DNA of 64,000 nucleotides, taken from Thiopseudomonas denitrificans (GTDB taxonomy: Bacteria; Pseudomonadota; Gammaproteobacteria; Pseudomonadales; Pseudomonadaceae). The notes beneath the pieces were generated by a model that was not told where the DNA came from, ran no database searches, and saw only the letters and a program-made list of their open reading frames with translations. Below, piece after piece: positions 1-64,000 of this stretch; position 1 is the first letter of the stretch; each line of letters starts with the position of its first letter. The stretch is from contig NZ_LNJZ01000009.1 in the NCBI RefSeq assembly GCF_002866065.1, positions 386,813-450,812 on the forward strand, in the 5' to 3' direction. The translations under genes and the position numbers were made by a program.

Positions 1-220
1 ATCATGTGCGAATGAATTCGCCTGGCCAATAACGGTCATGAAACAAACGGTGTGAACGCATAAGCATCCACACCTGTAGGTTCGAATTTATTCGAACAAC
101 TGCAGATCCGGCCACACCGGAGCAGGAATCATGTGCGAATGAATTCGCACAGGCACAAAAGCCTGTGCGAAGGGGCTTGCCCCTGAGAAAGCCCAGCCTC
201 ATACAGGTTCGAATTTATCC
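1..220. repeat. Cluster of REPIN-like palindromes
   Basis: This gene-free stretch lies 3' of murJ and holds several short palindromes of one family. A truncated copy of GTGCGAATGAATTCGC is at 6-20. A TTCGAAC-type palindrome (arms GTTCGAAT and ATTCGAAC) is at 80-97, a GCGAAT-type one (arms GTGCGAAT and ATTCGCAC) is at 133-150, and a half copy starts at 207. Bases 1-20 repeat bases 128-147 exactly, so a second element is cut by the window edge. Bases 75-150 are nearly the reverse complement of 55365-55440, which makes this one defined element rather than chance palindromes. A hairpin with arms GCACAGGC and GCCTGTGC sits at 147-168. No coding frame here looks real. Confidence 0.8.
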
Positions 221-233
221 GCTCGGCATTCGG

Positions 234-1793
234 TCAGCGCCTCAAATGCCGCAAGCGCATACCCGTCAATCCCAGGCCAGCAACAAAAGCGACAATCCCG
301 GCCACGACCAGAATGCCGACTTCCAGCACCCGCTTCTGCCAGCCCCAGGCCAGCCACTCCGCTGACGGAGCATTGAGCCAGAACACCACGGCAACCATCA
401 GCACACAGCCGGTTGCCAGCTGCAATATGAAGCGGCCCCAACCCGGTGCGGCACGATATACACCGGCCTTGTGCAGGCCCCATAGCAACAGGCCGGTGTT
501 GAGCATGCTCGACAGCGAGGTGGCCAGCGCCAGCCCGACATGCTTGAGCGGCCAGATCAGGATCAGGTTCATCACCATGTTGGCCACCATGCAGATCACC
601 GCAATGCGCACCGGCGTCTTCATGTCCTGGCGAGCAAAAAAGCCCGGCGCCAGCACCTTGATCAGCATGAAGGTCAGCACACCCAGCGAGTAGGCCTGCA
701 GCGCCAGCGCCGACTGGCGCACGTCGACATCCGTCATCTGGCCATAATGGAACAGGGTGGCAATCAGCGGTTCGGCCAGCACGCCCAGTGCCAGCGCCGC
801 CGGTACACCGACCAGCAGTACCATGCGCAGCGCCCAGTCCACCGTCGCGGAAAAGGCTTTCGGATCTTCTCCGGCATGCTGGCGTGACAGCGCGGGCAGT
901 ATCACTGTCCCCACGGCAATGCCGAATGCACCCAGCGGCAACTCCGACAGACGGTCGGCGTAGTACAGCCAGGATACGCTGCCGGTCTGCAGAAACGACG
1001 CCAGCACGGTATCCAGCAACAGGTTGATCTGGCTCACACCGACACCGAACAGCGCCGGCAGCATCAATAGCATGATGCGCTTGACGCCTTCATGACCTTT
1101 GGCCGGTCTGGGTAACGGCAGCAAACGGATCTGCCACAGAAAGGGCAGCTGGAACAGCAGCTGCGCGACCCCCGCAATGAACACGCCCCAGGCCAGCGCC
1201 ATGATCGGCTGGTCAAACAGCGGGCTTAAAAACACTGCCGCACCGATCATCGACAGATTGAGCAGTACCGGTGTGAACGCCGGCACCGCAAAACGGCCAT
1301 AGCTGTTGAGAATGCCGCCACAAAAAGCGGTCAGCGACACCAGCATCAGATAGGGAAAGGTGATGCGCAGCAGCTCGCCGGCCAGTTCCAGCTTGGCCGG
1401 GTCGGAATGGAAGCCCGGCGCAAACAGCATGATCAGCCAAGGTGACAGCACCACGCCAAGCAGAGTGATAATGGTCAGGACAAACCCCAGCTGCCCGGCG
1501 GTGCGGTCGACCAGGATCTTCACCTCGGCCAGCGTGCGCTTTTCACGATACTCGGACAATACCGGCACAAAGGCCTGGGCGAAGGCACCTTCGGCAAACA
1601 GGCGACGCAGAAAGTTGGGAATCTTGAACGCGATGAAAAAGGCATCGGCCGCCGGACTGGAACCAAAGTAGCCGGCCACTACAATGTCACGGACCATGCC
1701 CAGCACCCGTGACAGCATGGTCATCATGCTAACGACCATGCTGGAGCGCAGCAGCCCGCCTTTTTTTCCAACCTGACCCGCTTGCTCCTGCAT
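234..1793 (-). CDS. murJ: MurJ, lipid II flippase
   Basis: This is an inner-membrane flippase that moves the peptidoglycan precursor lipid II to the periplasmic side (MOP superfamily, MurJ/MviN family). The protein is 519 aa and strongly hydrophobic with about 14 membrane segments. It carries the family N-terminal signature around SMMTMLSRVLGMVRDIVVA, the KIPNFLRRLFAEGAFAQAF block and the YYADRLSELPLG segment. I chose the ATG at 1793 because an AGGGTCAGG-like ribosome site precedes it and because family members begin shortly before the SRVLG motif. An upstream ATG at 1823 has no convincing ribosome site. The gene diverges from the EAL-domain gene. In many pseudomonads murJ lies near ribF and rpsT; those neighbours are outside this window. 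Confidence 0.95.
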   Translation of the reverse strand: MQEQAGQVGKKGGLLRSSMVVSMMTMLSRVLGMVRDIVVAGYFGSSPAADAFFIAFKIPNFLRRLFAEGAFAQAFVPVLSEYREKRTLAEVKILVDRTAGQLGFVLTIITLLGVVLSPWLIMLFAPGFHSDPAKLELAGELLRITFPYLMLVSLTAFCGGILNSYGRFAVPAFTPVLLNLSMIGAAVFLSPLFDQPIMALAWGVFIAGVAQLLFQLPFLWQIRLLPLPRPAKGHEGVKRIMLLMLPALFGVGVSQINLLLDTVLASFLQTGSVSWLYYADRLSELPLGAFGIAVGTVILPALSRQHAGEDPKAFSATVDWALRMVLLVGVPAALALGVLAEPLIATLFHYGQMTDVDVRQSALALQAYSLGVLTFMLIKVLAPGFFARQDMKTPVRIAVICMVANMVMNLILIWPLKHVGLALATSLSSMLNTGLLLWGLHKAGVYRAAPGWGRFILQLATGCVLMVAVVFWLNAPSAEWLAWGWQKRVLEVGILVVAGIVAFVAGLGLTGMRLRHLRR

Positions 1794-2074
1794 ACCTGAC
1801 CCTGCACCGCGAAAAACAATCATTTTACGTAAACGCCAGCCCGTTGCCCATACTGGCAATTACCTGCCCAGCGTGCTAACGCCCCTGCTCCGGCCACATA
1901 CACAGAACAGGTCCCCTGCCGGTGCAACCGGGGCTACCGGCAAATGTAAAAAATATCCTTGTCCATCTTCAATATTTGCATGCTCATGGACTTGACCCAG
2001 GTCCGGGCCGGGACTATAACACCCATATATCATTCGCCCGGTTCGCCGGTATCCCTGACATAAGGACACGTTTC

Positions 2075-3349
2075 TTGGACGAGCTGACCGGGTTTCTCGA
2101 TCGCCAGGAATGCATACTGGAAACCGAACGCCTTGCACACGGCGAAAGCAACCTGTGTGTGCTCTGGGTCAGTCTGAACCGCTTCAGGGAGGTCAATATA
2201 TCATTCGGCCATAATGCCGGTGATGAAGTGCTGTACCGCCTGGCCCAGCGCCTGCAGGCACAAATCAGCCCCGGCAGCCGGATTGGCCGCATCGGCGCGG
2301 ACGAATTTCTGATCCTGCTGCCAGGCCTCCCACTGTCAACCGCTGAAGCCCTGGCCGGGCACATCCATGCGACCCTGCGCGTCCCCCTGCAGATCGGCCA
2401 GGCCAACTGGCGCCAGTCATGCAGCATTGGCGTGGCCAGCCTGGGTACCGAGTCGGCAACCAGCCTGCTGCAACGTGCTGACCAGGCCATGCAGGAGGCC
2501 AAACAAAGCGGCGGAGCCCTGACTACCGTAGTCGCTTCCGGGTCCGTTCATGGCAACCCCGTAACCATCCTGAAGCGTAACGAGCTGAGCATTGAGGAAA
2601 AGCTTCATCAAGCCATGGAGACCGGAGGGTTTTCACTCAACTATCAACCGGTCATCAATGTCACCGACAACAGCATTGAAGCCTGTGAAGCCCTGATGCG
2701 TTGCCGGATCGGCGACGAAATGCTGCCGCCCGACCGGTTCATTCCGGTGGCGGAAAAAACCGGCCTGATCATCGAACTCGGTGACTGGACCCTGCTTACG
2801 GCCGCCCACATGGCCGAACAACTGCTGGCCAACGGTCACCCCACCAAGGTAGCGGTCAACGTGTCCCGTGCCCAGTTGACGGCTCCGAAATTCCAGCAGA
2901 CATTGCAGGCCCTGCTCACCATCAGCCCGTTGCCACCGTCCCTGCTCGAACTGGAACTGACCGAGTCACTGTTCATGGATACCTCCATTGCCGTTCGCCG
3001 CAACCTTGATGCAGCCGTCGAGGCCGGACTGTCGCTGGCGATTGACGACTTCGGTACCGGCTACTCCTGCCTGGCCTATCTGAAAGACATTCCGGCCAAC
3101 AAGCTGAAACTTGACCGCACTTTTGTCAAAAACCTGCCCGAAGACAAGAAATCCCTGGCCATTGTCAGGGCCATCACCCGGCTGGCCCAGGACCTCGGCA
3201 TGACCGTGGTGGCTGAAGGTGTCGAAACACCGGAGCAGCTCGATACGCTGCTCGGTACCGGAGTCAATGCCTTGCAGGGATACCTCTTCACACGCCCCCT
3301 TCCCGAGCAGCAACTGGAAAGCTGGCTGACCGACTTTAAAGGAAACTGA
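2075..3349 (+). CDS. Tandem GGDEF-EAL protein, GGDEF signature degenerate
   Basis: This is a c-di-GMP signalling protein of 424 aa with no membrane segment in the chosen form. The N-terminal GGDEF-type domain spans about residues 1-150. Its signature reads GADEF (74-78) instead of GGDEF, so cyclase activity is doubtful. The C-terminal EAL domain (about 175-420) keeps the catalytic set: EAL at 205-207, Asn262 in NVSRAQL, Glu297 in ELTES, DD at 324-325 in DDFGTG, Lys345 and Asp347, and Glu381 in AEGVET. I infer a phosphodiesterase. The TTG at 2075 was chosen because AAGGA sits 8 bases upstream and the domain starts right there; a GTG at 1922 in the same frame would add about 50 unconserved-looking residues. 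The HDOD gene begins three bases after the stop, so the two are probably co-transcribed. Confidence 0.85.
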   Translation: MDELTGFLDRQECILETERLAHGESNLCVLWVSLNRFREVNISFGHNAGDEVLYRLAQRLQAQISPGSRIGRIGADEFLILLPGLPLSTAEALAGHIHATLRVPLQIGQANWRQSCSIGVASLGTESATSLLQRADQAMQEAKQSGGALTTVVASGSVHGNPVTILKRNELSIEEKLHQAMETGGFSLNYQPVINVTDNSIEACEALMRCRIGDEMLPPDRFIPVAEKTGLIIELGDWTLLTAAHMAEQLLANGHPTKVAVNVSRAQLTAPKFQQTLQALLTISPLPPSLLELELTESLFMDTSIAVRRNLDAAVEAGLSLAIDDFGTGYSCLAYLKDIPANKLKLDRTFVKNLPEDKKSLAIVRAITRLAQDLGMTVVAEGVETPEQLDTLLGTGVNALQGYLFTRPLPEQQLESWLTDFKGN

Positions 3350-3352
3350 TCC

Positions 3353-4219
3353 ATGGCTGCTTCCGCGCCCTCACTTCCCGAACAGCTACTGAAAAGCATC
3401 GAACAAAACCGCATCCCGCCCTGTCCGGCAATTCTGCAACAGGTGGTCACCGAAACCCGGAAAACCGAGCCTGACCTGCGTGCGCTGGCGGTCATCATCA
3501 GCGCCGATGCCGGCGTTGCCGCCAGCCTGCTGAAAACCGTCAACTCGCCTTTTTACGGCCTGCCCGACAAGGCCCATACGGTGCAGCAGGCCATCAGCCT
3601 GCTGGGCATCAGGGCCACCGCCAACGCGGTTGCCAGCATCACGCTACAGCGTGCCCTGCCGACTCCACCGCAACTGGATCGGTTCTGGGACAGCTCGATG
3701 AAAATAGCCCGTCTCTCGGGCTGGCTGGCACAACAGCTGCAGGCCCGGGTCAATATTGCCGCCGATCTGGCCTACACCTTCAGCCTGTTCCGTGATGCCG
3801 GCATCCCCATCATGCTCAGCCGCTTTCCCGACTACCATGCAACCTTGCAGGAGGCCAACACCTGCCTCCTGCGGGGATTCACCGAAATAGAGGAAGAACG
3901 GCATTCAACCAGTCACGCCCTGATCGGCTACCTGCTGACACAATCCTGGTGGCTGGCTTCCGACACCTGCAAAGCGGTTCGCCATCATCACGACTGCACC
4001 CTGATTGCAACGGACAACCGGGTTCTATCTGTAGAGTCCGGTAACCTGATCATGCTGGCGCAGCTGGCCGAATACCTGCTCCAGCAAACTTCCGGCCAGT
4101 GCCACACCCGCGAATGGGACAAGATGGGAGAAGCCATCTGCACCCGGCTCGGGCTGGACGATACAGCGTTACAGGAACTGCTGGAGCAGGCGCGTGACTT
4201 GCCGCTGGGCGACGACTGA
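3353..4219 (+). CDS. HDOD domain protein
   Basis: This is a 288-aa cytoplasmic protein made mainly of one HDOD domain, the non-catalytic HD-related output domain common in bacterial signalling proteins. The typical start is visible: a proline-rich stretch (IPPCPAILQQVV, about 22-33), then IISADAGVAASLLKTVNSPFYG (about 48-69) and the AISLLGIRATANAV helix. No GGDEF, EAL or receiver domain is attached. It starts three bases after the EAL gene's stop, with GGAAAC just upstream, and is most likely translated from the same mRNA. I infer a partner or effector for that c-di-GMP protein. The actual target is not visible from sequence. Confidence 0.85.
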   Translation: MAASAPSLPEQLLKSIEQNRIPPCPAILQQVVTETRKTEPDLRALAVIISADAGVAASLLKTVNSPFYGLPDKAHTVQQAISLLGIRATANAVASITLQRALPTPPQLDRFWDSSMKIARLSGWLAQQLQARVNIAADLAYTFSLFRDAGIPIMLSRFPDYHATLQEANTCLLRGFTEIEEERHSTSHALIGYLLTQSWWLASDTCKAVRHHHDCTLIATDNRVLSVESGNLIMLAQLAEYLLQQTSGQCHTREWDKMGEAICTRLGLDDTALQELLEQARDLPLGDD

Positions 4220-4239
4220 CAGCAGGCCGCTCACCGGAT

Positions 4240-5055
4240 TCAGCGACGGCTCTGCTGATAAATGGGCATGACCCGGGGAATGGCCTGTTGCAGATTCTGG
4301 ATGCGTGTTGTTGACGACGGGTGCGTACTCATGAACTGCGGTGGCGCACCACCGCCGGCCTGTTCCATTTTTTGCCACAGGCTGATGGCGGCATTCGGGT
4401 CATAGCCGGCGCGGGCAGCCAGCTCGATGCCAAGCAGGTCGGCTTCCGTTTCCGCGCTGCGGCTGTTGGGCAACATCATGCCGTAATTGACCGCCACGTC
4501 GACCATTGCCAGGCCGCCCTCACCTACTCCCAGCAGGGCACCGACACCGGTCTTGGCCAGTTCCATGCCATAGGCGCGGGACATCTGCTCGCGGCTGTGC
4601 TCGCGCAGGGCGTGGGCAATTTCATGACCCATTACCGCCGCTATTTCGTCATCGGTCAGCTTCAGCTTGTTGATCAGACCACTGTAAAAAATGATCTTGC
4701 CACCCGGGCCGCAGTTGGCGTTGATGTCCCCGCTGTCAATCAGGTTCACCTCCCACTGCCAGCTCCGTGCGTCAGCCCGGAAATAAGGTGCCTGGGCAAT
4801 AAGTCGCTGCCCGACAGTCTGCAAGCGGCGGGCCTGCGCACTGCTGGTATCCAGCTTGCCCTTGCTTTTGGCCTCCTGCAGGGTTTCCCGGTACATCTGC
4901 GCGTACGACTGGTTGATCTCCTCGGTCGACAGGGCGCTGAACATGTACTGCTTGCGCTGTACGCCCACCGCACCTGCTTCGGTTGTATTCACCGCCTGAC
5001 AACCGGTCAGGGCAATTGCAGCCGACAAGCCGCACATGACAAAAAAACGCTTCAC
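4240..5055 (-). CDS. M48 family metalloprotease lipoprotein (LoiP/YggG-like)
   Basis: This is a zinc-dependent endopeptidase, probably a lipoprotein facing the periplasm. The 271-aa protein begins with a lipoprotein signal (ALTGC, lipidated Cys19). It carries the zinc site HEIAH at 144-148, and the downstream acidic ligand lies in SAETEAD around 200-206. Family members such as LoiP take part in outer-membrane protein quality control. I chose the GTG at 5055 because a GAGG site lies 8 bases upstream. A start 24 bases earlier would give an awkward charged leader. It is convergent with the HDOD gene and lies 20 bases downstream of the retropepsin-like gene, with which it probably forms an operon of two envelope proteases. 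Confidence 0.9.
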   Translation of the reverse strand: MKRFFVMCGLSAAIALTGCQAVNTTEAGAVGVQRKQYMFSALSTEEINQSYAQMYRETLQEAKSKGKLDTSSAQARRLQTVGQRLIAQAPYFRADARSWQWEVNLIDSGDINANCGPGGKIIFYSGLINKLKLTDDEIAAVMGHEIAHALREHSREQMSRAYGMELAKTGVGALLGVGEGGLAMVDVAVNYGMMLPNSRSAETEADLLGIELAARAGYDPNAAISLWQKMEQAGGGAPPQFMSTHPSSTTRIQNLQQAIPRVMPIYQQSRR

Positions 5056-5075
5056 TGCAACATCCTCGTTCCTGA

Positions 5076-5720
5076 TCAATATTTGGCTTCCAGGATCAGC
5101 GCATCCTGTTCCTGGCGCCAGCCAATCCGGTTCAAAAAACTCATGCCCAGCAAGGCATCAGTGGGAAAACTGCCTTCCAGCACCACCGCCTCGACCCCCA
5201 GCACCTCGATGGCCCCCACCTTGACACTGCGCAAACTGACCTGCCAGCCACGCTCGACGCCACTGGCTGTCGTCACCTGCATGGGCCGGCCGTTTGTCTT
5301 GAAATCAATACCCAGCCGTCTCGCCTGTGCTTCATTGAGCGCCACCGACGAAGCGCCGGTATCCAGCAAGAACGGCATGCTGTTGCCATTGACCGAGCCA
5401 TTGATCCAGTAATGGCCGCCGCGTCCACGGGCAATCACCAGCCGTTGCTTTTCCGGCGTGCTGTAACCGCCCTGGTTGTAATCCCGGGCCAGCTCCATGC
5501 GTTGCTGTCGGCCATTGATGCTCAATACCGCTCCACGGCTGTCGGCCGACACCAGCCGGATGCCTTTCGGGCCTTCCTGCCCGGCCTTGAGCAATGTGCG
5601 CTGACCATCAATATTGACCACTGCCGCATCGGAAAACAGACCGACAACACGCACCACAGGCTCCGCCTGCAGCACGCCATTGCATAGAAATATTGCCAGA
5701 AAAACCACGTACCGAACCAT
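5076..5720 (-). CDS. Retropepsin-like aspartic protease (clan AA)
   Basis: This is a 214-aa exported protein with a short N-terminal hydrophobic signal (MVRYVVFLAIFLCNGVLQA). It carries a retropepsin fold with the active-site triad DTG at 120-122, in the context FLLDTGASSVALNEAQARRLGI, which matches the TIGR02281-type bacterial aspartic proteases. The second family block (ALLGMSFLNRI) lies near the C terminus. One active-site motif per chain implies a homodimer, as in retroviral proteases. The ATG at 5720 has an AGGAG site six bases upstream. It is the first gene of a pair with the M48 lipoprotein. The substrate is unknown. Confidence 0.88.
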   Translation of the reverse strand: MVRYVVFLAIFLCNGVLQAEPVVRVVGLFSDAAVVNIDGQRTLLKAGQEGPKGIRLVSADSRGAVLSINGRQQRMELARDYNQGGYSTPEKQRLVIARGRGGHYWINGSVNGNSMPFLLDTGASSVALNEAQARRLGIDFKTNGRPMQVTTASGVERGWQVSLRSVKVGAIEVLGVEAVVLEGSFPTDALLGMSFLNRIGWRQEQDALILEAKY

Positions 5721-5810
5721 GCACACTCCTTGCCCCGGCAACCACCCTTTGATACCGATAGATGCAGGCAGTTCCGGCACGCACATGGCGGCAAGCAGCC
5801 CGCATCCGGA

Positions 5811-6284
5811 TCACATCAACAAACTTGCCGCCAACAATACCAGCGCGGCCAGCACACCGGCCAAAATATCGTCCAGCATAATGCCCAGGCCGCCACCGAG
5901 TCTGCGATCCAGTACACAAATCGGCCAGGGTTTAAGAATATCGAAGAAACGGAACACTACAAAACCGGCCAGCCACCAGCCCCAGTGCGCCGGCAGCAGC
6001 ACCAGGGTGATCCAGATGCCGACAAACTCGTCCCAGACAATGCCGCCATGGTCATGCACGCCCAGATCTTCCGCCACCTTGCCGCACAGCCAGACACCAA
6101 ACACCGAAGCCAGCACGATCACCGTCAGCGCCAGCGGCAGGCTGAGCAGCTGCAACAGCGGCACAAACCCCAGCCCGGCCAGCGTTCCCCAGGTCCCCGG
6201 CGCTTTGCGTGCCAGGCCACTGCCAAAACCAAACGCCAGAAAATGCCAGAAATTGCGCCACACCTGTGGTTGCCGGGTTGTCAT
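5811..6284 (-). CDS. pgpA: Phosphatidylglycerophosphatase A
   Basis: This membrane enzyme dephosphorylates phosphatidylglycerol phosphate to phosphatidylglycerol. It is 157 aa with several membrane segments. The family features are visible: GFGSGLARKAPGTWGTLAG near the N terminus, DHGGIVWDEFVGIW in the middle, and FRFFDILKPWPI followed by GGLGIMLDDILAG near the end. It is the last gene of the minus-strand rib-nusB-thiL-pgpA run, an order known from Pseudomonas and enterobacteria, but here it is separated from thiL by 206 bases rather than overlapping it. Confidence 0.95.
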   Translation of the reverse strand: MTTRQPQVWRNFWHFLAFGFGSGLARKAPGTWGTLAGLGFVPLLQLLSLPLALTVIVLASVFGVWLCGKVAEDLGVHDHGGIVWDEFVGIWITLVLLPAHWGWWLAGFVVFRFFDILKPWPICVLDRRLGGGLGIMLDDILAGVLAALVLLAASLLM

Positions 6285-6490
6285 CGATCAGATTCCTGTC
6301 GCCTTGATGGTTAAGGTGTCATTCAAAAAGGAGTATACACACAGCAAGCGGCTTGCACGGCATTTATGACAATAGCTGGGTGCGGGGTGCTGCCGGGCCT
6401 TAACTTCCGGGGCTGACGGCCCGGGGCTTGTATGAACGCATGCGCAGCGACCCTGCAATGCCTGCCTGTCACCAATGCAGGCTTCAGAGC

Positions 6491-7429
6491 CTAGAAGTGC
6501 TGATACCCCCTGCGGGAGAACTCAACCGGCCTTCCCTGCCCGTCAACCAGCAACACGCCCTGCCCCTCACAAACACGTCCAATACAACAGGCTTGCGGAA
6601 ATTGCGCCTGCAAGGCAGCCGCCTGCTGCTCAAACAGGGTAAATACCAGCTGGTAATCATCGCCGCCGCAGAGCGCCCATTCCGGTGCCCGGTCTGCCGA
6701 AAGCGCCAGCGCCTCCGGATGGACCGGCACCAGCTCCCGCTCGATCACCAGCCGCACACCGGACTCGGCCGCCATGTGCCCGGCATCCGCCAGCAGGCCA
6801 TCGGAAACGTCCAGAGCCGCGCCGTCCTTGCCGCGCAGCCACTGACCGAGCTCAAGCTGCGGCCTGGGCGACCAGTAGGCAGCAAACAGGCCGGGATAGT
6901 CGTTATCGCCATCCTGCAGCACCTGCAATGCGGCTGTGGCTGCGCCCAGCGGGCCGCTGACCCAGAGCTGCTGGCCCGGTTTGGCACCGCTACGCAGCAG
7001 CGCCTGTCCGTCAGGCACTGTACCCATGACGGTTACACCGATATTCAGCGGTCCCCTGGTGGTATCGCCACCCACCAGAGGAGTTCCTGTCTGTTGCGCC
7101 ATCGCCTGCAGGCCGCGCGACAGTTCACGCAACCAGTCGACATCGGCCCGGGGCAGGCTCAACGCCAGAGTGAAGGCCAGTGGCCGGGCACCCATGGCAG
7201 CCAGATCGCTGACCGCCACTGCCAGCGCGCGCTGGCCCAGCAAGAAGCCATCAGCTCCGGCCGGGAAATGTACGTCTTCCAGCAGGCTGTCGGTGGATAC
7301 TGCCAGCTGCTCGCCGACAGCGATATGCAGCAGGGCACAGTCATCACCGATCGAGCGCACCACTGCCCCGCCCGGTCTGGCGTAATCCGCTTCACGGAAC
7401 ACCTGCCGGATCAGTTCAAATTCGTGCAT
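6491..7429 (-). CDS. thiL: Thiamine-monophosphate kinase
   Basis: ThiL phosphorylates thiamine monophosphate to thiamine pyrophosphate, the last step of cofactor synthesis. The 312-aa protein has the AIR-synthase/PurM fold. The N terminus starts with MHEFELIRQVF. Then come the metal- and nucleotide-binding blocks IGDDCALL and STDSLLEDVHF, the VSDLAAMGARP motif, GGDTTRGP, and DVSDGLLADAGHMA. An AGGAG ribosome site precedes the ATG at 7429. It lies 105 bases downstream of nusB in the rib-nusB-thiL-pgpA order. Confidence 0.96.
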   Translation of the reverse strand: MHEFELIRQVFREADYARPGGAVVRSIGDDCALLHIAVGEQLAVSTDSLLEDVHFPAGADGFLLGQRALAVAVSDLAAMGARPLAFTLALSLPRADVDWLRELSRGLQAMAQQTGTPLVGGDTTRGPLNIGVTVMGTVPDGQALLRSGAKPGQQLWVSGPLGAATAALQVLQDGDNDYPGLFAAYWSPRPQLELGQWLRGKDGAALDVSDGLLADAGHMAAESGVRLVIERELVPVHPEALALSADRAPEWALCGGDDYQLVFTLFEQQAAALQAQFPQACCIGRVCEGQGVLLVDGQGRPVEFSRRGYQHF

Positions 7430-7534
7430 GACGACTCCTAGAGATTCCGCGCCCTTCGAAGAGGTTGCAGATGCCCTGATTGCAGGCCATCAATGGATTG
7501 CCGCAAGCGCAGCAGCCACAGTCCGCAACCCGGA

Positions 7535-8023
7535 TCAGCCCTTCCTGAACTCGTTGATTTCCGCGCTGCGCAGCTGGCTGGCCAGCTTGTCGAGGACACC
7601 GTTGACGTATTTGTGGCCGTCAGTTGCGCCAAAGGTCTTGGCCAGCTCGATGCCTTCGTTCAGCACCACGCGGTAGGGCACGTCAATGCGCTGGCTGAAC
7701 TCCCAGGCGGCAAGGCGCAAAATGGCCAGCTCAACCGGGTCCAGATCGCTGACGCCGCGGTCAAGAAAACCGGCAAACAGCTCGTCCAGTTCGCTGACCT
7801 GGTGGGCAATGGCACGCAGGCCTTCACTGAAGTACTCGCCATCAACGCCAGAGAAGTCATTGTCCACCTGGAACTGCGCTTCAATCTCGTTCAGGTTCTG
7901 CCCGGCCAGCTGCCACTGGTAGACGGCCTGCATCAGCAGGGTCCGCGCCACGCGGCGCTTGGCAATCTTGCCCTTGGCGCGTGGTGGCGGGTTGTCACCG
8001 TAATCGTCGTTGTTAAGGCTCAC
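7535..8023 (-). CDS. nusB: Transcription antitermination factor NusB
   Basis: NusB pairs with NusE (ribosomal protein S10) to bind boxA RNA in rRNA leaders and promote antitermination. The 162-aa protein is of usual length and entirely helical in character. The N terminus carries the RNA-binding arginine stretch [20 protein letters not shown]. The C terminus has the conserved [30 protein letters not shown] block. Its ATG overlaps the ribH stop by four bases (ATGA), so the two are translationally coupled. Confidence 0.97.
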
Positions 8024-8490
8024 TTGGCCTCCAGCTGCGCCAGCAGACTTACCATTTCCAGTGCGGACAGGGCAGCTTCGGCACCCTTGTTGCCAGCCTT
8101 GGTACCGGAACGCTCAATGGCCTGTTCGATGCTGTCCACGGTCAGTACGCCAAAGGCAACAGGTACGTCGTACTGCATGGACACCTGGGCCAGGCCCTTG
8201 GTGCACTCGCCGGCAACGTACTCGAAGTGTGGCGTGCCACCACGGATCACCGCACCCAGGGCGATGATGGCGTCGAACTCTTCACGCCGGGCCACGCGCT
8301 GGGCCACCAGTGGCAGCTCGAACGCACCCGGTGCACGGATCACGGCGATATCGCTTTCCTTGATGCCGTGACGTACCAGGGTATCGATGGCACCGGAAAC
8401 CAGGCTTTCCACCACAAAACTGTTGAAACGGCCAACAACCAGAGCGAACTTGCCCTGCGGCGCAACGAAAGTACCTTCAAATGTTTGCAT
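8020..8490 (-). CDS. ribH: 6,7-dimethyl-8-ribityllumazine synthase
   Basis: RibH condenses the pyrimidine diamine with 3,4-dihydroxy-2-butanone 4-phosphate to give lumazine, the substrate of riboflavin synthase. The protein is 156 aa. Recognisable motifs are [13 protein letters not shown] (substrate pocket), [34 protein letters not shown] (catalytic His in the PHFEYV segment), and [20 protein letters not shown]. An AGGAAA ribosome site precedes the ATG at 8490. It is coupled to nusB downstream. The 465-base repeat-rich gap upstream separates it from ribBA. Confidence 0.97.
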
Positions 8491-8560
8491 CTTTATATTT
8501 CCTGTTCTGTTAAAACGTTAAAGCTGAAATTTTGTGTTTGTAGCGTCAGGCACAAGATTC

Positions 8561-8606
8561 CGCAAGGTCGCCACGAGTACATCCCTGTAGGCTCCATGCC
8601 GCCATC
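8561..8606 (+). repeat. Extragenic repeat module, copy 1
   Basis: This 46-base module contains TACATCCCTGTAGGCTCC followed by a GCCGCCATC stretch and then a GGA-loop hairpin at 8610-8625. About 38 of its 46 bases match the reverse complement of 8867-8912. From memory, similar modules (ACATCC.TGTAGGCTC plus a hairpin) recur in gaps of marine and pseudomonad genomes; I cannot verify that here. Confidence 0.65.
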
Positions 8607-8823
8607 TGACCGCCATGGATGGCGGAAATGCAGTTTTTGCAGGAGCAAAAAACTGCCTTGGCGGCAAAGCCTTGCTCCACCTTGTCCCTGTCGCTACTGA
8701 AATTCCGAGCAGTCTGAACGCTCTTTAAAAGCATTTGCACAATTCACCAGCAAACAATGGATGCCGGTTTTTTCGCACAATCTTTCAGACTACTTCCTTA
8801 CCCTCAGCCGGCACGGTGTTTGT

Positions 8824-8933
8824 GTGTCCGGGTGTCTCCTGTGCAAGCAAAGCCTGTGCGGCCAAGGATGGCCGCACGGAGCCTACATGGATGTATTCAC
8901 GGCGTCTTTGCGGTACAGGAGACAACCGGACAC
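8824..8933. repeat. 110-bp palindromic (MITE-like) element with repeat module copy 2
   Basis: Terminal arms of 21 bases, beginning GTGTCCGGGTGTCTCC on the left (8824-8844) and ending CCGGACAC on the right (8913-8933), are inverted repeats with two or three mismatches. Nested inside are the repeat module in inverted orientation (8867-8912) and a perfect 9-bp hairpin with AGGA loop (8856-8877). The element starts 22 bases past the ribBA stop. It has no coding capacity, so if it is mobile it depends on a transposase elsewhere. No target duplication is obvious by eye. Confidence 0.6.
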
Positions 8934-8955
8934 TTCTACACCAAAGCCAAAAAAA

Positions 8956-10056
8956 TCAATCCTGCGGTTGCAGGTATTCTACCACCTCGAGATCGAAGCC
9001 GGAGATGGCGTTGAAACGCATTGGCTTGCTCAGCAGGCGCATCTTGCGCACACCCAGATCCCGCAGGATCTGCGAGCCCGCGCCCACGGTGCTGTAGGTG
9101 CCGGCATTGGCATTGCCCTTGGCCTTCTCGCCAAGCTGGCGGTCCAGGTGTTCAAGCAGGCTGGAGCCGGTCATCTGGTTGGCCAGCAGCAGCACCACGC
9201 CGCTACCAGCTTTGGCCACTGCAGCCATGGCAGCCTGCAGGCTCCACAGGCCCGGGCGCTTGACCATGAACAGGTCACGCAACGGATCCATATTGTGTAC
9301 CCGCACCAGCGTCGGCTCCTCCGGCGAGATCTCGCCCAGTGTCAGCGCCATGTGCACATCACCTTCGTTACGGTCCCGGTAGGTCACCAGCTTGAACTGG
9401 CCCAGCTCCGAGTCCAGCTCCTGCTCGGAAACACGCTCGATGGTGCGCTCGTGAATCATGCGGTAGTGGATCAGGTCGGCAATGGTGCCGATCTTCAGGC
9501 CATGCTCCTGGGCAAAAACTTCCAGCTCGGGACGTCGGGCCATGGTGCCGTCGTCATTCATGATTTCGCAGATCACGCCGGCAGGCTCGAAACCGGCCAG
9601 GCGTGCCAGATCGCAGGCGGCTTCGGTGTGGCCGGCACGGGCCAGCACGCCACCGGGCTGGGCGCGCAGCGGAAAGATGTGACCCGGGCTGACAATGTCC
9701 TCGGCCACGGCATCCCTGGCGGCAGCAGCCTGCACGGTGCGGGCACGGTCGGCAGCCGAGATGCCGGTGGTGACGCCCACTGCCGCCTCGATGGAAATGG
9801 TGAACTTGGTGCCAAAGCCCGAGCCATTGTGTTGCGCCATCAGCGGCAGGCCGAGGCGGTCGCAGCGCTCGTCGGTCATCGGCATGCAGATCAGGCCACG
9901 GGCATGCTTGGCCATGAAGTTGATGTGTTCAGCGGTGCAGGCCTCGGCGGCAATGATGATGTCGCCCTCGTTTTCGCGGTCTTCGTCATCCATCAGGATG
10001 ACCATCTTGCCCTGACGCATGTCCTCGATGATGTCTGCAATATTGTCTAAAGCCAC
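8956..10056 (-). CDS. ribB: 3,4-dihydroxy-2-butanone 4-phosphate synthase with degenerate GTP cyclohydrolase II domain
   Basis: The N-terminal domain (about 1-205) makes 3,4-dihydroxy-2-butanone 4-phosphate from ribulose 5-phosphate. It has the metal-binding acidic loop [10 protein letters not shown] (23-32), the [12 protein letters not shown] and [12 protein letters not shown] segments, and the [21 protein letters not shown] block. The C-terminal part (about 206-366) aligns with GTP cyclohydrolase II but lacks the three zinc-ligand cysteines. Where active enzymes have Cys-x10-Cys-x-Cys, this reads [19 protein letters not shown]. It is therefore probably inactive as a cyclohydrolase, and a separate RibA must exist elsewhere. 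The GTG at 10056 was chosen for its GGAG site nine bases upstream and the family start MAL-N. Length 366 aa. Confidence 0.93.
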
Positions 10057-10121
10057 AACTATGTACTCCTCTGGCAAGCCCCGGATACCGTCGGCATCAG
10101 GCGCTTGCAGTTCAATTCCTG

Positions 10122-10775
10122 TCAACGGAAGCCGTGTTCGGCCAGAAATGCCTCGGTAATGCCGGTTTCGGGCTCGGCGGCCTTGTCACCCAACAGCAGA
10201 CGCTCCAGATAACGGGCGATCAGGTCGATTTCCAGATTCACCAGCGTGCCGGCCTGATAGGTATCCATGATGGTTTCCTGCAAGGTGTGCGGCACTATGG
10301 TCAGCTCGAACTCGCTGCCGCTAACCGCATTGACCGTCAGGCTGGTACCGTCGACAGTGATCGAGCCTTTCATGGCGATGTAGCGTGCCAGCTCTTTCGG
10401 CGCGCGGATCCTGAAAATCACCGCGCGGGCGCTGTCACTGCGGCTGAGCACCTCGCCCACGCCATCAACATGACCGCTGACCAGATGCCCGCCAAGACGG
10501 GTGGTCGGCAGCAGGGCCTTTTCCAGATTGACCCTGCTGCCTTCTCGCAGATTGACAAAGCCGGTACGGGCCAGGGTTTCACGGCTGACATCGGCACAAA
10601 AGCCGTCGCCGGGCAGCTCTACCGCCGTCAGGCAGATACCGTTGACGGCAATGCTGTCGCCCAGTTTGACATCAGTCAGATCCAGTTTGCCGGTGGCCAC
10701 CTGCACCCGTACGTCACCGCCTTTCGGGGTGAGGCTGCGGATGCTGCCAACGGCTTCGATGATTCCTGTAAACAT
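10122..10775 (-). CDS. ribE: Riboflavin synthase alpha subunit
   Basis: This enzyme dismutates two molecules of lumazine into riboflavin and the pyrimidine diamine. The 217-aa protein shows the two tandem lumazine-binding repeats: first MFTGIIEAVG to about residue 95 with DSIAVNGICLTAV, second from about 98 with GHVDGVGEV and GSITVDGTSLTVNAV. The ATG at 10775 is preceded by GGGAG at the right distance; an ATG 12 bases further upstream is less likely. It is the first gene after the FMN riboswitch. Confidence 0.95.
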   Translation of the reverse strand: MFTGIIEAVGSIRSLTPKGGDVRVQVATGKLDLTDVKLGDSIAVNGICLTAVELPGDGFCADVSRETLARTGFVNLREGSRVNLEKALLPTTRLGGHLVSGHVDGVGEVLSRSDSARAVIFRIRAPKELARYIAMKGSITVDGTSLTVNAVSGSEFELTIVPHTLQETIMDTYQAGTLVNLEIDLIARYLERLLLGDKAAEPETGITEAFLAEHGFR

Positions 10776-10889
10776 GGCTTCTCCCATGCGCAGAGCGCAA
10801 TAAAGGTTTGCTTGTTCAGGGGTAAAACAGGAAGGAAGTGCCCATCAACAGGCACTGCTTTGCACACGACAGAGCGCCGCCTGCAAGAT

Positions 10890-11055
10890 TCCGCCCTCTC
10901 TCATCCGGACTATGACCGTCGGCTCCGGAGTCAAACCGGATCTGCTGACCTTGTACCCGGGGGCACAAGCGCTCGCGGGCTTGTCCTGTCATGCATCATT
11001 GATACAAACCAGGCATCACCGCCGGTGGGGACTTGCACCCCGCCCTGAGAACGTT
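10890..11055 (-). promoter_or_regulatory. FMN riboswitch (RFN element)
   Basis: Read on the minus strand, this shows the conserved parts of the FMN aptamer in order: the GGGCGGGGTGCAAGTCCCC start, ACCGGCGGTGAT, then GCCCGCGAGCGC, CAGATCCGGTTTGACTCC, GGAGCCGACGGTCATAGTCC and the closing GGATGAGAGAGGGC. It lies about 115 bases upstream of ribE. A hairpin with arms AGTGCC and GGCACT followed by a T-rich run (about 10835-10860) between aptamer and gene is a possible expression platform. A TATAAA sequence on the minus strand at 11078-11083 could be the -10 box. FMN binding is expected to reduce ribE expression. Confidence 0.95.
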
Positions 11056-11075
11056 TTCATTACGAAAAAGTGGCG

Positions 11076-11394
11076 CCTTTATATCACAGAACGCCCAGAA
11101 AAGCATGGGGACACCCAAGTCAGTTCGGGACTGACAGTCCATAGCACGATCAACAGCTGTCCGAATAAATTCGGACCTACACAAAGCACGTCCTGCACGG
11201 TCCCGTCCGCCCCACCTGTAGGTGCGAATTCATTCGCACAAAATCCGCACAAAGACCGCCACGGCACCGGGGATAATGCATCAACAAATCAACAGCAACA
11301 GCAAAGCCCCGGCCCGCCTTTGGCTTGCCGGCATTTCGCGCTATAATGCCACGCTTTCTTCAAGCCCTTTGTTATCGGGAATTTCTGCAAGATC
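11076..11394. other. Divergent rib / valS intergenic region
   Basis: The stretch between the FMN riboswitch and valS has no credible gene. It contains an inverted pair of REP-like palindromes: one with arms GTCCGAAT and ATTCGGAC at 11159-11176 and one with arms GTGCGAAT and ATTCGCAC at 11222-11239. The short heads CCTACA and TGTAGG of these copies point toward each other. The valS promoter -10 box follows at 11342-11347. Confidence 0.7.
11342..11347 (+). promoter_or_regulatory. Probable valS -10 box
   Basis: A perfect TATAAT lies 47 bases before the valS ATG. The matching -35 region is weak (TTTGGC at 11319-11324, 17-base spacer), so the call rests on the -10 match and position. Confidence 0.5.
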
Positions 11395-14250
11395 ATGGAT
11401 AAAACCTATCAGCCGCACGCCATTGAAGCCACCTGGTACCAAAACTGGGAAAGCAACCTCTATTTTTCTCCCCAGGGTTCCGGCGATCCTTACACCATCA
11501 TGATCCCGCCGCCCAACGTCACCGGCAGCCTGCACATGGGGCACGGCTTCAACAACACCATCATGGATGCGCTGATCCGTTACCGCCGCATGCAGGGCCG
11601 CAATACACTGTGGCAACCTGGCACCGACCACGCCGGCATCGCCACCCAGATGGTGGTCGAGCGCCAGCTGGAAGCCCTCGGCCAGACCCGTCACGACCTC
11701 GGTCGTGAGGCCTTTCTGGACAAGGTCTGGCAATGGAAGGAGCAATCCGGCGGCACCATCACCCGCCAGATTCGCCGCCTGGGCAGCTCGGTGGACTGGA
11801 GCCGCGAGCGCTTTACCATGGATGCCGGCCTCTCCGAAGCGGTCAAGGAAGCCTTTGTCCGCCTGTACAACGACGGCCTGATCTATCGTGGCAAACGCCT
11901 GGTCAACTGGGACCCGAAATTCCATACCGCCATTTCCGATCTGGAAGTGGAAAACCATGACGAGCAGGGCAGCCTGTGGAACCTGCGCTACCCGCTGGCT
12001 GACGGTGCCACCACCGCCAACGGCAAGAATTATCTGGTGGTCGCCACCACCCGCCCGGAAACCATGCTCGGCGATACCGCGGTTGCCGTGCACCCGGATG
12101 ACGAACGCTACAAGGCACTGATCGGTAAATTCATCGAACTGCCACTGGTCGGCCGCCGCATCCCGATCGTCGGCGATGACTACTGCGACCCCGAATTTGG
12201 TACCGGCTGCGTGAAGATCACCCCGGCCCACGACTTCAACGACTACGAAGTCGGCAAGCGTCACCAGCTGCCGATGATCAACGTGCTCGACCAGGATGCC
12301 GCCATCCTGGCCAGCGCCCAGGTATTCAACAGCGACGGCAGCCACAACGCCGAGCTGGATTCCAGCCTGCCCGCGCAATACGCCGGTCTGGACCGCTTCG
12401 ATGCCCGCAACAAGATCGTCGACGACCTCAAGGCGCTGAACCTGCTGGAAAAGATCGAGCCGCACGCCCTGAAAACCCCGCGTGGCGACCGCTCCGGTGC
12501 CGTCATCGAGCCATGGCTGACCGACCAGTGGTACGTATCCACCAAGGCGCTGGCCGAGCCGGCGATTGCCGCCGTGGAAGACGGCCGCATCCAGTTCGTG
12601 CCCAAGCAGTACGAAAACATGTATTTCAGCTGGATGCGCGACATCCAGGACTGGTGCATCTCGCGTCAGCTGTGGTGGGGTCACCGCATCCCGGCCTGGT
12701 ATGACGAGTCCGGCAAGGTCTATGTCGGCCGCAACGAAGCCGAAGTGCGTGAACAGCACAAACTGGCGGCCAATGTAGTGCTGCGTCAGGATGATGACGT
12801 GCTGGACACCTGGTTCAGTTCCGGGCTGTGGACCTTCTCCACCCTGGGCTGGCCGGAGCAAACCGAATTCCTCAAGACCTTCCACCCGACCGATGTGCTG
12901 GTCACCGGCTTCGACATCATCTTCTTCTGGGTGGCACGCATGATCATGCTGACCATGCACCTGGTCAAAAACGAAGACGGCACGCCGCAGATCCCGTTCA
13001 AGACTGTCTATGTGCATGGTCTGGTGCGCGACAGCCAGGGTCACAAGATGTCCAAATCCAAGGGCAACGTACTGGACCCGCTGGACATCATCGACGGTAT
13101 CGACCTGGAATCGCTGGTACAAAAGCGCACCAGCGGCATGATGCAGCCACAGCTGGCGGCCAAAATCGAACAACAAACCCGTGACGAATTTGCCGACGGC
13201 ATCGCCAGCTACGGCACCGATGCCCTGCGCTTCACCTTCTGTTCGCTGGCCTCCACCGGCCGCGACATCAAATTCGACATGGGCCGCGTCGAGGGCTACC
13301 GCAATTTCTGCAACAAGATCTGGAACGCCGCCCGTTACGTGCTGATGCAGTGTGAAGGTAAAGATGTCGGCCTGGGTGACGACCAGAGCGTGGAGCTGAC
13401 CGTGGCCGATCGCTGGATCATCTCCCAGCTGCAACGTACCGAGCAGGAAGTGGCCCGTCAACTGGACCAGTTCCGCTTCGATCTGGCTGCCAACGCTCTC
13501 TATGAATTCATCTGGAACCAGTATTGCGACTGGTATCTGGAGCTGTCCAAGCCGGTGCTGTGGGACGAAGAAGCGCCCGCCGAACGCACCCGTGGCACCC
13601 GCCGCACGCTGGTGCGTGTACTGGAAGCTGCGCTGCGCCTGGCGCATCCGTTCATGCCCTTCATCACCGAAGAGATCTGGCAGCGGATCGCACCACTGGC
13701 CGGCAAAACCGGATCAACCATCATGCTGCAGCCCTACCCGGCCAGCGAAGGCGACAAGCTGGATGCCCAGGCCGAAGGCGACATTGAATGGCTGAAGAGC
13801 GTGATGCTGGCCGTGCGCAACATCCGCGCCGAAATGAACATCGGCCCGGGCAAGCCCATTCCGCTGTATCTGGCCAACAGCAGTGCCGAAGACCGTCGCC
13901 GCTTGCAGGTCAACGAAACCACCCTGGCCAAACTGGCCCGCCTGGAATCCATCAGTACCCTGGGTGCCGGCCAGGAAGCCCCCATGTCCGCCACCGCGCT
14001 GGTTGGCGATTTGCAGGTGCTGGTGCCGATGGCCGGCCTGATTGACACCACTGCCGAGCTGGCGCGACTGGATAAGGAAATCGCCCGCCTGCAGGGCGAG
14101 ATCAAGCGCGTGTCCGGCAAGCTGTCGAACCAGGGCTTTGTCGCCAAGGCTCCGGCCGACGTGATTGCAAAGGAACGCGCCAAGCAGGCCGACTACGAAC
14201 ACGCGCTGGAGCAACTAACCGAGCAACGTAGCAAAATGGCCAGCCTGTAG
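11395..14250 (+). CDS. valS: Valyl-tRNA synthetase
   Basis: This class I aminoacyl-tRNA synthetase charges tRNA-Val. The protein is 951 aa, the family's usual length. The HIGH-type motif appears as [14 protein letters not shown] near residue 40. The CP1 editing domain contains [17 protein letters not shown], the KMSKS loop is [14 protein letters not shown], and the WNAARYVLM anticodon-binding domain follows. The C terminus is the coiled-coil arm ([18 protein letters not shown]). It lies upstream of the ABC importer genes, with about 50 bases before the first of them. Confidence 0.98.
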
Positions 14251-14302
14251 GCCGGCCCAAAGCCGAGAAAAACAACAAACTGTCCCTAGCAGGAGAATAT
14301 CC

Positions 14303-15280
14303 ATGTTGAAGCTTCCAAAATCTGCCGTACTTACCCTGAGCGCCCTGGCCCTGGCCATGAGTACCCAAGTGGCAATGGCCAAAGACAGCGTAAAATCCGT
14401 AGCCGTCACCGCCATCGTCGAGCACCCCGCGCTGGATGCCGCCCGTGATGGCATTCTTGACGCCCTCAACGAGGCCGGCTACAAGCAGGGTGAGAACCTG
14501 AAGTGGCAATACCAGAGCGCCCAGGGCAACACCGGCACCGCCGCCCAGATCGCCCGCAAGTTCATCGGTGACAAAGCCGACGTGCTGGTCGGTATCGCCA
14601 CCCCGACTGCCCAGGCGCTGGCAGCCGGCACCAAGCAGATTCCCATCGTGTTCACCGCGGTCACCGATCCGGTCCAGGCACAGCTGACACCAAGCTGGGA
14701 AGCCAGCGGCACCAACGTCACCGGCGTCTCTGATGTGCTGGAGCTGGACAAGCAGATCGACCTGATCAAGGAAATCGTTCCCGAGGTGAAGAAAGTCGGC
14801 ATGGTCTACAACCCCGGTGAGGCCAACTCGGTTGCCGTGGTCGAAGCCTTCAAGAAGCTGCTGCCCGAACACGGCCTGGAGCTGGTCGAAGCCGCCGCAC
14901 CACGCACCGTTGACGTACGCAACGCCGCCCTGAGCCTGGCCGGCAAGGTTGACGTCATCTACACCAACACCGACAACAACGTGGTTTCCGCCTATGAAGC
15001 CATGGCCAAGGTCGGCAATGACACCAAAACCCCGCTGATTGCCTCCGATACCGACAGCGTCAAACGTGGCGCCATCGCCGCTCTCGGTGTCGACTACCGC
15101 GACCTCGGCGTACAGACCGGACGCATTGTCGTGCGCATCCTCGAAGGCGAGGCACCCGGCAGCATCGCACCACAGACCAGCGACAACCTGCAGCTGTTCA
15201 TCAACGTGACTGCCGCTGAAAAACAGGGTGTGCTGCTGACCGAAGACCTGCTGTTGCGCGCTACGGAAATCATCCGCTAG
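14303..15280 (+). CDS. ABC transporter substrate-binding protein (TrpX-like)
   Basis: This is a periplasmic binding protein of the ABC_sub_bind family (PF04392; the TrpX group). The 325-aa precursor has an N-terminal signal peptide ending around AMSTQVAMA. The two lobes show IAVTAIVEHPALDAARDG-like, DVLVGIATPTAQALA, PIVFTAVTDPVQAQL and VGMVYNPGEANSV segments. An AGGAGA site precedes the ATG. Its permease and ATPase follow on the same strand. Related systems are linked to aromatic amino acids or other small organic substrates; nothing here proves the ligand. A strong hairpin after the gene may protect its transcript end and raise the binding protein above the membrane parts. Confidence 0.88.
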   Translation: MLKLPKSAVLTLSALALAMSTQVAMAKDSVKSVAVTAIVEHPALDAARDGILDALNEAGYKQGENLKWQYQSAQGNTGTAAQIARKFIGDKADVLVGIATPTAQALAAGTKQIPIVFTAVTDPVQAQLTPSWEASGTNVTGVSDVLELDKQIDLIKEIVPEVKKVGMVYNPGEANSVAVVEAFKKLLPEHGLELVEAAAPRTVDVRNAALSLAGKVDVIYTNTDNNVVSAYEAMAKVGNDTKTPLIASDTDSVKRGAIAALGVDYRDLGVQTGRIVVRILEGEAPGSIAPQTSDNLQLFINVTAAEKQGVLLTEDLLLRATEIIR

Positions 15281-15315
15281 GAACACTGTCCTCCCGACAG
15301 GAAGAACGCATCGCA

Positions 15316-15347
15316 CCACCATTGCCGGCCACAACCGGCAATGGTGG
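15316..15347 (+). terminator. Stable intergenic hairpin after the binding-protein gene
   Basis: A perfect 13-bp stem (CCACCATTGCCGG and its complement, loop CCACAA) lies between the binding-protein and permease genes. There is no T-run after it, so it is more likely an RNA-stabilising or attenuating hairpin than an intrinsic terminator. A TATAAT at 15409-15414 could serve as a secondary promoter for the permease. Confidence 0.5.
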
Positions 15348-15458
15348 CAAATGCCACCCGCAATCACGATTCTTGATTACGTCCTACCCCTTTGCTCTGC
15401 CATGCAGGTATAATCCCGCGTTTGATTTCTTCCCAACCTACCAACAATCCGAGTCTGC

Positions 15459-16349
15459 ATGTCCTGGTTCTCCTTTTTTGGCGCCCTTGAAATTGGCCTG
15501 ATTTTTAGCCTGGTCGCCCTCGGTGTCTTCATTTCGTTTCGCCTGCTGCGCTTTCCCGACCTCACTGTCGATGGCAGCTTTCCGCTTGGTGGCGCCATCG
15601 GTGCCGTCTGCATCGCCGGCGGCATGGACCCTTTTCTGGCCACCCTGCTGGCCATGCTGGCCGGAGCCCTGGCCGGCGTCGTCACCGCACTGCTCAATGT
15701 CTACCTGAAAATCATGGACCTGTTGGCCAGCATCCTGATGATGATTGCCCTGTACTCGGTCAACCTGCGCATCATGGGCCGGCCCAATATCCCCCTGATC
15801 ATGGAGCCGACCGTCTTTTCCGTACTGCAGCCGGACTGGTTTGCCGACTACATCGGTCGCCCACTGATCATGATCGCGGTGGTCATTCTGGCCAAGCTCG
15901 CGCTGGATGCCTACTTTGCCACCCGCCAGGGGCTGGCCATCCGCGCCACCGGCTCCAACCCGCGCATGGCACGTGCGCAAGGCGTCAACACCGGAGCCAT
16001 GATCATTCTCGGCATGGCCATCTCCAACGGCCTGGTCGGGCTGGCTGGCGCACTCTTTGCCCAGACCCAGGGCGGTGCGGACATTTCCATGGGCATCGGC
16101 ACCATCGTGATCGGCCTGGCTGCCGTCATCGTCGGCGAAAGCATCCTGCCCTCACGCAAGATCTTCATGCTTACCCTCGCCGTCATCCTTGGCGCAGTGG
16201 TGTATCGCTTCTTTATCGCCCTGGCGCTCAACAGCGACTTCATCGGTCTGGAAGCCCAGGACCTGAACCTGGTAACAGCGGTTCTGGTGACCATCGCCCT
16301 GGTCATCCCCCTGTTCAAGCAGCGCCTGGCGCGTCGCCGGAGTATCTGA
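15459..16349 (+). CDS. ABC transporter permease (branched-chain/TrpY type)
   Basis: This is a membrane permease of the BPD_transp_2 family (PF02653), 296 aa with 8 to 9 hydrophobic segments. It shows the family's cytoplasmic coupling segment, where RQGLAIRATGSNPRMARAQGVN lies between membrane helices. It starts MSWFSFFGALEIGLIFSLVALG. The ATPase gene begins one base after its stop, so the two are translated together. It completes the importer with the binding protein upstream. Confidence 0.9.
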   Translation: MSWFSFFGALEIGLIFSLVALGVFISFRLLRFPDLTVDGSFPLGGAIGAVCIAGGMDPFLATLLAMLAGALAGVVTALLNVYLKIMDLLASILMMIALYSVNLRIMGRPNIPLIMEPTVFSVLQPDWFADYIGRPLIMIAVVILAKLALDAYFATRQGLAIRATGSNPRMARAQGVNTGAMIILGMAISNGLVGLAGALFAQTQGGADISMGIGTIVIGLAAVIVGESILPSRKIFMLTLAVILGAVVYRFFIALALNSDFIGLEAQDLNLVTAVLVTIALVIPLFKQRLARRRSI

Positions 16350-16350
16350 C

Positions 16351-17145
16351 ATGCTCAAAGCCAGTGACCTGAAAATCACCTTCAATCCCGGCACGCCGAT
16401 TGAAACCCGCGCCCTGCAAGGACTCTCGCTAGAAATCCCGACCGGCCAGTTCGTCACCGTGATCGGCACCAACGGTGCCGGAAAATCGACCTTTCTCAAC
16501 GCAGTATCCGGTGATCTGCCGGTAGACAGCGGCCAGATCCTGATTGACGACTGCGACGTGACCCGCCTTCCCGTCTGGACCCGGGCCGCCCGCGTTGCCC
16601 GCGTATTCCAGGACCCGATGGCCGGAACCTGTGAAGACCTGACCATCGAGGAAAACATGGCGCTGGCCCAGCGTCGCGGCGCATCCCGCGGGCTCGGCTG
16701 GGCCGTCAAGAGCAACCAGCGCAGCATCTACCGCGAGCAGCTGGCCCGACTCGGACTGGGACTGGAAAACCGCCTGTCCGACCGCATCGGCCTGCTCTCC
16801 GGCGGCCAGCGCCAGGCTGTCAGTCTGCTCATGGCCGCCCTGCAGCCATCCCGCATCCTGCTGCTGGACGAACACACGGCCGCCCTCGACCCGCGTACCG
16901 CCGACTTCGTACTGGAACTGACAGAACGCATCGTGGCAGAAAAACAACTGACCACCATGATGGTCACCCACAGCATGCGCCAGGCGCTGGATGTCGGTGA
17001 CCGCACCGTCATGCTGCATCAGGGCCAGGTGGTGTTGGACGTCAGTGGAGAACAACGCAAAGGCATGCAGATCACCGATCTGCTGCACATGTTTGAAAAG
17101 GTACGTGGCGAGAAAATCAGCGACGACGCCCTGTTGCTGGGCTGA
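16351..17145 (+). CDS. ABC transporter ATP-binding protein (TrpZ-like)
   Basis: This is the ATPase of the adjacent importer, 264 aa. It has Walker A GTNGAGKST, Q-loop region ARVFQDPMAG, ABC signature LSGGQRQAVS, Walker B ILLLDEHTAALDP and the H-loop VTHSMRQAL. The order binding protein, permease, ATPase on one strand with a one-base gap before this gene supports a single operon. Downstream lies a REPIN-like pair that probably marks the transcript end against the convergent gene at 17280. Confidence 0.93.
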   Translation: MLKASDLKITFNPGTPIETRALQGLSLEIPTGQFVTVIGTNGAGKSTFLNAVSGDLPVDSGQILIDDCDVTRLPVWTRAARVARVFQDPMAGTCEDLTIEENMALAQRRGASRGLGWAVKSNQRSIYREQLARLGLGLENRLSDRIGLLSGGQRQAVSLLMAALQPSRILLLDEHTAALDPRTADFVLELTERIVAEKQLTTMMVTHSMRQALDVGDRTVMLHQGQVVLDVSGEQRKGMQITDLLHMFEKVRGEKISDDALLLG

Positions 17146-17175
17146 CCCGCTGACCGCACAGGACGTGCAGAATGA

Positions 17176-17247
17176 CCTGCGGGAGCGGGCTCATCCACGG
17201 CCCGTGCTGCGCACACGAACCGCGAGCAAGTCCGCTCCTGTACAGGA
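17176..17247. repeat. REPIN-like pair of the GGGAGCGG(G/A)CT type
   Basis: Two inverted copies of a Pseudomonas-type REP are visible: CTGCGGGAGCGGGCTCATCC starting at 17177, and on the opposite strand CAGGAGCGGACTTGCTCGCG (about 17222-17244). This family differs from the GCGAAT/TTCGAA palindromes found elsewhere in the window. It sits between two convergent genes, a usual place for such elements. Confidence 0.65.
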
Positions 17248-17279
17248 GCAGGAAAATACCGGCAGGCTTATATGCCCGT

Positions 17280-17759
17280 TCAGGAGTTGAGGTCAACCTC
17301 GCAGGAAGCGGACACCGTATCCAGCTTCTGGCCAATCTCCGCATTCAGCTCGGCAGCCGTGAAACCGATCTTGTCCAGGTAGGATTCAAGAGCAACCACA
17401 TGGCCCTTGATGTACCGGGAGTACATCTGGCAACCCAGCGGCTTGCCATCATCGGTAATCACCGCATTGCTGTGCAACTTGAAAAACGCCTCCGAATAGC
17501 GCAGGGCCGCATCCACATAGCACGCCTTGTATGCCTGACGCGCAGCCGCTGCCGTCGCCTTTTCAGCCACATTCTTCGCTGCAAGGCCGGCAATGTGAGT
17601 GCACTCATACACTGGCAAATCACCTTCTGACGATTTTTCCCAGGCACCCTGAAAACTCTTAAGATAAGGTTCGGCAACCCCGGGCATGGCTGCATCAGCC
17701 AGCGCCGGACCGGCCAGCACCATTCCCAGCATGCACACAGACAGCATTTTAACGTTCAT
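17280..17759 (-). CDS. Small exported protein of unknown function
   Basis: This 159-aa protein has a clear signal peptide (MNVKMLSVCMLGMVLAGPALA). The mature part has five cysteines (in YECTH, KACYVDA, LGCQMY and SASCEVD among others), suggesting disulfides in the periplasm. I do not recognise the family. An AAGGTGA ribosome site precedes the ATG. It stands alone on the minus strand, convergent with the ABC importer. The reading is based on signal peptide, codon use and start only. Confidence 0.7.
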   Translation of the reverse strand: MNVKMLSVCMLGMVLAGPALADAAMPGVAEPYLKSFQGAWEKSSEGDLPVYECTHIAGLAAKNVAEKATAAAARQAYKACYVDAALRYSEAFFKLHSNAVITDDGKPLGCQMYSRYIKGHVVALESYLDKIGFTAAELNAEIGQKLDTVSASCEVDLNS

Positions 17760-17969
17760 ACATTCACCTTTTTGGCTCTAACAATTCCGCATCATCGCAG
17801 CTCTTGCCCGCCTGTATCATCTTGCTCAGGTAGTTGCGCAACCCTGACCACAGAAGACTCGCCGCGTCTGCCGGGCACGGAAATCCTACTCCTGTTCATT
17901 ACAAAAATGGCGAACTGTGACATTATGCCGCCCTGCCTGACAGACAAAAAATACCGCCACCGCATGGCC

Positions 17970-18470
17970 TCAAGCCTTGCACAGCTGCTCAAGATCAATC
18001 ACCAGCCTGTTTTGCTGCCCCAGCAGCCGGACCAGCACCACTGCCCTCTCCTCGCCACTGTATCCCTGAAATATCGCCTCGTAATCCCTGAACGGCCCGT
18101 CGGTCAGCTGCACCCTGTCTCCCTTCTGCAGCACCTCTGCCGTCTGCGGCACGATAATGCGTCGCCGGATATCCTCAACAATCGCATCAGCAACCACCAC
18201 CGGCTGCTCGGCAAAGCGCAGAAACCCGCGCACGCCATAGGTCGAACGTACTCTCCCATATAATCCGCCGGCCATCCCCGTTTTGAGAAACAGGTAACCC
18301 GGAAACAACACCTCATCCACCAGGCAGCGCTTGCCGCGCACTATGCGCTCCGCCCGCAGCATGGGCAAGAATACCTCGCCCCCCTGACCCGACAGGTTTC
18401 GTGCCGCCCGCAGCTCCTGGCGGGGCCGGGTCAGAACCACATGCCACTGTGCAGTCATGGCTTCACCCAT
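17970..18470 (-). CDS. rfaH: RfaH-like transcription elongation factor (NusG paralogue)
   Basis: This 166-aa protein has an N-terminal NGN domain (QWHVVLTRPRQELRAARNL through LFPGYLFLKT) and a C-terminal KOW-type domain (LQKGDRVQLTDGPFRDYEAIFQGY). The shared stretch ERIVRGKR and the PGYLF box match RfaH rather than core NusG. RfaH-type factors bind RNA polymerase at ops sites and stop premature termination in long envelope operons. I chose the ATG at 18470 because AGGAG sits eight bases upstream; an internal ATG at 18458 also gives a plausible protein. No ops-controlled operon is visible in this window. Confidence 0.85.
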   Translation of the reverse strand: MGEAMTAQWHVVLTRPRQELRAARNLSGQGGEVFLPMLRAERIVRGKRCLVDEVLFPGYLFLKTGMAGGLYGRVRSTYGVRGFLRFAEQPVVVADAIVEDIRRRIIVPQTAEVLQKGDRVQLTDGPFRDYEAIFQGYSGEERAVVLVRLLGQQNRLVIDLEQLCKA

Positions 18471-18680
18471 GCTTGCTACTCCTGTCTCGCTGACCATTTC
18501 CGGTCTTGATTCTGACGATCGTCTTGCTGCAATCCGGAACGGCCACGGCCACCCGGTACTCGTCGGCCCTGGCCGTCATCTGTTACGCCCACCTGACGCC
18601 TGTCCACTTTCGGAATGCTGTCAGCATAAACCCGTTAAATTCTTTCGACACTTTTCCGACACTTCTACCCGAGAAAAGAA

Positions 18681-18716
18681 AAACCCCTGAAAATGTCTAG
18701 CATAATCAGGGGCTTA
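18681..18716 (-). terminator. ssrA terminator
   Basis: On the minus strand a hairpin with arms GCCCCTGA and TCAGGGG is followed by a TTTTTC run, 12 bases past the encoded CCA of tmRNA. Confidence 0.9.
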
Positions 18717-18727
18717 ACTTTGCTTGT

Positions 18728-19083
18728 TGGTGGAGCCGGGGGGATTTGAACCCCCGTCCGCCAGCACTCCGCTATCGGTTCTACATGCGTAGTCATCTCT
18801 ATTAGGTTAACTCCTCACCGCCCGAGTGACAGGGTGTTTGGAGCGAGCTGCGTAAGTTTTAGCCGTTACGCCCGCAGCGTGCTTGGCGGCGATCCTGTTC
18901 TATCTGACTGTCCTGAATTCGGGTTTACAGGCATCCCCTAAGGACAGCTGGCGGGCTTAAGCCGCCAGAGCGTAGTTGTCGTCGTTGGCAACTATCAGTG
19001 TGCAACAGTGGATTTACGAGTTCTGTTACCAACTCGGCATGCCCCTCAAGTTTTGCAACCGGCGTCGAATCCTAATCGGCCCC
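18728..19083 (-). ncRNA. ssrA: Transfer-messenger RNA (tmRNA)
   Basis: This 356-base RNA rescues stalled ribosomes. The 5' end GGGGCCGATTAGGATTCGAC and the 3' end (T-arm GGGGGTTCAAATCCCCC, then GGCTCCACCA) form the tRNA-like part. The tag frame at 18957-18989 reads GCC AAC GAC GAC AAC TAC GCT CTG GCG GCT TAA, which gives ANDDNYALAA, the tag known from Pseudomonas. The CCA is encoded. A promoter (19113-19141) and a terminator (18681-18716) frame the gene. Confidence 0.98.
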
Positions 19084-19112
19084 GACAGGGTTGTACCTGT
19101 GGTTGGAGCGGG

Positions 19113-19141
19113 ATGATAACAGCTTTGCAACGCACTGTCGA
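19113..19141 (-). promoter_or_regulatory. ssrA promoter
   Basis: Read on the minus strand: -35 TCGACA (19136-19141), a 17-base spacer, and -10 TATCAT (19113-19118). The start point would leave a leader of about 20-25 bases ahead of the mature 5' end, fitting RNase P trimming of pre-tmRNA. Confidence 0.65.
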
Positions 19142-19187
19142 TTCATCCCTTCCGCTTATCCGGTTAATGGGGACGCTCCGGAATACT

Positions 19188-20123
19188 TCAAGCCTTGCGT
19201 TGCAATAATGCCGAACCCCAGGACAGGCCGACGCCAAAGCCGCTGATCAGCACGTTTTTCCATTCCGGATTGCTGGCGTAGTGTTCCAGCAGCATGGGAA
19301 TGGATGAAGACACCGTATTGCCGGCACCAAACATGTCCCTGATCACCTTGTTGCCATGCTCGTCGCCCAGCCGCTTGGCAATCGCGTCGACAATGGCACC
19401 ACTGCCCTGATGCAGGCAGATCGCCTGCACGTCGTCAAAGGTCAGGCCGGCCTCGTCGAGCACTTCCTGCATGTGCGGGATGATCTTCAGGCTGGCAAAG
19501 TTGAATACCTGCCGGCCGTTCATGTGGAAATGGCCGTCACGCACCACCAGATATTCGGCACCGCCACCGTCACCACCAAAGGCACTGGCTCCCAGCAACC
19601 ATTGTGGCTGGTCGCTGGTCATCCAGGTGGCGGTAGCCGCATCGCCAAACAGCAAGGTGGTCATGCGGTCTTCGCGGTCCATGATCTTGGAATAGGGGTC
19701 GGCGGTAACCAGTACGGCATTTTTCAGACCGGTGGCCTGCATGAAGCCTTTGGCCACATACAAACCATACACATAGCCCGAACAACCCAGGGACACGTCA
19801 AAACAGGCCGCTGTGGTCGGCAGGCCAAGTTTGTGCTGGACAATCGCCGAGGTATGCGGCAACTGTTCGGCATCGCCGTTTTGCGTGACCACGATCAGCG
19901 CCTGGATGTCCTCGCGTTTCAGTTGCGCATTGTTGTCCAGCAAGCGCTCAACCGCCTTGACCGCCAGATCAGAGGTTTCTTCGTGATCCGCCTTGACCGA
20001 GAGGGTTGTGGTGCCGAGTTTGGCATTGACAAAGTCCTCGTCACGCCCGAATTTCTGTGCCTGGGCAATATTGTCGATCCGCCCTTCGGGGATGTAACTT
20101 GCAATGCTGCGAATACCGATCAT
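19188..20123 (-). CDS. 3-oxoacyl-ACP synthase III family protein
   Basis: This is a KAS III-like condensing enzyme of 311 aa. The thiolase-fold triad is visible: the nucleophile Cys in DVSLGCSGYVYG, the His in CLHQGSGAIVD and the Asn in GAGNTVSSSIP. The usual HQAN box of housekeeping FabH is HQGS here, so this is a diverged paralogue rather than canonical FabH. Relatives in Pseudomonas (PA3286-like) feed acyl-CoA into fatty-acid synthesis; that role is inference. I chose the ATG at 20123 (MIGIRSIASYIPEG), with GGAAA about 10 bases upstream. A terminator-like hairpin lies in its leader at 20199-20226. Confidence 0.87.
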   Translation of the reverse strand: MIGIRSIASYIPEGRIDNIAQAQKFGRDEDFVNAKLGTTTLSVKADHEETSDLAVKAVERLLDNNAQLKREDIQALIVVTQNGDAEQLPHTSAIVQHKLGLPTTAACFDVSLGCSGYVYGLYVAKGFMQATGLKNAVLVTADPYSKIMDREDRMTTLLFGDAATATWMTSDQPQWLLGASAFGGDGGGAEYLVVRDGHFHMNGRQVFNFASLKIIPHMQEVLDEAGLTFDDVQAICLHQGSGAIVDAIAKRLGDEHGNKVIRDMFGAGNTVSSSIPMLLEHYASNPEWKNVLISGFGVGLSWGSALLQRKA

Positions 20124-20198
20124 TGTGTTTTTTCCGATTTCTGCTCGCCGGGGCTGACTCACAGCCCTACATTAGACCACCAGGTCACCCGCAGGCAA

Positions 20199-20226
20199 AA
20201 AAACACACGTCCAGACGTGCGTTTGC
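20199..20226 (-). terminator. Terminator-like hairpin upstream of the KAS III-like gene
   Basis: On the minus strand the arms AACGCACGT and ACGTGTGTT enclose the loop CTGG and are followed by a continuous T run. This looks like an intrinsic terminator about 75 bases before the KAS III-like start, transcribed toward that gene. It either attenuates the gene or ends a short upstream RNA. Confidence 0.6.
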
Positions 20227-20394
20227 CAAAATGCCTGCCTTGCTCGGGCAGACCAAGGATAGACGCAGCAGTTTAATGGCAAGACACATCCAGCGCCATA
20301 GACCAAAGGCCGTAAGCATGACGATACCCTTCCCGGCCAGTGTGCCCGGAGCACTGTTGTGGCATAATGCGCCCCTTTTTCAACTTTGCTGTAT

Positions 20395-21144
20395 ATGGCC
20401 ATGCAACCGCCCCGCGATACCCTGTTTGATACCCCGCTGCATCAGGTTCCCGATTTCGTTTTCAACGAGGATGTTGTCCGTGTCTTTCCGGACATGATCA
20501 AGCGTTCGGTGCCCGGTTACCCGGCGATTGTGGAAAACAGCGGCGTGCTGGCCGCACAATTTGCCAGGCCCGACAGCCTGATCTACGACCTGGGCTGCTC
20601 GCTCGGTGCCGTCACCCAGGCCATGCGCCGCCATGTACGTCAGCATGGCTGCCGCATTGTTGCAGTGGACAACTCGGCAGCCATGGTTGAGCGCTGTCGC
20701 GAGTACCTGCAGGCGCAGGATGCCATGCACCAGGAGCTGCTGCCGGCCGAGGTAATCGAGGCCGACATTCTGCAATTGCAACTGCAGCCCTGCTCGGTGG
20801 TCGCGCTCAATTTCACCCTGCAGTTCATCGCTCCCGGCCAGCGTCTTGAGTTGTTGACCCGTATCCGCCAGCAACTGTTGCCCGGCGGCGCGCTGATCCT
20901 GTCGGAGAAGCTGCGCTTTGCCGATGAAACGGAACACCAGCTGCTCAATGAACTGCACCTGGCCTTTAAGCGTGCCAATGGTTACAGCGAGCTGGAAATT
21001 GCCCAAAAACGCCGCGCCATCGAGAAAGTGATGCTGCCCGACAGCCTGGAAGAGCACCGCCAACGCTTGCAGGATGCCGGTTTTGGCCGTGTCCACCTGT
21101 GGTTCCAGTGCATCAACTTCGCCTCGCTGATTGCCCTGCCATGA
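20395..21144 (+). CDS. cmoA: Carboxy-S-adenosyl-L-methionine synthase
   Basis: CmoA converts S-adenosylmethionine and prephenate into carboxy-SAM, the donor for 5-oxyacetic acid modification of wobble uridine-34 in tRNA. The protein is about 249 aa. Rossmann-fold motifs are [28 protein letters not shown] and [10 protein letters not shown]. The family end [24 protein letters not shown] is complete. ATGs at 20395 and 20401 are both possible; no clear ribosome site separates them. The gene ends inside the ATGA that starts cmoB. Confidence 0.96.
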
Positions 21145-22103
21145 TCGACTTCACCTCCTTTGCCCGTCACCTGGACCGCACCCCGTTGAAAGCCTGGGCG
21201 CGCTCGGTACAGGACCAGTTCAACCAGCACTTTGACACCGGTCATGGCGACCTGCCACGCTGGATGAATGCGGTACAGGCGATCCCGCCGTTGCCGCTGG
21301 AGCAGCACGAACTGCTTCACAGGCTGCAGCTGGACGGCCCTTGCAGCGATGCCGAACGCGAACAGCTGACGGCAGCCCTGCGCGGCCTGCATCCGTGGCG
21401 CAAGGGGCCATTCCACCTGTTCGGCCTGCATGTCGATACCGAGTGGCGTTCGGACTGGAAGTGGGAGCGGGTGGCACCGCACCTGCAACTGGAGGGCAAG
21501 CGCATCCTGGATGTAGGTTGCGGCAACGGCTACTACATGTGGCGCATGCTCGGCAGTGGCGCCAAAACAGTGGTCGGGGTTGACCCCAACTGGCTGTTCT
21601 TCTGCCAGTTTCATGCCGTCAAGAAATTCCTGCCACATGCGCCGGCCTGGCATCTACCTTTCGCCCTGGAAGACCTGCCGCCAAAACTGGAAGGTTTTGA
21701 CACGGTTTTTTCCATGGGTGTGCTCTATCACCGCAAATCACCCATCGACCACCTGCTGGCACTGAAAGACTGCCTGCTGCCCGGTGGCGAGCTGGTGCTG
21801 GAAACACTGGTCGTCGAGGGAGACGAGCAACAGGTGCTGGTGCCCGAAGACCGTTACGCGCAAATGCGCAACGTCTGGTTTTTGCCATCGGTACCGGCAC
21901 TGATGCTGTGGCTGCGCCGCGCCGGCTTTCGTGACGTGCGCTGCGTCGATGAAAGCATCACCACCGTTGCCGAACAGCGCAGCACCGACTGGATGCAGTG
22001 GCAATCACTGGAGTCTTTCCTCGACCCGGCCGACCACAGTCGTACGGTAGAAGGCTTGCCGGCTCCCCGCCGGGCGGTGGTTCTGGCGCGCAAACCGTCC
22101 TGA
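21141..22103 (+). CDS. cmoB: tRNA U34 carboxymethyltransferase
   Basis: CmoB transfers the carboxymethyl group from carboxy-SAM to 5-hydroxyuridine-34 of tRNA. The 320-aa protein has [25 protein letters not shown], a SAM-binding loop [28 protein letters not shown] and [16 protein letters not shown]. The ATG at 21141 overlaps the cmoA stop (ATGA), so the pair is translationally coupled and works in one pathway. Confidence 0.97.
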
Positions 22104-22282
22104 TCCGCCATCCCGACACTCGACACTCGACACCTGCGCCATCAGTCTTAAGGGCAACTTTAACTGTCAAATGTCGAGCGTCAGAATACAGGCGATTTTC
22201 GACTAAGGGCGAGTTACAATTTCCTGCCAAACCCTGCACATTCAGCCAACAACAAAAACAGGGCAACAATAAGGAGCCTACC

Positions 22283-23539
22283 TTGACGCGCTTACTGATC
22301 GCCATGGCATTCTGGACTGCGGTTCTCCCTTCCCTGGCTACCGCCGAACCTGACGACTCCATCCTTATCGGCCTGAGCTACCCCCGCACCGGCCACTACC
22401 GCGAAGAAGGCCTGGCACAGATGCGCGGCGCCCTGCTGGCCATTGACGAAATCAATCGCGATGGTGGCGTACTTGGCAAACCGCTGCGGCTGGTCAACCG
22501 CGACAGCGCCGCCCGGCCGGAAAAGGCCCGCCGCAACGTTGACAGCATGGTCGCCGAAGGCGCCGTCATGCTGTTTGGCAGCGTCTCCAGCGCGGAAGCC
22601 ATCGCCGCCGGCGAGCAGGCCAAGACTCATGACCGCCTGTACTTTGCCACCATCGGCTACTCCAATGATGTCACCACAGAGAAAGGCCATCGCCATATCT
22701 TCCGCGAAAGTACCAGCGCCACCATGACCGGCCGCGCCCTGGGGCAATACCTGACGCAGCATTTCCCCGACAAGAAGTATTTTTACATCACGGCGGACTA
22801 CAACTGGGGGCACACCTCGGAAGACTCTCTGCGCAGCAATACCCACACCACCGACCGGGCACTGCACCCGGGCGTGACCATTCCCTTCCCGACGGCCAAA
22901 CAGTCCGACTACAGCACCGCCCTGCAACAGGCCGATGCCAGTGATGCCGACGTCCTGGTACTGGTACTGTACGGCCACGACCTGGTGCGTGCGATACGTA
23001 CGGCCGACAACATGGGCCTGAGCCGCGACAAACAGATCGTCGCGCCCAACCTGACCCAGTCCGTCATCGAGCAGACCGGTTCCAGCATCATGGTTGGTGC
23101 CATTGGTGCCGAGCACTGGCTGTGGCGTGTTCCGGAGCGGGAAAACTCCAAGACCGGCATGGCCTTTGTGGACAACTTCAATCAGAAGTACGGCATATAT
23201 CCGCCCAGCGCGGCAGCTTCGGCCTATACTGTCATCCACCAGTGGGCCGATGCGGTCAGGCGCAGCCAGACGCTGAACACTGCAGCCGTGACCAAGGCGC
23301 TAGAAAACCACACTTACAGCCTGCTCAAGGGCCCTGCCCAGTGGCGCGGGCTTGATCACCAGAATGTTCAGCGGGTCTATGTGGTCAAGGTCAACGACCG
23401 TTCCACGGTGATCCAGCACCCGTCCAAACAGGACTATTTCCAGATCGTGCATCAACTCGATGGTGAGGATGCCGTCATCAGCCCCGATGAGTGGCGCAGC
23501 GCCCGCAGGGTGGCCGGCCAGCCGGAGACCCTGCAATAG
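22283..23539 (+). CDS. Periplasmic substrate-binding protein, tandem copy 1
   Basis: This is a 418-aa exported binding protein of the type I periplasmic-binding fold (Peripla_BP_6/LivJ-like). The signal peptide MTRLLIAMAFWTAVLPSLATA is followed by ILIGLSYPRTGHYREEGLAQ. The start is a TTG with AAGGAG six bases upstream, and no better ATG exists. Its neighbour at 23601 is a close paralogue with the same TTG start. No permease or ATPase lies beside them, so they use transporter parts encoded elsewhere or act as sensors. The ligand cannot be read from sequence; relatives bind branched-chain amino acids, amides or urea. Confidence 0.85.
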   Translation: MTRLLIAMAFWTAVLPSLATAEPDDSILIGLSYPRTGHYREEGLAQMRGALLAIDEINRDGGVLGKPLRLVNRDSAARPEKARRNVDSMVAEGAVMLFGSVSSAEAIAAGEQAKTHDRLYFATIGYSNDVTTEKGHRHIFRESTSATMTGRALGQYLTQHFPDKKYFYITADYNWGHTSEDSLRSNTHTTDRALHPGVTIPFPTAKQSDYSTALQQADASDADVLVLVLYGHDLVRAIRTADNMGLSRDKQIVAPNLTQSVIEQTGSSIMVGAIGAEHWLWRVPERENSKTGMAFVDNFNQKYGIYPPSAAASAYTVIHQWADAVRRSQTLNTAAVTKALENHTYSLLKGPAQWRGLDHQNVQRVYVVKVNDRSTVIQHPSKQDYFQIVHQLDGEDAVISPDEWRSARRVAGQPETLQ

Positions 23540-23600
23540 CACTGTACATGACGCTGGCAATACCGCCGGACCATCGGGCATTTTGTAAAAGGAGTATCAC

Positions 23601-24860
23601 TTGAAACATCTACTGACCGTTCTGGCGCTGTGGACCTTCGCCATTCTGCCACCTGTCGCTGCAGCCGAGCCTGCGGAGCCGGTTGTCATCGGTCTCAGCT
23701 ACCCGCGCACCGGACACTACAAGGAAGAGGGCTTGGCGCAGATGCGGGCCGCCCTGCTGGCTGTCGAGCAAATCAACGCGCGTGGTGGCGTGCTCGGCCG
23801 ACCACTGGCACTGACCCATCGTGACAGCGCAGCCCGTCCGGAAAAGGCCCGCGCCAATATCGACAGCATGGCAGCCGAAGGAGCCACCATGTTTTTCGGC
23901 AGCGTCTCCAGTGCCGAAGCCATTGCTGCCGGGGAACAGGCCAAACAGCATGACCGCCTGTACTTTGCCACCATCGGTTACTCCAATGACGTGACCACGG
24001 AAAAGGGCCATCGCCATATCTTCCGCGAAAGTACCAGCGCCACCATGACCGGTCGTGCTCTGGGCCAGTACCTGACCCGGCACTTCCCCGACAAAAAATA
24101 TTTTTACATCACGGCAGACTACAACTGGGGCCATACATCCGAATCGTCCTTGCGTGAACACACCGACACCCTGGACAGCAATGTGCACCCGGGCGTGACG
24201 GTGCCTTTCCCCAATGCCCGCCGGGTCGACCACGTCTCCGCGCTGGAACAGGCCGCCGCCAGTGATGCCGATGTGCTGGTGCTGGTGCTGTATGGCAACG
24301 AGCTGGTGCGTGCCATGCGTATCGCCGACAGCATGGGCCTGAACCGCAGCAAGCAGATCGTGGTGCCCAACCTGACCCAGACCGTGCTGGAGCAGATCGG
24401 TCCAAGCATTTCGGTAGGCACCATAGGTGCCGAACACTGGCTCTGGCGCGTACCCGAACAGGAAAACTCGCAAGCCGGCCGTGACTTTATCGAGCACTAC
24501 AAGAAAAAATACGAACACTACCCTTCCAGCGCGTCGGCTTCGGCCTACACCGTCATCTACCAATGGGCCGATGCGGTTGAGCGCAGCAGGAGCTTTGCTA
24601 CCGGTGCCGTGCAGAAAGCACTGGAAAATCATAGCTACAGCCTGCTCAAGGGCCCGTCCCAATGGCGCTCCTTCGACCACCAGAATGTACAGACGGTATA
24701 TGTAATCAAGGTCAACGACCTTGCCACCGTCATCGGGCATCCCTCCCGGCAGGATTATTTCGAAATCGTGCACCAGCTCAATGGTGAGCAGGCAGCCATT
24801 GGCCACGAGCAGTGGCTGGCAGCCCGCAAAGCTGCCGGCCAGGCAGAAACCCTGCAATAA
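23601..24860 (+). CDS. Periplasmic substrate-binding protein, tandem copy 2
   Basis: This is a 419-aa paralogue of the preceding gene. The two share long identical blocks such as YFATIGYSNDVTTEKGHRHI, HIFRESTSATMTGRALGQYL and KKYFYITADYNWGHTSE. A signal peptide (MKHLLTVLALWTFAILPPVAAA) is present, and the TTG start again has AAGGAG upstream. Differences concentrate in the middle third (about 185-215) and near the C terminus, where ligand contacts or partner contacts could lie. A strong bidirectional terminator at 24881-24908 ends the pair. Confidence 0.85.
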   Translation: MKHLLTVLALWTFAILPPVAAAEPAEPVVIGLSYPRTGHYKEEGLAQMRAALLAVEQINARGGVLGRPLALTHRDSAARPEKARANIDSMAAEGATMFFGSVSSAEAIAAGEQAKQHDRLYFATIGYSNDVTTEKGHRHIFRESTSATMTGRALGQYLTRHFPDKKYFYITADYNWGHTSESSLREHTDTLDSNVHPGVTVPFPNARRVDHVSALEQAAASDADVLVLVLYGNELVRAMRIADSMGLNRSKQIVVPNLTQTVLEQIGPSISVGTIGAEHWLWRVPEQENSQAGRDFIEHYKKKYEHYPSSASASAYTVIYQWADAVERSRSFATGAVQKALENHSYSLLKGPSQWRSFDHQNVQTVYVIKVNDLATVIGHPSRQDYFEIVHQLNGEQAAIGHEQWLAARKAAGQAETLQ

Positions 24861-24880
24861 AAACGCTGCACCCACCCAAC

Positions 24881-24908
24881 AAAATACCCGGCATTTGCCG
24901 GGTATTTT
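24881..24908. terminator. Bidirectional intrinsic terminator
   Basis: A perfect hairpin with arms AAAATACCCGGC and GCCGGGTATTTT and loop ATTT lies between the binding-protein pair and the convergent gene at 24953. The A and T runs serve both strands. Confidence 0.92.
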
Positions 24909-24952
24909 GCATGTATCGCCGGGCTGAAGCCGGTACCACAGACCCGCGCAAC

Positions 24953-25381
24953 CTACAGGTTCAGGCCGCTTTCCCGCTCCCAGACACAGCGGATACGCAA
25001 CTGCTCTTCCGGTGTCAGCAGCTCGAATGACTCGGACTGCCAGCTGAAGCGGTGCGAGCCATGGCTCTCCGCCTCCAGATGGACCACAGCAGTCGACCAG
25101 TACAGGCGCTTGAGCAAGCCTTCAAACTGTTTCACCCAGCAGTCCCACTCATATTCCACCGAGCGGTACGTGGCGGCAAAATGGATCACCTGGCTGGTCG
25201 GTGACAGCTGGTCCAGTGACGGACTGACGGAAAACATCTCCCGGTTCAGCAGCGCCCAGGTTTCGCTGTGCGGGAGCTCGCCCAGCACCCCGCCATTATG
25301 TCGGCTGCGGGCCTGCTGACGCTCGAAGTCCTGCATCGGCCAGTCGCGGATGCAGCCATAAACCACGGATTCGCTGAACAC
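24953..25381 (-). CDS. Conserved-looking protein of unknown function
   Basis: This is a 142-aa soluble protein with no signal peptide or membrane segment. It is rich in aromatic residues and Glu, with segments such as VEYEWDCWVKQFEGLLKRLYW and LLTPEEQLRIRCVWERE. I do not recognise a family. The start is a GTG with GGGAGG five bases upstream. It begins 20 bases after the stop of the frameshifted putP and is probably in the same transcript. Confidence 0.7.
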   Translation of the reverse strand: MFSESVVYGCIRDWPMQDFERQQARSRHNGGVLGELPHSETWALLNREMFSVSPSLDQLSPTSQVIHFAATYRSVEYEWDCWVKQFEGLLKRLYWSTAVVHLEAESHGSHRFSWQSESFELLTPEEQLRIRCVWERESGLNL

Positions 25382-25401
25382 CTTCGCCTCCCGCCCGTTA
25401 C

Positions 25402-26897
25402 TCAGCAGCCATCACGGGCATCTGCATACGCCTGCTCCGCCTTGGCAAAACGTGCGGCCATGCTGTCTGATGGTGCCCTGTCAAACAGGCTCACCAGCAC
25501 AATGGCCAGCGCCGACAGTGCAAAGCCGGGAATGATTTCATACAGGCCAAGGCCGATGAACTCCTTCCACACCACCACGGTTACCGCTCCCGCCAGCATC
25601 CGGCCAGTGCACCGTTGCGGGTCATGCGCGACCAGGTCACCGACAGCAGCACCACCGGCCCGAAAGCAGCACCAAAGCCGGCCCAGGCGTAAGCCACCAG
25701 CCCCAGCACCTTGCTCTCGGGGTTGGCAGCAATCACCACCGCCACCAGCGCAATCACCAGCACCATCAGCCGGCCGATCCAGACCAGTTCCTTTTGCGAA
25801 GCGTTCTTGCGCAAAAAGGCTTTATACAGGTCTTCAGTCATGGCGCTGGCACTGACCAGCAACTGGCAGCTCAATGTACTCATGACGGCGGCCAGTACCG
25901 CCGCCAGCACCACACCGGCCACCCAGGGATTGAACAGGATCTTGGCCAGTTCCATGAACACCCGTTCGCTGTTCTGCGTCACCGCGCCGGCCTGCTCCGG
26001 GTTGTCGGCAAACCAGGCTATGCCGAAAAAGCCGACGGCAACCGCGCCACCCAGCGTCAGGATCATCCAGGTGATACCAATGCGGCGCGCCGCAGGAATA
26101 CTCTGCACTGAGCGGGCGGCCATGAAACGCACCAGAATGTGCGGCTGTCCGAAGTAGCCCAGCCCCCAGCCAAACAGGGAAATCAGGGCGATGAAGGACA
26201 GCCCCTCAAACATGTTGAAGCCCTGCGGGCGCACCTGCTCGATGGTAGCCAGGGTCGCTGGCAGGTCACCCAGCGCCAGCACCACAAACAGTGGCGTGAC
26301 CAGCAGGGCAAAAATCATCAGGCTGGCCTGTACGGTATCGGTCCAGCTGACGGCAAGAAAGCCGCCAATGAACACATAAATTACCGTTGCCGCCGCTCCC
26401 AGCCACAGGGCCGTGTCATAGTCGAGACCGAAGGTACTTTCGAACAGGCGCGCACCGGCCACCATGCCTGACGCACAATAAATGGTGAAAAACACCAAGA
26501 TCACGGCCGCCGACATGATGCGCAGGATGCGACTGGAGTCTTCGAACCTGTGGGTAAAGTAGTCCGGCAGGGTCAGGGCGTTGTTGTTGAGTTCGGTGTG
26601 CACACGCAGGCGTCCTGCCACCAGTAGCCAGTTCAGGTAGGCACCGGTGACCAGGCCAATGGCAATCCAGCTTTCCGACAGACCGGACAGATACACCGCG
26701 CCGGGCAGACCCATCAGCAGCCAGCCGCTCATGTCGGAGGCACCGGCCGACAGCGCGGTAACCCAGCTGCCCAGGCTGCGTCCGCCAAGAATATAGTCCG
26801 AGAAGTTTTTCGTTGCCCGCCAGGCAACGAAGCCGATCAGCACCATGGCCGATATGTATATGGTGAACGTAATCAGTACGGGAGTGGAGACAGCCAT
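25402..26897 (-). pseudogene. putP: Sodium/proline symporter PutP, single-base frameshift near the 3' end
   Basis: This is a sodium:solute symporter family protein that imports proline with Na+. The first frame (26897 down to 25581) gives MAVSTPVLITFTIYISAM, the ILGGRSLGSWVTALSAGASD block and most of the 13 membrane segments. It then leaves frame after MTRNGALAG and stops at TAA 25581-25583. The second frame resumes at once with LAGAVTVVVWKEFIGLGLYEIIPGF and ends at 25402. One missing base near 25600-25605 would restore a protein of about 498 aa, the family length. Either this is a true inactivating mutation or a base-call error. The rest of the protein looks intact and unselected changes are not evident. 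Confidence 0.85.
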
Positions 26898-27044
26898 GCG
26901 TGTTTTTATTCCATTTATCCAGAAACGCTGCAAGATTACCCTGACTGGCCGTTTTTTTACAGGCCGGGCGCAGCAAAGCGCTATCCGGCCACTGTTCGGG
27001 TTAACATGATGCATCCATGTTTTTATCTGCAAGGAAACCGGTCA

Positions 27045-29141
27045 ATGAGCAATACGCCGCCCGTGCGCGCTACACGCCCAAGCCGGGCGGGCACACTGCT
27101 GCGCCTGTTGCTGTTGCTGGCGCTGCTGGTCACTGCCCTGCTGGCATGGCTTCCAGTCCTGCTGCCCCAGGTGCTGCAGCAACAAGGCATCAGCCTGCAT
27201 TGGCAAGGTGCACGCTGGGGCCTGCATGGTCTTGAATTGCGCCAGCTGCAGCTGGAGCATGAAGGGCAGTCACTGCAGGCGTCCGATGTGCAACTGGACT
27301 GGCGTTGGGCAGGGTATCCGCTGCAGTCGCTCAGCATCGGCGAGCTTAAGCTGGCCGCCGTCCTGCCCAAGCAGAACGATACAACAGCAACCGATGGCGA
27401 TAACGGACTGGCCGCACTGGCCCCCTGGTTGCCGCAACAGCTATCCATAGACAGCCTGGAAGCCGATATTGCCGGTGTGGGCCGCATTGGCGGCTCGCTC
27501 CGGGTACAGACTGATGCCGGTCGCCCCCTGTGGCAACCCGCCCGGCTTGAGCTTGATTTCGAACTGACCCGGCTGAACCCGCAGTGGCTTGACGGCATCC
27601 CGCCCGAACTGCAACCCGAGCAGCTGCGCATACGCACCCTGACCCGGCCCGACAGCGAATCAGCACCGGATGCCTTGCAATCATTATCGCTCGACATTCA
27701 CAGCCTGGGCCGGTCACAGGCACAGCTGTCAGGCATTTTGAACCTGCATCACGACTCCGGCTGGCGCGGAACGCTTGAGCAGGCCCGCCTGCATCTGGAA
27801 TTGCCCCGGCTTGAGCTGGCCGGCGTTCCTCTGGAGCATCTGCAAACCCAACTGCATTTTACGGCCACAGCCGATGAGCGGGGTTTCGGCCTGCAGCTGT
27901 CACAGCCGGCCACCCTGACCGTCAACCAGCTGGATGCCGACCCGCAAACCCGCCTGCAGCAGGTGAGCTTGACCCTTGCCCGCCTGCAACTGGACGGTGA
28001 GTGGCAGACAGGAGGCAATATCAGTCTTGAAGCTGACTATCATGCCGCCGCCGGGCAATTACAACACCCCCTGCTGCGCGCACAGGGCTGGAATGCGACC
28101 GGCACGCTATCCGGCCACCTGTCAGATCTGCAAGCCACTGCTGCCGTCAGCAACGCCGACGGCCTGCAGCTGAACAGTAACTGGCTACTGCAGGGTAACG
28201 ACCTGGGCGGACAGGTGACGCTGACTGATGTTTTCTTGCGGGCCGGCAATCCGCTACAAAAAACCCTGCCCGACTGGCCGGCACTGGTGGAGTTCGACAA
28301 TGGTCGCCTGGGCGGACAGGCCAGCATCAGTCTGCCGGCCCGCAAACCATTGCAGGTCACCGGCCAGCTCAATGGCAACGGCCTGGGCGGCATTGTCAAT
28401 CGCAGCGAAATGGGCGGGCTGGATTTTACCGCGTTTTTCCGTCTTGACCAGGGCGGGCAGCTGCGTCTGGACATGCCCCGGCTGGTGGTGGGCGAGCTTG
28501 ATCCGGGCGTGCCCGTCCGGCAGCTGACGGTACTGGATGGCAGCTACAGCGGGCATCTGGATCATTTGCTGCAGGGCAGCGCCAGCTGGAGCAGCATCAG
28601 GGGAAGCCTGCTGGGAGGCGAATTCAGCGTCAAAGCCAATCGCATCCGTCTGGATGCCGATAACCGCTTGCAACTGCAGCTGGCCGGCATCCAGTTGCAG
28701 GACGCTTTGGCCCTGTACCCGACCGAAGGACTCTACGGCCAGGCCACGATTGACGGCAGCCTGCCCTTGTTGATCAACTCACAGGGCGTCTTTGTCGAGC
28801 AGGGACAGCTACAGGCACGCCAGCCGGGTACGCTCCGCTTCCAGTCCGAACAGATCCGCTCGCTGGGCAGGGCCAACCCGGGCATGCAACTGGTCGCCGA
28901 AGCACTGGATGATTTCCACTTCAATGTGCTCAGCAGCAAGCTGGATTACGAACCTTCGGGTAAACTGTTGTTCAATGTAAGACTGGAAGGCAAGAATCCG
29001 GCGGTCGAGCAAGGCCGCCCGATCCATCTGAACCTGAATCTGGAAGAAGACCTGCCAGCCCTGCTGGCCAGCATCCAGCTCAGCAACCATGTCAGCGAAA
29101 CCATTCAGGAGCGGATTCGTCAGCGCCTGCAAAACCGATAA
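27045..29141 (+). CDS. ydbH: YdbH-like intermembrane lipid-transport protein
   Basis: This is a large AsmA-like protein thought to bridge inner and outer membranes and carry phospholipids, together with the lipoprotein YnbE and the periplasmic YdbL. The 698-aa protein has one N-terminal membrane anchor (LLRLLLLLALLVTALLAWLPVLLP, about 18-41). A long beta-rich repeat body follows, ending in LSNHVSETIQERIRQRLQNR. It is shorter than the E. coli protein (about 880 aa). The ATG at 27045 has AAGGA upstream. The identification rests strongly on the two small genes immediately downstream, which match ynbE and ydbL in order and type. Confidence 0.85.
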   Translation: MSNTPPVRATRPSRAGTLLRLLLLLALLVTALLAWLPVLLPQVLQQQGISLHWQGARWGLHGLELRQLQLEHEGQSLQASDVQLDWRWAGYPLQSLSIGELKLAAVLPKQNDTTATDGDNGLAALAPWLPQQLSIDSLEADIAGVGRIGGSLRVQTDAGRPLWQPARLELDFELTRLNPQWLDGIPPELQPEQLRIRTLTRPDSESAPDALQSLSLDIHSLGRSQAQLSGILNLHHDSGWRGTLEQARLHLELPRLELAGVPLEHLQTQLHFTATADERGFGLQLSQPATLTVNQLDADPQTRLQQVSLTLARLQLDGEWQTGGNISLEADYHAAAGQLQHPLLRAQGWNATGTLSGHLSDLQATAAVSNADGLQLNSNWLLQGNDLGGQVTLTDVFLRAGNPLQKTLPDWPALVEFDNGRLGGQASISLPARKPLQVTGQLNGNGLGGIVNRSEMGGLDFTAFFRLDQGGQLRLDMPRLVVGELDPGVPVRQLTVLDGSYSGHLDHLLQGSASWSSIRGSLLGGEFSVKANRIRLDADNRLQLQLAGIQLQDALALYPTEGLYGQATIDGSLPLLINSQGVFVEQGQLQARQPGTLRFQSEQIRSLGRANPGMQLVAEALDDFHFNVLSSKLDYEPSGKLLFNVRLEGKNPAVEQGRPIHLNLNLEEDLPALLASIQLSNHVSETIQERIRQRLQNR

Positions 29142-29151
29142 GGAACCTGTC

Positions 29152-29343
29152 ATGCCCCTAGCCAAACTGATCACCGGACTGCTGCTGGGCGCTGCAGTGG
29201 CCGCCTGTACACCTACAGTGCAGGTCGCCATGCCCAGCGAGCCGATCAACATCAACCTGAACGTCAAGATCGAACACGAAATCTACATCAAGGTCGACAA
29301 GGCCCTGGACAACCTGTTCGACGAATCCAGCGGCCTGTTCTAA
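29152..29343 (+). CDS. ynbE: YnbE-like outer-membrane lipoprotein
   Basis: This is a 63-aa lipoprotein. The signal peptide ends in AVAAC, giving lipidated Cys18, and a short mature part rich in beta-strand-forming residues follows (ININLNVKIEHEIYIKVDKALD). YnbE is the outer-membrane partner of YdbH in E. coli; its strands are thought to stack onto the YdbH groove. It starts 10 bases after ydbH with an AAGGAA site and is followed 10 bases later by ydbL. Confidence 0.88.
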   Translation: MPLAKLITGLLLGAAVAACTPTVQVAMPSEPININLNVKIEHEIYIKVDKALDNLFDESSGLF

Positions 29344-29353
29344 GGAGTCAGCC

Positions 29354-29701
29354 ATGTCAATGCGTACTTTTTTTGCCACTGCGGCACTGGCCGCCAGCCT
29401 GCTGGCTACCCCGGCATGGGCACTCGATCTCAACGGTGCCATGGGCAGCCTGCCCCAGGCCAAGGCCGCCGGCCTGCTTGGCGAGCAACCCAACGGCTAT
29501 CTGGGCGTGGTCAACAACCAGAACAATGCAGCCGAAATCGCACGCCTGATCAACCAGGCACGCAAGTCCGAGTACCAACGTCTGGCCAGGGACAACAACC
29601 TGCAACTGCCGGATGTGGAAACCATGGCGGGCAAAAAAGCCATCGAAAAAACCCCCGGCGGGCAGTACATTCTGGTCAACGGCCGCTGGATGACGAAGTA
29701 A
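29354..29701 (+). CDS. ydbL: YdbL-like periplasmic protein (DUF1318)
   Basis: This is a 115-aa periplasmic protein with a signal peptide ending in LATPAWA. The mature part matches Ydb[27 protein letters not shown], a central [18 protein letters not shown] helix and a C-terminal [14 protein letters not shown]. In E. coli YdbL modulates the YdbH-YnbE bridge. The ATG at 29354 follows a GGAG site, and the three genes are closely spaced on one strand. Confidence 0.9.
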
Positions 29702-29737
29702 TCACCCCGGGCCCTTCCCTTTTGCGCGGGGCTCGCC

Positions 29738-29743
29738 TATAAT
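29738..29743 (+). promoter_or_regulatory. tRNA-Pro -10 box
   Basis: A perfect TATAAT stands 30 bases before the tRNA-Pro gene, followed by GCGCAGCG (a GC-rich discriminator, as in stable-RNA promoters). The -35 is poor by eye. Confidence 0.6.
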
Positions 29744-29772
29744 GCGCAGCGTTTCGGGCAACCGGAACTTGT

Positions 29773-29849
29773 CGGGGCGTAGCGCAGCCCGGTAGCGCAC
29801 TTGCATGGGGTGCAAGGGGTCGAGTGTTCGAATCACTCCGTCCCGACCA
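29773..29849 (+). tRNA. tRNA-Pro (anticodon GGG)
   Basis: This is a complete 77-base cloverleaf. The acceptor arm is CGGGGCG with CGTCCCG. The anticodon arm is CTTGC-ATGGGGT-GCAAG with anticodon GGG. The T-arm is GAGTG-TTCGAAT-CACTC, and an ACCA end is encoded. Anticodon GGG reads proline CCC and CCU codons. A terminator follows at 29861. Confidence 0.97.
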
Positions 29850-29860
29850 AACAACCCCAA

Positions 29861-29892
29861 AAAAAACCGTTGATTTATCAGCGGTTTTTTTA
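29861..29892 (+). terminator. tRNA-Pro terminator
   Basis: A hairpin AACCGTTGAT/ATCAGCGGTT with a TTTTTTT run lies 11 bases after the tRNA end. Confidence 0.9.
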
Positions 29893-29993
29893 TGCCTGCC
29901 GTTCAGGTGTCGATAAAGTGTCGAAAAAATCCAGACATCATCACATGCCAAACTGCCTGTCAGACAAACCCGCTTTCATGGAGTAATCACCGC

Positions 29994-30791
29994 ATGACCC
30001 CATATCCTGCCGCACACTGGCATGCCCGTAATTTCATTCTGCTGCAGCTGGCCAGTTTCATCCTGCTGCTGAGCTGGGCCATGCCTGCTACCAAACCTCT
30101 CTGGCACGCAATCGATGAGCCGGTTTTTCGCTTGCTGAACGGTTCGCTGGGACACCTGCCGGCCTGGGACTTCCTTTGGGCCCTGCTCAGCACCCGTATC
30201 GCCGACCTTCTGGCAGCCCTGATCATGCTGTGCAGCCTGATTCTCGGCGGCATCATGTTTGACAGGCACCACCTGCTGCGTGCCCTGCTAACCTTTATCT
30301 GCCTGCTGGTATTCACCCTGGTAGTACGCACGCTATTCACCCGCGCAGTGGATACAGCCGGGCTGCAGCATGCCAGTCCGTCGGTATTCTTCGGTGACGG
30401 CTTCAGCCTGAGCCGGGCCTACCCCTGGATGGAAGAGATCATGGAAATCAAGGATCGCTCCAGTCGCAGCTTCCCGGGTGATCATGCCTCGGTATTGCTG
30501 TTGTGGACTGCGTACCTGAGTCTGTTTGTGCGCGGCAAGCGCCTGCTATTGGTATGGTTGACCGGTATCTTCCTGCTGCTGCCAAGGCTGGTTGCCGGTG
30601 CCCACTGGCTCAGCGACAATCTGGCCGGCGGCGGTTTTGTCGTGATGCAGACACTGGCCTGGGGTTATTACACCACGGCAGGCAAGCAGGTTTACCGGTT
30701 GCTGAACGCGCTGGCGATACCCTGCATCCGCCTGGCACGCAAGATTCCGGGCATCAACCGGCTGGCCATCATCCGGCTGGAGCAGTACTGA
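29994..30791 (+). CDS. PAP2-family membrane phosphatase (possible LpxT-like)
   Basis: This is an integral membrane phosphatase of the PAP2 superfamily, 265 aa with about six membrane segments. The catalytic core is complete: KDRSSRSFPGDHAS (motif 2 His) and RLVAGAHWLSDN (motif 3). The substrate is a membrane lipid phosphate, either undecaprenyl pyrophosphate or lipid A. The long insertion before motif 2 (DGFSLSRAYPWMEEIMEI) resembles lipid A phosphotransferases of the LpxT kind, which is a tentative inference. The ATG at 29994 has GGAG ten bases upstream. It is convergent with fadD. Confidence 0.82.
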   Translation: MTPYPAAHWHARNFILLQLASFILLLSWAMPATKPLWHAIDEPVFRLLNGSLGHLPAWDFLWALLSTRIADLLAALIMLCSLILGGIMFDRHHLLRALLTFICLLVFTLVVRTLFTRAVDTAGLQHASPSVFFGDGFSLSRAYPWMEEIMEIKDRSSRSFPGDHASVLLLWTAYLSLFVRGKRLLLVWLTGIFLLLPRLVAGAHWLSDNLAGGGFVVMQTLAWGYYTTAGKQVYRLLNALAIPCIRLARKIPGINRLAIIRLEQY

Positions 30792-30795
30792 CACA

Positions 30796-30833
30796 CAAAA
30801 AAACAGGCGTGCCGGAAACCCCGTCACGCCTGT
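30796..30833 (-). terminator. fadD terminator (bidirectional)
   Basis: A hairpin with arms ACAGGCGTG and CACGCCTGT lies between the converging PAP2 and fadD genes. On the minus strand it is followed by a T run. Confidence 0.88.
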
Positions 30834-30854
30834 CTGGCCAACCAGGCCGGACTC

Positions 30855-32543
30855 TTATTGAGCGCCCAGCTTTTTCAGTTCCTCGTCGCGCAGTTCACGC
30901 CGCAGGATCTTGCCTACGTTGGTGGTAGGCAGCTCGTCACGGAACTCAACCTGGCGGGCAACCTTATAAGCGGTCAGGTTCTTGCGCATGTGGGCAATCA
31001 CCTCGTCACGGGTCAGGCTTTCGCCCGGACGCAGAACTATGAACACCTTGATCGCCTCGCCGGACTTCTCGTCAGGCACACCAATCGCCGCACACTGCAA
31101 TACCTGCGGCAAATCCGCAAGCACGTCTTCAATTTCATTGGGGAACACATTGAAGCCGGATACCAGGATCATGTCCTTCTTGCGGTCAACCAGGCGGATG
31201 TAGCCATCCTCTTGGATAATGCCGATATCTCCGGTACGCAACCAGCCGCCGGCATCCAGCACTTCGCGGGTGGCATCGTCGCGCAACCAGTAGCCCTTCA
31301 TGACCTGAGGCCCCTTGACGCATAGCTCGCCCACCTCACCAAGCCCCAGCTCGCGACCTTCGTCATCAATGATCTTGCACAGGGTTGAAGGCGCCGGAAT
31401 GCCGATGGTGCCCAGCTGGATGTTCTGGATCGGGTTGACTGATGCGATGGGGCTGGTCTCGGTCATGCCGTAACCTTCACAGATCGGGCAGCCGGTGACC
31501 TCTGTCCAGCGTTTGGCGGTAGCGATCTGTAGGGCCATGCCGCCGGATACCGTCATTTTCAGCGCGGAGAAATCCAGCTTGCGGAAGTCCTGGTTATTGC
31601 ACAGTGCGGCAAACAGGGTATTGAGCCCGACAAAACCGCTGAACTTGTATTTGCCCAGATCCTTGACCATCGACGGCAGATCACGCGGGTTGGTAATCAG
31701 CAGGTTGTGGTTGCCGGTCAGCATCATCGCCATGCAGTGAAAGGTGAAGGCATAGATGTGGTAGAGCGGTAACGGCGCGACCACCGTTTCCTCTCCATCG
31801 TTGAGGTTGGATGCCATGATTGCCTGCGCCTGCAGCATGTTGGCAATCAGGTTGCGGTGGGTCAGCATCGCGCCCTTGGCAACGCCGGTGGTGCCACCGG
31901 TGTATTGCAACACCGCGATATCCTCACCGGTCGCTTCCACATTGCAGGCTACCTTCTTGCTGCCGACTGCCAGCACATCATTGAGTTTGTGCGCCTTGGG
32001 CAGGTGGTAGGCCGGCACCATTTTTTTTACATACTTGACCACACTATTGACCAGCAAGCGCTTCAGCGGCGGCAGCATGTCGCCAACCTCGGTCATGATC
32101 ACCGTGCTGATGCCGGTTTTGGGTACCACCTGCTCGACCAGATGCCCCATGTTGGCCAGACTGACCAGCGCCTTGGCACCGGAATCGTTGAACTGGTGTT
32201 CCATCTCGCGGGCGGTGTACAACGGATTGGTATTCACCACCACCATGCCGGCACGAATGGCCCCAAACACTACCACCGGATACTGCAGCACGTTGGGCAG
32301 CTGGATCGCAATACGGTCACCCGGTTGCAGGTCGGTATGGTTCTGCAACCAGGCGGCAAAGTCACCGGACAGGCGGTACAGCTCTCCGTATGTCATGGTC
32401 CGGCCCATGTTGCTGAACGCAGGCAAGCCGGCATAGCGCTCGCAGGATTGGCTCAGAACAGCCTGGATACTGGGATACAGGTCGGCATCGATTTCTGCCG
32501 GAATGCCGGCCGGGTATTTGTCCTTCCAGAAGTTTTCGTTCAT
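30855..32543 (-). CDS. fadD: Long-chain fatty-acid-CoA ligase
   Basis: This ligase activates fatty acids with ATP and CoA for beta-oxidation. The 562-aa protein has the length of Pseudomonas FadD1. Motifs are the AMP/ATP-binding P-loop YTGGTTGVAKGAML, GYGMTETSP, the hinge RTGDIGIIQEDGYIRLVDRKKDMI, and PTTNVGKILRRELRDEEL at the C terminus. It starts MNENFWKDKYPAG and is divergent from the alpha/beta hydrolase at 32889. Confidence 0.96.
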   Translation of the reverse strand: MNENFWKDKYPAGIPAEIDADLYPSIQAVLSQSCERYAGLPAFSNMGRTMTYGELYRLSGDFAAWLQNHTDLQPGDRIAIQLPNVLQYPVVVFGAIRAGMVVVNTNPLYTAREMEHQFNDSGAKALVSLANMGHLVEQVVPKTGISTVIMTEVGDMLPPLKRLLVNSVVKYVKKMVPAYHLPKAHKLNDVLAVGSKKVACNVEATGEDIAVLQYTGGTTGVAKGAMLTHRNLIANMLQAQAIMASNLNDGEETVVAPLPLYHIYAFTFHCMAMMLTGNHNLLITNPRDLPSMVKDLGKYKFSGFVGLNTLFAALCNNQDFRKLDFSALKMTVSGGMALQIATAKRWTEVTGCPICEGYGMTETSPIASVNPIQNIQLGTIGIPAPSTLCKIIDDEGRELGLGEVGELCVKGPQVMKGYWLRDDATREVLDAGGWLRTGDIGIIQEDGYIRLVDRKKDMILVSGFNVFPNEIEDVLADLPQVLQCAAIGVPDEKSGEAIKVFIVLRPGESLTRDEVIAHMRKNLTAYKVARQVEFRDELPTTNVGKILRRELRDEELKKLGAQ

Positions 32544-32888
32544 GCGCGGCTCCAGGGCAACTGCAAATGGTGTGTCATTTCATGACGTACGCTGGCAAGG
32601 CTGCAATGAACACAGCACGGCTTGTGGATAAAAAACCGGCACCAACTGTCTATGACAATAATTGTTGTTATCCTGCTTCAGTTCGAGGATTCAGGCAAGT
32701 CAGGTTAGCAGCTTCATCCTCGGCAAACCAGCACCACAAACTCAACTTTAGTCACAATAGACCCCGCAAATAAATACCAGTCACAAACAGGGAGCTGGGC
32801 AAGCGCTTCCAGCTCCCTTATCATGGCAAAAGCTGCACCATGACAATCTGCTGCAGCCTCACCCGCTGACCAACGGGAGGACAGCACC
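32544..32888. other. Divergent fadD / hydrolase intergenic region
   Basis: This 345-base gap has no credible gene and must hold promoters for both flanking genes. It includes an ACAAT-A-ATTGT palindrome (about 32655-32665), an operator-like feature. A strong hairpin has arms GGGAGCTGG and CCAGCTCCC (32790-32817). The latter lies 70 bases before the hydrolase start and could be an attenuator or transcript-end signal. No canonical -35/-10 pair is clear by eye. Confidence 0.5.
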
Positions 32889-33857
32889 ATGCACGATACC
32901 TCCTTCTGGCTGCCGACCCTGGATGCGACCCGCATTCATGTGCACCATTGGCAAACTGACGGGCCTGCCAGGGCCAGCCTGCTCATCAGCCATGGCATGG
33001 CCGAGCACGGCGGCCGTTACCAGATGCTGGGCCAGGCGCTGGCGAACGCCGGTATTGCCGTATACGCGCCGGACTTGCGCGGTCACGGGCTTACCGCCGG
33101 GGAAGGACTCCATGGCCATTTTGCCGATGTCGATGGCTGGAATCTGGTGATCGAAGACCTGCGCGCCCTCAACCATTACATTCGCTGCGAAAACCCGCAC
33201 ATTCCGCTGTTCATGCTCGGACACAGCCTGGGCAGCTATCTGGTCATGAGTTACCTGATGCAATACAGCTGTAGCGTACAGGGCGCCCTGCTGTCCGGCC
33301 CGCAGTACCTGCGCACCACCCTGCGTTACCGGCTGGCCCGGCTGATTGCCCGCGCCGAATGCTGGCGTCAGGGCCCCCGCGGGCGCAGCAAGCTGCTGCA
33401 CGCCCTGGTTTTCCGTCCGATACAACGCTCGATACAGCCGCAACAAAGCATTCACGACTGGCTCAGCAGCGATCCGGCCGCGGTACAGCAATATCTCGCT
33501 GACCCCATGTGCGGCTTCATGTGTACCAACCAGCTCTGGCTCGACGTACTGGATGGATTACAGCGCATCACGCCCATGCAGAGCATGAGCCAGATTCACC
33601 ATCAGTTGCCGCTGTTCCTGTTTGGCGGCGAACAGGACCCGCTGCACCAGGGCAAGCGGCTGCTCGACCTGGCCTATGCACTGCGCGAATCCGGACAGCG
33701 CAGCGTGGATGTCAAGCTCTACCCGGGCATGCGTCATGAGCCGCTCAACGAGCGTCATCGCGCACGGGTCTTTACCGATATAATCGCCTGGATCAGGCAA
33801 CAATGTGACGGCTTGCCTGCCCCGCACCCGGACAGTCCGGGATCACACCTTCAATAG
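32889..33857 (+). CDS. Alpha/beta hydrolase (monoacylglycerol lipase-like)
   Basis: This is a 322-aa serine hydrolase of the Hydrolase_4 family. The nucleophile elbow is MLGHSLGSYL (Ser around 116). The oxyanion block is ISHGMAEHGGRY, and the late acid and His lie in FGGEQDPLH and YPGMRHEPLNE. Relatives cleave monoacylglycerols and lysophospholipids in the cytoplasm. It has a GGGAGG site before the ATG. It lies between fadD and the MaoC hydratase, which suits a role in lipid breakdown. Confidence 0.88.
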   Translation: MHDTSFWLPTLDATRIHVHHWQTDGPARASLLISHGMAEHGGRYQMLGQALANAGIAVYAPDLRGHGLTAGEGLHGHFADVDGWNLVIEDLRALNHYIRCENPHIPLFMLGHSLGSYLVMSYLMQYSCSVQGALLSGPQYLRTTLRYRLARLIARAECWRQGPRGRSKLLHALVFRPIQRSIQPQQSIHDWLSSDPAAVQQYLADPMCGFMCTNQLWLDVLDGLQRITPMQSMSQIHHQLPLFLFGGEQDPLHQGKRLLDLAYALRESGQRSVDVKLYPGMRHEPLNERHRARVFTDIIAWIRQQCDGLPAPHPDSPGSHLQ

Positions 33858-33988
33858 AAACCGGTCATCCGGTAACCCGGACTGCGGATAAACCCGCATC
33901 TGTCCGGCAGGCAAGCCTTGCCATTTCCCCACAGACATTTATATTCACTGCCTGCACTCCCTTTTTCCAGGTTTCCATGGAGCCACTC

Positions 33989-34465
33989 ATGTCAGACACC
34001 GTTTATAGCACTTCTTATGACGACCTTACCGTCGGGCAAAGCGCCAGCCAGACACACTGCGTCACTGAAACCGACATACAGCTGTTTGCCGCCGTATCCG
34101 GCGACAACAACCCCGTTCACCTCGACAGCGAATTTGCCGCCGGCAGCCGCTTCAAGGAGCGCATTGCCCATGGCATGTTCACTGGCGCACTGATCAGCGC
34201 CGCCCTTGCCTGCAAGCTGCCCGGTCCCGGCAGTGTCTATCTGGGCCAGCAGCTGAGCTTCCTGCGCCCGGTAAAGATAGGTGACACGCTGGAAATCCAG
34301 CTGGAAGTGCTGGAAAAACTGCCCAGGAACCAGGTACGCATCCGCACCCGCGTGATCAATCAGCAGGGCAAGGCTGTGGTTGATGGCGAAGCCCTGGCGC
34401 TGGCACCGGACAGCTCGCAAGCAGTGCGCATGCCTGCCATCCCCAGGTTTGCACGGCAAGACTGA
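33989..34465 (+). CDS. MaoC-like (R)-specific enoyl-CoA hydratase (PhaJ-like)
   Basis: This is a hot-dog-fold hydratase of 158 aa. The catalytic Asp-His pair is in SGDNNPVHLDSEFA (about 37-50), followed by the hydratase-2 signature KERIAHGMFTGALISAAL. Members hydrate enoyl-CoA to (R)-3-hydroxyacyl-CoA, linking beta-oxidation to polyester synthesis or acting with fatty-acid cofactors. The ATG at 33989 (MSDTV) was chosen over one 12 bases earlier because GGAG sits 6 bases before it. Confidence 0.87.
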   Translation: MSDTVYSTSYDDLTVGQSASQTHCVTETDIQLFAAVSGDNNPVHLDSEFAAGSRFKERIAHGMFTGALISAALACKLPGPGSVYLGQQLSFLRPVKIGDTLEIQLEVLEKLPRNQVRIRTRVINQQGKAVVDGEALALAPDSSQAVRMPAIPRFARQD

Positions 34466-34518
34466 CCCGGGCCTGACAGCCCGGATACACGCATCCCAGG
34501 AGACCCGCAAGGCAGATA

Positions 34519-35157
34519 ATGAACACCGAGAAACGTTACGAAATTTTCCGCCGTTTTCGTGAAGACAACCCCAAGCCGGAAACCGAACTGAACTACTCAT
34601 CCGACTTCGAACTGCTGATCGCCGTGCTGCTCTCGGCGCAGGCCACCGACGTGGGCGTCAACAAGGCCACCAAAAAACTGTTTGAAGATGCCCCCACCCC
34701 CGAAGCCATGTTCGCGCTCGGCGTGGAAGGGGTAACGGAATACATCAAGACCATTGGCCTGTTCCGCACCAAGGCCAAAAACGTCATCGAGACCTGCCGC
34801 CTGCTGATTGAAAAGCACGCCAGCCAGGTACCACAAACCCGAGAAGAACTGGAAGCCCTGCCCGGTGTCGGCCGCAAAACCGCCAACGTGGTGCTCAATA
34901 CCGCGTTCGGCCAGATTGCCATGGCCGTTGATACGCACATCTTCCGGGTCAGCAACCGCACCGGGATCGCTCCGGGCAAGACTGTCCTCGAAGTCGAAAA
35001 GAAACTTTTGCGCTTTGTCCCCAGGGAGTTTTTACTCGATGCACACCACTGGCTGATTCTCCACGGCCGCTATGTTTGCCAGGCGCGCAAGCCGCGTTGT
35101 GGTAGCTGCCGCATTGAGGATCTGTGTGAATACAAGGGCAAAACCATCGACTATTGA
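34519..35157 (+). CDS. nth: Endonuclease III
   Basis: This is a DNA glycosylase/AP lyase that removes oxidised pyrimidines. The 212-aa protein has the helix-hairpin-helix LPGVGRKTANVVLNTAFG with catalytic Lys120, Asp138 in AVDTH, and the [4Fe-4S] ligands Cys187, Cys194, Cys197 and Cys203 in CQARKPRCGSCRIEDLC. All key residues match the E. coli numbering. It is followed by the PA3496-like gene, as in Pseudomonas. Confidence 0.98.
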   Translation: MNTEKRYEIFRRFREDNPKPETELNYSSDFELLIAVLLSAQATDVGVNKATKKLFEDAPTPEAMFALGVEGVTEYIKTIGLFRTKAKNVIETCRLLIEKHASQVPQTREELEALPGVGRKTANVVLNTAFGQIAMAVDTHIFRVSNRTGIAPGKTVLEVEKKLLRFVPREFLLDAHHWLILHGRYVCQARKPRCGSCRIEDLCEYKGKTIDY

Positions 35158-35265
35158 TGGCCGAACACAAAAACAATCATGCCGATAGAGAAAATCTTTT
35201 TTACTTTTTTACACGCCCGAATTATAAGACGCCCACAACAGTTGTCCTGCAATGGAGGCTAAACA

Positions 35266-35448
35266 ATGAGCAAAGAAGATCTGGAACTGGATGATGATTT
35301 CATCGACGAAGACGGCGAGGAAATCAATGAAGTCGACCCTGCCACAACAAGCAAGAACAGCCTGACCAAACGTCGGGTGATCGACAACCTGCTGGACGAA
35401 CGCCGGCTGAGCAAGGAACTGGCCGACTACGACTACGACCTGGACTGA
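35266..35448 (+). CDS. PA3496-family small acidic protein
   Basis: This 60-aa protein is very acidic at the N terminus (MSKEDLELDDDFIDEDGEEI) with a basic stretch TKRRVIDNLLDERRLSKE after it. Its family is named for Pseudomonas PA3496 and is annotated as a putative envelope integrity protein. Position next to nth is conserved. A GGAGG site precedes the ATG. The role is known only from annotation. Confidence 0.87.
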   Translation: MSKEDLELDDDFIDEDGEEINEVDPATTSKNSLTKRRVIDNLLDERRLSKELADYDYDLD

Positions 35449-35485
35449 CGCAACAGGCCCTGCCTGTTGCACCCGGTCAGCCCCT

Positions 35486-35854
35486 CTAACCGCCAGCCTT
35501 TTTCGCCTTGTATCCCTGTCCGGCAAGCCATGGCAGAATCTTGTCCACCTGGTCACCCTGAATCTCTACCACTCCGTCCTTGACGGCCCCGCCAACACCG
35601 CAGGCCTGCTTGAGCTGCCTGGCCACATCCTTGAGCTGCCCAGCATTCAACGGCAGTCCCGTGACCAGTGTCACCACCTTGCCGCCACGCCCCTTGCTTT
35701 CACGCCTGACCCGCACATTGCCGTCACCCAGCAAAACGTCATCTTCGGCACAACAGCAGGCCTCCAGTGGCTGCCCGCACTCGGGACAATGCCGGCCCGC
35801 ATCGGTGGAATACACCAGCGAGCCCAGCGCGGCAAACGAACCGGTTTTTTTCAT
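35486..35854 (-). CDS. yciH: SUI1-family translation initiation factor (YciH-like)
   Basis: This is a 122-aa protein of the eIF1/SUI1 family. The N terminus carries a four-cysteine cluster (HCPECGQPLEACCC). The SUI1 core follows: GGKVVTLVTGLPLNAGQLKDVARQLKQACGVGGAVKDG and VEIQGDQVDKILPWLAGQGY. In bacteria the role is loosely defined (start-site fidelity). A GAGGAG ribosome site is present. It is convergent with the PA3496-like gene. Confidence 0.92.
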   Translation of the reverse strand: MKKTGSFAALGSLVYSTDAGRHCPECGQPLEACCCAEDDVLLGDGNVRVRRESKGRGGKVVTLVTGLPLNAGQLKDVARQLKQACGVGGAVKDGVVEIQGDQVDKILPWLAGQGYKAKKAGG

Positions 35855-35895
35855 TCGATCAACTCCTCAATTCCGGCAGCAGCCGTGCACCTCGA

Positions 35896-36351
35896 TTACA
35901 GCCAGCGCCTGACCTTTTTGCAGTAGCGACTGTAGTCGGCGCCAAAATGTTTTTGCAGCAGCACCTCTTCATGACGCACGATGCCAAACTGCAACAGCAA
36001 CACCAGCAGCGGAAACAGCATCAGCCACCACAGGTTGGCAGTCAGCAAACCCACTCCCAGATAGATGACCAGCAATGCAACATACAACGGATTACGGCTG
36101 ACACGGAACGGGCCCTCACACAGCAGCTGCTGCGGTTTGCCATAGGGGTTCAACGTAGTCTTGCGCCACAGCATCAGCCAGACGGTCCAGAGCAGCAGCA
36201 CCATGCCGACATCCACCAGGAACCAGCCGCCATACCACCAGCCAATCTCTGCCGGCAGCGGCATCGGCCATAGATGCCCCAGCAAGGCGGCTATGCCCCC
36301 AATGGCAACAAACAGCACCGGAGCGGGAACCACAAAATAAGGTCGTTGCAT
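35896..36351 (-). CDS. Isoprenylcysteine carboxyl methyltransferase-like membrane protein
   Basis: This is a 151-aa integral membrane protein with 4 to 5 hydrophobic segments. The C-terminal SAM-binding core is the one seen in ICMT/PEMT-type methyltransferases: GPFRVSRNPLYVALLVIYLGVGLL and EVLLQKHFGADYSRYCKKVRRWL. The substrate is unknown in bacteria. The ATG at 36351 was chosen for its AAGG site eight bases upstream over an upstream TTG. Confidence 0.85.
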   Translation of the reverse strand: MQRPYFVVPAPVLFVAIGGIAALLGHLWPMPLPAEIGWWYGGWFLVDVGMVLLLWTVWLMLWRKTTLNPYGKPQQLLCEGPFRVSRNPLYVALLVIYLGVGLLTANLWWLMLFPLLVLLLQFGIVRHEEVLLQKHFGADYSRYCKKVRRWL

Positions 36352-36427
36352 GTCAGACACCTTCAAGGATCGGTCCGCCTACAGTTTACCTTTCCCGCCA
36401 ATAAAAATCTGCGCAGCTGACAGACAT

Positions 36428-36464
36428 AAAAAAACACCTGGCAGCCGGGCTACCAGGTGTTTTT
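36428..36464. terminator. Bidirectional terminator
   Basis: A hairpin with arms ACACCTGG and CCAGGTGT, flanked by A and T runs, lies between the methyltransferase-like gene and the small gene at 36482. Confidence 0.88.
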
Positions 36465-36481
36465 CATAAAAGCATGCGCCG

Positions 36482-36661
36482 TTATTTCTTGCGCGTACCA
36501 CGACCGAAATAACTGATGTTCTGCTGTCCGCTTTGGCCGGTCGGGACTTTCTCGATCTTGCCACCCTGCTTGAGAAAAGCCTTGCGTTGCGCTTCAAGCA
36601 TGCTGCTGCGCGTCTGGGCATGGCTGATTTCATTAATGGCCTCACTTCCTTTGCGACTCAT
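36482..36661 (-). CDS. Small basic protein of unknown function
   Basis: This 59-aa basic protein (MSRKGSEAINEISHAQTRSS... ending FGRGTRKK) has a GGAGGAG site before its ATG and its own terminator after the stop. This makes it a credible small gene. The Lys/Arg-rich tail could bind nucleic acid, which is inference. I do not recognise the family. Confidence 0.7.
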   Translation of the reverse strand: MSRKGSEAINEISHAQTRSSMLEAQRKAFLKQGGKIEKVPTGQSGQQNISYFGRGTRKK

Positions 36662-36751
36662 CCTGGCTCCTCCTCTCTCTTCATTAAAGGTGGAAGTATA
36701 ACACGAGACTCTCAACCAGACAAAATCGATAGCAATTAGCTATAAGTAAGA

Positions 36752-37654
36752 TCAGCCACGCGGGTGGTGCTCGGCATGCAATGCCTGCAACCGCGCCTGG
36801 GCCACATGAGTATAGATTTGCGTTGTGGACAGGTCACTATGACCCAGCAACATCTGCACCACCCGCAAGTCTGCACCGTGGTTGAGCAGGTGAGTGGCAA
36901 AGGCATGCCTGAGCGTATGCGGCGACAGGGGCTTGAGGATCCCCGCAGTTTGCGCATGCAGCTTGATCCGGTGCCAGAAGGTCTGGCGCGTCATCTGCTG
37001 GCCACGCTGGCTGGGAAACACCACATCACTGGTCTTGCCACCCAGCAGCAACGGCCTGCCTTGCGCCAGGTATTGCTCCAGCCAGTCCAGCGCCTGCTCG
37101 CCCAGCGGCACCAAGCGCTCCTTGCTACCCTTGCCCATGACCCGTACCACTCCCTGACGCAGGCTGACTTCATCCAGCCGCAGACCGACCAGTTCGCTGA
37201 CCCGCAGCCCGCTGGCGTACAGTACTTCAAGCATGCAGCGATCACGCAAACCCAGCGGCTGATCCGTCTCCGGTGCCGCCAGCAATGCCTCGACATCCGC
37301 CTCGCTCAGGGTATCAGGCAGACTGCGACCGATTTTTGGCATATCCACCAGTGCACCCGGATCCTGAAGGATTTCGCCCCGTTCCAGCGCCTGCTGATAG
37401 AAACGTCGCGCCGCCGACAAAAAACGCGCGGTCGAACTGGCCTTGTAACCCTTGTGCAGACGCCAGCCCAGGTACTCCAGCAGATGCTCGCGCTGCACTT
37501 GCAGCATGCCCAGCCGGCGCCCGGCCAGCCAGCTGGAAAACTGCTCAAGATCGGCCTGATAGGCCGCCCTGGTGTTATCGGACAGGCCATCATGCAGCCA
37601 GAGCCGTTCAAGAAAATTTTCAATCAGTTGCATGTCATTCGGCATGATGGACAT
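36752..37654 (-). CDS. xerD: Tyrosine recombinase XerD
   Basis: XerD resolves chromosome dimers at dif together with XerC. The 300-aa protein has the N-terminal core-binding domain and the catalytic residues Arg in YASGLRVSE, Lys in GKGSKER, His-x-x-Arg in HTLRHAF, His in LLGHSDLSTT and the nucleophile Tyr in QIYTHV. It is the housekeeping recombinase, not an integrase of a mobile element. It sits next to a REP cluster. Confidence 0.94.
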   Translation of the reverse strand: MSIMPNDMQLIENFLERLWLHDGLSDNTRAAYQADLEQFSSWLAGRRLGMLQVQREHLLEYLGWRLHKGYKASSTARFLSAARRFYQQALERGEILQDPGALVDMPKIGRSLPDTLSEADVEALLAAPETDQPLGLRDRCMLEVLYASGLRVSELVGLRLDEVSLRQGVVRVMGKGSKERLVPLGEQALDWLEQYLAQGRPLLLGGKTSDVVFPSQRGQQMTRQTFWHRIKLHAQTAGILKPLSPHTLRHAFATHLLNHGADLRVVQMLLGHSDLSTTQIYTHVAQARLQALHAEHHPRG

Positions 37655-37717
37655 TCACCTTTTCCGCATTGATACATGCTGCCTAATAATTTGAACTGAC
37701 AAACAGCCGAGGTTCCT

Positions 37718-37900
37718 GTGCGAATAAATTCGCACCTACAGCCGCTCCTGTCTGCTTTACACGGACCAAATGCAGACTCGAATTCATTCGAACAAACCAG
37801 AAGCCGCCAAACAACAGCGGTTCCTGTGCGAATGAATTCGCACCTACAGCCGCTGGCCTGCATTTACCCGGACCAGGTGTAGGTTCGAATTTATTCGAAC
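37718..37900. repeat. Tandem pair of REPIN-like elements
   Basis: Two units, each a pair of inverted REP-like palindromes, follow each other 108 bases apart. Unit 1 has the perfect arms GTGCGAAT/ATTCGCAC at 37718-37735 and an imperfect TTCGAAC-type copy at 37775-37793. Unit 2 has the GCGAAT-type copy at 37826-37843 and a TTCGAAC-type copy at 37883-37900. The spacers begin alike (CCTACAGCCGCT), which suggests duplication of one unit. It lies between xerD and rplS. Confidence 0.8.
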
Positions 37901-37938
37901 AAGACGTGGCATCAGGTCACAGCATAAACTCCGGACAC

Positions 37939-37964
37939 AAAAAAGCAGCCCGAAGGCTGCTTTT
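37939..37964 (-). terminator. rplS terminator
   Basis: On the minus strand, a hairpin with arms GCAGCC and GGCTGC and loop TTCG is followed by TTTTTT, 14 bases after the rplS stop. Confidence 0.92.
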
Positions 37965-37977
37965 CTGAACACCGGTC

Positions 37978-38328
37978 TTAGTTGAGCTTCTCTTTGATTC
38001 GAGCAGCTTTACCAGACAGGTTACGCAGATAGTACAGCTTGGCCTTGCGCACGTCACCGCGACGCTTGACGGTAATGCTGTCAACCAGCGGGCTGTAAGT
38101 CTGGAAAGTACGCTCCACACCCACACCACTGGAAATCTTGCGCACGGTGAAGGCACTGTTCAGACCACGGCTACGAATGCCGATCACGACGCCTTCGTAG
38201 GCCTGAAGGCGCTGACGATCGCCTTCCTTGACCTTCACCTGCACGATTACAGTGTCACCCGGCGCGAACGCAGGGATTTCTTTGTTCATTTGTTCAGCTT
38301 CAAGTTGCTGAATGATCTTGTTGGTCAT
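37978..38328 (-). CDS. rplS: Ribosomal protein L19
   Basis: This 116-aa protein is a 50S subunit component at the interface with the 30S. It has the family signature [20 protein letters not shown] and ends in [15 protein letters not shown]. It is the last gene of the conserved rpsP-rimM-trmD-rplS operon and lies 23 bases after trmD. Confidence 0.98.
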
Positions 38329-38351
38329 TTGTATGCTCCGTAAGACAAACC

Positions 38352-39116
38352 TCAGGGTTTGCCATCGATACCTAAATCGTTCCGCTGGGCAAAGTATTCA
38401 TCCAGCAGCCTTTGTTCTTCTCCAGAAAGCGAGCGGCCATCCAGAAGATCAGCGCGACGCTCTGCAGTTCGGCCCAGGGCCTGTTGCAATCGCCAACGCC
38501 GGATATGTTCGTGGTTGCCGCCAAGCAGCACCAGGGGAACATCTTTACCCGCATACGTAACCGGTCGCGTGTAGTGCGGGCAATCGAGCAAGCCGTCGGT
38601 AAAGGAATCCTCCACCGCAGATTCCGCATGGCCCAACGCGCCAGGCAGAAGCCGTATCACGGCATCCATCAGCACCATCGCCGGCAGCTCGCCACCGGAC
38701 AGTACATAGTCGCCAATGGACCATTCTTCATCGACGTGCGCCTCGATAAATCGCTCGTCAATGCCTTCGTAGCGTCCGGCTATCAGGATGAGTTTCTCCT
38801 CCTGCGCCATCTCGCCTACCGCTGCCTGCTTCAGAACCTGACCCTGGGGCGACAGGTAAATCACCCGCGCATCCTGGCCCAGCTCCGCTTTGGCCGCAGC
38901 CAGAGCACGCTCCAGCGGTTCGATTTTCATGACCATGCCGGGGCCACCGCCGAAGGGCCGGTCGTCCACGGTCTGGTGGCGATCCTCGGTAAAGCTGCGC
39001 GGGTTCCAGCACTGAATGCTGACCAGCTCCTGCTGTACCGCCCGCCGGGTAATGCCATGCTCGCTGATCGCTGCGAACATCTCGGGAAACAGGCTGATGA
39101 CTCCGATTTTCAACAT
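38352..39116 (-). CDS. trmD: tRNA (guanine-N1)-methyltransferase
   Basis: TrmD methylates G37 of tRNAs to prevent frameshifting. The 254-aa protein starts [14 protein letters not shown]. It has the trefoil-knot SAM site [15 protein letters not shown] and [15 protein letters not shown]. The C terminus ([18 protein letters not shown]) is complete. The ATG at 39116 lies seven bases after the rimM stop; an upstream GTG inside rimM is unlikely. Confidence 0.97.
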
Positions 39117-39123
39117 GTCGGGG

Positions 39124-39645
39124 TCAGAAGTCCGCATCCCATTCAACACTGATCACACCCTCGTCTAGATCGACCTGCTCAACACAGTCATCGGTATAGG
39201 GCAGCAAGCGTTCACGACCATCCAGGCTACCGGCACAGGGCCGCACCACCAGAACGTCGTTGGCTCCGGTTTCGAGCAGATGACTCACCTTGCCCAGCAA
39301 TTGCTGTTCACGGTTGACCACCTGAAGACCTACCAGCTGATGCCAGTAATATTCACCCTGCTCCAGTTCGGGCAATTCACTGCGCGGCACGCAAATCTCG
39401 AAGCCGGTGTAAGTCCGTGCAATTTCACGGTCTTCCAGTCCTTCGATTCTTGCCACCAGTCCCTTGCCCTGGGAACGGGCACTGGCCAGCCTCACCTGCC
39501 TGGTCTCTCCGTCGCGGCGCAAATGCCAGAGCGGATAGTCAAACAGGTTTTCCATCGGATCGGTAAAGGAATGGATCTTCACTTCTCCGCGCACACCATG
39601 CACAGCACCGATTTTACCCATTACGATCAAATCGTCCGCGCTCAT
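39124..39645 (-). CDS. rimM: Ribosome maturation factor RimM
   Basis: RimM binds S19 and helps mature the 30S head. The 173-aa protein shows the N-terminal RimM domain ([21 protein letters not shown]) and the PRC-barrel part ([30 protein letters not shown]). It lies 26 bases after rpsP. Confidence 0.97.
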
Positions 39646-39671
39646 GTACGTTTACCTCGTTCGCCTGGACT

Positions 39672-39923
39672 TCAAGCAGTCTGGGCAGCAGCTTCTTTCA
39701 GCAGTTGCTCAACGCGCTCGGATGCCTTGGCACCCTGGCCCAGCCAGTAGTTGGCGCGCTCCTGGTCAACAGACAGACGAACTTCTGCACCACGGGCAAT
39801 TGGGTTGAAGAAACCGATACGCTCGATGAAACGGCCATCACGGAACTTGCGGCTGTCGGCCACGGTCACGTGATAGAAAGGACGTTTTTTAGAGCCACCA
39901 CGTGCAAGACGGATAGTTACCAT
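39672..39923 (-). CDS. rpsP: Ribosomal protein S16
   Basis: This 83-aa protein is a 30S subunit component. It has [19 protein letters not shown] and the [11 protein letters not shown] block. A clear AGGAAAG site precedes the ATG. It is the first gene of the rpsP-rimM-trmD-rplS operon. Confidence 0.98.
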
Positions 39924-40040
39924 TAAACTTCTTTCCTGTAGTTGAAAAATGAACAAAGCCCTTCGCATGCGCAAGGCACACACGAAAGGCCGCATATTCT
40001 AAGCGCAAACGCAGGGTTTGCAAAGGGCTATTTCGGAATT

Positions 40041-41417
40041 CTAGAGTTTCGGCATCCCGCCCATACCCGGAATCATGCCGCCCAGGCCACGCATCATCTT
40101 GCCCATGCCCTTGCCCATGAATTTCTTCATCATTTTCTGCATCTGCTTGTGCTGCTTGATCAACCGGCCCACATCCTGCACCTGGGTACCGGAACCCAGT
40201 GCGATGCGGCGGCGGCGTGAACCGCTGATGATGTCCGGGTTGCGGCGCTCTTCCGGAGTCATGGAGTTGATGATGGACTCCATCTGCTTGAACTGCTTTT
40301 CGGCATTGCCCTGCAGGCCCTGCACCTGGGACAGGTTGACGCCCCCCATGTTGGGCATCTTTTCCAGCAGACCACCCATGCCGCCCATGTTGTTCATCTG
40401 TTGCAGCTGGTCGCGGAAGTCTTCAAGGTCGAAGCCCTTGCCTTTCTTGAGCTTTTTGGTCAGCTTTTCCGCCTTGTCGCGGTCCAGCTTCTGCTCGGCC
40501 TGCTCGATCAGGCTCATCACGTCGCCCATGCCGAGAATGCGCGAGGCGATACGGTCAGGGTGGAACGGTTCCAGGGCATCGGTCTTCTCGCCCATACCAA
40601 GGAACTTGATCGGTTTGCCGGTAATGGCACGTACCGACAGGGCGGCACCACCACGGGCATCACCGTCAACCTTGGTCAGCACCACACCGGTTAGCGGCAG
40701 CGCTTCGTTGAACGCCTTGGCGGTGTTGGCGGCATCCTGACCGGTCATGGCATCAACCACGAACAGGGTTTCCACCGGTTTCACCGCAGCATGCAGGGCG
40801 GTGATTTCGGCCATCATCTCGTCATCGATGGCGAGACGGCCGGCGGTATCCACCAGCACCACATCGATGAACTTGAGTTTGGCTTCCCTGATGGCGGCAT
40901 TGGCGATATCAACCGGCTTCTGGCTGATATCCGACGGGAAGAAGATCGCATCGACCTCGCCAGCCAGGGTTTCCAGCTGCTTGATCGCGGCCGGACGGTA
41001 GACGTCGGCAGACACCACCATCACGCTTTTCTTCTTGCGCTCTTTCAGGTGCTTGGCCAGCTTGGCCACAGTGGTGGTTTTACCGGCACCCTGCAAACCG
41101 GCCATCAGTACCACGGCGGGTGGCACGGCACTGAGCGACAGCTCTTCGTTGGCCGCGCCCATCATGGTTTCCAGCTCGCCCTGAACAATCTTCAGGAACG
41201 CCTGGCCCGGCGACAGGCTGCGGGATACTTCAGCACCCACGGCACGGTCACGCACCGCATTGACGAAGTCCTTGACCACCGGCAGCGCCACGTCGGCTTC
41301 CAGCAGTGCCATACGCACTTCGCGCAGGGTATCCTTGATGTTATCTTCGGTCAGCCGGGACTTGCCGGTGACATGACGTAGCGTTTGCGAGAGACGTTCG
41401 CTAAGATTGTCGAACAT
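40041..41417 (-). CDS. ffh: Signal recognition particle protein Ffh
   Basis: This is an SRP GTPase that targets nascent membrane proteins with 4.5S RNA and FtsY. The 458-aa protein has the N domain, GTPase motifs GLQGAGKTTTVAKLA, VDTAGRLAID and TKVDGDARGGAAL, and a methionine-rich M domain whose C terminus (KMMKKFMGKGMGKMMRGL) is typical. The ATG at 41417 begins MFDNLSERLSQTL. Confidence 0.98.
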   Translation of the reverse strand: MFDNLSERLSQTLRHVTGKSRLTEDNIKDTLREVRMALLEADVALPVVKDFVNAVRDRAVGAEVSRSLSPGQAFLKIVQGELETMMGAANEELSLSAVPPAVVLMAGLQGAGKTTTVAKLAKHLKERKKKSVMVVSADVYRPAAIKQLETLAGEVDAIFFPSDISQKPVDIANAAIREAKLKFIDVVLVDTAGRLAIDDEMMAEITALHAAVKPVETLFVVDAMTGQDAANTAKAFNEALPLTGVVLTKVDGDARGGAALSVRAITGKPIKFLGMGEKTDALEPFHPDRIASRILGMGDVMSLIEQAEQKLDRDKAEKLTKKLKKGKGFDLEDFRDQLQQMNNMGGMGGLLEKMPNMGGVNLSQVQGLQGNAEKQFKQMESIINSMTPEERRNPDIISGSRRRRIALGSGTQVQDVGRLIKQHKQMQKMMKKFMGKGMGKMMRGLGGMIPGMGGMPKL

Positions 41418-41511
41418 GTAGAACCTCAATAGTGGTAAAGCCTGCAATGCGCAACAGTATACCTGATTCCGCAGGCGGCTTTGCACCCGTCCGCCTCCCG
41501 GAATCCTGCGT

Positions 41512-42090
41512 ATGCGTCCACTGGTTTTAGCCTCCGGCTCTCTCTATCGCCGGGAACTGCTGCAGCGCTTGCAGCTGCCTTTTGTCTGTCACAGCCCGAA
41601 TATCGATGAAACCCCGCATGCGAATGAAGAGGCCGTCACACTGGTGCAACGTCTGGCTGTCGCCAAGGCCTGCACCCTGCGCAAACAGTTTTTACAGCAC
41701 CTGATCATCGGCTCGGACCAGGTAGCCGTGCTCGACGGGCAGATCATCGGCAAGCCGGGCAGCCGGGCGGCCGCAATTGCCCAGCTGCAGACGGCCAGCG
41801 GACGCAGCCTGACTTTTTATACCGGGCTGTGTTTACTGGACAGTGCCAGCAACCGGCTACAGGTTGATTGCGTCCCCTTTACCGTGCATTTCCGCCAGCT
41901 GACTGATGCGCAGATCGAGCGCTATGTGGACAGGGAGAAGCCCTTTGATTGTGCCGGCAGTTTCAAATCAGAGGGGCTGGGCATCAGCCTGTTTCGCACC
42001 ACCGAAGGCGAAGACGCCACCGCCCTGGTCGGCCTGCCGCTGATACGGTTGTGTGACATGCTGAATCAGGCGGGGATCGAGGTTCCGTAG
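41512..42090 (+). CDS. yceF: Maf-like 7-methyl-GTP pyrophosphatase (YceF)
   Basis: This is a 192-aa nucleotide pyrophosphatase of the Maf/Ham1 fold. It starts MRPLVLASGSLYRRELL and has GSDQVAVLDGQIIGKPGS, KPFDCAGSFKSEGLGISLF and the Asp/Glu metal site near EDATALVGLPL. YceF-type enzymes prefer 7-methyl-GTP. In Pseudomonas aeruginosa this gene lies after sppA near rne; here it is after ffh and about 13 kb from sppA. Confidence 0.93.
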   Translation: MRPLVLASGSLYRRELLQRLQLPFVCHSPNIDETPHANEEAVTLVQRLAVAKACTLRKQFLQHLIIGSDQVAVLDGQIIGKPGSRAAAIAQLQTASGRSLTFYTGLCLLDSASNRLQVDCVPFTVHFRQLTDAQIERYVDREKPFDCAGSFKSEGLGISLFRTTEGEDATALVGLPLIRLCDMLNQAGIEVP

Positions 42091-42106
42091 AGTTCAATTG
42101 CTGTAG

Positions 42107-42162
42107 GTGCGAATTTATTCGCACATGGTTTTGAGTCTAGAGTTGTGCGAATAAATTCGCAC
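42107..42162. repeat. Inverted pair of REP-like palindromes
   Basis: Perfect 18-base palindromic units with arms GTGCGAAT/ATTCGCAC lie at 42107-42124 and 42145-42162. They are inverted to each other with the head TGTAGG outward. The pair lies between convergent yceF and the DUF454 gene, where such pairs commonly end transcripts. Confidence 0.8.
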
Positions 42163-42189
42163 CTACAGATCAAAGCCGAATCAACAGGT

Positions 42190-42609
42190 TCAGGACTGTT
42201 CCGTTCCAGCCACCGGCAGGCGCCACAGATAGGTGGTAACCCCGACCGCCGTCAGCAGCATGGCCAGTTTGGCCCAGATGAAATCAACCCAGAATACGCC
42301 AAACAGGATACTCAGCCAGAGCAGGCTGATGGCCAGATACTTGGCCCGCATCGGCAGGCCCTTGCCGGCCAGATAGTCGGCAATCATCGGCCCGTAACGG
42401 TGGTGGGAGGTGATCCAGCAGTAGAACCGCTCCGAGCTGCGCGCAAAGCAGGCGGCAGCCAGCAGCATGAAGGGCGTGGTCGGCAACAGGGGCAGGAATA
42501 CGCCAAGCACACCCAGGCCAACGCTGAGCCAGCCCAGGGCAAACAGCAGGGAACGCAACAGCGGGTTGGCAACCAGCCGCACTTCCCGCCCTGCAGTCTG
42601 TCCGCTCAC
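42190..42609 (-). CDS. DUF454 membrane protein (YbaN-like)
   Basis: This is a 139-aa inner-membrane protein with three to four hydrophobic segments. The family pattern is seen: LGWLSVGLGVLGVFLPLLPTTPFMLLAAACFARSS, then FYCWITSHHRYGPMI, then a membrane pair. Function is unknown. It starts four bases after the UPF0149 gene's stop and is likely co-transcribed with it. Confidence 0.9.
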   Translation of the reverse strand: MSGQTAGREVRLVANPLLRSLLFALGWLSVGLGVLGVFLPLLPTTPFMLLAAACFARSSERFYCWITSHHRYGPMIADYLAGKGLPMRAKYLAISLLWLSILFGVFWVDFIWAKLAMLLTAVGVTTYLWRLPVAGTEQS

Positions 42610-42612
42610 GGA

Positions 42613-43197
42613 TCAGTCACGCGGCTTGAGCAAAACCGGCTTTTCCTCGGGAGCCTGCAACAACAGGAACAGCGTGGTGAGAATGTCGGGGATCTGTACC
42701 AGCATGCTGGCAACCAGCTCCTCGTCATTGGCGATTTCGGCAAAATCCGGCTGCTCGTCAAACAGGCCCGAACCGACCATCACCGGCAGCAGCAGTTCGC
42801 TGACTTCTTCCTCATCATCCTCGAACCAGATGTCCTCCCGCAGGAAAACACCTTCCATGAAGCCGATGCACCAGGCACGAATATCGGAATCGGCCGGTTC
42901 ATCGCCCAGATCGAACTCGCAGGGAAACTCGAAGTCCTCGTCGCTGGCCAGCTGACGGGCAATCTGTGCCTTCAGCTGACGCAGGGCTTCGGTGATCTCT
43001 TCCTGCTCGGCCGTGTCCTGGTACTCCGGCTCCTGGCCGAACAGCTCCAGCATCCACTCTTCTTCCTCTACCAGATCGGGGCAGATGGACAGAGCAGTCA
43101 GATAGCCATGTGTCGCCACATAGTCGAGCGCTTCCTCGTACAGGTCATCGGCATCAAGAAAAGCGCGCAAGCGGGCCTGCTGTTCGGAGAAAGACAT
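42613..43197 (-). CDS. UPF0149/YecA-family protein
   Basis: This is a 194-aa acidic cytoplasmic protein matching the YecA/YgfB family (UPF0149). The characteristic YVATHGYLTALSICPDLV opening and WCIGFMEGVFLREDIW segment are present. It has no C-terminal zinc-binding SEC-C tail. It lies divergent from recQ. Role unknown. Confidence 0.88.
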   Translation of the reverse strand: MSFSEQQARLRAFLDADDLYEEALDYVATHGYLTALSICPDLVEEEEWMLELFGQEPEYQDTAEQEEITEALRQLKAQIARQLASDEDFEFPCEFDLGDEPADSDIRAWCIGFMEGVFLREDIWFEDDEEEVSELLLPVMVGSGLFDEQPDFAEIANDEELVASMLVQIPDILTTLFLLLQAPEEKPVLLKPRD

Positions 43198-43301
43198 GGG
43201 CTGTTACCTTGTTGGCTTCAAAATGAACATCATTGTAGACCAGCATCAGCAGTACGGCCAGAGCCGGCAGAGCCGGAACAACAAAGTTTTGCGGAAAATC
43301 G

Positions 43302-43307
43302 TATAAT
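43302..43307 (+). promoter_or_regulatory. Probable recQ -10 box
   Basis: A perfect TATAAT lies 24 bases before the recQ ATG, giving a very short leader. Confidence 0.5.
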
Positions 43308-43330
43308 GCCGGCCGGTTTTGGAGATCATC

Positions 43331-45460
<2,130 letters not shown>

Positions 45461-45587
45461 GCCTGTCTCCGACGGGTTATGACATGCTGGCAAGCACGCA
45501 TGAGCAGGTGTCTGCGCATGCAGGACCGGTTGACGCTTTCAGGCTAAAATACCCCACTTTTTATTTATCATCAGGTTATTCCGCACC

Positions 45588-47417
45588 ATGAACATGCCCC
45601 TGCTCTGGGTACTCACCCTGCTGCTGATATCCGTCATCCTGTTTGTCCGCAACAAGCCGCGCATGGATGTCGTCGCCCTGTTGATGATTGTCGCCCTGCC
45701 CCTGACCGGCGTGCTGACCATGGAAGAAACCCTGGCCGGCTTCAGCGACCCGAGCGTGATTGTCATTGCTGCCCTGTTTGTCGTTGGCGAAGGGCTGGTG
45801 CGCACCGGCATCGCCAACCAGATGGGCGAACAGCTGGTCAAACATGCCGGCAACAGCGAAGCTCGCCTGATCATCCTGCTGATGGTGGCCGTTACCGGAC
45901 TGGGCTCGGTGATGAGCTCGACCGGGGTGGTGGCAATCTTCATTCCGGTGGTGCTGAGCATGGCCAGCCGCCTTAATATCCACCCCAGCCGGCTGATGAT
46001 GCCGCTAAGCTTTGCCGGTCTGATCAGCGGCATGCAAACCCTGGTCGCCACACCACCGAACATGGTGATTCACAGTGAACTGGTACGTAATGGGCACGAA
46101 GGTTTCAGCTTTCTTGCCTTCACACCCATCGGGCTGGTCATTCTGGCGCTGGGTACCGGCTACATGCTGCTGGCGCGCAAATGGCTGGGTAATGACAGTA
46201 CCGACAAGGACAGCAAGGAACCGCGTCACCGCATCCAGGACCTGGTTCGTGAGTACCGGCTGGAAGGTCGCGAGCGCCGCCTGCGGGTCAAGGCCAACTC
46301 GATCCTGACCGGCCAGACCCTCGACGAACTGCAGCTGCGCAAGCAGTACGGCATCAATGTGATCGCGGTCGAGCGCCAGCAACGCTTTCGTCGCAACCTG
46401 CTCAGTGCCACCGGCAGCACCGAAGTACGCGCCGGCGACATTCTGTTGGCCAATCTGGTCAGCCCGACCATTGACCTGCTCACCTCATACTACGAACTCG
46501 GGGTGGAGCCGCTATCGACCGAAGACAGCTACTTTGGCGACCATAGCCGCATTCTCGGGCTGGCCGAGGTAATGCTGCCGCCCGACTCGGGCCTGATCGG
46601 CAAGACCATCCAGGAGCTGGGTTTCCGCTCCCGCCGCAAGCTGAACGTGATCGGACTGCGCCGCAACCGTGCAGCACTCGACGGCCTGCTGGTGGATGAA
46701 GTGCTGAAAGCCGGTGATACCCTACTGGTTGCCGGCAACTGGAAGCACATCCATGCCCTGCAAGGCTATACCCGGGATTTTCTGGTACTCAGCCTGCCGG
46801 CCGAGGTCGACCAGGGCGCTCCCGCACTGGTCAAGGCGCCGCATGCGTTGTTCAGTCTGGCGGTGATGGTGGGTCTGATGGTGACCGGAGCGGTACCCAA
46901 CGTGATGGCGGTACTGATCGCCGGCCTGTTGATGGGAGCCTTTCGCTGTATCAATATGGACTCGGCCTACAAGTCGATTCACTGGCAGAGCATCATCCTG
47001 ATTGTCGGCATGCTGCCCTTTGCCACCGCGCTGCAAAAGACTGGCGGTATCGATCTGGCTGTGCAGGGGCTGATGGGGGCTTTTGGTGATGCCGGACCAC
47101 GCATGATTCTGGCGATCCTGTTTGTTGCCACTGCCGTGACCGGACTGTTCATCTCCAACACCGCCACAGCAGTGCTGATGGCTCCGGTGGCAATTGCCAG
47201 TGCCGGTGTGATGGGAGCTTCGCCGGCCCCCTTTGCCATGACGGTGGCGCTGGCTGCGTCAGCTGCTTTCATGACGCCGGTGTCCTCACCGGTCAATACG
47301 CTGGTACTGGGCCCGGGGCAATATCGCTTTTCCGATTTCTTGCGTATCGGCGTGCCCTTTACCCTGATTGTACTGGTGGCCACTGTTCTGCTGGTTCCGG
47401 TGCTGTTTCCCTTCTAG
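45588..47417 (+). CDS. SLC13-family permease with two RCK_C/TrkA_C domains
   Basis: This is a 609-aa membrane transporter of the SLC13/DASS superfamily. There are five or six N-terminal membrane segments, then two cytoplasmic RCK_C domains (about 210-290 and 315-395) and a second membrane block. Conserved transporter segments are MSSTGVVAIFIPVVLSMA and ATPPNMVIHSELVRNG, and FISNTATAVLMAPVAIA in the second half. The substrate is an anion such as sulfate, dicarboxylate or phosphate; which one is not visible. The IS630 element inserted just 15 bases after its stop. Confidence 0.9.
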   Translation: MNMPLLWVLTLLLISVILFVRNKPRMDVVALLMIVALPLTGVLTMEETLAGFSDPSVIVIAALFVVGEGLVRTGIANQMGEQLVKHAGNSEARLIILLMVAVTGLGSVMSSTGVVAIFIPVVLSMASRLNIHPSRLMMPLSFAGLISGMQTLVATPPNMVIHSELVRNGHEGFSFLAFTPIGLVILALGTGYMLLARKWLGNDSTDKDSKEPRHRIQDLVREYRLEGRERRLRVKANSILTGQTLDELQLRKQYGINVIAVERQQRFRRNLLSATGSTEVRAGDILLANLVSPTIDLLTSYYELGVEPLSTEDSYFGDHSRILGLAEVMLPPDSGLIGKTIQELGFRSRRKLNVIGLRRNRAALDGLLVDEVLKAGDTLLVAGNWKHIHALQGYTRDFLVLSLPAEVDQGAPALVKAPHALFSLAVMVGLMVTGAVPNVMAVLIAGLLMGAFRCINMDSAYKSIHWQSIILIVGMLPFATALQKTGGIDLAVQGLMGAFGDAGPRMILAILFVATAVTGLFISNTATAVLMAPVAIASAGVMGASPAPFAMTVALAASAAFMTPVSSPVNTLVLGPGQYRFSDFLRIGVPFTLIVLVATVLLVPVLFPF

Positions 47418-47432
47418 AGCTGCAAGCTATTA

Positions 47433-48534
47433 ATGCGGCAATCTAATAGAGCATAGTGTATAATCTCAACATTATGAAAATAGATGCCCGAAAACTGAGT
47501 CCTGAAGAGCAGCGTGAAAAGCGAACTATCGCTTTGCGCATGCGTGAACAGGGCTATACATTTAAAGCCACTGCTGAAGCAGTGGGTGTTCACATGCGCA
47601 CTGTCGCTAAATGGACTGAAACAGCAGCACAAGAAGGTAAACAGGCGGCCATTAAAGGTGGTCAGCGTGGAGCCAAAGCCGGTGAGCGGCGCAGCTTGAG
47701 CAGTAGTCAGGAAGTTCTCATTCAGACGCTGATTACCGACAAAATGCCCGACCAGCTCAAGTTGGGTTTTGCTCTGTGGACACGCGATGCGGTGCGCGAG
47801 CTGATTCAGGAACGCTGCGACTTTCTGATGCCGGTACGTACTGTAGGCGAGTACCTCAAGCGCTGGGGTTACACTCCACAGCGTCCGCTAAAGCGGGCTT
47901 ATCAGCAGAATCCAAAGGTGGTGCAGCGCTGGCTGGATGAGGAATATCCGCTGATTGCCCAGCGTGCAAAGGTCGAAAACGCCGAAATCCAGTGGGCTGA
48001 CGAGACTGGAGTACGTAGCGACAGCCACGGTGGCCGCAGCTTTGCACCGGCAGGCAAGACACCAGTACGACTGGTTAGCGGTAGCCGGTTTGCAACCAAT
48101 ATGATTTCTAGTGTTACCAACCGAGGTAAATTGCGCTTCATGATGTACCGGGAAACGATGACATCCCAGGTGTTGATTCGCTTTCTGGATCGCCTTGTTC
48201 GCGGCTCGGAAGGCAGAAAAATATTTCTGATTCTCGATAACCTGCGAGTGCACCACAGCAAGAAAGTCGCAGCTTGGGTCGAGGCCAGAAAAGAGCAAAT
48301 TGAGTTATTTTTTCTGCCCGCTTATGCGCCAGAGCTCAATCCAGACGAATACCTGAACGGCGACCTTAAACAACAGTTAAAAACTGGCAGGGCTGCGCGT
48401 ACGCAGGCTGAACTTGAAGAGCGGGTTCGTTCAATACTAAGGCGTATCCAGCGGAGGCCGGGACGAGTTTCTTCTTACTTCCGACACCCCAAGATTGCTT
48501 ATGCCGCCTGATATGGCCTATTTAATTGCCGAGG
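47433..48534 (+). mobile_element. IS630-family insertion sequence
   Basis: This is an insertion of about 1.1 kb flanked by TA on each side (47431-47432 and 48535-48536), matching the IS630 target preference. The imperfect terminal inverted repeats share CGGCAATnnAATAGnnCATA a few bases inside each end. It contains one transposase gene. GC content is visibly lower than neighbours. Exact ends were judged by eye. Confidence 0.75.
47474..48511 (+). CDS. IS630-family transposase
   Basis: This is a 345-aa transposase. The N-terminal winged/helix-turn-helix part (TAEAVGVHMRTVAKWT) is followed by the DDE catalytic core: Asp176 in WADETGV, Asp255 in LILDNLRVHH and Glu292 in LNPDEYLN. All three acidic residues are present and the frame is unbroken, so the element may be active. 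The ATG at 47474 lies inside the left inverted-repeat region; an earlier start at 47456 would add six residues. Confidence 0.92.
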   Translation: MKIDARKLSPEEQREKRTIALRMREQGYTFKATAEAVGVHMRTVAKWTETAAQEGKQAAIKGGQRGAKAGERRSLSSSQEVLIQTLITDKMPDQLKLGFALWTRDAVRELIQERCDFLMPVRTVGEYLKRWGYTPQRPLKRAYQQNPKVVQRWLDEEYPLIAQRAKVENAEIQWADETGVRSDSHGGRSFAPAGKTPVRLVSGSRFATNMISSVTNRGKLRFMMYRETMTSQVLIRFLDRLVRGSEGRKIFLILDNLRVHHSKKVAAWVEARKEQIELFFLPAYAPELNPDEYLNGDLKQQLKTGRAARTQAELEERVRSILRRIQRRPGRVSSYFRHPKIAYAA

Positions 48535-48903
48535 TAATATGCCCGGGTTGCGATTTGCGGTATCTGTACACCGATACCGCCGACCAATTCCGTGCACGCA
48601 GCAAGAATTAAAAGCAATTCTCTGCTATGCCAGTATGACTAACTTCATGCAAACGGTTTGTACACCCGACCACATGGCATGCGGTCTTACCAGGAAAGCA
48701 AAAAGCCCTGCAGTTCAAATGCAGGGCTTTTTGCTGGATAAGCAACGGGGTTGCTCTTGTGCTTTAAGCGTATCGCAATCATCCGAAAACAGCGCTGCTG
48801 CTTGCGCAGCAGCGCCGGAGCATGAGTGGAGCAAACCCTGCTGAATCTGCGCACCATGACTGCAGGCGCAAATCCGGCAAGGCCTCCCCGCCCCGCAGCA
48901 ACA
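48535..48903. other. Gene-free stretch between IS630 and rne
   Basis: No credible gene is visible. It holds a hairpin of arms GCGCTGCTGC and its complement (48792-48815) and the rne terminator (48697-48735). The part next to the IS element may be decayed pre-existing sequence. Confidence 0.6.
48697..48735 (-). terminator. rne terminator (bidirectional shape)
   Basis: A hairpin with arms GCAAAAAGCCCTGCA and its complement, loop GTTCAAA, has T runs on both strands. Confidence 0.88.
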
Positions 48904-51882
48904 TCATTGCTGTTGCTGTGGTTCTTGCTTGTCTGCTTCCTCAGCCTGTACGGCCGACTCGGCATCAGCCACTACAGTGGCCGCCGGCTCCGCTGTTTCA
49001 GGTGCAGGTGTTTCAACCGTTTCAGCTTCCTTCTGGACCTCCGCAATCGCTGCGGCTGGCTGCTGCTCCTGCGCCGGCTCTACCGGTTCAGGTTGCACGG
49101 CTTCCACCGTGGTTTCAGCAGCAGGCTCTTGTGAGGCCCCGGTAACCAGCTCCAGTTGCTCCGCCGGGGCGGGTTCTTCCTGTGTTGCAACCTGTTGCCG
49201 GGCTTCTTCAGCTTCACGGGCGGCCTGTTCACGAGCCAGTCGCTCGCGACGGCGGCGTTCACGCGGATCGTTGGCTGCACGGCCCTGGCTTGCGGGTGCA
49301 ACAGGCTCGCTGGCGACAACGTCAGCCACAGGCTGAGCCGTCTCTACTGCTGCCGGTGCAGCCTGCTGCTCAGGGCTGGCTTGCTCCTGACGTGCGGGGG
49401 CCGCTGCTTCAACAGCTTCAGGCTCGGTGATCTGCAGCAGTTTTTCAGGCTCTTCCAGTTTCAGTGCCGGTGCCTGCGCTTCTGTCACGGCCGGATCGAA
49501 TGCCTGCACGGCGATCACAGGAGCGGCAACTGCCGCTGCCTCTGCTGCCGGCTGCTGACGCCGGGCCGGTTCCTGCTGACCGCTCTCATCAGCCTGCTGT
49601 GCAACATCAGCACCACCTTCTGCCTGTTCCGGCTGACGCTCACGACGGGCGGCCGGGCGACGGCGCTGACCACGAGAACGACGGCGCGGACGCTCTTCCT
49701 CGCTGCCGGCTTCCACCGGCTCAGCAACCATTTCGGTGTCTTGCACTTCAGCGGCTTCAGCTTCGTGCTGCTGTTTCAGTTCCAGCTCTGCCTCGTCCTG
49801 CGTGCGCTGCCGGCGGTTGTTGCGTGCAACAGCCTCATCCTCACGTGGCTTGCCGGTCTCCTGCCGGCGCTCATTGCGGCGGTTGTTGCCAGCCGGACGC
49901 TCCTGTGGCTGACGTTCCTGCTGCTGGCGCTCTGGCTGTGCCGGACGATCCTGCTGGGCCGAACGCTCTTCGCGTTGTGGCCTGTCGCGACGGCTGCCGG
50001 ATTCCTGCTGGGTCTTGCGCTCCTCGCGCGGCTTGCGTTCGTCATCACGGTTACGCGGACCACCTTCACGGCGGCGACCACCAATCTGCCGGTTGTTGCT
50101 GCGCTCGTTGCGCTTGCCGCCAGCCTGTTCGGCCTTGGGCTCCGGTGCAGCCTCTGCCTCGGCATTGGCAAACAGGCCGACCAGCGACTTGACCAGCCCT
50201 TTCAACAGGCCTTTTTCCGTACCCGCTGCAGGCGTCCTGGCTGCGGCCGGTGCAGGCGCTGCCGGTGCCGCGACCGGACCACGATCGCGGGCAGAGGTCT
50301 TGACTGCAGCTTCTTCACGTACCAGCGCACGGGTGGTGCTGGCAGTGACCTGGCTGTCGTCCATCTCTTCACTGGCCATCTCGTAACTGGACAGCCCGGA
50401 TTGCGCTTCAGGGCTGTCATCGCGCAAGCGCTGAACATCGAAGTGCGGGGTTTCCAGGTGGTCATCCGGCAGGATAAAGATACGCACACGGGTGCGCAGC
50501 TCGATCTTGGTAATGGCATTGCGTTTTTCGTTGAGCAGGAAAGCCGCGACCTGCAGCGGTACGCGGGCGCGCACCTCGGCGGTACGATCCTTCAGGGCTT
50601 CCTCTTCGATCAGGCGCAAAATGGCCAGGGAAATGGATTCGACATCACGAATCACGCCCTGTCCGTTACAGCGCGGGCACACCATGCCGCTGGTCTCGCC
50701 CAGTGACGGACGCAGGCGCTGGCGCGACATTTCCAGCAGGCCGAAGCGCGAGATCCGGCCAATCTGGACGCGGGCGCGGTCTGCTTCCAGACATTCGCGC
50801 ATGCGGTCTTCAACTGCACGCTGGTTTTTCATCGGCGTCATGTCGATGAAGTCGATGACGATCAGGCCGCCGATATCACGCAGGCGCAGCTGGCGGGCAA
50901 TCTCTTCGGCCGCTTCCAGGTTAGTCTGCAGCGCGGTTTCCTCGATGTCGCTGCCACGGGTGGCACGCGCCGAGTTGATGTCGATGGAGACCAGTGCCTC
51001 GGTCGGGTCGATCACCAGCGCACCGCCGGATGGCAGCTTCACTTCGCGCTGGAAGGCGGTCTCGATCTGGCTCTCGATCTGGAAACGGTTGAACAGGGGC
51101 ACCGGGTCCTGGTACAGCTTGACCTTGCTGGCGTACTGCGGCATGACCTGCTGGATGAAGGCCAGTGCCTCGTCGTAGGCGTCATGGCTGTCGATCAGCA
51201 CTTCGCCGATGTCCTGGCGCAGGTAGTCGCGGATGGCGCGAATGATGACGTTGCTTTCCTGGTAGATCAGGAACGGCGCCTGGCGGCCCTTGCCGGCATC
51301 CCTGATGGCGGTCCACAGCTGGATCAGGTAGTCGAGGTCCCACTGCAGCTCTTCGGTGCTGCGGCCCAGACCGGCAGTACGCACGATCAGGCCCATGTCG
51401 GCCGGGGCGTTCAGGCCGCTGAGCGCTTCGCGTAGTTCCTGGCGCTCTTCGCCCTCGATGCGGCGGGAGATGCCGCCGGCACGCGGGTTGTTGGGCATCA
51501 GCACCATGTAGCGGCCAGCCAGGCTGATAAAGGTGGTCAGGGCTGCGCCCTTGTTGCCACGCTCTTCCTTGTCGACCTGGACAATGACTTCCTGGCCTTC
51601 GTTGAGTACGTCCTTGATGTTGACGCGGCCACCCTCAACCGGCTTGTTGAAGTATTCGCGGGAAATTTCCTTCAGCGGCAAAAAGCCGTGGCGGTCAGAG
51701 CCGAAATCGACAAAAGCCGCCTCCAGGCTGGGCTCGATGCGGGTGATGCGACCCTTGTAGATATTGGATTTTTTCTGTTCCCGGGCGCCGGATTCGATAT
51801 CGATATCAAACAGGCGTTGGCCGTCAACCAGTGCAACACGCAACTCTTCGGGCTGGGTTGCGTTAATCAGCATTCTTTTCAT
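48904..51882 (-). CDS. rne: Ribonuclease E
   Basis: This essential endoribonuclease is the scaffold of the RNA degradosome. The 992-aa protein has the S1 domain near residues 35-120, the DNase I-like catalytic Asp pair in SIDINSARA and LIVIDFIDM, and the zinc-link CPRCNGQG. A long disordered C-terminal half rich in Arg, Gln, Glu and Ala (from about residue 530) follows, where partner proteins and RNA bind. The ATG at 51882 ([16 protein letters not shown]) has a poor Shine-Dalgarno, as in E. coli rne, and lies behind a long structured leader. Confidence 0.97.
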
Positions 51883-52688
51883 GGGGTACCAGTACATTCC
51901 GTGTCACGGAAAAGCATTGGCACTCGACCCCTTCCAGATTGTGTTGGGTGCGCGCAATTGGGTATACCCAATCGTGTCCAGCAACGGAACCTGTATGTTC
52001 CGCGCGACTGCGTCTCCGGCTGTGCGGCTTCTGGCCTGTAGCCGGTTCATGCACACGGTCTGACCGGAGCAGCAATCTCTACTGTCTGCCGGACTGCGGG
52101 CCGCATACACATGGCGTGCTGCTCCGCACCGGAGTGCATTTACCAGGAGGAGGAATCCGCCCGGCAGCGTACATTGATTGCCCTGTCAGTATCTGGGGCT
52201 GTACCCGCCCGGGTTCGGTGCATCTCCACCCTACACATGTTTTCAGCTGCACCAGCGTGCGTGCTGCAAGACGGGCAATCCGCGCCAGGCCGGGCAGCAT
52301 GACTACACCGGTCTTGTCTGGCCCGGGCATTACATCCGGCCTTGCCAGCCTTTGCCGGCCAGCATGTACGTATCCTTGGTTGATCGGGTGCCGCTCTTTT
52401 ACGTGAGCGGGTTCATTAACATGCCGGGAGAGGCTTGCCGGTGCGGACTCACTCACGCTGCCGTACAATTCTCCTGGCGTACAGTGTTGTCGACTCTTCC
52501 GTCAGCGGCCAGTTTGCTGCCACCGGCGAGGCGGTCGTTGCCTTTCGAACATTTTCCGGGCTTGTGCACTGAATAGTTAGAATAAAGTATGCGCACCTGC
52601 TAGATTACCCGACTGCAAAGCGCAGCAGCGAGAATATAGCAGCAAGCTGCCCGCGCATCAATTGCCTGCTAGCGGTCTTCACCTACAA
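51883..52688. other. Long divergent rne / rluC leader region
   Basis: This 806-base gap has no credible gene. On the rne side it contains hairpins: TTCCGTG/CACGGAA close to the start, the perfect palindrome ATTGGGTATACCCAAT at 51957-51972 and GGAAC/GTTCC around 51984-51999. Such a long structured 5' UTR fits rne autoregulation, in which RNase E cleaves its own leader. A TAGAAT box lies upstream of rluC near 52577. Promoters could not be placed with confidence. Confidence 0.6.
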
Positions 52689-53645
52689 ATGAGCAATTCT
52701 GTGACATCCACCCCTGCCCGGGTCGAGTTTGTCGAAGTCAGCGACGGCTTTGCCGGCCAGCGCATCGACAACTTCCTCATCAGCCACCTCAAGGGCACGC
52801 CCAAAACCCTGATCTACCGCATCCTGCGCAAGGGCGAAGTACGGGTCAACAAGGGGCGCATCAAGCCCGAGTATCGCCTGCAGGCGGGCGACCTGATCCG
52901 CATACCGCCCTTGCGCCTGCCGCCGCCCGACAGCCCGCCAACGGTTGCGCAGGGCTTGCTGGAGCGCCTGGAAGCAGCCATCGTGTACGAAGACAACCAG
53001 ATGCTGGTGGTCAACAAGCCGGCCGGCATTGCCGTGCATGGCGGCAGCGGTTTGCAGTTCGGCATCATCGAGGCCTTTCGCCAGTTGCGCCCGCAATGCA
53101 GTGAACTGGAGCTGGTGCACCGCCTCGACCGTGACACCTCCGGTCTGTTGATGCTGGCCAAAAAGCGCAGCCAGCTGCGCCGGCTGCATGCGGCACTGCG
53201 TGACGGCAGTATCGACAAGGGCTACATGGCACTGGTTGCCGGCAGCTGGCCGACCGCCCGCAAGCAGGTCAATGCCCCGCTGCTGCGCAGCAACCTGCGT
53301 TCCGGCGAGCGCATGGTCGAGGTCAACCCGGAAGGCAAGGAATCCCTGACACGTTTCAGGGTGCAGCAACGCTTCGGCAGCTTTGCCACCCTGGTCGAGG
53401 CCAGTCCGGTGACCGGCCGCACTCACCAGATCCGGGTGCACGCCCTGTATGCCGGCCATCCGATTGCCGGCGACAGTAAATATGGCGATGACGATTTCAG
53501 TAAGGAAATCCGCCAGCTCGGCGGCAAACGCCTGTTCCTGCATGCCCACCACCTGCGCATTCCACAGGATGATGGTGCCAGCCTGGAGCTGAGCGCAACA
53601 CCGGATGCGATGTGGATCAACACACTGGAGAAGCTGAGTGAATAA
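52689..53645 (+). CDS. rluC: Ribosomal large subunit pseudouridine synthase C
   Basis: RluC makes pseudouridines 955, 2504 and 2580 in 23S rRNA. The 318-aa protein has an N-terminal S4 RNA-binding domain ([34 protein letters not shown]), the catalytic Asp in [16 protein letters not shown] and [25 protein letters not shown]. It is divergent from rne and overlaps the next gene. Confidence 0.97.
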
Positions 53646-54297
53646 ACAGATACGCCTGTTGGTCTTCGACTGGGACGGAACCCTGGTCGACTCGCTGGAC
53701 CGCATCGTGGCCTCGATGCATCACGCCGCCACCACATGCGGCATCCCCCTGTGCAGCGATGCCGAGATTCACGCGATCATCGGCCTGTCGCTGGAGCACG
53801 CCTATTTCAGGCTGTACCCGCAAGCCGCACTGGCCGAGCTGTGCGAGCCGTTTCGTCAAGCCTACAGCACACATTACCTGAGCCAGGAACAGGAGCCTTC
53901 GCCCTTCTACCCCGGCGTACGTGACACCCTGGACAATTTTCGTACGGCCGGCTACCAGCTGGCCGTTGCCACCGGCAAAAGCCGCCAGGGGCTGGCCCGC
54001 GTACTGGAAGGCCACGGCATGCAGGATTTTTTCGACATCACCCGCTGCGCTGACGAAACCCGCAGCAAGCCCGACCCGCTGATGCTGCAGCAGATCCTGC
54101 TGCATTGCGAACAGCCAGCCAGCCGCGCGATCATGGTCGGCGACTCGCCATTCGATCTGCAGATGGCCAACCACGCCGGCATTGCACCGGTTGCCGTCAG
54201 TTACGGTGCCCAGCCGCTGGCAGTCCTGCAGCAGGAACGCCCCGTGCTGTCCATCGACAAGTTCAGCGAACTGCATGACTGGCTGGCGGCCAGTTGA
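53638..54297 (+). CDS. HAD-family phosphatase (Gph/PGP-like)
   Basis: This is a 219-aa HAD-IA hydrolase. It has the nucleophile Asp in [10 protein letters not shown], motif [14 protein letters not shown], the Lys in ETRSKPDP and motif [16 protein letters not shown]. It probably acts on phosphoglycolate or a similar small phosphate, but the substrate cannot be read. The GTG start overlaps rluC by eight bases, the same arrangement as in Pseudomonas rluC-PA2974. Confidence 0.88.
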
Positions 54298-54319
54298 CAA
54301 CCCAACCTAGGAAGCAATC

Positions 54320-55336
54320 ATGACCGATCCCTGGAAAGAAACAGCAGACAATACCCACCCCGTCAATGCCGGCAATCCGGCCGGGCGCCCGACGGACGAC
54401 AAGGCCTGGAAGTTGCTGGAAAAGGCTGTACTGGCCGGCGTACAGGAGCAGCGCCGTAGCCGCCGCTGGGGCATTTTCTTCAAATCCCTGACATTTCTGT
54501 ACCTGTTTGGCGCCATCTTCCTGTTCGGCTCCGCCTTCAATACGGAAATCAAGGGCGGCAGTGACGCCCACACCGCCGTGATTGAAGTGCGCGGCATGAT
54601 TGCCGACCAGGAAAACGCCAGCGCTGACAAGATCATCAGCGCCCTGCGCAATGCATTCGAAGACAAAGGTACCCGTGGCGTAGTCCTGCGCATCAACAGC
54701 CCCGGCGGCAGCCCGGTCCAGTCAGGCTACATCTATGATGAAATCAAGCGTTTGCGCCTGCTCTATCCGGCCGTTCCGGTGTATGCGGTGATCACCGACC
54801 TGGGCGCTTCCGGTGCCTATTACATTGCCAGTGCCGCAGATCGCATCTACGCCGACAAGGCCAGTCTGGTCGGTTCGATCGGCGTCACCGCCGCCAGTTT
54901 CGGTTTTGTCGACACTCTGGAGAAGCTCGGCATCGAGCGTCGTGTCTACACCTCCGGTGAACACAAGGCGTTTCTGGACCCATTCCAGCCACGCAAGGAC
55001 AGCGAAACCGAGTTCTGGCAATCGGTACTGGCCACCACTCACCAGCAGTTCATCGACAGCGTAAAGAAAGGCCGTGGCGAGCGCCTGAAGGATCGGCAAC
55101 ACCCCGAGCTGTTTTCCGGCCTGATCTGGTCGGGCGAACAGGCACTGGAACTGGGCCTGATCGATGCGCTGGGCAGCACCAGCATGGTGGCCCGCGATGT
55201 CATCGGGCACAGCAATCTGGTGGACTTCACAGTCGAGGATTCGCCCTTTGACCGCTTTGCCAAGCGCTTCGGGGCCAGTGTGGCTGAACAGCTGGCCATC
55301 AGGCTGGGGCTGCAACAAACGCAACAATTACGCTGA
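54320..55336 (+). CDS. sppA: Signal peptide peptidase SppA (S49, short form)
   Basis: This is a 338-aa membrane-bound serine protease that degrades cleaved signal peptides. One N-terminal membrane segment lies near residues 58-80. The catalytic Ser is in GASGAYYIASAADRI and the Lys in ADKASLVGSIGVTAASFG. The single-domain length matches the short bacterial SppA. It follows rluC-HAD in the same operon. Confidence 0.95.
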   Translation: MTDPWKETADNTHPVNAGNPAGRPTDDKAWKLLEKAVLAGVQEQRRSRRWGIFFKSLTFLYLFGAIFLFGSAFNTEIKGGSDAHTAVIEVRGMIADQENASADKIISALRNAFEDKGTRGVVLRINSPGGSPVQSGYIYDEIKRLRLLYPAVPVYAVITDLGASGAYYIASAADRIYADKASLVGSIGVTAASFGFVDTLEKLGIERRVYTSGEHKAFLDPFQPRKDSETEFWQSVLATTHQQFIDSVKKGRGERLKDRQHPELFSGLIWSGEQALELGLIDALGSTSMVARDVIGHSNLVDFTVEDSPFDRFAKRFGASVAEQLAIRLGLQQTQQLR

Positions 55337-55360
55337 CTTGTGACAATAACGCACTAAACT

Positions 55361-55440
55361 GTAGGTGCGAATTCATTCGCACATGACTCCTGCTCCGGTG
55401 TGGCCGGATCTGCAGTTGTTCGAATAAATTCGAACCTACA
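55361..55440. repeat. REPIN-like pair, near-copy of the element at 75-150
   Basis: A GCGAAT-type palindrome (55365-55382) and a TTCGAAC-type palindrome (55418-55435) are separated by a 35-base spacer. The stretch from 55365 to 55440 is the reverse complement of 75-150 with one visible base difference, spacer included. Confidence 0.85.
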
Positions 55441-55479
55441 GGGGCGATAAGGCCGTTATTTTACTTAAGCTGATTATGC

Positions 55480-55728
55480 TCAGAAACGCGCACCCAGCCG
55501 CAGGTACCAGGCTCTACCGTTATACCCGCCGTATGCGAGTGGCGCACGCAGGTTTTCGGCGGCCATGCCGGCCAGTTGGTGCAGGGTACGGATGGACTGC
55601 TCACGCTCTGCCACCCACACCAGAGAAAACAGCAAGGCACCGGACAAGGCCAGCCCGGCAATAGAGCCAAACCCCATTAACACGGTCAGTTTGTTGCGTA
55701 TCGACAGGCGATTAAACAGCTTTTTCAT
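55480..55728 (-). CDS. Short sensor-like membrane protein, probably truncated
   Basis: This is an 82-aa protein resembling only the N terminus of a membrane sensor such as a chemoreceptor, diguanylate cyclase or histidine kinase. It has a basic start (MKKLFNRLSIRNKL), one membrane segment (LTVLMGFGSIAGLALSGALLF) and the beginning of a helical sensor domain. It stops after LRLGARF. The rest of a sensor protein is missing downstream, where a REPIN pair lies. The ATG comes right after a perfect 12-bp hairpin whose loop is AGGA. It may be a remnant rather than a working gene. Confidence 0.55.
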   Translation of the reverse strand: MKKLFNRLSIRNKLTVLMGFGSIAGLALSGALLFSLVWVAEREQSIRTLHQLAGMAAENLRAPLAYGGYNGRAWYLRLGARF

Positions 55729-55756
55729 GGCACGGCACTCTCCTGAGTGCCGTGCC
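55729..55756 (-). promoter_or_regulatory. Shine-Dalgarno-bearing hairpin
   Basis: On the minus strand, arms GGCACGGCACTC and GAGTGCCGTGCC form a perfect 12-bp stem with loop AGGA. The only Shine-Dalgarno-like sequence is in the loop, and the ATG of the 55480-55728 gene follows the last base of the stem directly. Confidence 0.65.
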
Positions 55757-55984
55757 GGCAAGCAGCCGGGCATGCACCAAGGCCCGGGGTTCTCTGCAAT
55801 TACCGCAGTGGACGATCACTGAATGTAGCAAATTGCCTGCAGGACCAGAACCCGGGCTCCTTAGACTTTTGCACGATAAAAACTGGCTATTCGCCACTGT
55901 GAGCGATTTTGTTGATCCCGGGTACTTGACGATCCGTTGCATCCACGCAAAACCAGTCAGCCGGGCCGGCCACCTTGCGCCGCC

Positions 55985-56020
55985 GATAAAAAAACCTTGC
56001 CGAAGCAAGGTCTTTTTATC
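55985..56020 (-). terminator. nadA terminator
   Basis: On the minus strand a hairpin with arms CCTTGC and GCAAGG and loop TTCG is flanked by A and T runs, 12 bases past the nadA stop. Confidence 0.88.
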
Positions 56021-56031
56021 GATGAAAATGG

Positions 56032-57090
56032 TCAGGCGTTACCGGTGACTGCCATGCGGGCGGCGCTGGTAAAGTCAAGCATCCGCTGTAGCGGCTTGAC
56101 CGCCTTGGGCACCAGGGCCGGATCGACCAATACTTCGTTGCTGCCAGTCTGCAGGCTATGCAGCAGGGCCTCCAGGGTATTCATCGCCATCCACGGGCAA
56201 CTGGCGCAGCTGCGGCAACTCGCACCCTCGCCTGCCGTTGGTGCCTCGATGAAGGTTTTACCCGGGCTCAGTTGCTGCATCTTGTAGAAGATGCCCTTGT
56301 CGGTGGCAACGATAAATGTCTGCTGCTCCATTTCCTGTGAAGCCCGGATCAGCTGGCTGGTGGAACCGACCACATCGGCCAGCTCGATCACCGCTTCGGG
56401 TGATTCCGGATGCACCAGCACCACGGCTTCCGGATACAGTGCCATCATGTCTTCCAGTTGCTGGGTCTTGAACTCTTCGTGAACGATGCAGGCACCATCC
56501 CAGAGCAGCATGTCGGCACCGGTTTCACGCTGGATGTAACGACCCAGATGCTTGTCCGGACCCCAGATGATCTTTTCGCCGTTGTCCATCAGGCTCTCGA
56601 CGATTTCCAGGGCACAGCTGGAGGTCACCACCCAGTCGGCACGCGCCTTGACCGCTGCAGAGGTGTTGGCATACACCACCACCGTACGCTCGGGGTGCTG
56701 GTCACAGAACGCGGAAAACTCCTGTACCGGGCAGCCCAGATCGAGTGAGCAGGTCGCCTCCAGGGTCGGCATCAGGATACGTTTTTCCGGACTGAGGATC
56801 TTGGCCGTCTCACCCATGAAACGGACACCGGCCACCACCAGGGTCTGCGCCTTGTGGTCACGGCCGAAACGGGCCATTTCCAGCGAGTCGGCTACACAGC
56901 CGCCGGTTTTTTCCGCCAGCTCCTGCAGTACCGGATCGCAATAGTAGTGGGCAACCAGAACGGCGTTCTGACGTTCCAGCTCGGCGCTGATCTGTTCAAA
57001 GTAGGCGGCTTGTTGCTCGGCAGTCAGCGGCTTGATCTGCTTGGCCGCGAGGTGTGCTTGAACCAAGATGCGTTCAGCAATCTGTGTCAT
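56032..57090 (-). CDS. nadA: Quinolinate synthase
   Basis: NadA condenses iminoaspartate with dihydroxyacetone phosphate to quinolinate in NAD synthesis. It uses a [4Fe-4S] cluster. The 352-aa protein has the conserved [43 protein letters not shown] and [14 protein letters not shown] segments with the cluster cysteines. It lies next to tRNA-Lys. queE and queC, which separate tRNA-Lys and the tol genes in P. aeruginosa, are absent here. Confidence 0.96.
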
Positions 57091-57178
57091 CGTTATGCAA
57101 TTCCCAAAAGCAGCGGAGGCGCAACCTTATCAAGTGTTGCCTGCGCATGCAAAGCACCCTTGCAGTACTGAAAGGAAA

Positions 57179-57253
57179 TGGTGGGTCGTGCGGGGTTCGA
57201 ACCTGCGACCAATTGGTTAAAAGCCAACTGCTCTACCACTGAGCTAACGACCC
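57179..57253 (-). tRNA. tRNA-Lys (anticodon TTT)
   Basis: This is a complete 75-base cloverleaf on the minus strand: acceptor GGGTCGT with ACGACCC, D-arm GCTC-AGTGGTA-GAGC, and anticodon arm GTTGG-CTTTTAA-CCAAT with anticodon TTT. The T-arm is GCAGG-TTCGAAC-CCCGC, and ACCA is encoded. Confidence 0.98.
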
Positions 57254-57333
57254 GTAAGGGTGGCAAATGATACGCAATTTTTCGCTCATTTCAAGCAAAA
57301 AATCCTGCCATTCCATTTGCCGGCAAACATCCG

Positions 57334-58044
57334 TCACTGGATGCGCTGCAGATCCTGGCGGGCCAGATTGGCAGCAGAGCTGTCGGGAAACTGGCTGATG
57401 ACCTGACGATACAGGGCTTCGGCACGTTCATAACGCCCGAGACGTTGCTCGACAACGGCCAGCTTGTAGGTCGAGTCAGGAACCTTGGCATGCTGTGGCC
57501 AGTCTTCAATAACCGTGGCAAAAGCCTTGCCGGCTGCCTGCAGGTCATTTTTCACCAGACCGATTTCACCCAGCCAGTAGTGGGCATTGGCAGCATACTT
57601 GCCTTGCGGATAGCGGCCCAGGAATGCGGTAAACGCCTGCTGGGCACGATCGAAGTCGCGGGCCTGGATCAGGCTGTAGGCTGCTTCGTAAAACTGTTGT
57701 TCTTTGGCCGGATCGCCCGCTGCGGTTGCGGGTTGCTGCTGTGCACCGTTTTCATCCGGGGACAGCCCGGAGCCGGCAGCAGCTGTATCAGCGGCAGAGC
57801 CGTTACCCTGGCTGATGCGGCTGTCAAGCGCCTGGAAGCGGTCTTTGCTGTCCTCTTCCAGGCGGTTGATGCGGTTTTGCTGTTCTTCAACCATGCCGCG
57901 CAATGCAGCAATCTCTTGCTGCATTTGCTGCAATTGCATGAACAGCTGACCCTGAGCAGACAGTCCTGCGCCATCATTGGCAGACACACCGGAACAAACG
58001 GCCAGTGACAGAATGGCAAGCAGGGCAGGAACTGTCTTTCTCAT
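57334..58044 (-). CDS. cpoB: Cell division coordinator CpoB (YbgF)
   Basis: CpoB is a periplasmic protein that links peptidoglycan synthesis with Tol-Pal constriction. The 236-aa precursor has a signal peptide (ending SGVSA), an N-terminal coiled coil (MQLQQMQQEIAALRGMVEEQQNRINRLEEDSKDR) that trimerises, and C-terminal TPR repeats (QFYEAAYSLIQARDFDRAQQAF and onward). It is the last gene of the tol-pal operon. Confidence 0.95.
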   Translation of the reverse strand: MRKTVPALLAILSLAVCSGVSANDGAGLSAQGQLFMQLQQMQQEIAALRGMVEEQQNRINRLEEDSKDRFQALDSRISQGNGSAADTAAAGSGLSPDENGAQQQPATAAGDPAKEQQFYEAAYSLIQARDFDRAQQAFTAFLGRYPQGKYAANAHYWLGEIGLVKNDLQAAGKAFATVIEDWPQHAKVPDSTYKLAVVEQRLGRYERAEALYRQVISQFPDSSAANLARQDLQRIQ

Positions 58045-58048
58045 GGTC

Positions 58049-58555
58049 TTAGTCGCGCAGCTCTACACGACGGTTCTGGGCCCAGTCGAACTCGGTGTGA
58101 CCACCAGCAACCGGACGCTCCTCACCGTAGGAGACCAGCTCCAGCTGTGCCGGAGATACGCCCTGCAGCACCAGGTAGCGCTGAACAGCCTTGGCACGAC
58201 GCTCGCCCAGAGCCATGTTGTACTCGCGGGTGCCGCGCTCGTCGGTGTGGCCTTCCAGCACGACACGCTTGCCGCTGCCTTGCAGGTCACGGGCATGAAC
58301 GTCCAGGGCACGCATGGCGTCCTGCTTCAGGTCGGAGCTGTCGAACTCGAAGTAGAAGGTCTTGATTGCACGCAGTGCGGCTTCGCTGCTGCTGTCGAAC
58401 TCGCTACCGTAGCTGGAGCCCTGACCAGCAGTCATGCCGGCGTTTGGATCCAGGGTCTCGTTGCCAGCGGTGTCGCCACCTTTGGAAGTACAGCCTACTG
58501 CAAACAGCAGAGCCAGTGACAGGGCAGTCAGCTTGCCATATTTCATTGTTACCAT
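58049..58555 (-). CDS. pal: Peptidoglycan-associated lipoprotein (OprL-like)
   Basis: Pal is an outer-membrane lipoprotein that binds peptidoglycan and TolB. The 168-aa precursor has lipobox FAVGC and a C-terminal OmpA-like domain ([46 protein letters not shown]). The ATG at 58555 was preferred because GGAG is 11 bases upstream; an ATG nine bases inside is also possible. It lies between tolB and cpoB. Confidence 0.96.
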
Positions 58556-58609
58556 TTGTTTTAAAGCTCCAACGCTAGGTTGATGATTAAGTTTCGGATT
58601 GGCGATTCA

Positions 58610-59908
58610 TCAGTTTAAAAAAGGCGACCATGAAGGCTCACGAATCTCCCCTTCAATGCCGGGCAATACGGTTCTCACCCGTCCATTGAGCGAGGTCAGC
58701 ATCAGCACTCCTTTACCCTGTTGACGCGTTGCATAGATTACCATGCTTCCATTGGGCGCAACAGTGGGCGACTCGTCCAGACTGGTGTCGGAAAGAATGC
58801 GCAACGTACCGCGCTGCAGGTCCTGGGCTGCCACCTTGAACACCTTGTAACCGTCCTGGCGATGAATCATGACCAGGGTCTTCTCGTCAGCGGACAGTTT
58901 GGGATTGGCATTGTAGTTGCCGCTAAAGGTAACCCGCTGTGCCTCACCACCATTGATGCTGGCGCGGTAGATCTGGGGTCTGCCGGAGCGGTCCGAGGTG
59001 AAGTAGAGCGTATGACCATCCTTGCCCCAGAAAGGTTCGGTATCAATTGCCATGTGGTTGGTTACCCGGCGCACCTGGCGGCTGGCCATTTCCATTACAT
59101 AGATTTCCGGGTTGCCGTCCTTGGACAGGACAAAGGCCAGTTTGCTGCTGTCCGGTGACCAGGCCGGCGCACCGTTGAGGCCTTCAAAATTGGTGACCTG
59201 CTCGCGCTGTCCGGTTTCCACCTGCTGCACATAGATGCGCGGGCGTTTCTGCTCGAACGACACATAGGCAATGCGCTGGCCGTCTGGTGCATAGGTCGGC
59301 GACAGAATCGGCTCACGGGATTGCAGCAGGGTCACCGCCCGGGCACCGTCATAATCGGCACGGTACAGGGTATAGCGGCGGTCACTGACCGGGCCGGATG
59401 CAGTGACAAACAGCAACCGGGTGGAAAATGCCCCCTTGATGCCGGTGATCTTCTCGTGGGCCTGGTCGGCAATATGGTGCGCCAGGTCGCGCAACTGTTG
59501 CACCGTGCCGGTGACAGTACCGGCATGCACCTGCTGCTCGCTGGTCACGTTAAGCAGGTGATAGCGGATCTGCACGCGGCCATCAGCCTGGCTTGCCATC
59601 TCGCCGATCAGCAGGTACTGGGCACCCACTGCACGCCAGTCACGGTAGATGATCTCGTCGGGGCGGGCCGGCATGCTGATCATGTGCTCGCGTGCCAACG
59701 GGTTGAAAAAGCCGGAATTATGCAGGTCGTTGCCGATGATGCGGGCCGGATCCTCGGGCAGGCTGGCTGCACCGGAAAGGCCGAACGGCACCACCGCTAT
59801 CGGAATGGCACGATCGGTACCACGGGTGATGACCAGCGGATCAGCGGCAAAAACCGTCCCGGCAGCCATCGCCAGACAGGCGATCAATAGGCGTATCATG
59901 ATTTTCAC
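58610..59908 (-). CDS. tolB: Tol-Pal system translocation protein TolB
   Basis: TolB is a periplasmic beta-propeller that links TolA with Pal. The 432-aa precursor has a signal peptide (ending GTVFA), an N-terminal alpha/beta domain and a C-terminal propeller with [11 protein letters not shown] and similar repeats ([28 protein letters not shown]). It overlaps tolA by four bases. Confidence 0.97.
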
Positions 59909-60981
59909 TGACTCAAGTCCTCCGGCCTGAAGGCCATGCTGCGTTTACGGTAAAAACGTTCATAGGTGGCGCGGTCGAGATTCTGGATCTCGCGCACCCG
60001 CGCGACGTTCCTGACTGCCGCCAGCGCCGAGTTGTCGAACGCGGCATTGCCGCTGCTGCGTGCCACCGCCACCCGGCTGATGGTGCCATCGGCCAGAAAC
60101 TCCACGTCCAGCACCACCTGCATGCCGTTGCGGGCCGCATCCGGGCGGCTCCAGTTCTGGCTGACCAGCTGGATGATCAGGTCGTCCAGCCGTGCCGCCT
60201 GCTGTTCGCCCTGGCGGTCGGCCACGCTACTCTGGAACTGTGGCTCGCCATCGCCCAGCAGTTCGGCCAGCGCAGCGGCGGTGCGATCTTCCTGCGCCTT
60301 GCGCTCGGCGGCGCGGGCCTTCTCTGCTGCCACCTTGGCCGCCTGTTCGGCTTCACGCTTTTTCTTCTCTGCCTCGGCTTTCTGGCGGGCCTGCTCGGCG
60401 GCTCTTTTCTTTTCTTCTTCAGCCTTCTTGCGTTCGGCTTCAGCTTTTTTCTTCGCTTCCTCGGCCTTTTTCTTCTCGGCCTCGGCTTTCTTCTTCGCTT
60501 CTTCCGCCGCCTTCAGGCGGGCCGCCTCGGCTTTCTGCAATTCTAGCTTCTTCTGTTCGGCCGCTTTCTGTTCGGCCAGCTTCTTCTGCTCGGCAGCCTT
60601 TTTCTCTTCAGCGGCTTTTTGTGCAGCCACTTTCTTCTGTTCTTCGGCTTTCTGCGCAGCTACCTTGCGCTCTTCCTCGGCCTTGCGGCGCGCGGCGGCT
60701 TCCTGTTCCTGCTCGCGCTTTTTCTGCTCCAGCTGCTCCTGTGCATAATCCTGCGTGCGGGTTTTCTCCGCCTCGCCGGCTATCTTTTGCGAAGTCTGGC
60801 TGGTTGCCATGTTCTGTGATTCGAGCTGGTACAGGGTAGCCTTGACAATGGGCCGTGAAGGCGGCAAGTCCGGCGTGCTGGAAAAACTGACAAACAGCAG
60901 TGACAGCAGCACGACATGGATGAGGGCCGCCCAGATCACCGGCCAGAACAGCTTGTCCCGCGGATACGTCTGCCTGTCCAT
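59905..60981 (-). CDS. tolA: Cell envelope integrity protein TolA
   Basis: TolA is an inner-membrane protein that spans the periplasm to TolB. The 358-aa protein has one N-terminal membrane segment ([21 protein letters not shown]), a long Ala/Lys/Glu-rich helix (about 70-230) and a C-terminal globular domain ([35 protein letters not shown]). Its start overlaps the tolR stop by one base. Confidence 0.97.
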
Positions 60982-61433
60982 CAGGGCGCCTCGGTGATCA
61001 GGCCCACATCGGTAACTCCGGCCTGCTGCAGACCGCCCATGGCCTGCATGACGCTGCCGTAATCAACGCTCTTGTCGGCCCGCACATAGACCTGCACCTG
61101 CTTGCCCTGCGTCCTGTTGGCCGCCAGCACCGCTGTGGCTGCCCGTATCATGTCGTCCAGCGCCACAGCGGTCTCGTCCACGCTTTCAACATCCACTTCA
61201 GTGCCGGTGGTCCAGTAATAGCTCTTGTCCGCCTTGATCGATACGGTGAGAATCACCGCGTCATTGTCCTGCGGCAGTACCTCGCTGGAGACCTGCGGCA
61301 GCTCGACCTTGACCCCCTGGTTGAGCATTGGCGCGGTCACCATGAAGATCACCAGCAGCACCAGCATCACGTCGATGTAAGGCACCACGTTCATTTCGGC
61401 GACAGGTTTTCTGCGATTGCGTATGCGGGCCAT
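60981..61433 (-). CDS. tolR: Tol-Pal system protein TolR
   Basis: TolR forms the proton-driven motor with TolQ. The 150-aa protein has one membrane segment carrying the key Asp (VVPYIDVMLVLLVIFMVTAPML, D near residue 21) and a periplasmic domain ending GVTDVGLITEAP. It starts 14 bases after the tolQ stop. Confidence 0.97.
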   Translation of the reverse strand: MARIRNRRKPVAEMNVVPYIDVMLVLLVIFMVTAPMLNQGVKVELPQVSSEVLPQDNDAVILTVSIKADKSYYWTTGTEVDVESVDETAVALDDMIRAATAVLAANRTQGKQVQVYVRADKSVDYGSVMQAMGGLQQAGVTDVGLITEAP

Positions 61434-61447
61434 GTCCGTACTCCCGC

Positions 61448-62137
61448 TCAGTTCTTGGCGTGCACGGTACGGTGCAGGATCGCGTGCAGCTCGTCGGCAA
61501 AGGTGTAGTAACGGGCAATCAGCACTTCACTGCGGGCGGCAAAGCGGTTGTAGGCAACCACCGCCGGAATGGCGGCAAACAGGCCGATGGCAGTGGCAAT
61601 CAGCGCTTCGGCAATGCCCGGCGCAACCGTGGCCAGAGTGGCCTGCTGCACCTGGGCCAGACCGCGAAACGAGTTCATGATGCCCCAGACGGTACCAAAC
61701 AGGCCGACATAGGGACTGGTCGAGCCGACCGTGGCCAGGAACGGCAGGTTCTGTTCAAGGTGTTCCTCCTCGCGGGAGATGGCCACGCGCATGGCTCGGG
61801 CCACTGCGTCCATGATGGCATCCGGCTGCATGCCGGGCTGCTGGCGCAAACGGGAGAACTCCTTGAACCCGGCCTGAAAGATGCGCTCTGAACCGGTCAG
61901 GTCCTGCTTGCCGCTGACCTCGCGATACAGGCGGGACAGGTCGACGCCGGACCAGAAGCGCTCCTCGAACTGCTCCAGCCCTTTCTTGGCGGTGCCCAGC
62001 GTGGTGCTGCGCTGAAAGATGATGATCCAGGAAATGATCGAGGCCAGCAGCAGGCTCAACATGACCAGCTGGACCAGCAGGCTGGCATTGCTGACCAGGC
62101 TCCACATTGACATTGAATCGGCTTGATTGGCGCCCAC
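61448..62137 (-). CDS. tolQ: Tol-Pal system protein TolQ
   Basis: TolQ is the proton-channel partner of TolR (MotA/ExbB family). The 229-aa protein has three membrane segments (from about residue 15, and SPYVGLFGTVWGIMNSF and IGLFAAIPAVVAYNRF near the end). It is the first tol gene of the tolQRAB-pal-cpoB run and lies 11 bases after ybgC. Confidence 0.97.
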   Translation of the reverse strand: MGANQADSMSMWSLVSNASLLVQLVMLSLLLASIISWIIIFQRSTTLGTAKKGLEQFEERFWSGVDLSRLYREVSGKQDLTGSERIFQAGFKEFSRLRQQPGMQPDAIMDAVARAMRVAISREEEHLEQNLPFLATVGSTSPYVGLFGTVWGIMNSFRGLAQVQQATLATVAPGIAEALIATAIGLFAAIPAVVAYNRFAARSEVLIARYYTFADELHAILHRTVHAKN

Positions 62138-62148
62138 AAAGGCCTCCC

Positions 62149-62568
62149 TTAAGGCAAAAGATCATTCTGAAAGGTTGCATGCAATACGGCCGGCATTGCC
62201 ACGGGTCTGAAACTGTCGGCAGCAACACTGGCAATGGTGAAACGGCCTTCGCATAGCAACCGGTCATCACCATGGCGGCGCACCTGCTGAACGAATTCCA
62301 GCCGGGCCTTGCCCAGTTTTTCCACCTGCGCCGTGACCCGCAATTCGTCATCCAGCCGCGCCGGCGCATGATAGCGGGTTTGCGCACTGTGTACGACAAA
62401 AAGCAGGTTTTGCGCGGCCAGTTCGTGCTGGCTGTAACCCAGCGCACGCAGGCGTTCGGTGCGTGCCCTTTCCATATATTTCAGGTAGTTGACGTAATAC
62501 ACCACGCCACCGGCATCGGTGTCCTCGTAGTAGACACGACAAGGCCAGCTAAATTCCGTTGCTGTCAT
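62149..62568 (-). CDS. ybgC: Tol-Pal-associated acyl-CoA thioesterase YbgC
   Basis: YbgC is a hot-dog-fold thioesterase conserved at the head of the tol operon. The 139-aa protein has the catalytic block [29 protein letters not shown]. The ATG at 62568 ([12 protein letters not shown]) overlaps the end of ruvB by 20 bases, so translation is coupled to ruvB. Confidence 0.95.
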
Positions 62569-63604
62569 CAAAGATGTCCTGCTGATCAGGTTGATTTTGA
62601 TCGCGCGGCACCGGCAGGCCGAAATGCAGCCAGGCATGGCGGGTTACCACCCGGCCGCGGGGTGTGCGCATGATGTAGCCCTGCTGGATCAGGTAGGGCT
62701 CCAGCACGTCTTCGATGGTATGCCGCTCTTCGCTGATGGCAGCGGCCAGGTTGTCCAGGCCGACCGGTCCGCCATCGAATTTTTCCATCATGGTCAGCAG
62801 CAGGCGGCGGTCCTGGTGGTCCAGCCCCAGCTCGTCGACATCCAGCATGTTCAGCGCCTGGTCGGCAATTGCCCGGCTAATCTCGCCGGTGCCGCGCACC
62901 TGGGCGAAGTCGCGCACCCGGCGCAGCAGACGGTTGGCGATACGGGGCGTGCCACGCGAGCGGCGGGCAATCTCGAAGGCACCCTCAGGATCAATCGGCA
63001 TGCCGAGGATGCCGGCAGCACGCTCGACAATCCGGCTCAGGTCGCCATGACTGTAGAACTCCAGCCGCTGCACGATGCCGAAACGGTCACGCAGCGGGTT
63101 GGTCAGCATGCCGGCCCGGGTGGTGGCACCGACCAGGGTAAAGGGTGGCAGGTCGAGCTTGATCGAACGCGCTGCCGGGCCTTCACCGATCATGATATCA
63201 AGCTGAAAGTCCTCCATCGCCGGATACAACACCTCCTCCACCACAGGTGGCAGGCGGTGAATCTCGTCAATGAACAGCACATCCCCTTCATTCAGGTTGG
63301 TCAGCAGCGCGGCCAGATCCCCTGCCCGCTCCAGCACCGGACCCGACGTGCTCTTCAGCGATACGCCCATCTCGGTGGCGATGATGTTGGCCAATGTAGT
63401 CTTGCCCAGCCCCGGCGGGCCGAAGATCAGCGTATGGTCCAGTGCTTCATTGCGTTGCCGGGCAGCCTGCATGAACAGGCCCATCTGGTCGCGCACCACC
63501 GGCTGGCCGATGTATTCCTCGAGACTGAGCGGGCGGATGGCGCGATCAAACTGCTCTTCGCGCTCTTTGGCGGTGCCCGAGATCAGGCGGTCGGCTTCAA
63601 TCAT
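62549..63604 (-). CDS. ruvB: Holliday junction branch-migration ATPase RuvB
   Basis: RuvB is a AAA+ motor that drives Holliday junction migration with RuvA. The 351-aa protein has Walker [12 protein letters not shown], Walker [13 protein letters not shown], the sensor segment [19 protein letters not shown] and the winged-helix C terminus [17 protein letters not shown]. It lies 21 bases after ruvA. Confidence 0.98.
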
Positions 63605-63625
63605 GACAGGTACCGGAAAAATGAA

Positions 63626-64000
63626 TTACTGGCCAAGCCCGCGCAGGGCCAGGCGGATCAGGTCTTCGCTGCGCAGGTCATCGGCATATACGGCACGCAC
63701 TGCACGGCTGGCCTCGGCCGGCTTGAAGCCGAGGCTGACCAGCGCACTGACGGCATCCTGCTCGGCACCCGCACCCGCACCGGCCTGCGCCGTAGCCGCC
63801 TCGGCCGGCAGGCTGATGCCGGAGAGGGTTACATCCCAGTCCTTGAATTTGCCCTTGAGTTCGACCAGCAGACGCTCGGCGGTTTTCTTGCCCACACCCG
63901 GCACCTTCATCAACCGGGCGGTATCTTCGGCATGCACGCAACCGATCAGTTCATCGGCACTCATGCCGGACATCAGCGCCAGCGCCAGCTTGGGGCCGAC
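63626..64000 (-). CDS. ruvA: Holliday junction DNA helicase RuvA, 3' part
   Basis: This is the C-terminal part of RuvA, truncated by the window edge. The visible part includes [13 protein letters not shown], the helix-hairpin-helix [20 protein letters not shown] and the C-terminal domain III ([23 protein letters not shown] to RLALRGLGQ) that contacts RuvB. The start lies beyond base 64000. Confidence 0.96.

Follow-up and report, generated by a model that had tools for sequence, protein, structure and literature searches.

In a 64,000-nucleotide stretch of the Thiopseudomonas denitrificans genome (hereafter, the window) lie two 76-base sequences in opposite orientation, which raise the question of whether they are copies of one mobile unit and why the two palindromic arms of each are unlike. 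As the initial annotation had stated, the stretch at 75-150 matches 55365-55440, read as its reverse complement, at all but 1 of the 76 bases. The flanks on both sides of the unit are unlike between the two places, which contradicts its confinement to larger repeated segments. The arms have the general form GTAGGT-N-CGAATTYATTCG-N'-AC, in which a perfect hairpin of 8 bp with a 2-base loop carries its tag outward, and we name the REP types by base N. In the first copy, the left arm is a T-type REP with a GTAG tag (76-97, plus strand; C1:386888-386909 on the contig), whose hairpin at 80-97 is GTTCGAAT-TT-ATTCGAAC. The right arm is a G-type REP (133-150, minus strand), which reads GTGCGAAT-TC-ATTCGCAC on the other strand and has lost its GTAG tag. 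The loop is TT or TC on the tagged strand, so the direction of each palindrome can be read. The spacer between the arms (98-132) contains a third, small hairpin, TCCGG-CCACA-CCGGA. The inverted copy is made of a G-type arm (55361-55382, plus strand), a spacer equal to the reverse complement of 98-132 with one difference (55383-55417) and a T-type arm (55418-55439, minus strand), both with GTAG tags; outward tags are thus found on three of the four arms. Two outward-tagged perfect hairpins around a variable spacer bear out the earlier identification of the element at 75-150 as a REPIN.

Further REPs occur in the window. A C-type REP at 11159-11180 (minus strand; C1:397971-397992) has its tag facing that of a neighboring G-type REP at 11218-11239 (plus strand; C1:398030-398051). 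A G-T-G-T row starts with a G-type REP at 37718-37739 (minus strand), continues with a T-type REP with a degraded tag (37772-37794, plus strand, 3 mismatches) and its G-type partner at 37826-37847 (minus strand), and ends with a T-type REP at 37879-37900 (plus strand). A G/G REPIN with an 18-base spacer lies at 42103-42166. Beside the first copy, at 169-186, there is a second palindrome, GAAGGGGCTTGCCCCTGA, of another kind than the REPs; five occurrences of GGGGCTTGCCCC were counted in the 1.01-Mb sample described below, when a duplicate at the window start is counted.

That duplicate belongs to a seam. An N at C1:386812 immediately precedes the first base of the window, and the 270 bases ahead of it (C1:386542-386811) recur without a difference at C1:386833-387102 (window 21-290). 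To judge from the assembled sequence, two overlapping contig ends were probably joined here without being merged. Because of this probable overlap, neither the upstream duplicate nor the "further cut copy" that had been noted at bases 1-20, a G-type palindrome fragment (8-21, minus strand) beside the N, is an independent copy, and the window start is unfit for copy counting. Immediately upstream of the window there are three further T/G pairs at intervals of 161 bases. It is extremely improbable that the repeat family as a whole is an assembly or duplication artefact; the N and the exact duplicate would fit such an origin, but the seam touches one array, and the hundreds of copies elsewhere refute it for the family. 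REPs also stand at the very start of two contigs (C1:1-22 and C2:1-22) and within 90 bases of the end of C1 (C1:812555-812568), so REPs may themselves have broken the assembly.

The repeat is abundant beyond chance. In the 2.84-Mb genome (9 contigs), the core CGAATTYATTCG occurs 388 times and the same pattern read backwards does not occur; there are 265 G-type and 58 T-type cores. The exact full motif is present in 279 copies (139 forward, 140 reverse). The other 397 genomes of the family that were searched contain it twice in all, once each in two genomes; among 36 relatives, the lone exact copy is in the same-genus genome G002, and none was found in G001 or G003 of the same genus. Therefore, the REP family is an expansion of this lineage. 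For the pairs, we used contig C1 and positions 1-200000 of C6, a sample of 1.01 Mb that covers about 36% of the genome and leaves about 64% outside the pair count. A scan that admitted up to 5 mismatches in 23 positions, with overlaps merged, gave 178 REPs, and one control shuffled in two-base blocks gave 2 matches, at 4 and 5 mismatches. The consensus GTAG-GT-stem-ACA has 110 exact matches in this sample and none in the one shuffle. By a crude ORF proxy, 16 of the 178 REPs lie inside the interiors of ORFs of at least 250 codons, which make up 72-74% of the bases.

Inverted, outward-tagged pairs with a short spacer, a high copy number and a mostly extragenic location are all as in REPINs, and copying of a unit into different flanks is seen in the one case examined in detail, that of 75-150 and 55365-55440. 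Of the 76-base unit, it is the arm pair that is common; its exact spacer occurs in the 1.01 Mb at two places and the seam duplicate only. Some copies form tandem arrays: C1:142144-143125 (period about 178), C1:243970-244566 (about 160), C1:685450-685778 (about 126), C6:119494-119857 (about 95) and C4:142574-143096 (varied periods). Every copy of the four arrays on C1 and C6 pairs a G arm with a non-G arm; the row on C4 has one spot with two successive G-type cores.

As described in the consulted parts of the literature, the REPIN/GTAG-1 doublets of Pseudomonas (PMC3116915, PMC3733652) have in common with this population the GTAG tag, the GT extra bases, a short perfect stem, a 2-base loop, outward inverted pairs with a variable spacer, hundreds of copies and a RAYT flanked by the same REPs. 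A GTAG-1 REP is defined by a GTAG tag, GW extra bases and a 3-base tail; the consensus found here has all three, and its GT and AC also pair. However, doublets of SBW25 are rarely mixed (PMC3116915), and the GTAG-1 dimers of P. putida and P. entomophila are mostly homodimers (PMC3733652), whereas the mixed pair is the rule here.

Each arm keeps its own stem complementary while the two arms differ. N and N' are complementary in 167 of the 178 REPs (G-C 99, T-A 38, C-G 21, A-T 9) and not in 11; the other stem positions keep one main pair, and every stem position is complementary in at least 164 of 178. Outward pairs with starts at most 110 bases apart numbered 67, and 66 after one across the seam N was dropped: 34 T/G, 18 C/G, 8 A/G, 4 G/G and 2 with an uncompensated arm. 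Merging of like-spacer copies within 1.5 kb left 44 pairs, of which 42 could be classified. Among these, 38 were G/non-G and 4 were G/G (42103-42166 being one of the four), so that arms of the same REP type, usual in the REPINs of SBW25 though not strictly defining, are the exception; none was non-G/non-G. The non-G arm was T in 23, C in 10 and A in 5 loci, and each of these bases has a matching partner in the stem. The same first 19 spacer bases stand beside a T arm at C1:757875 and a C arm at C1:731518. When these arms were re-paired at random, G/non-G pairs numbered 21.06 on average and at most 36 in 100,000 trials, none of which reached 38, although this permutation treats pairs as independent of common descent, which is the main weakness of the test. 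For a G arm, a non-G partner is near-obligate. The mixed pair that the initial annotation had seen at one element is a rule of the genome in the 1.01 Mb, and the palindrome types co-occur beyond chance.

A stricter scan, with tandem and seam copies uncollapsed, agrees with this picture, with 44 outward pairs, comprising 38 G/non-G, 4 G/G and 2 uncompensated. Uncollapsed outward neighbors at most 160 bases apart comprised 60 G/non-G, 5 G/G and 3 with an uncompensated arm, so that a fifth exception is added at this distance; inward neighbors comprised 40, 1 and 3, respectively. Neighbors in the same direction were 6 G/G, 1 non-G/non-G and 1 with an uncompensated arm. Among the REPs that belong to no outward pair, the G type predominates (28 G, 4 T, 3 C, 1 A, 8 uncompensated).

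Overall, we put at roughly 0.7 the probability that the elements are REPINs, that the pairing rule holds and that the RAYT is interrupted (see below), taken jointly; the reason for the rule is outside this figure. A possible reason, to which we give well under even odds, is a founder effect, in which one mixed ancestral REPIN was copied as a whole unit and the difference between the arms is without function. In the published model, REPINs are copied as entire doublets (Bertels and Rainey 2011, PMC3116915); here, some copies have common spacers and stand in tandem arrays, and descent from one mixed founder could yield much of a pattern to whose ancestry the permutation is blind. However, the non-G arm exists in three compensated states (T 23, C 10, A 5), G/G is rare and non-G/non-G is absent; neutral drift should turn second arms to G and G arms away from G. 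The same first 19 spacer bases stand beside a T arm at C1:757875 and a C arm at C1:731518.

We tentatively suggest, at somewhat longer odds, that the difference itself is the rule: selection would keep the arms unable to anneal, with the second arm taking T, C or A and each change being compensated in the stem. With equal caution, we suggest a possible reason for keeping the arms different: if they were alike, they would pair with each other in a single long hairpin, in place of the two small ones readable by a RAYT. In the proposal of Bertels and Rainey, recognition is unlikely for the long hairpin and likely for the clover form (PMC3116915), and Di Nocera suggested that heterodimers are harder for repair enzymes to destroy (PMC3733652). 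We folded as DNA 26 mixed pairs that had no more than 1 mismatch per arm, with the innermost pair open because the program forbids 2-base loops. The two forms were close to balance, the long arm-to-arm stem being less stable than two hairpins by a mean of 1.06 kcal/mol; when the arms were made alike, the long stem was 6.94 kcal/mol more stable. The long form was favored in 8 of the 26 real pairs, compared with 26 of 26 with arms made alike. In minimum-energy folds that include spacer pairs, the arms were still joined in 17 of the 26 real pairs, so the long hairpin, although weakened by unlike arms, is not eliminated. Any mismatch would weaken the long hairpin, and the folding effect is therefore a consequence and not proof of selection. 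Additionally, unlike arms are no general need, since like-arm genomes with many copies exist. If the difference rule is true, unlikeness would be a repeatedly evolved device that favors the two-hairpin form readable by a RAYT and keeps REPINs out of the long hairpin attacked by repair enzymes.

We are more doubtful still of end polarity, according to which the transposase needs two distinguishable ends, the G arm being one and the non-G arm the other. The G arm is near-fixed and the second arm variable, and the RAYTs assayed in vitro are active on the tagged REP but not on the complementary sequence (PMC8266576), which would present one arm per strand. Moreover, among the 40 collapsed pairs other than G/G, 15 have a spacer hairpin of at least 5 bp, which in 14 cases is closer to the non-G (in one case, uncompensated) arm. 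Four of the 14 lie near the middle (0.42 to 0.47), 2 of the 14 are the copies at 75-150 and 55365-55440, and 9 of the 15 hairpins are of the GCCCGGC-n-GCCGGGC kind; we regard this possible polarity as a lead. Against a need for two kinds of end, the RAYT gene here stands between two G-type REPs, and G/G prevails for same-core REPs in other genomes. In the family member G011, 30 of 32 outward pairs are alike and the other two are G/A (by eye, among 100 listed of 156), and in G013, also of the family, all 8 pairs are G/G (among the 50 listed of 159), with only the 5' stem base matched in both comparisons. Like arms also prevail in G037 (6 of 6 pairs, three of the GGGC type) and G038 (4 of 5, the fifth with a damaged arm). 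Published results on RAYTs (PMC8266576) fit the compensated stems found here. Against a base-specific reading, stem-base swaps in Stenotrophomonas maltophilia had no drastic effect on cutting, and changes at the three bottom positions improved it (PMC8266576), so stem-base identity may matter little.

Unlike arms are not special to this genome. In the betaproteobacterium BP_23 (Betaproteobacteria bacterium BP_23, G039, with RAYT locus L171), all 15 outward pairs with starts at most 50 bases apart are mixed, as judged by eye, and the G arm GTAGGTGCGAATTYATTCGCAC is common to BP_23 and this genome. However, the second arm in BP_23, GTAGGGCCGAATTYATTCGGCC (GGCC), differs at two stem positions and is of one type only, in contrast to one position and three types here. 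The single pair of G040 is mixed. A survey of 93 RAYT loci with a loose hairpin finder, which also admits chance hairpins, found an outward tagged pair at 41, with 47 pairs unlike and 34 alike. On a RAYT tree of 94 rows labeled from the few kb around each RAYT (22 mixed and 16 like, with 54 rows without a pair and 2 undecided left out), at least 8 changes are needed, whereas shuffled labels need 12.5 on average (2 of 500 shuffles needed so few), and starred branches force only 2 changes between mixed and like. Two labels need care: the label of the T. denitrificans locus, L051, which itself lacks a pair tagged on both arms, was assigned manually on the basis of the whole-genome pairing, and that of L079 is misleading, being mixed although its genome, G013, has 8 of 8 G/G among the 50 listed of 159. 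The spread of unlike arms over the tree is poorly resolved.

Heterodimeric REPs are in print for enterobacterial GTAG-3 (E. coli y-z1, y-z2) and P. aeruginosa GTAG-24 (PMC3733652, PMC8266576), which have in common with this genome unlike REPs, alternating orientation and partly tandem arrays; the GTAG-24 partners also differ in the stem (PMC3733652). E. coli REPs differ from each other in loop and length and are bulged, whereas the stems here are perfect and differ at one compensated pair with three alternatives. Alternating unlike REPs in arrays, a feature of E. coli-type BIMEs, are thus found here, and the bulged stem is absent. A host function, with BIME-like arrays acting at mRNA ends or on supercoiling or gyrase and host selection on the arms, is unlikely. 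Tandem arrays at several loci, the position of REPs mostly outside long ORFs and the mosaics of unlike y-z1 and y-z2 REPs in E. coli BIMEs (PMC8266576) are consistent with it, but the motif is near-absent in 397 other family genomes, three of the same genus included, as expected of a mobile repeat. Together, these comparisons describe a real population of a known REPIN kind with an unusually clean unlike-arm rule, and a rule of "G against any non-G" was not met with in the parts of the REPIN, RAYT and heterodimer literature examined. In 2013, the preference of many REP families for unlike partners had no obvious explanation, as stated in the consulted part of Di Nocera 2013 (PMC3733652). In the present genome, the arms differ at just one stem base pair, for which the second arm has three alternatives, and this, together with the same-core genomes that have like arms, makes explanations by arm identity, arm difference and a founder separable.

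The only RAYT gene found in the genome is flanked by these REPs, which makes it a candidate for their cognate RAYT, and is interrupted by an in-frame TAG. Profiles PF01797 and NF047646 each matched one gene in the genome (NF047646 at C2:290579-290992, minus strand, 146.8 bits), and the locus is L051:8562-9014 (C2:290561-291013), on the minus strand. The single TAG cuts the frame into pieces of 58 and 89 codons at a position that is W in 16 of the 18 relatives aligned there, just before a V-MPDHLH-like motif. Both the HLH and the C-terminal part have stayed intact, and the piece of 89 codons scores above the NF047646 cut-off by itself (101.3 bits). Six bases beyond the TAG there is an ATG; a split, two-piece RAYT restarted there is unlikely. 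The TAG may be a sequencing error, a second RAYT may lie inside an assembly gap, and the interrupted RAYT may not be the enzyme behind the latest copies. The gene has a G-type REP upstream and G-, T- and G-type REPs downstream, the last without a tag. Its neighbors are presumably recN and sfsA, to judge from the protein sequences; no RAYT was found between these two genes in G002 or G001, and on the recN flank of G003 neither a RAYT nor sfsA was found. The best whole-protein matches are L151 (65%) and L155 (61%), and in the genomes of these two closest RAYT relatives, G037 and G038, G-type REPs pair with themselves.

RAYTs that have become pseudogenes have been reported, with subsequent decay of their REPs proposed (Nunvar 2013, PMC3686654). 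If decay is the rule, any loss of RAYT activity should be recent because 110 REPs still match the consensus exactly. A conserved, perhaps recoded, amber codon was considered, since TAGs occur inside the RAYT matches of G000, G005, G010, G018 and G026, and was rejected because the stops are differently placed. There is one stop each in L051, L047 and L068 and three in L178, and L069 is broken in two pieces; the differing positions point to gene decay in these five loci, with L067 (G005) and L046 (G026) set apart.

REPINs are short, non-autonomous mobile units of two outward-tagged REP hairpins; as a putative mechanism, going by published RAYT biology, a RAYT would have cut and copied the hairpins as single strands. 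The RAYT and its REPs probably entered the lineage beside recN, and the REPINs would then have expanded. The G arm may be the fixed end, and the opposite arm may carry any base but G at that pair; unlike arms may also help a RAYT to read REPINs and perhaps protect them from destruction by repair enzymes. A TAG would later have interrupted the RAYT, and the population may now be frozen or decaying. The movement itself is read from the sequence.

Two minor observations concern the RAYT loci. Between recN and the RAYT (L051:9210-9410) stand tandem copies of a unit that contains ACTCCGCAAAGCTC and GGGGGATTTTTAGCACTTAGG, and a 21-base part of it is absent from C1 and C6:1-200000. The same-genus genome G001 carries an uninterrupted, distant RAYT (L070) amid several copies of a different REP type, GTAGGTCTGGCTTTAGCCTGAC.
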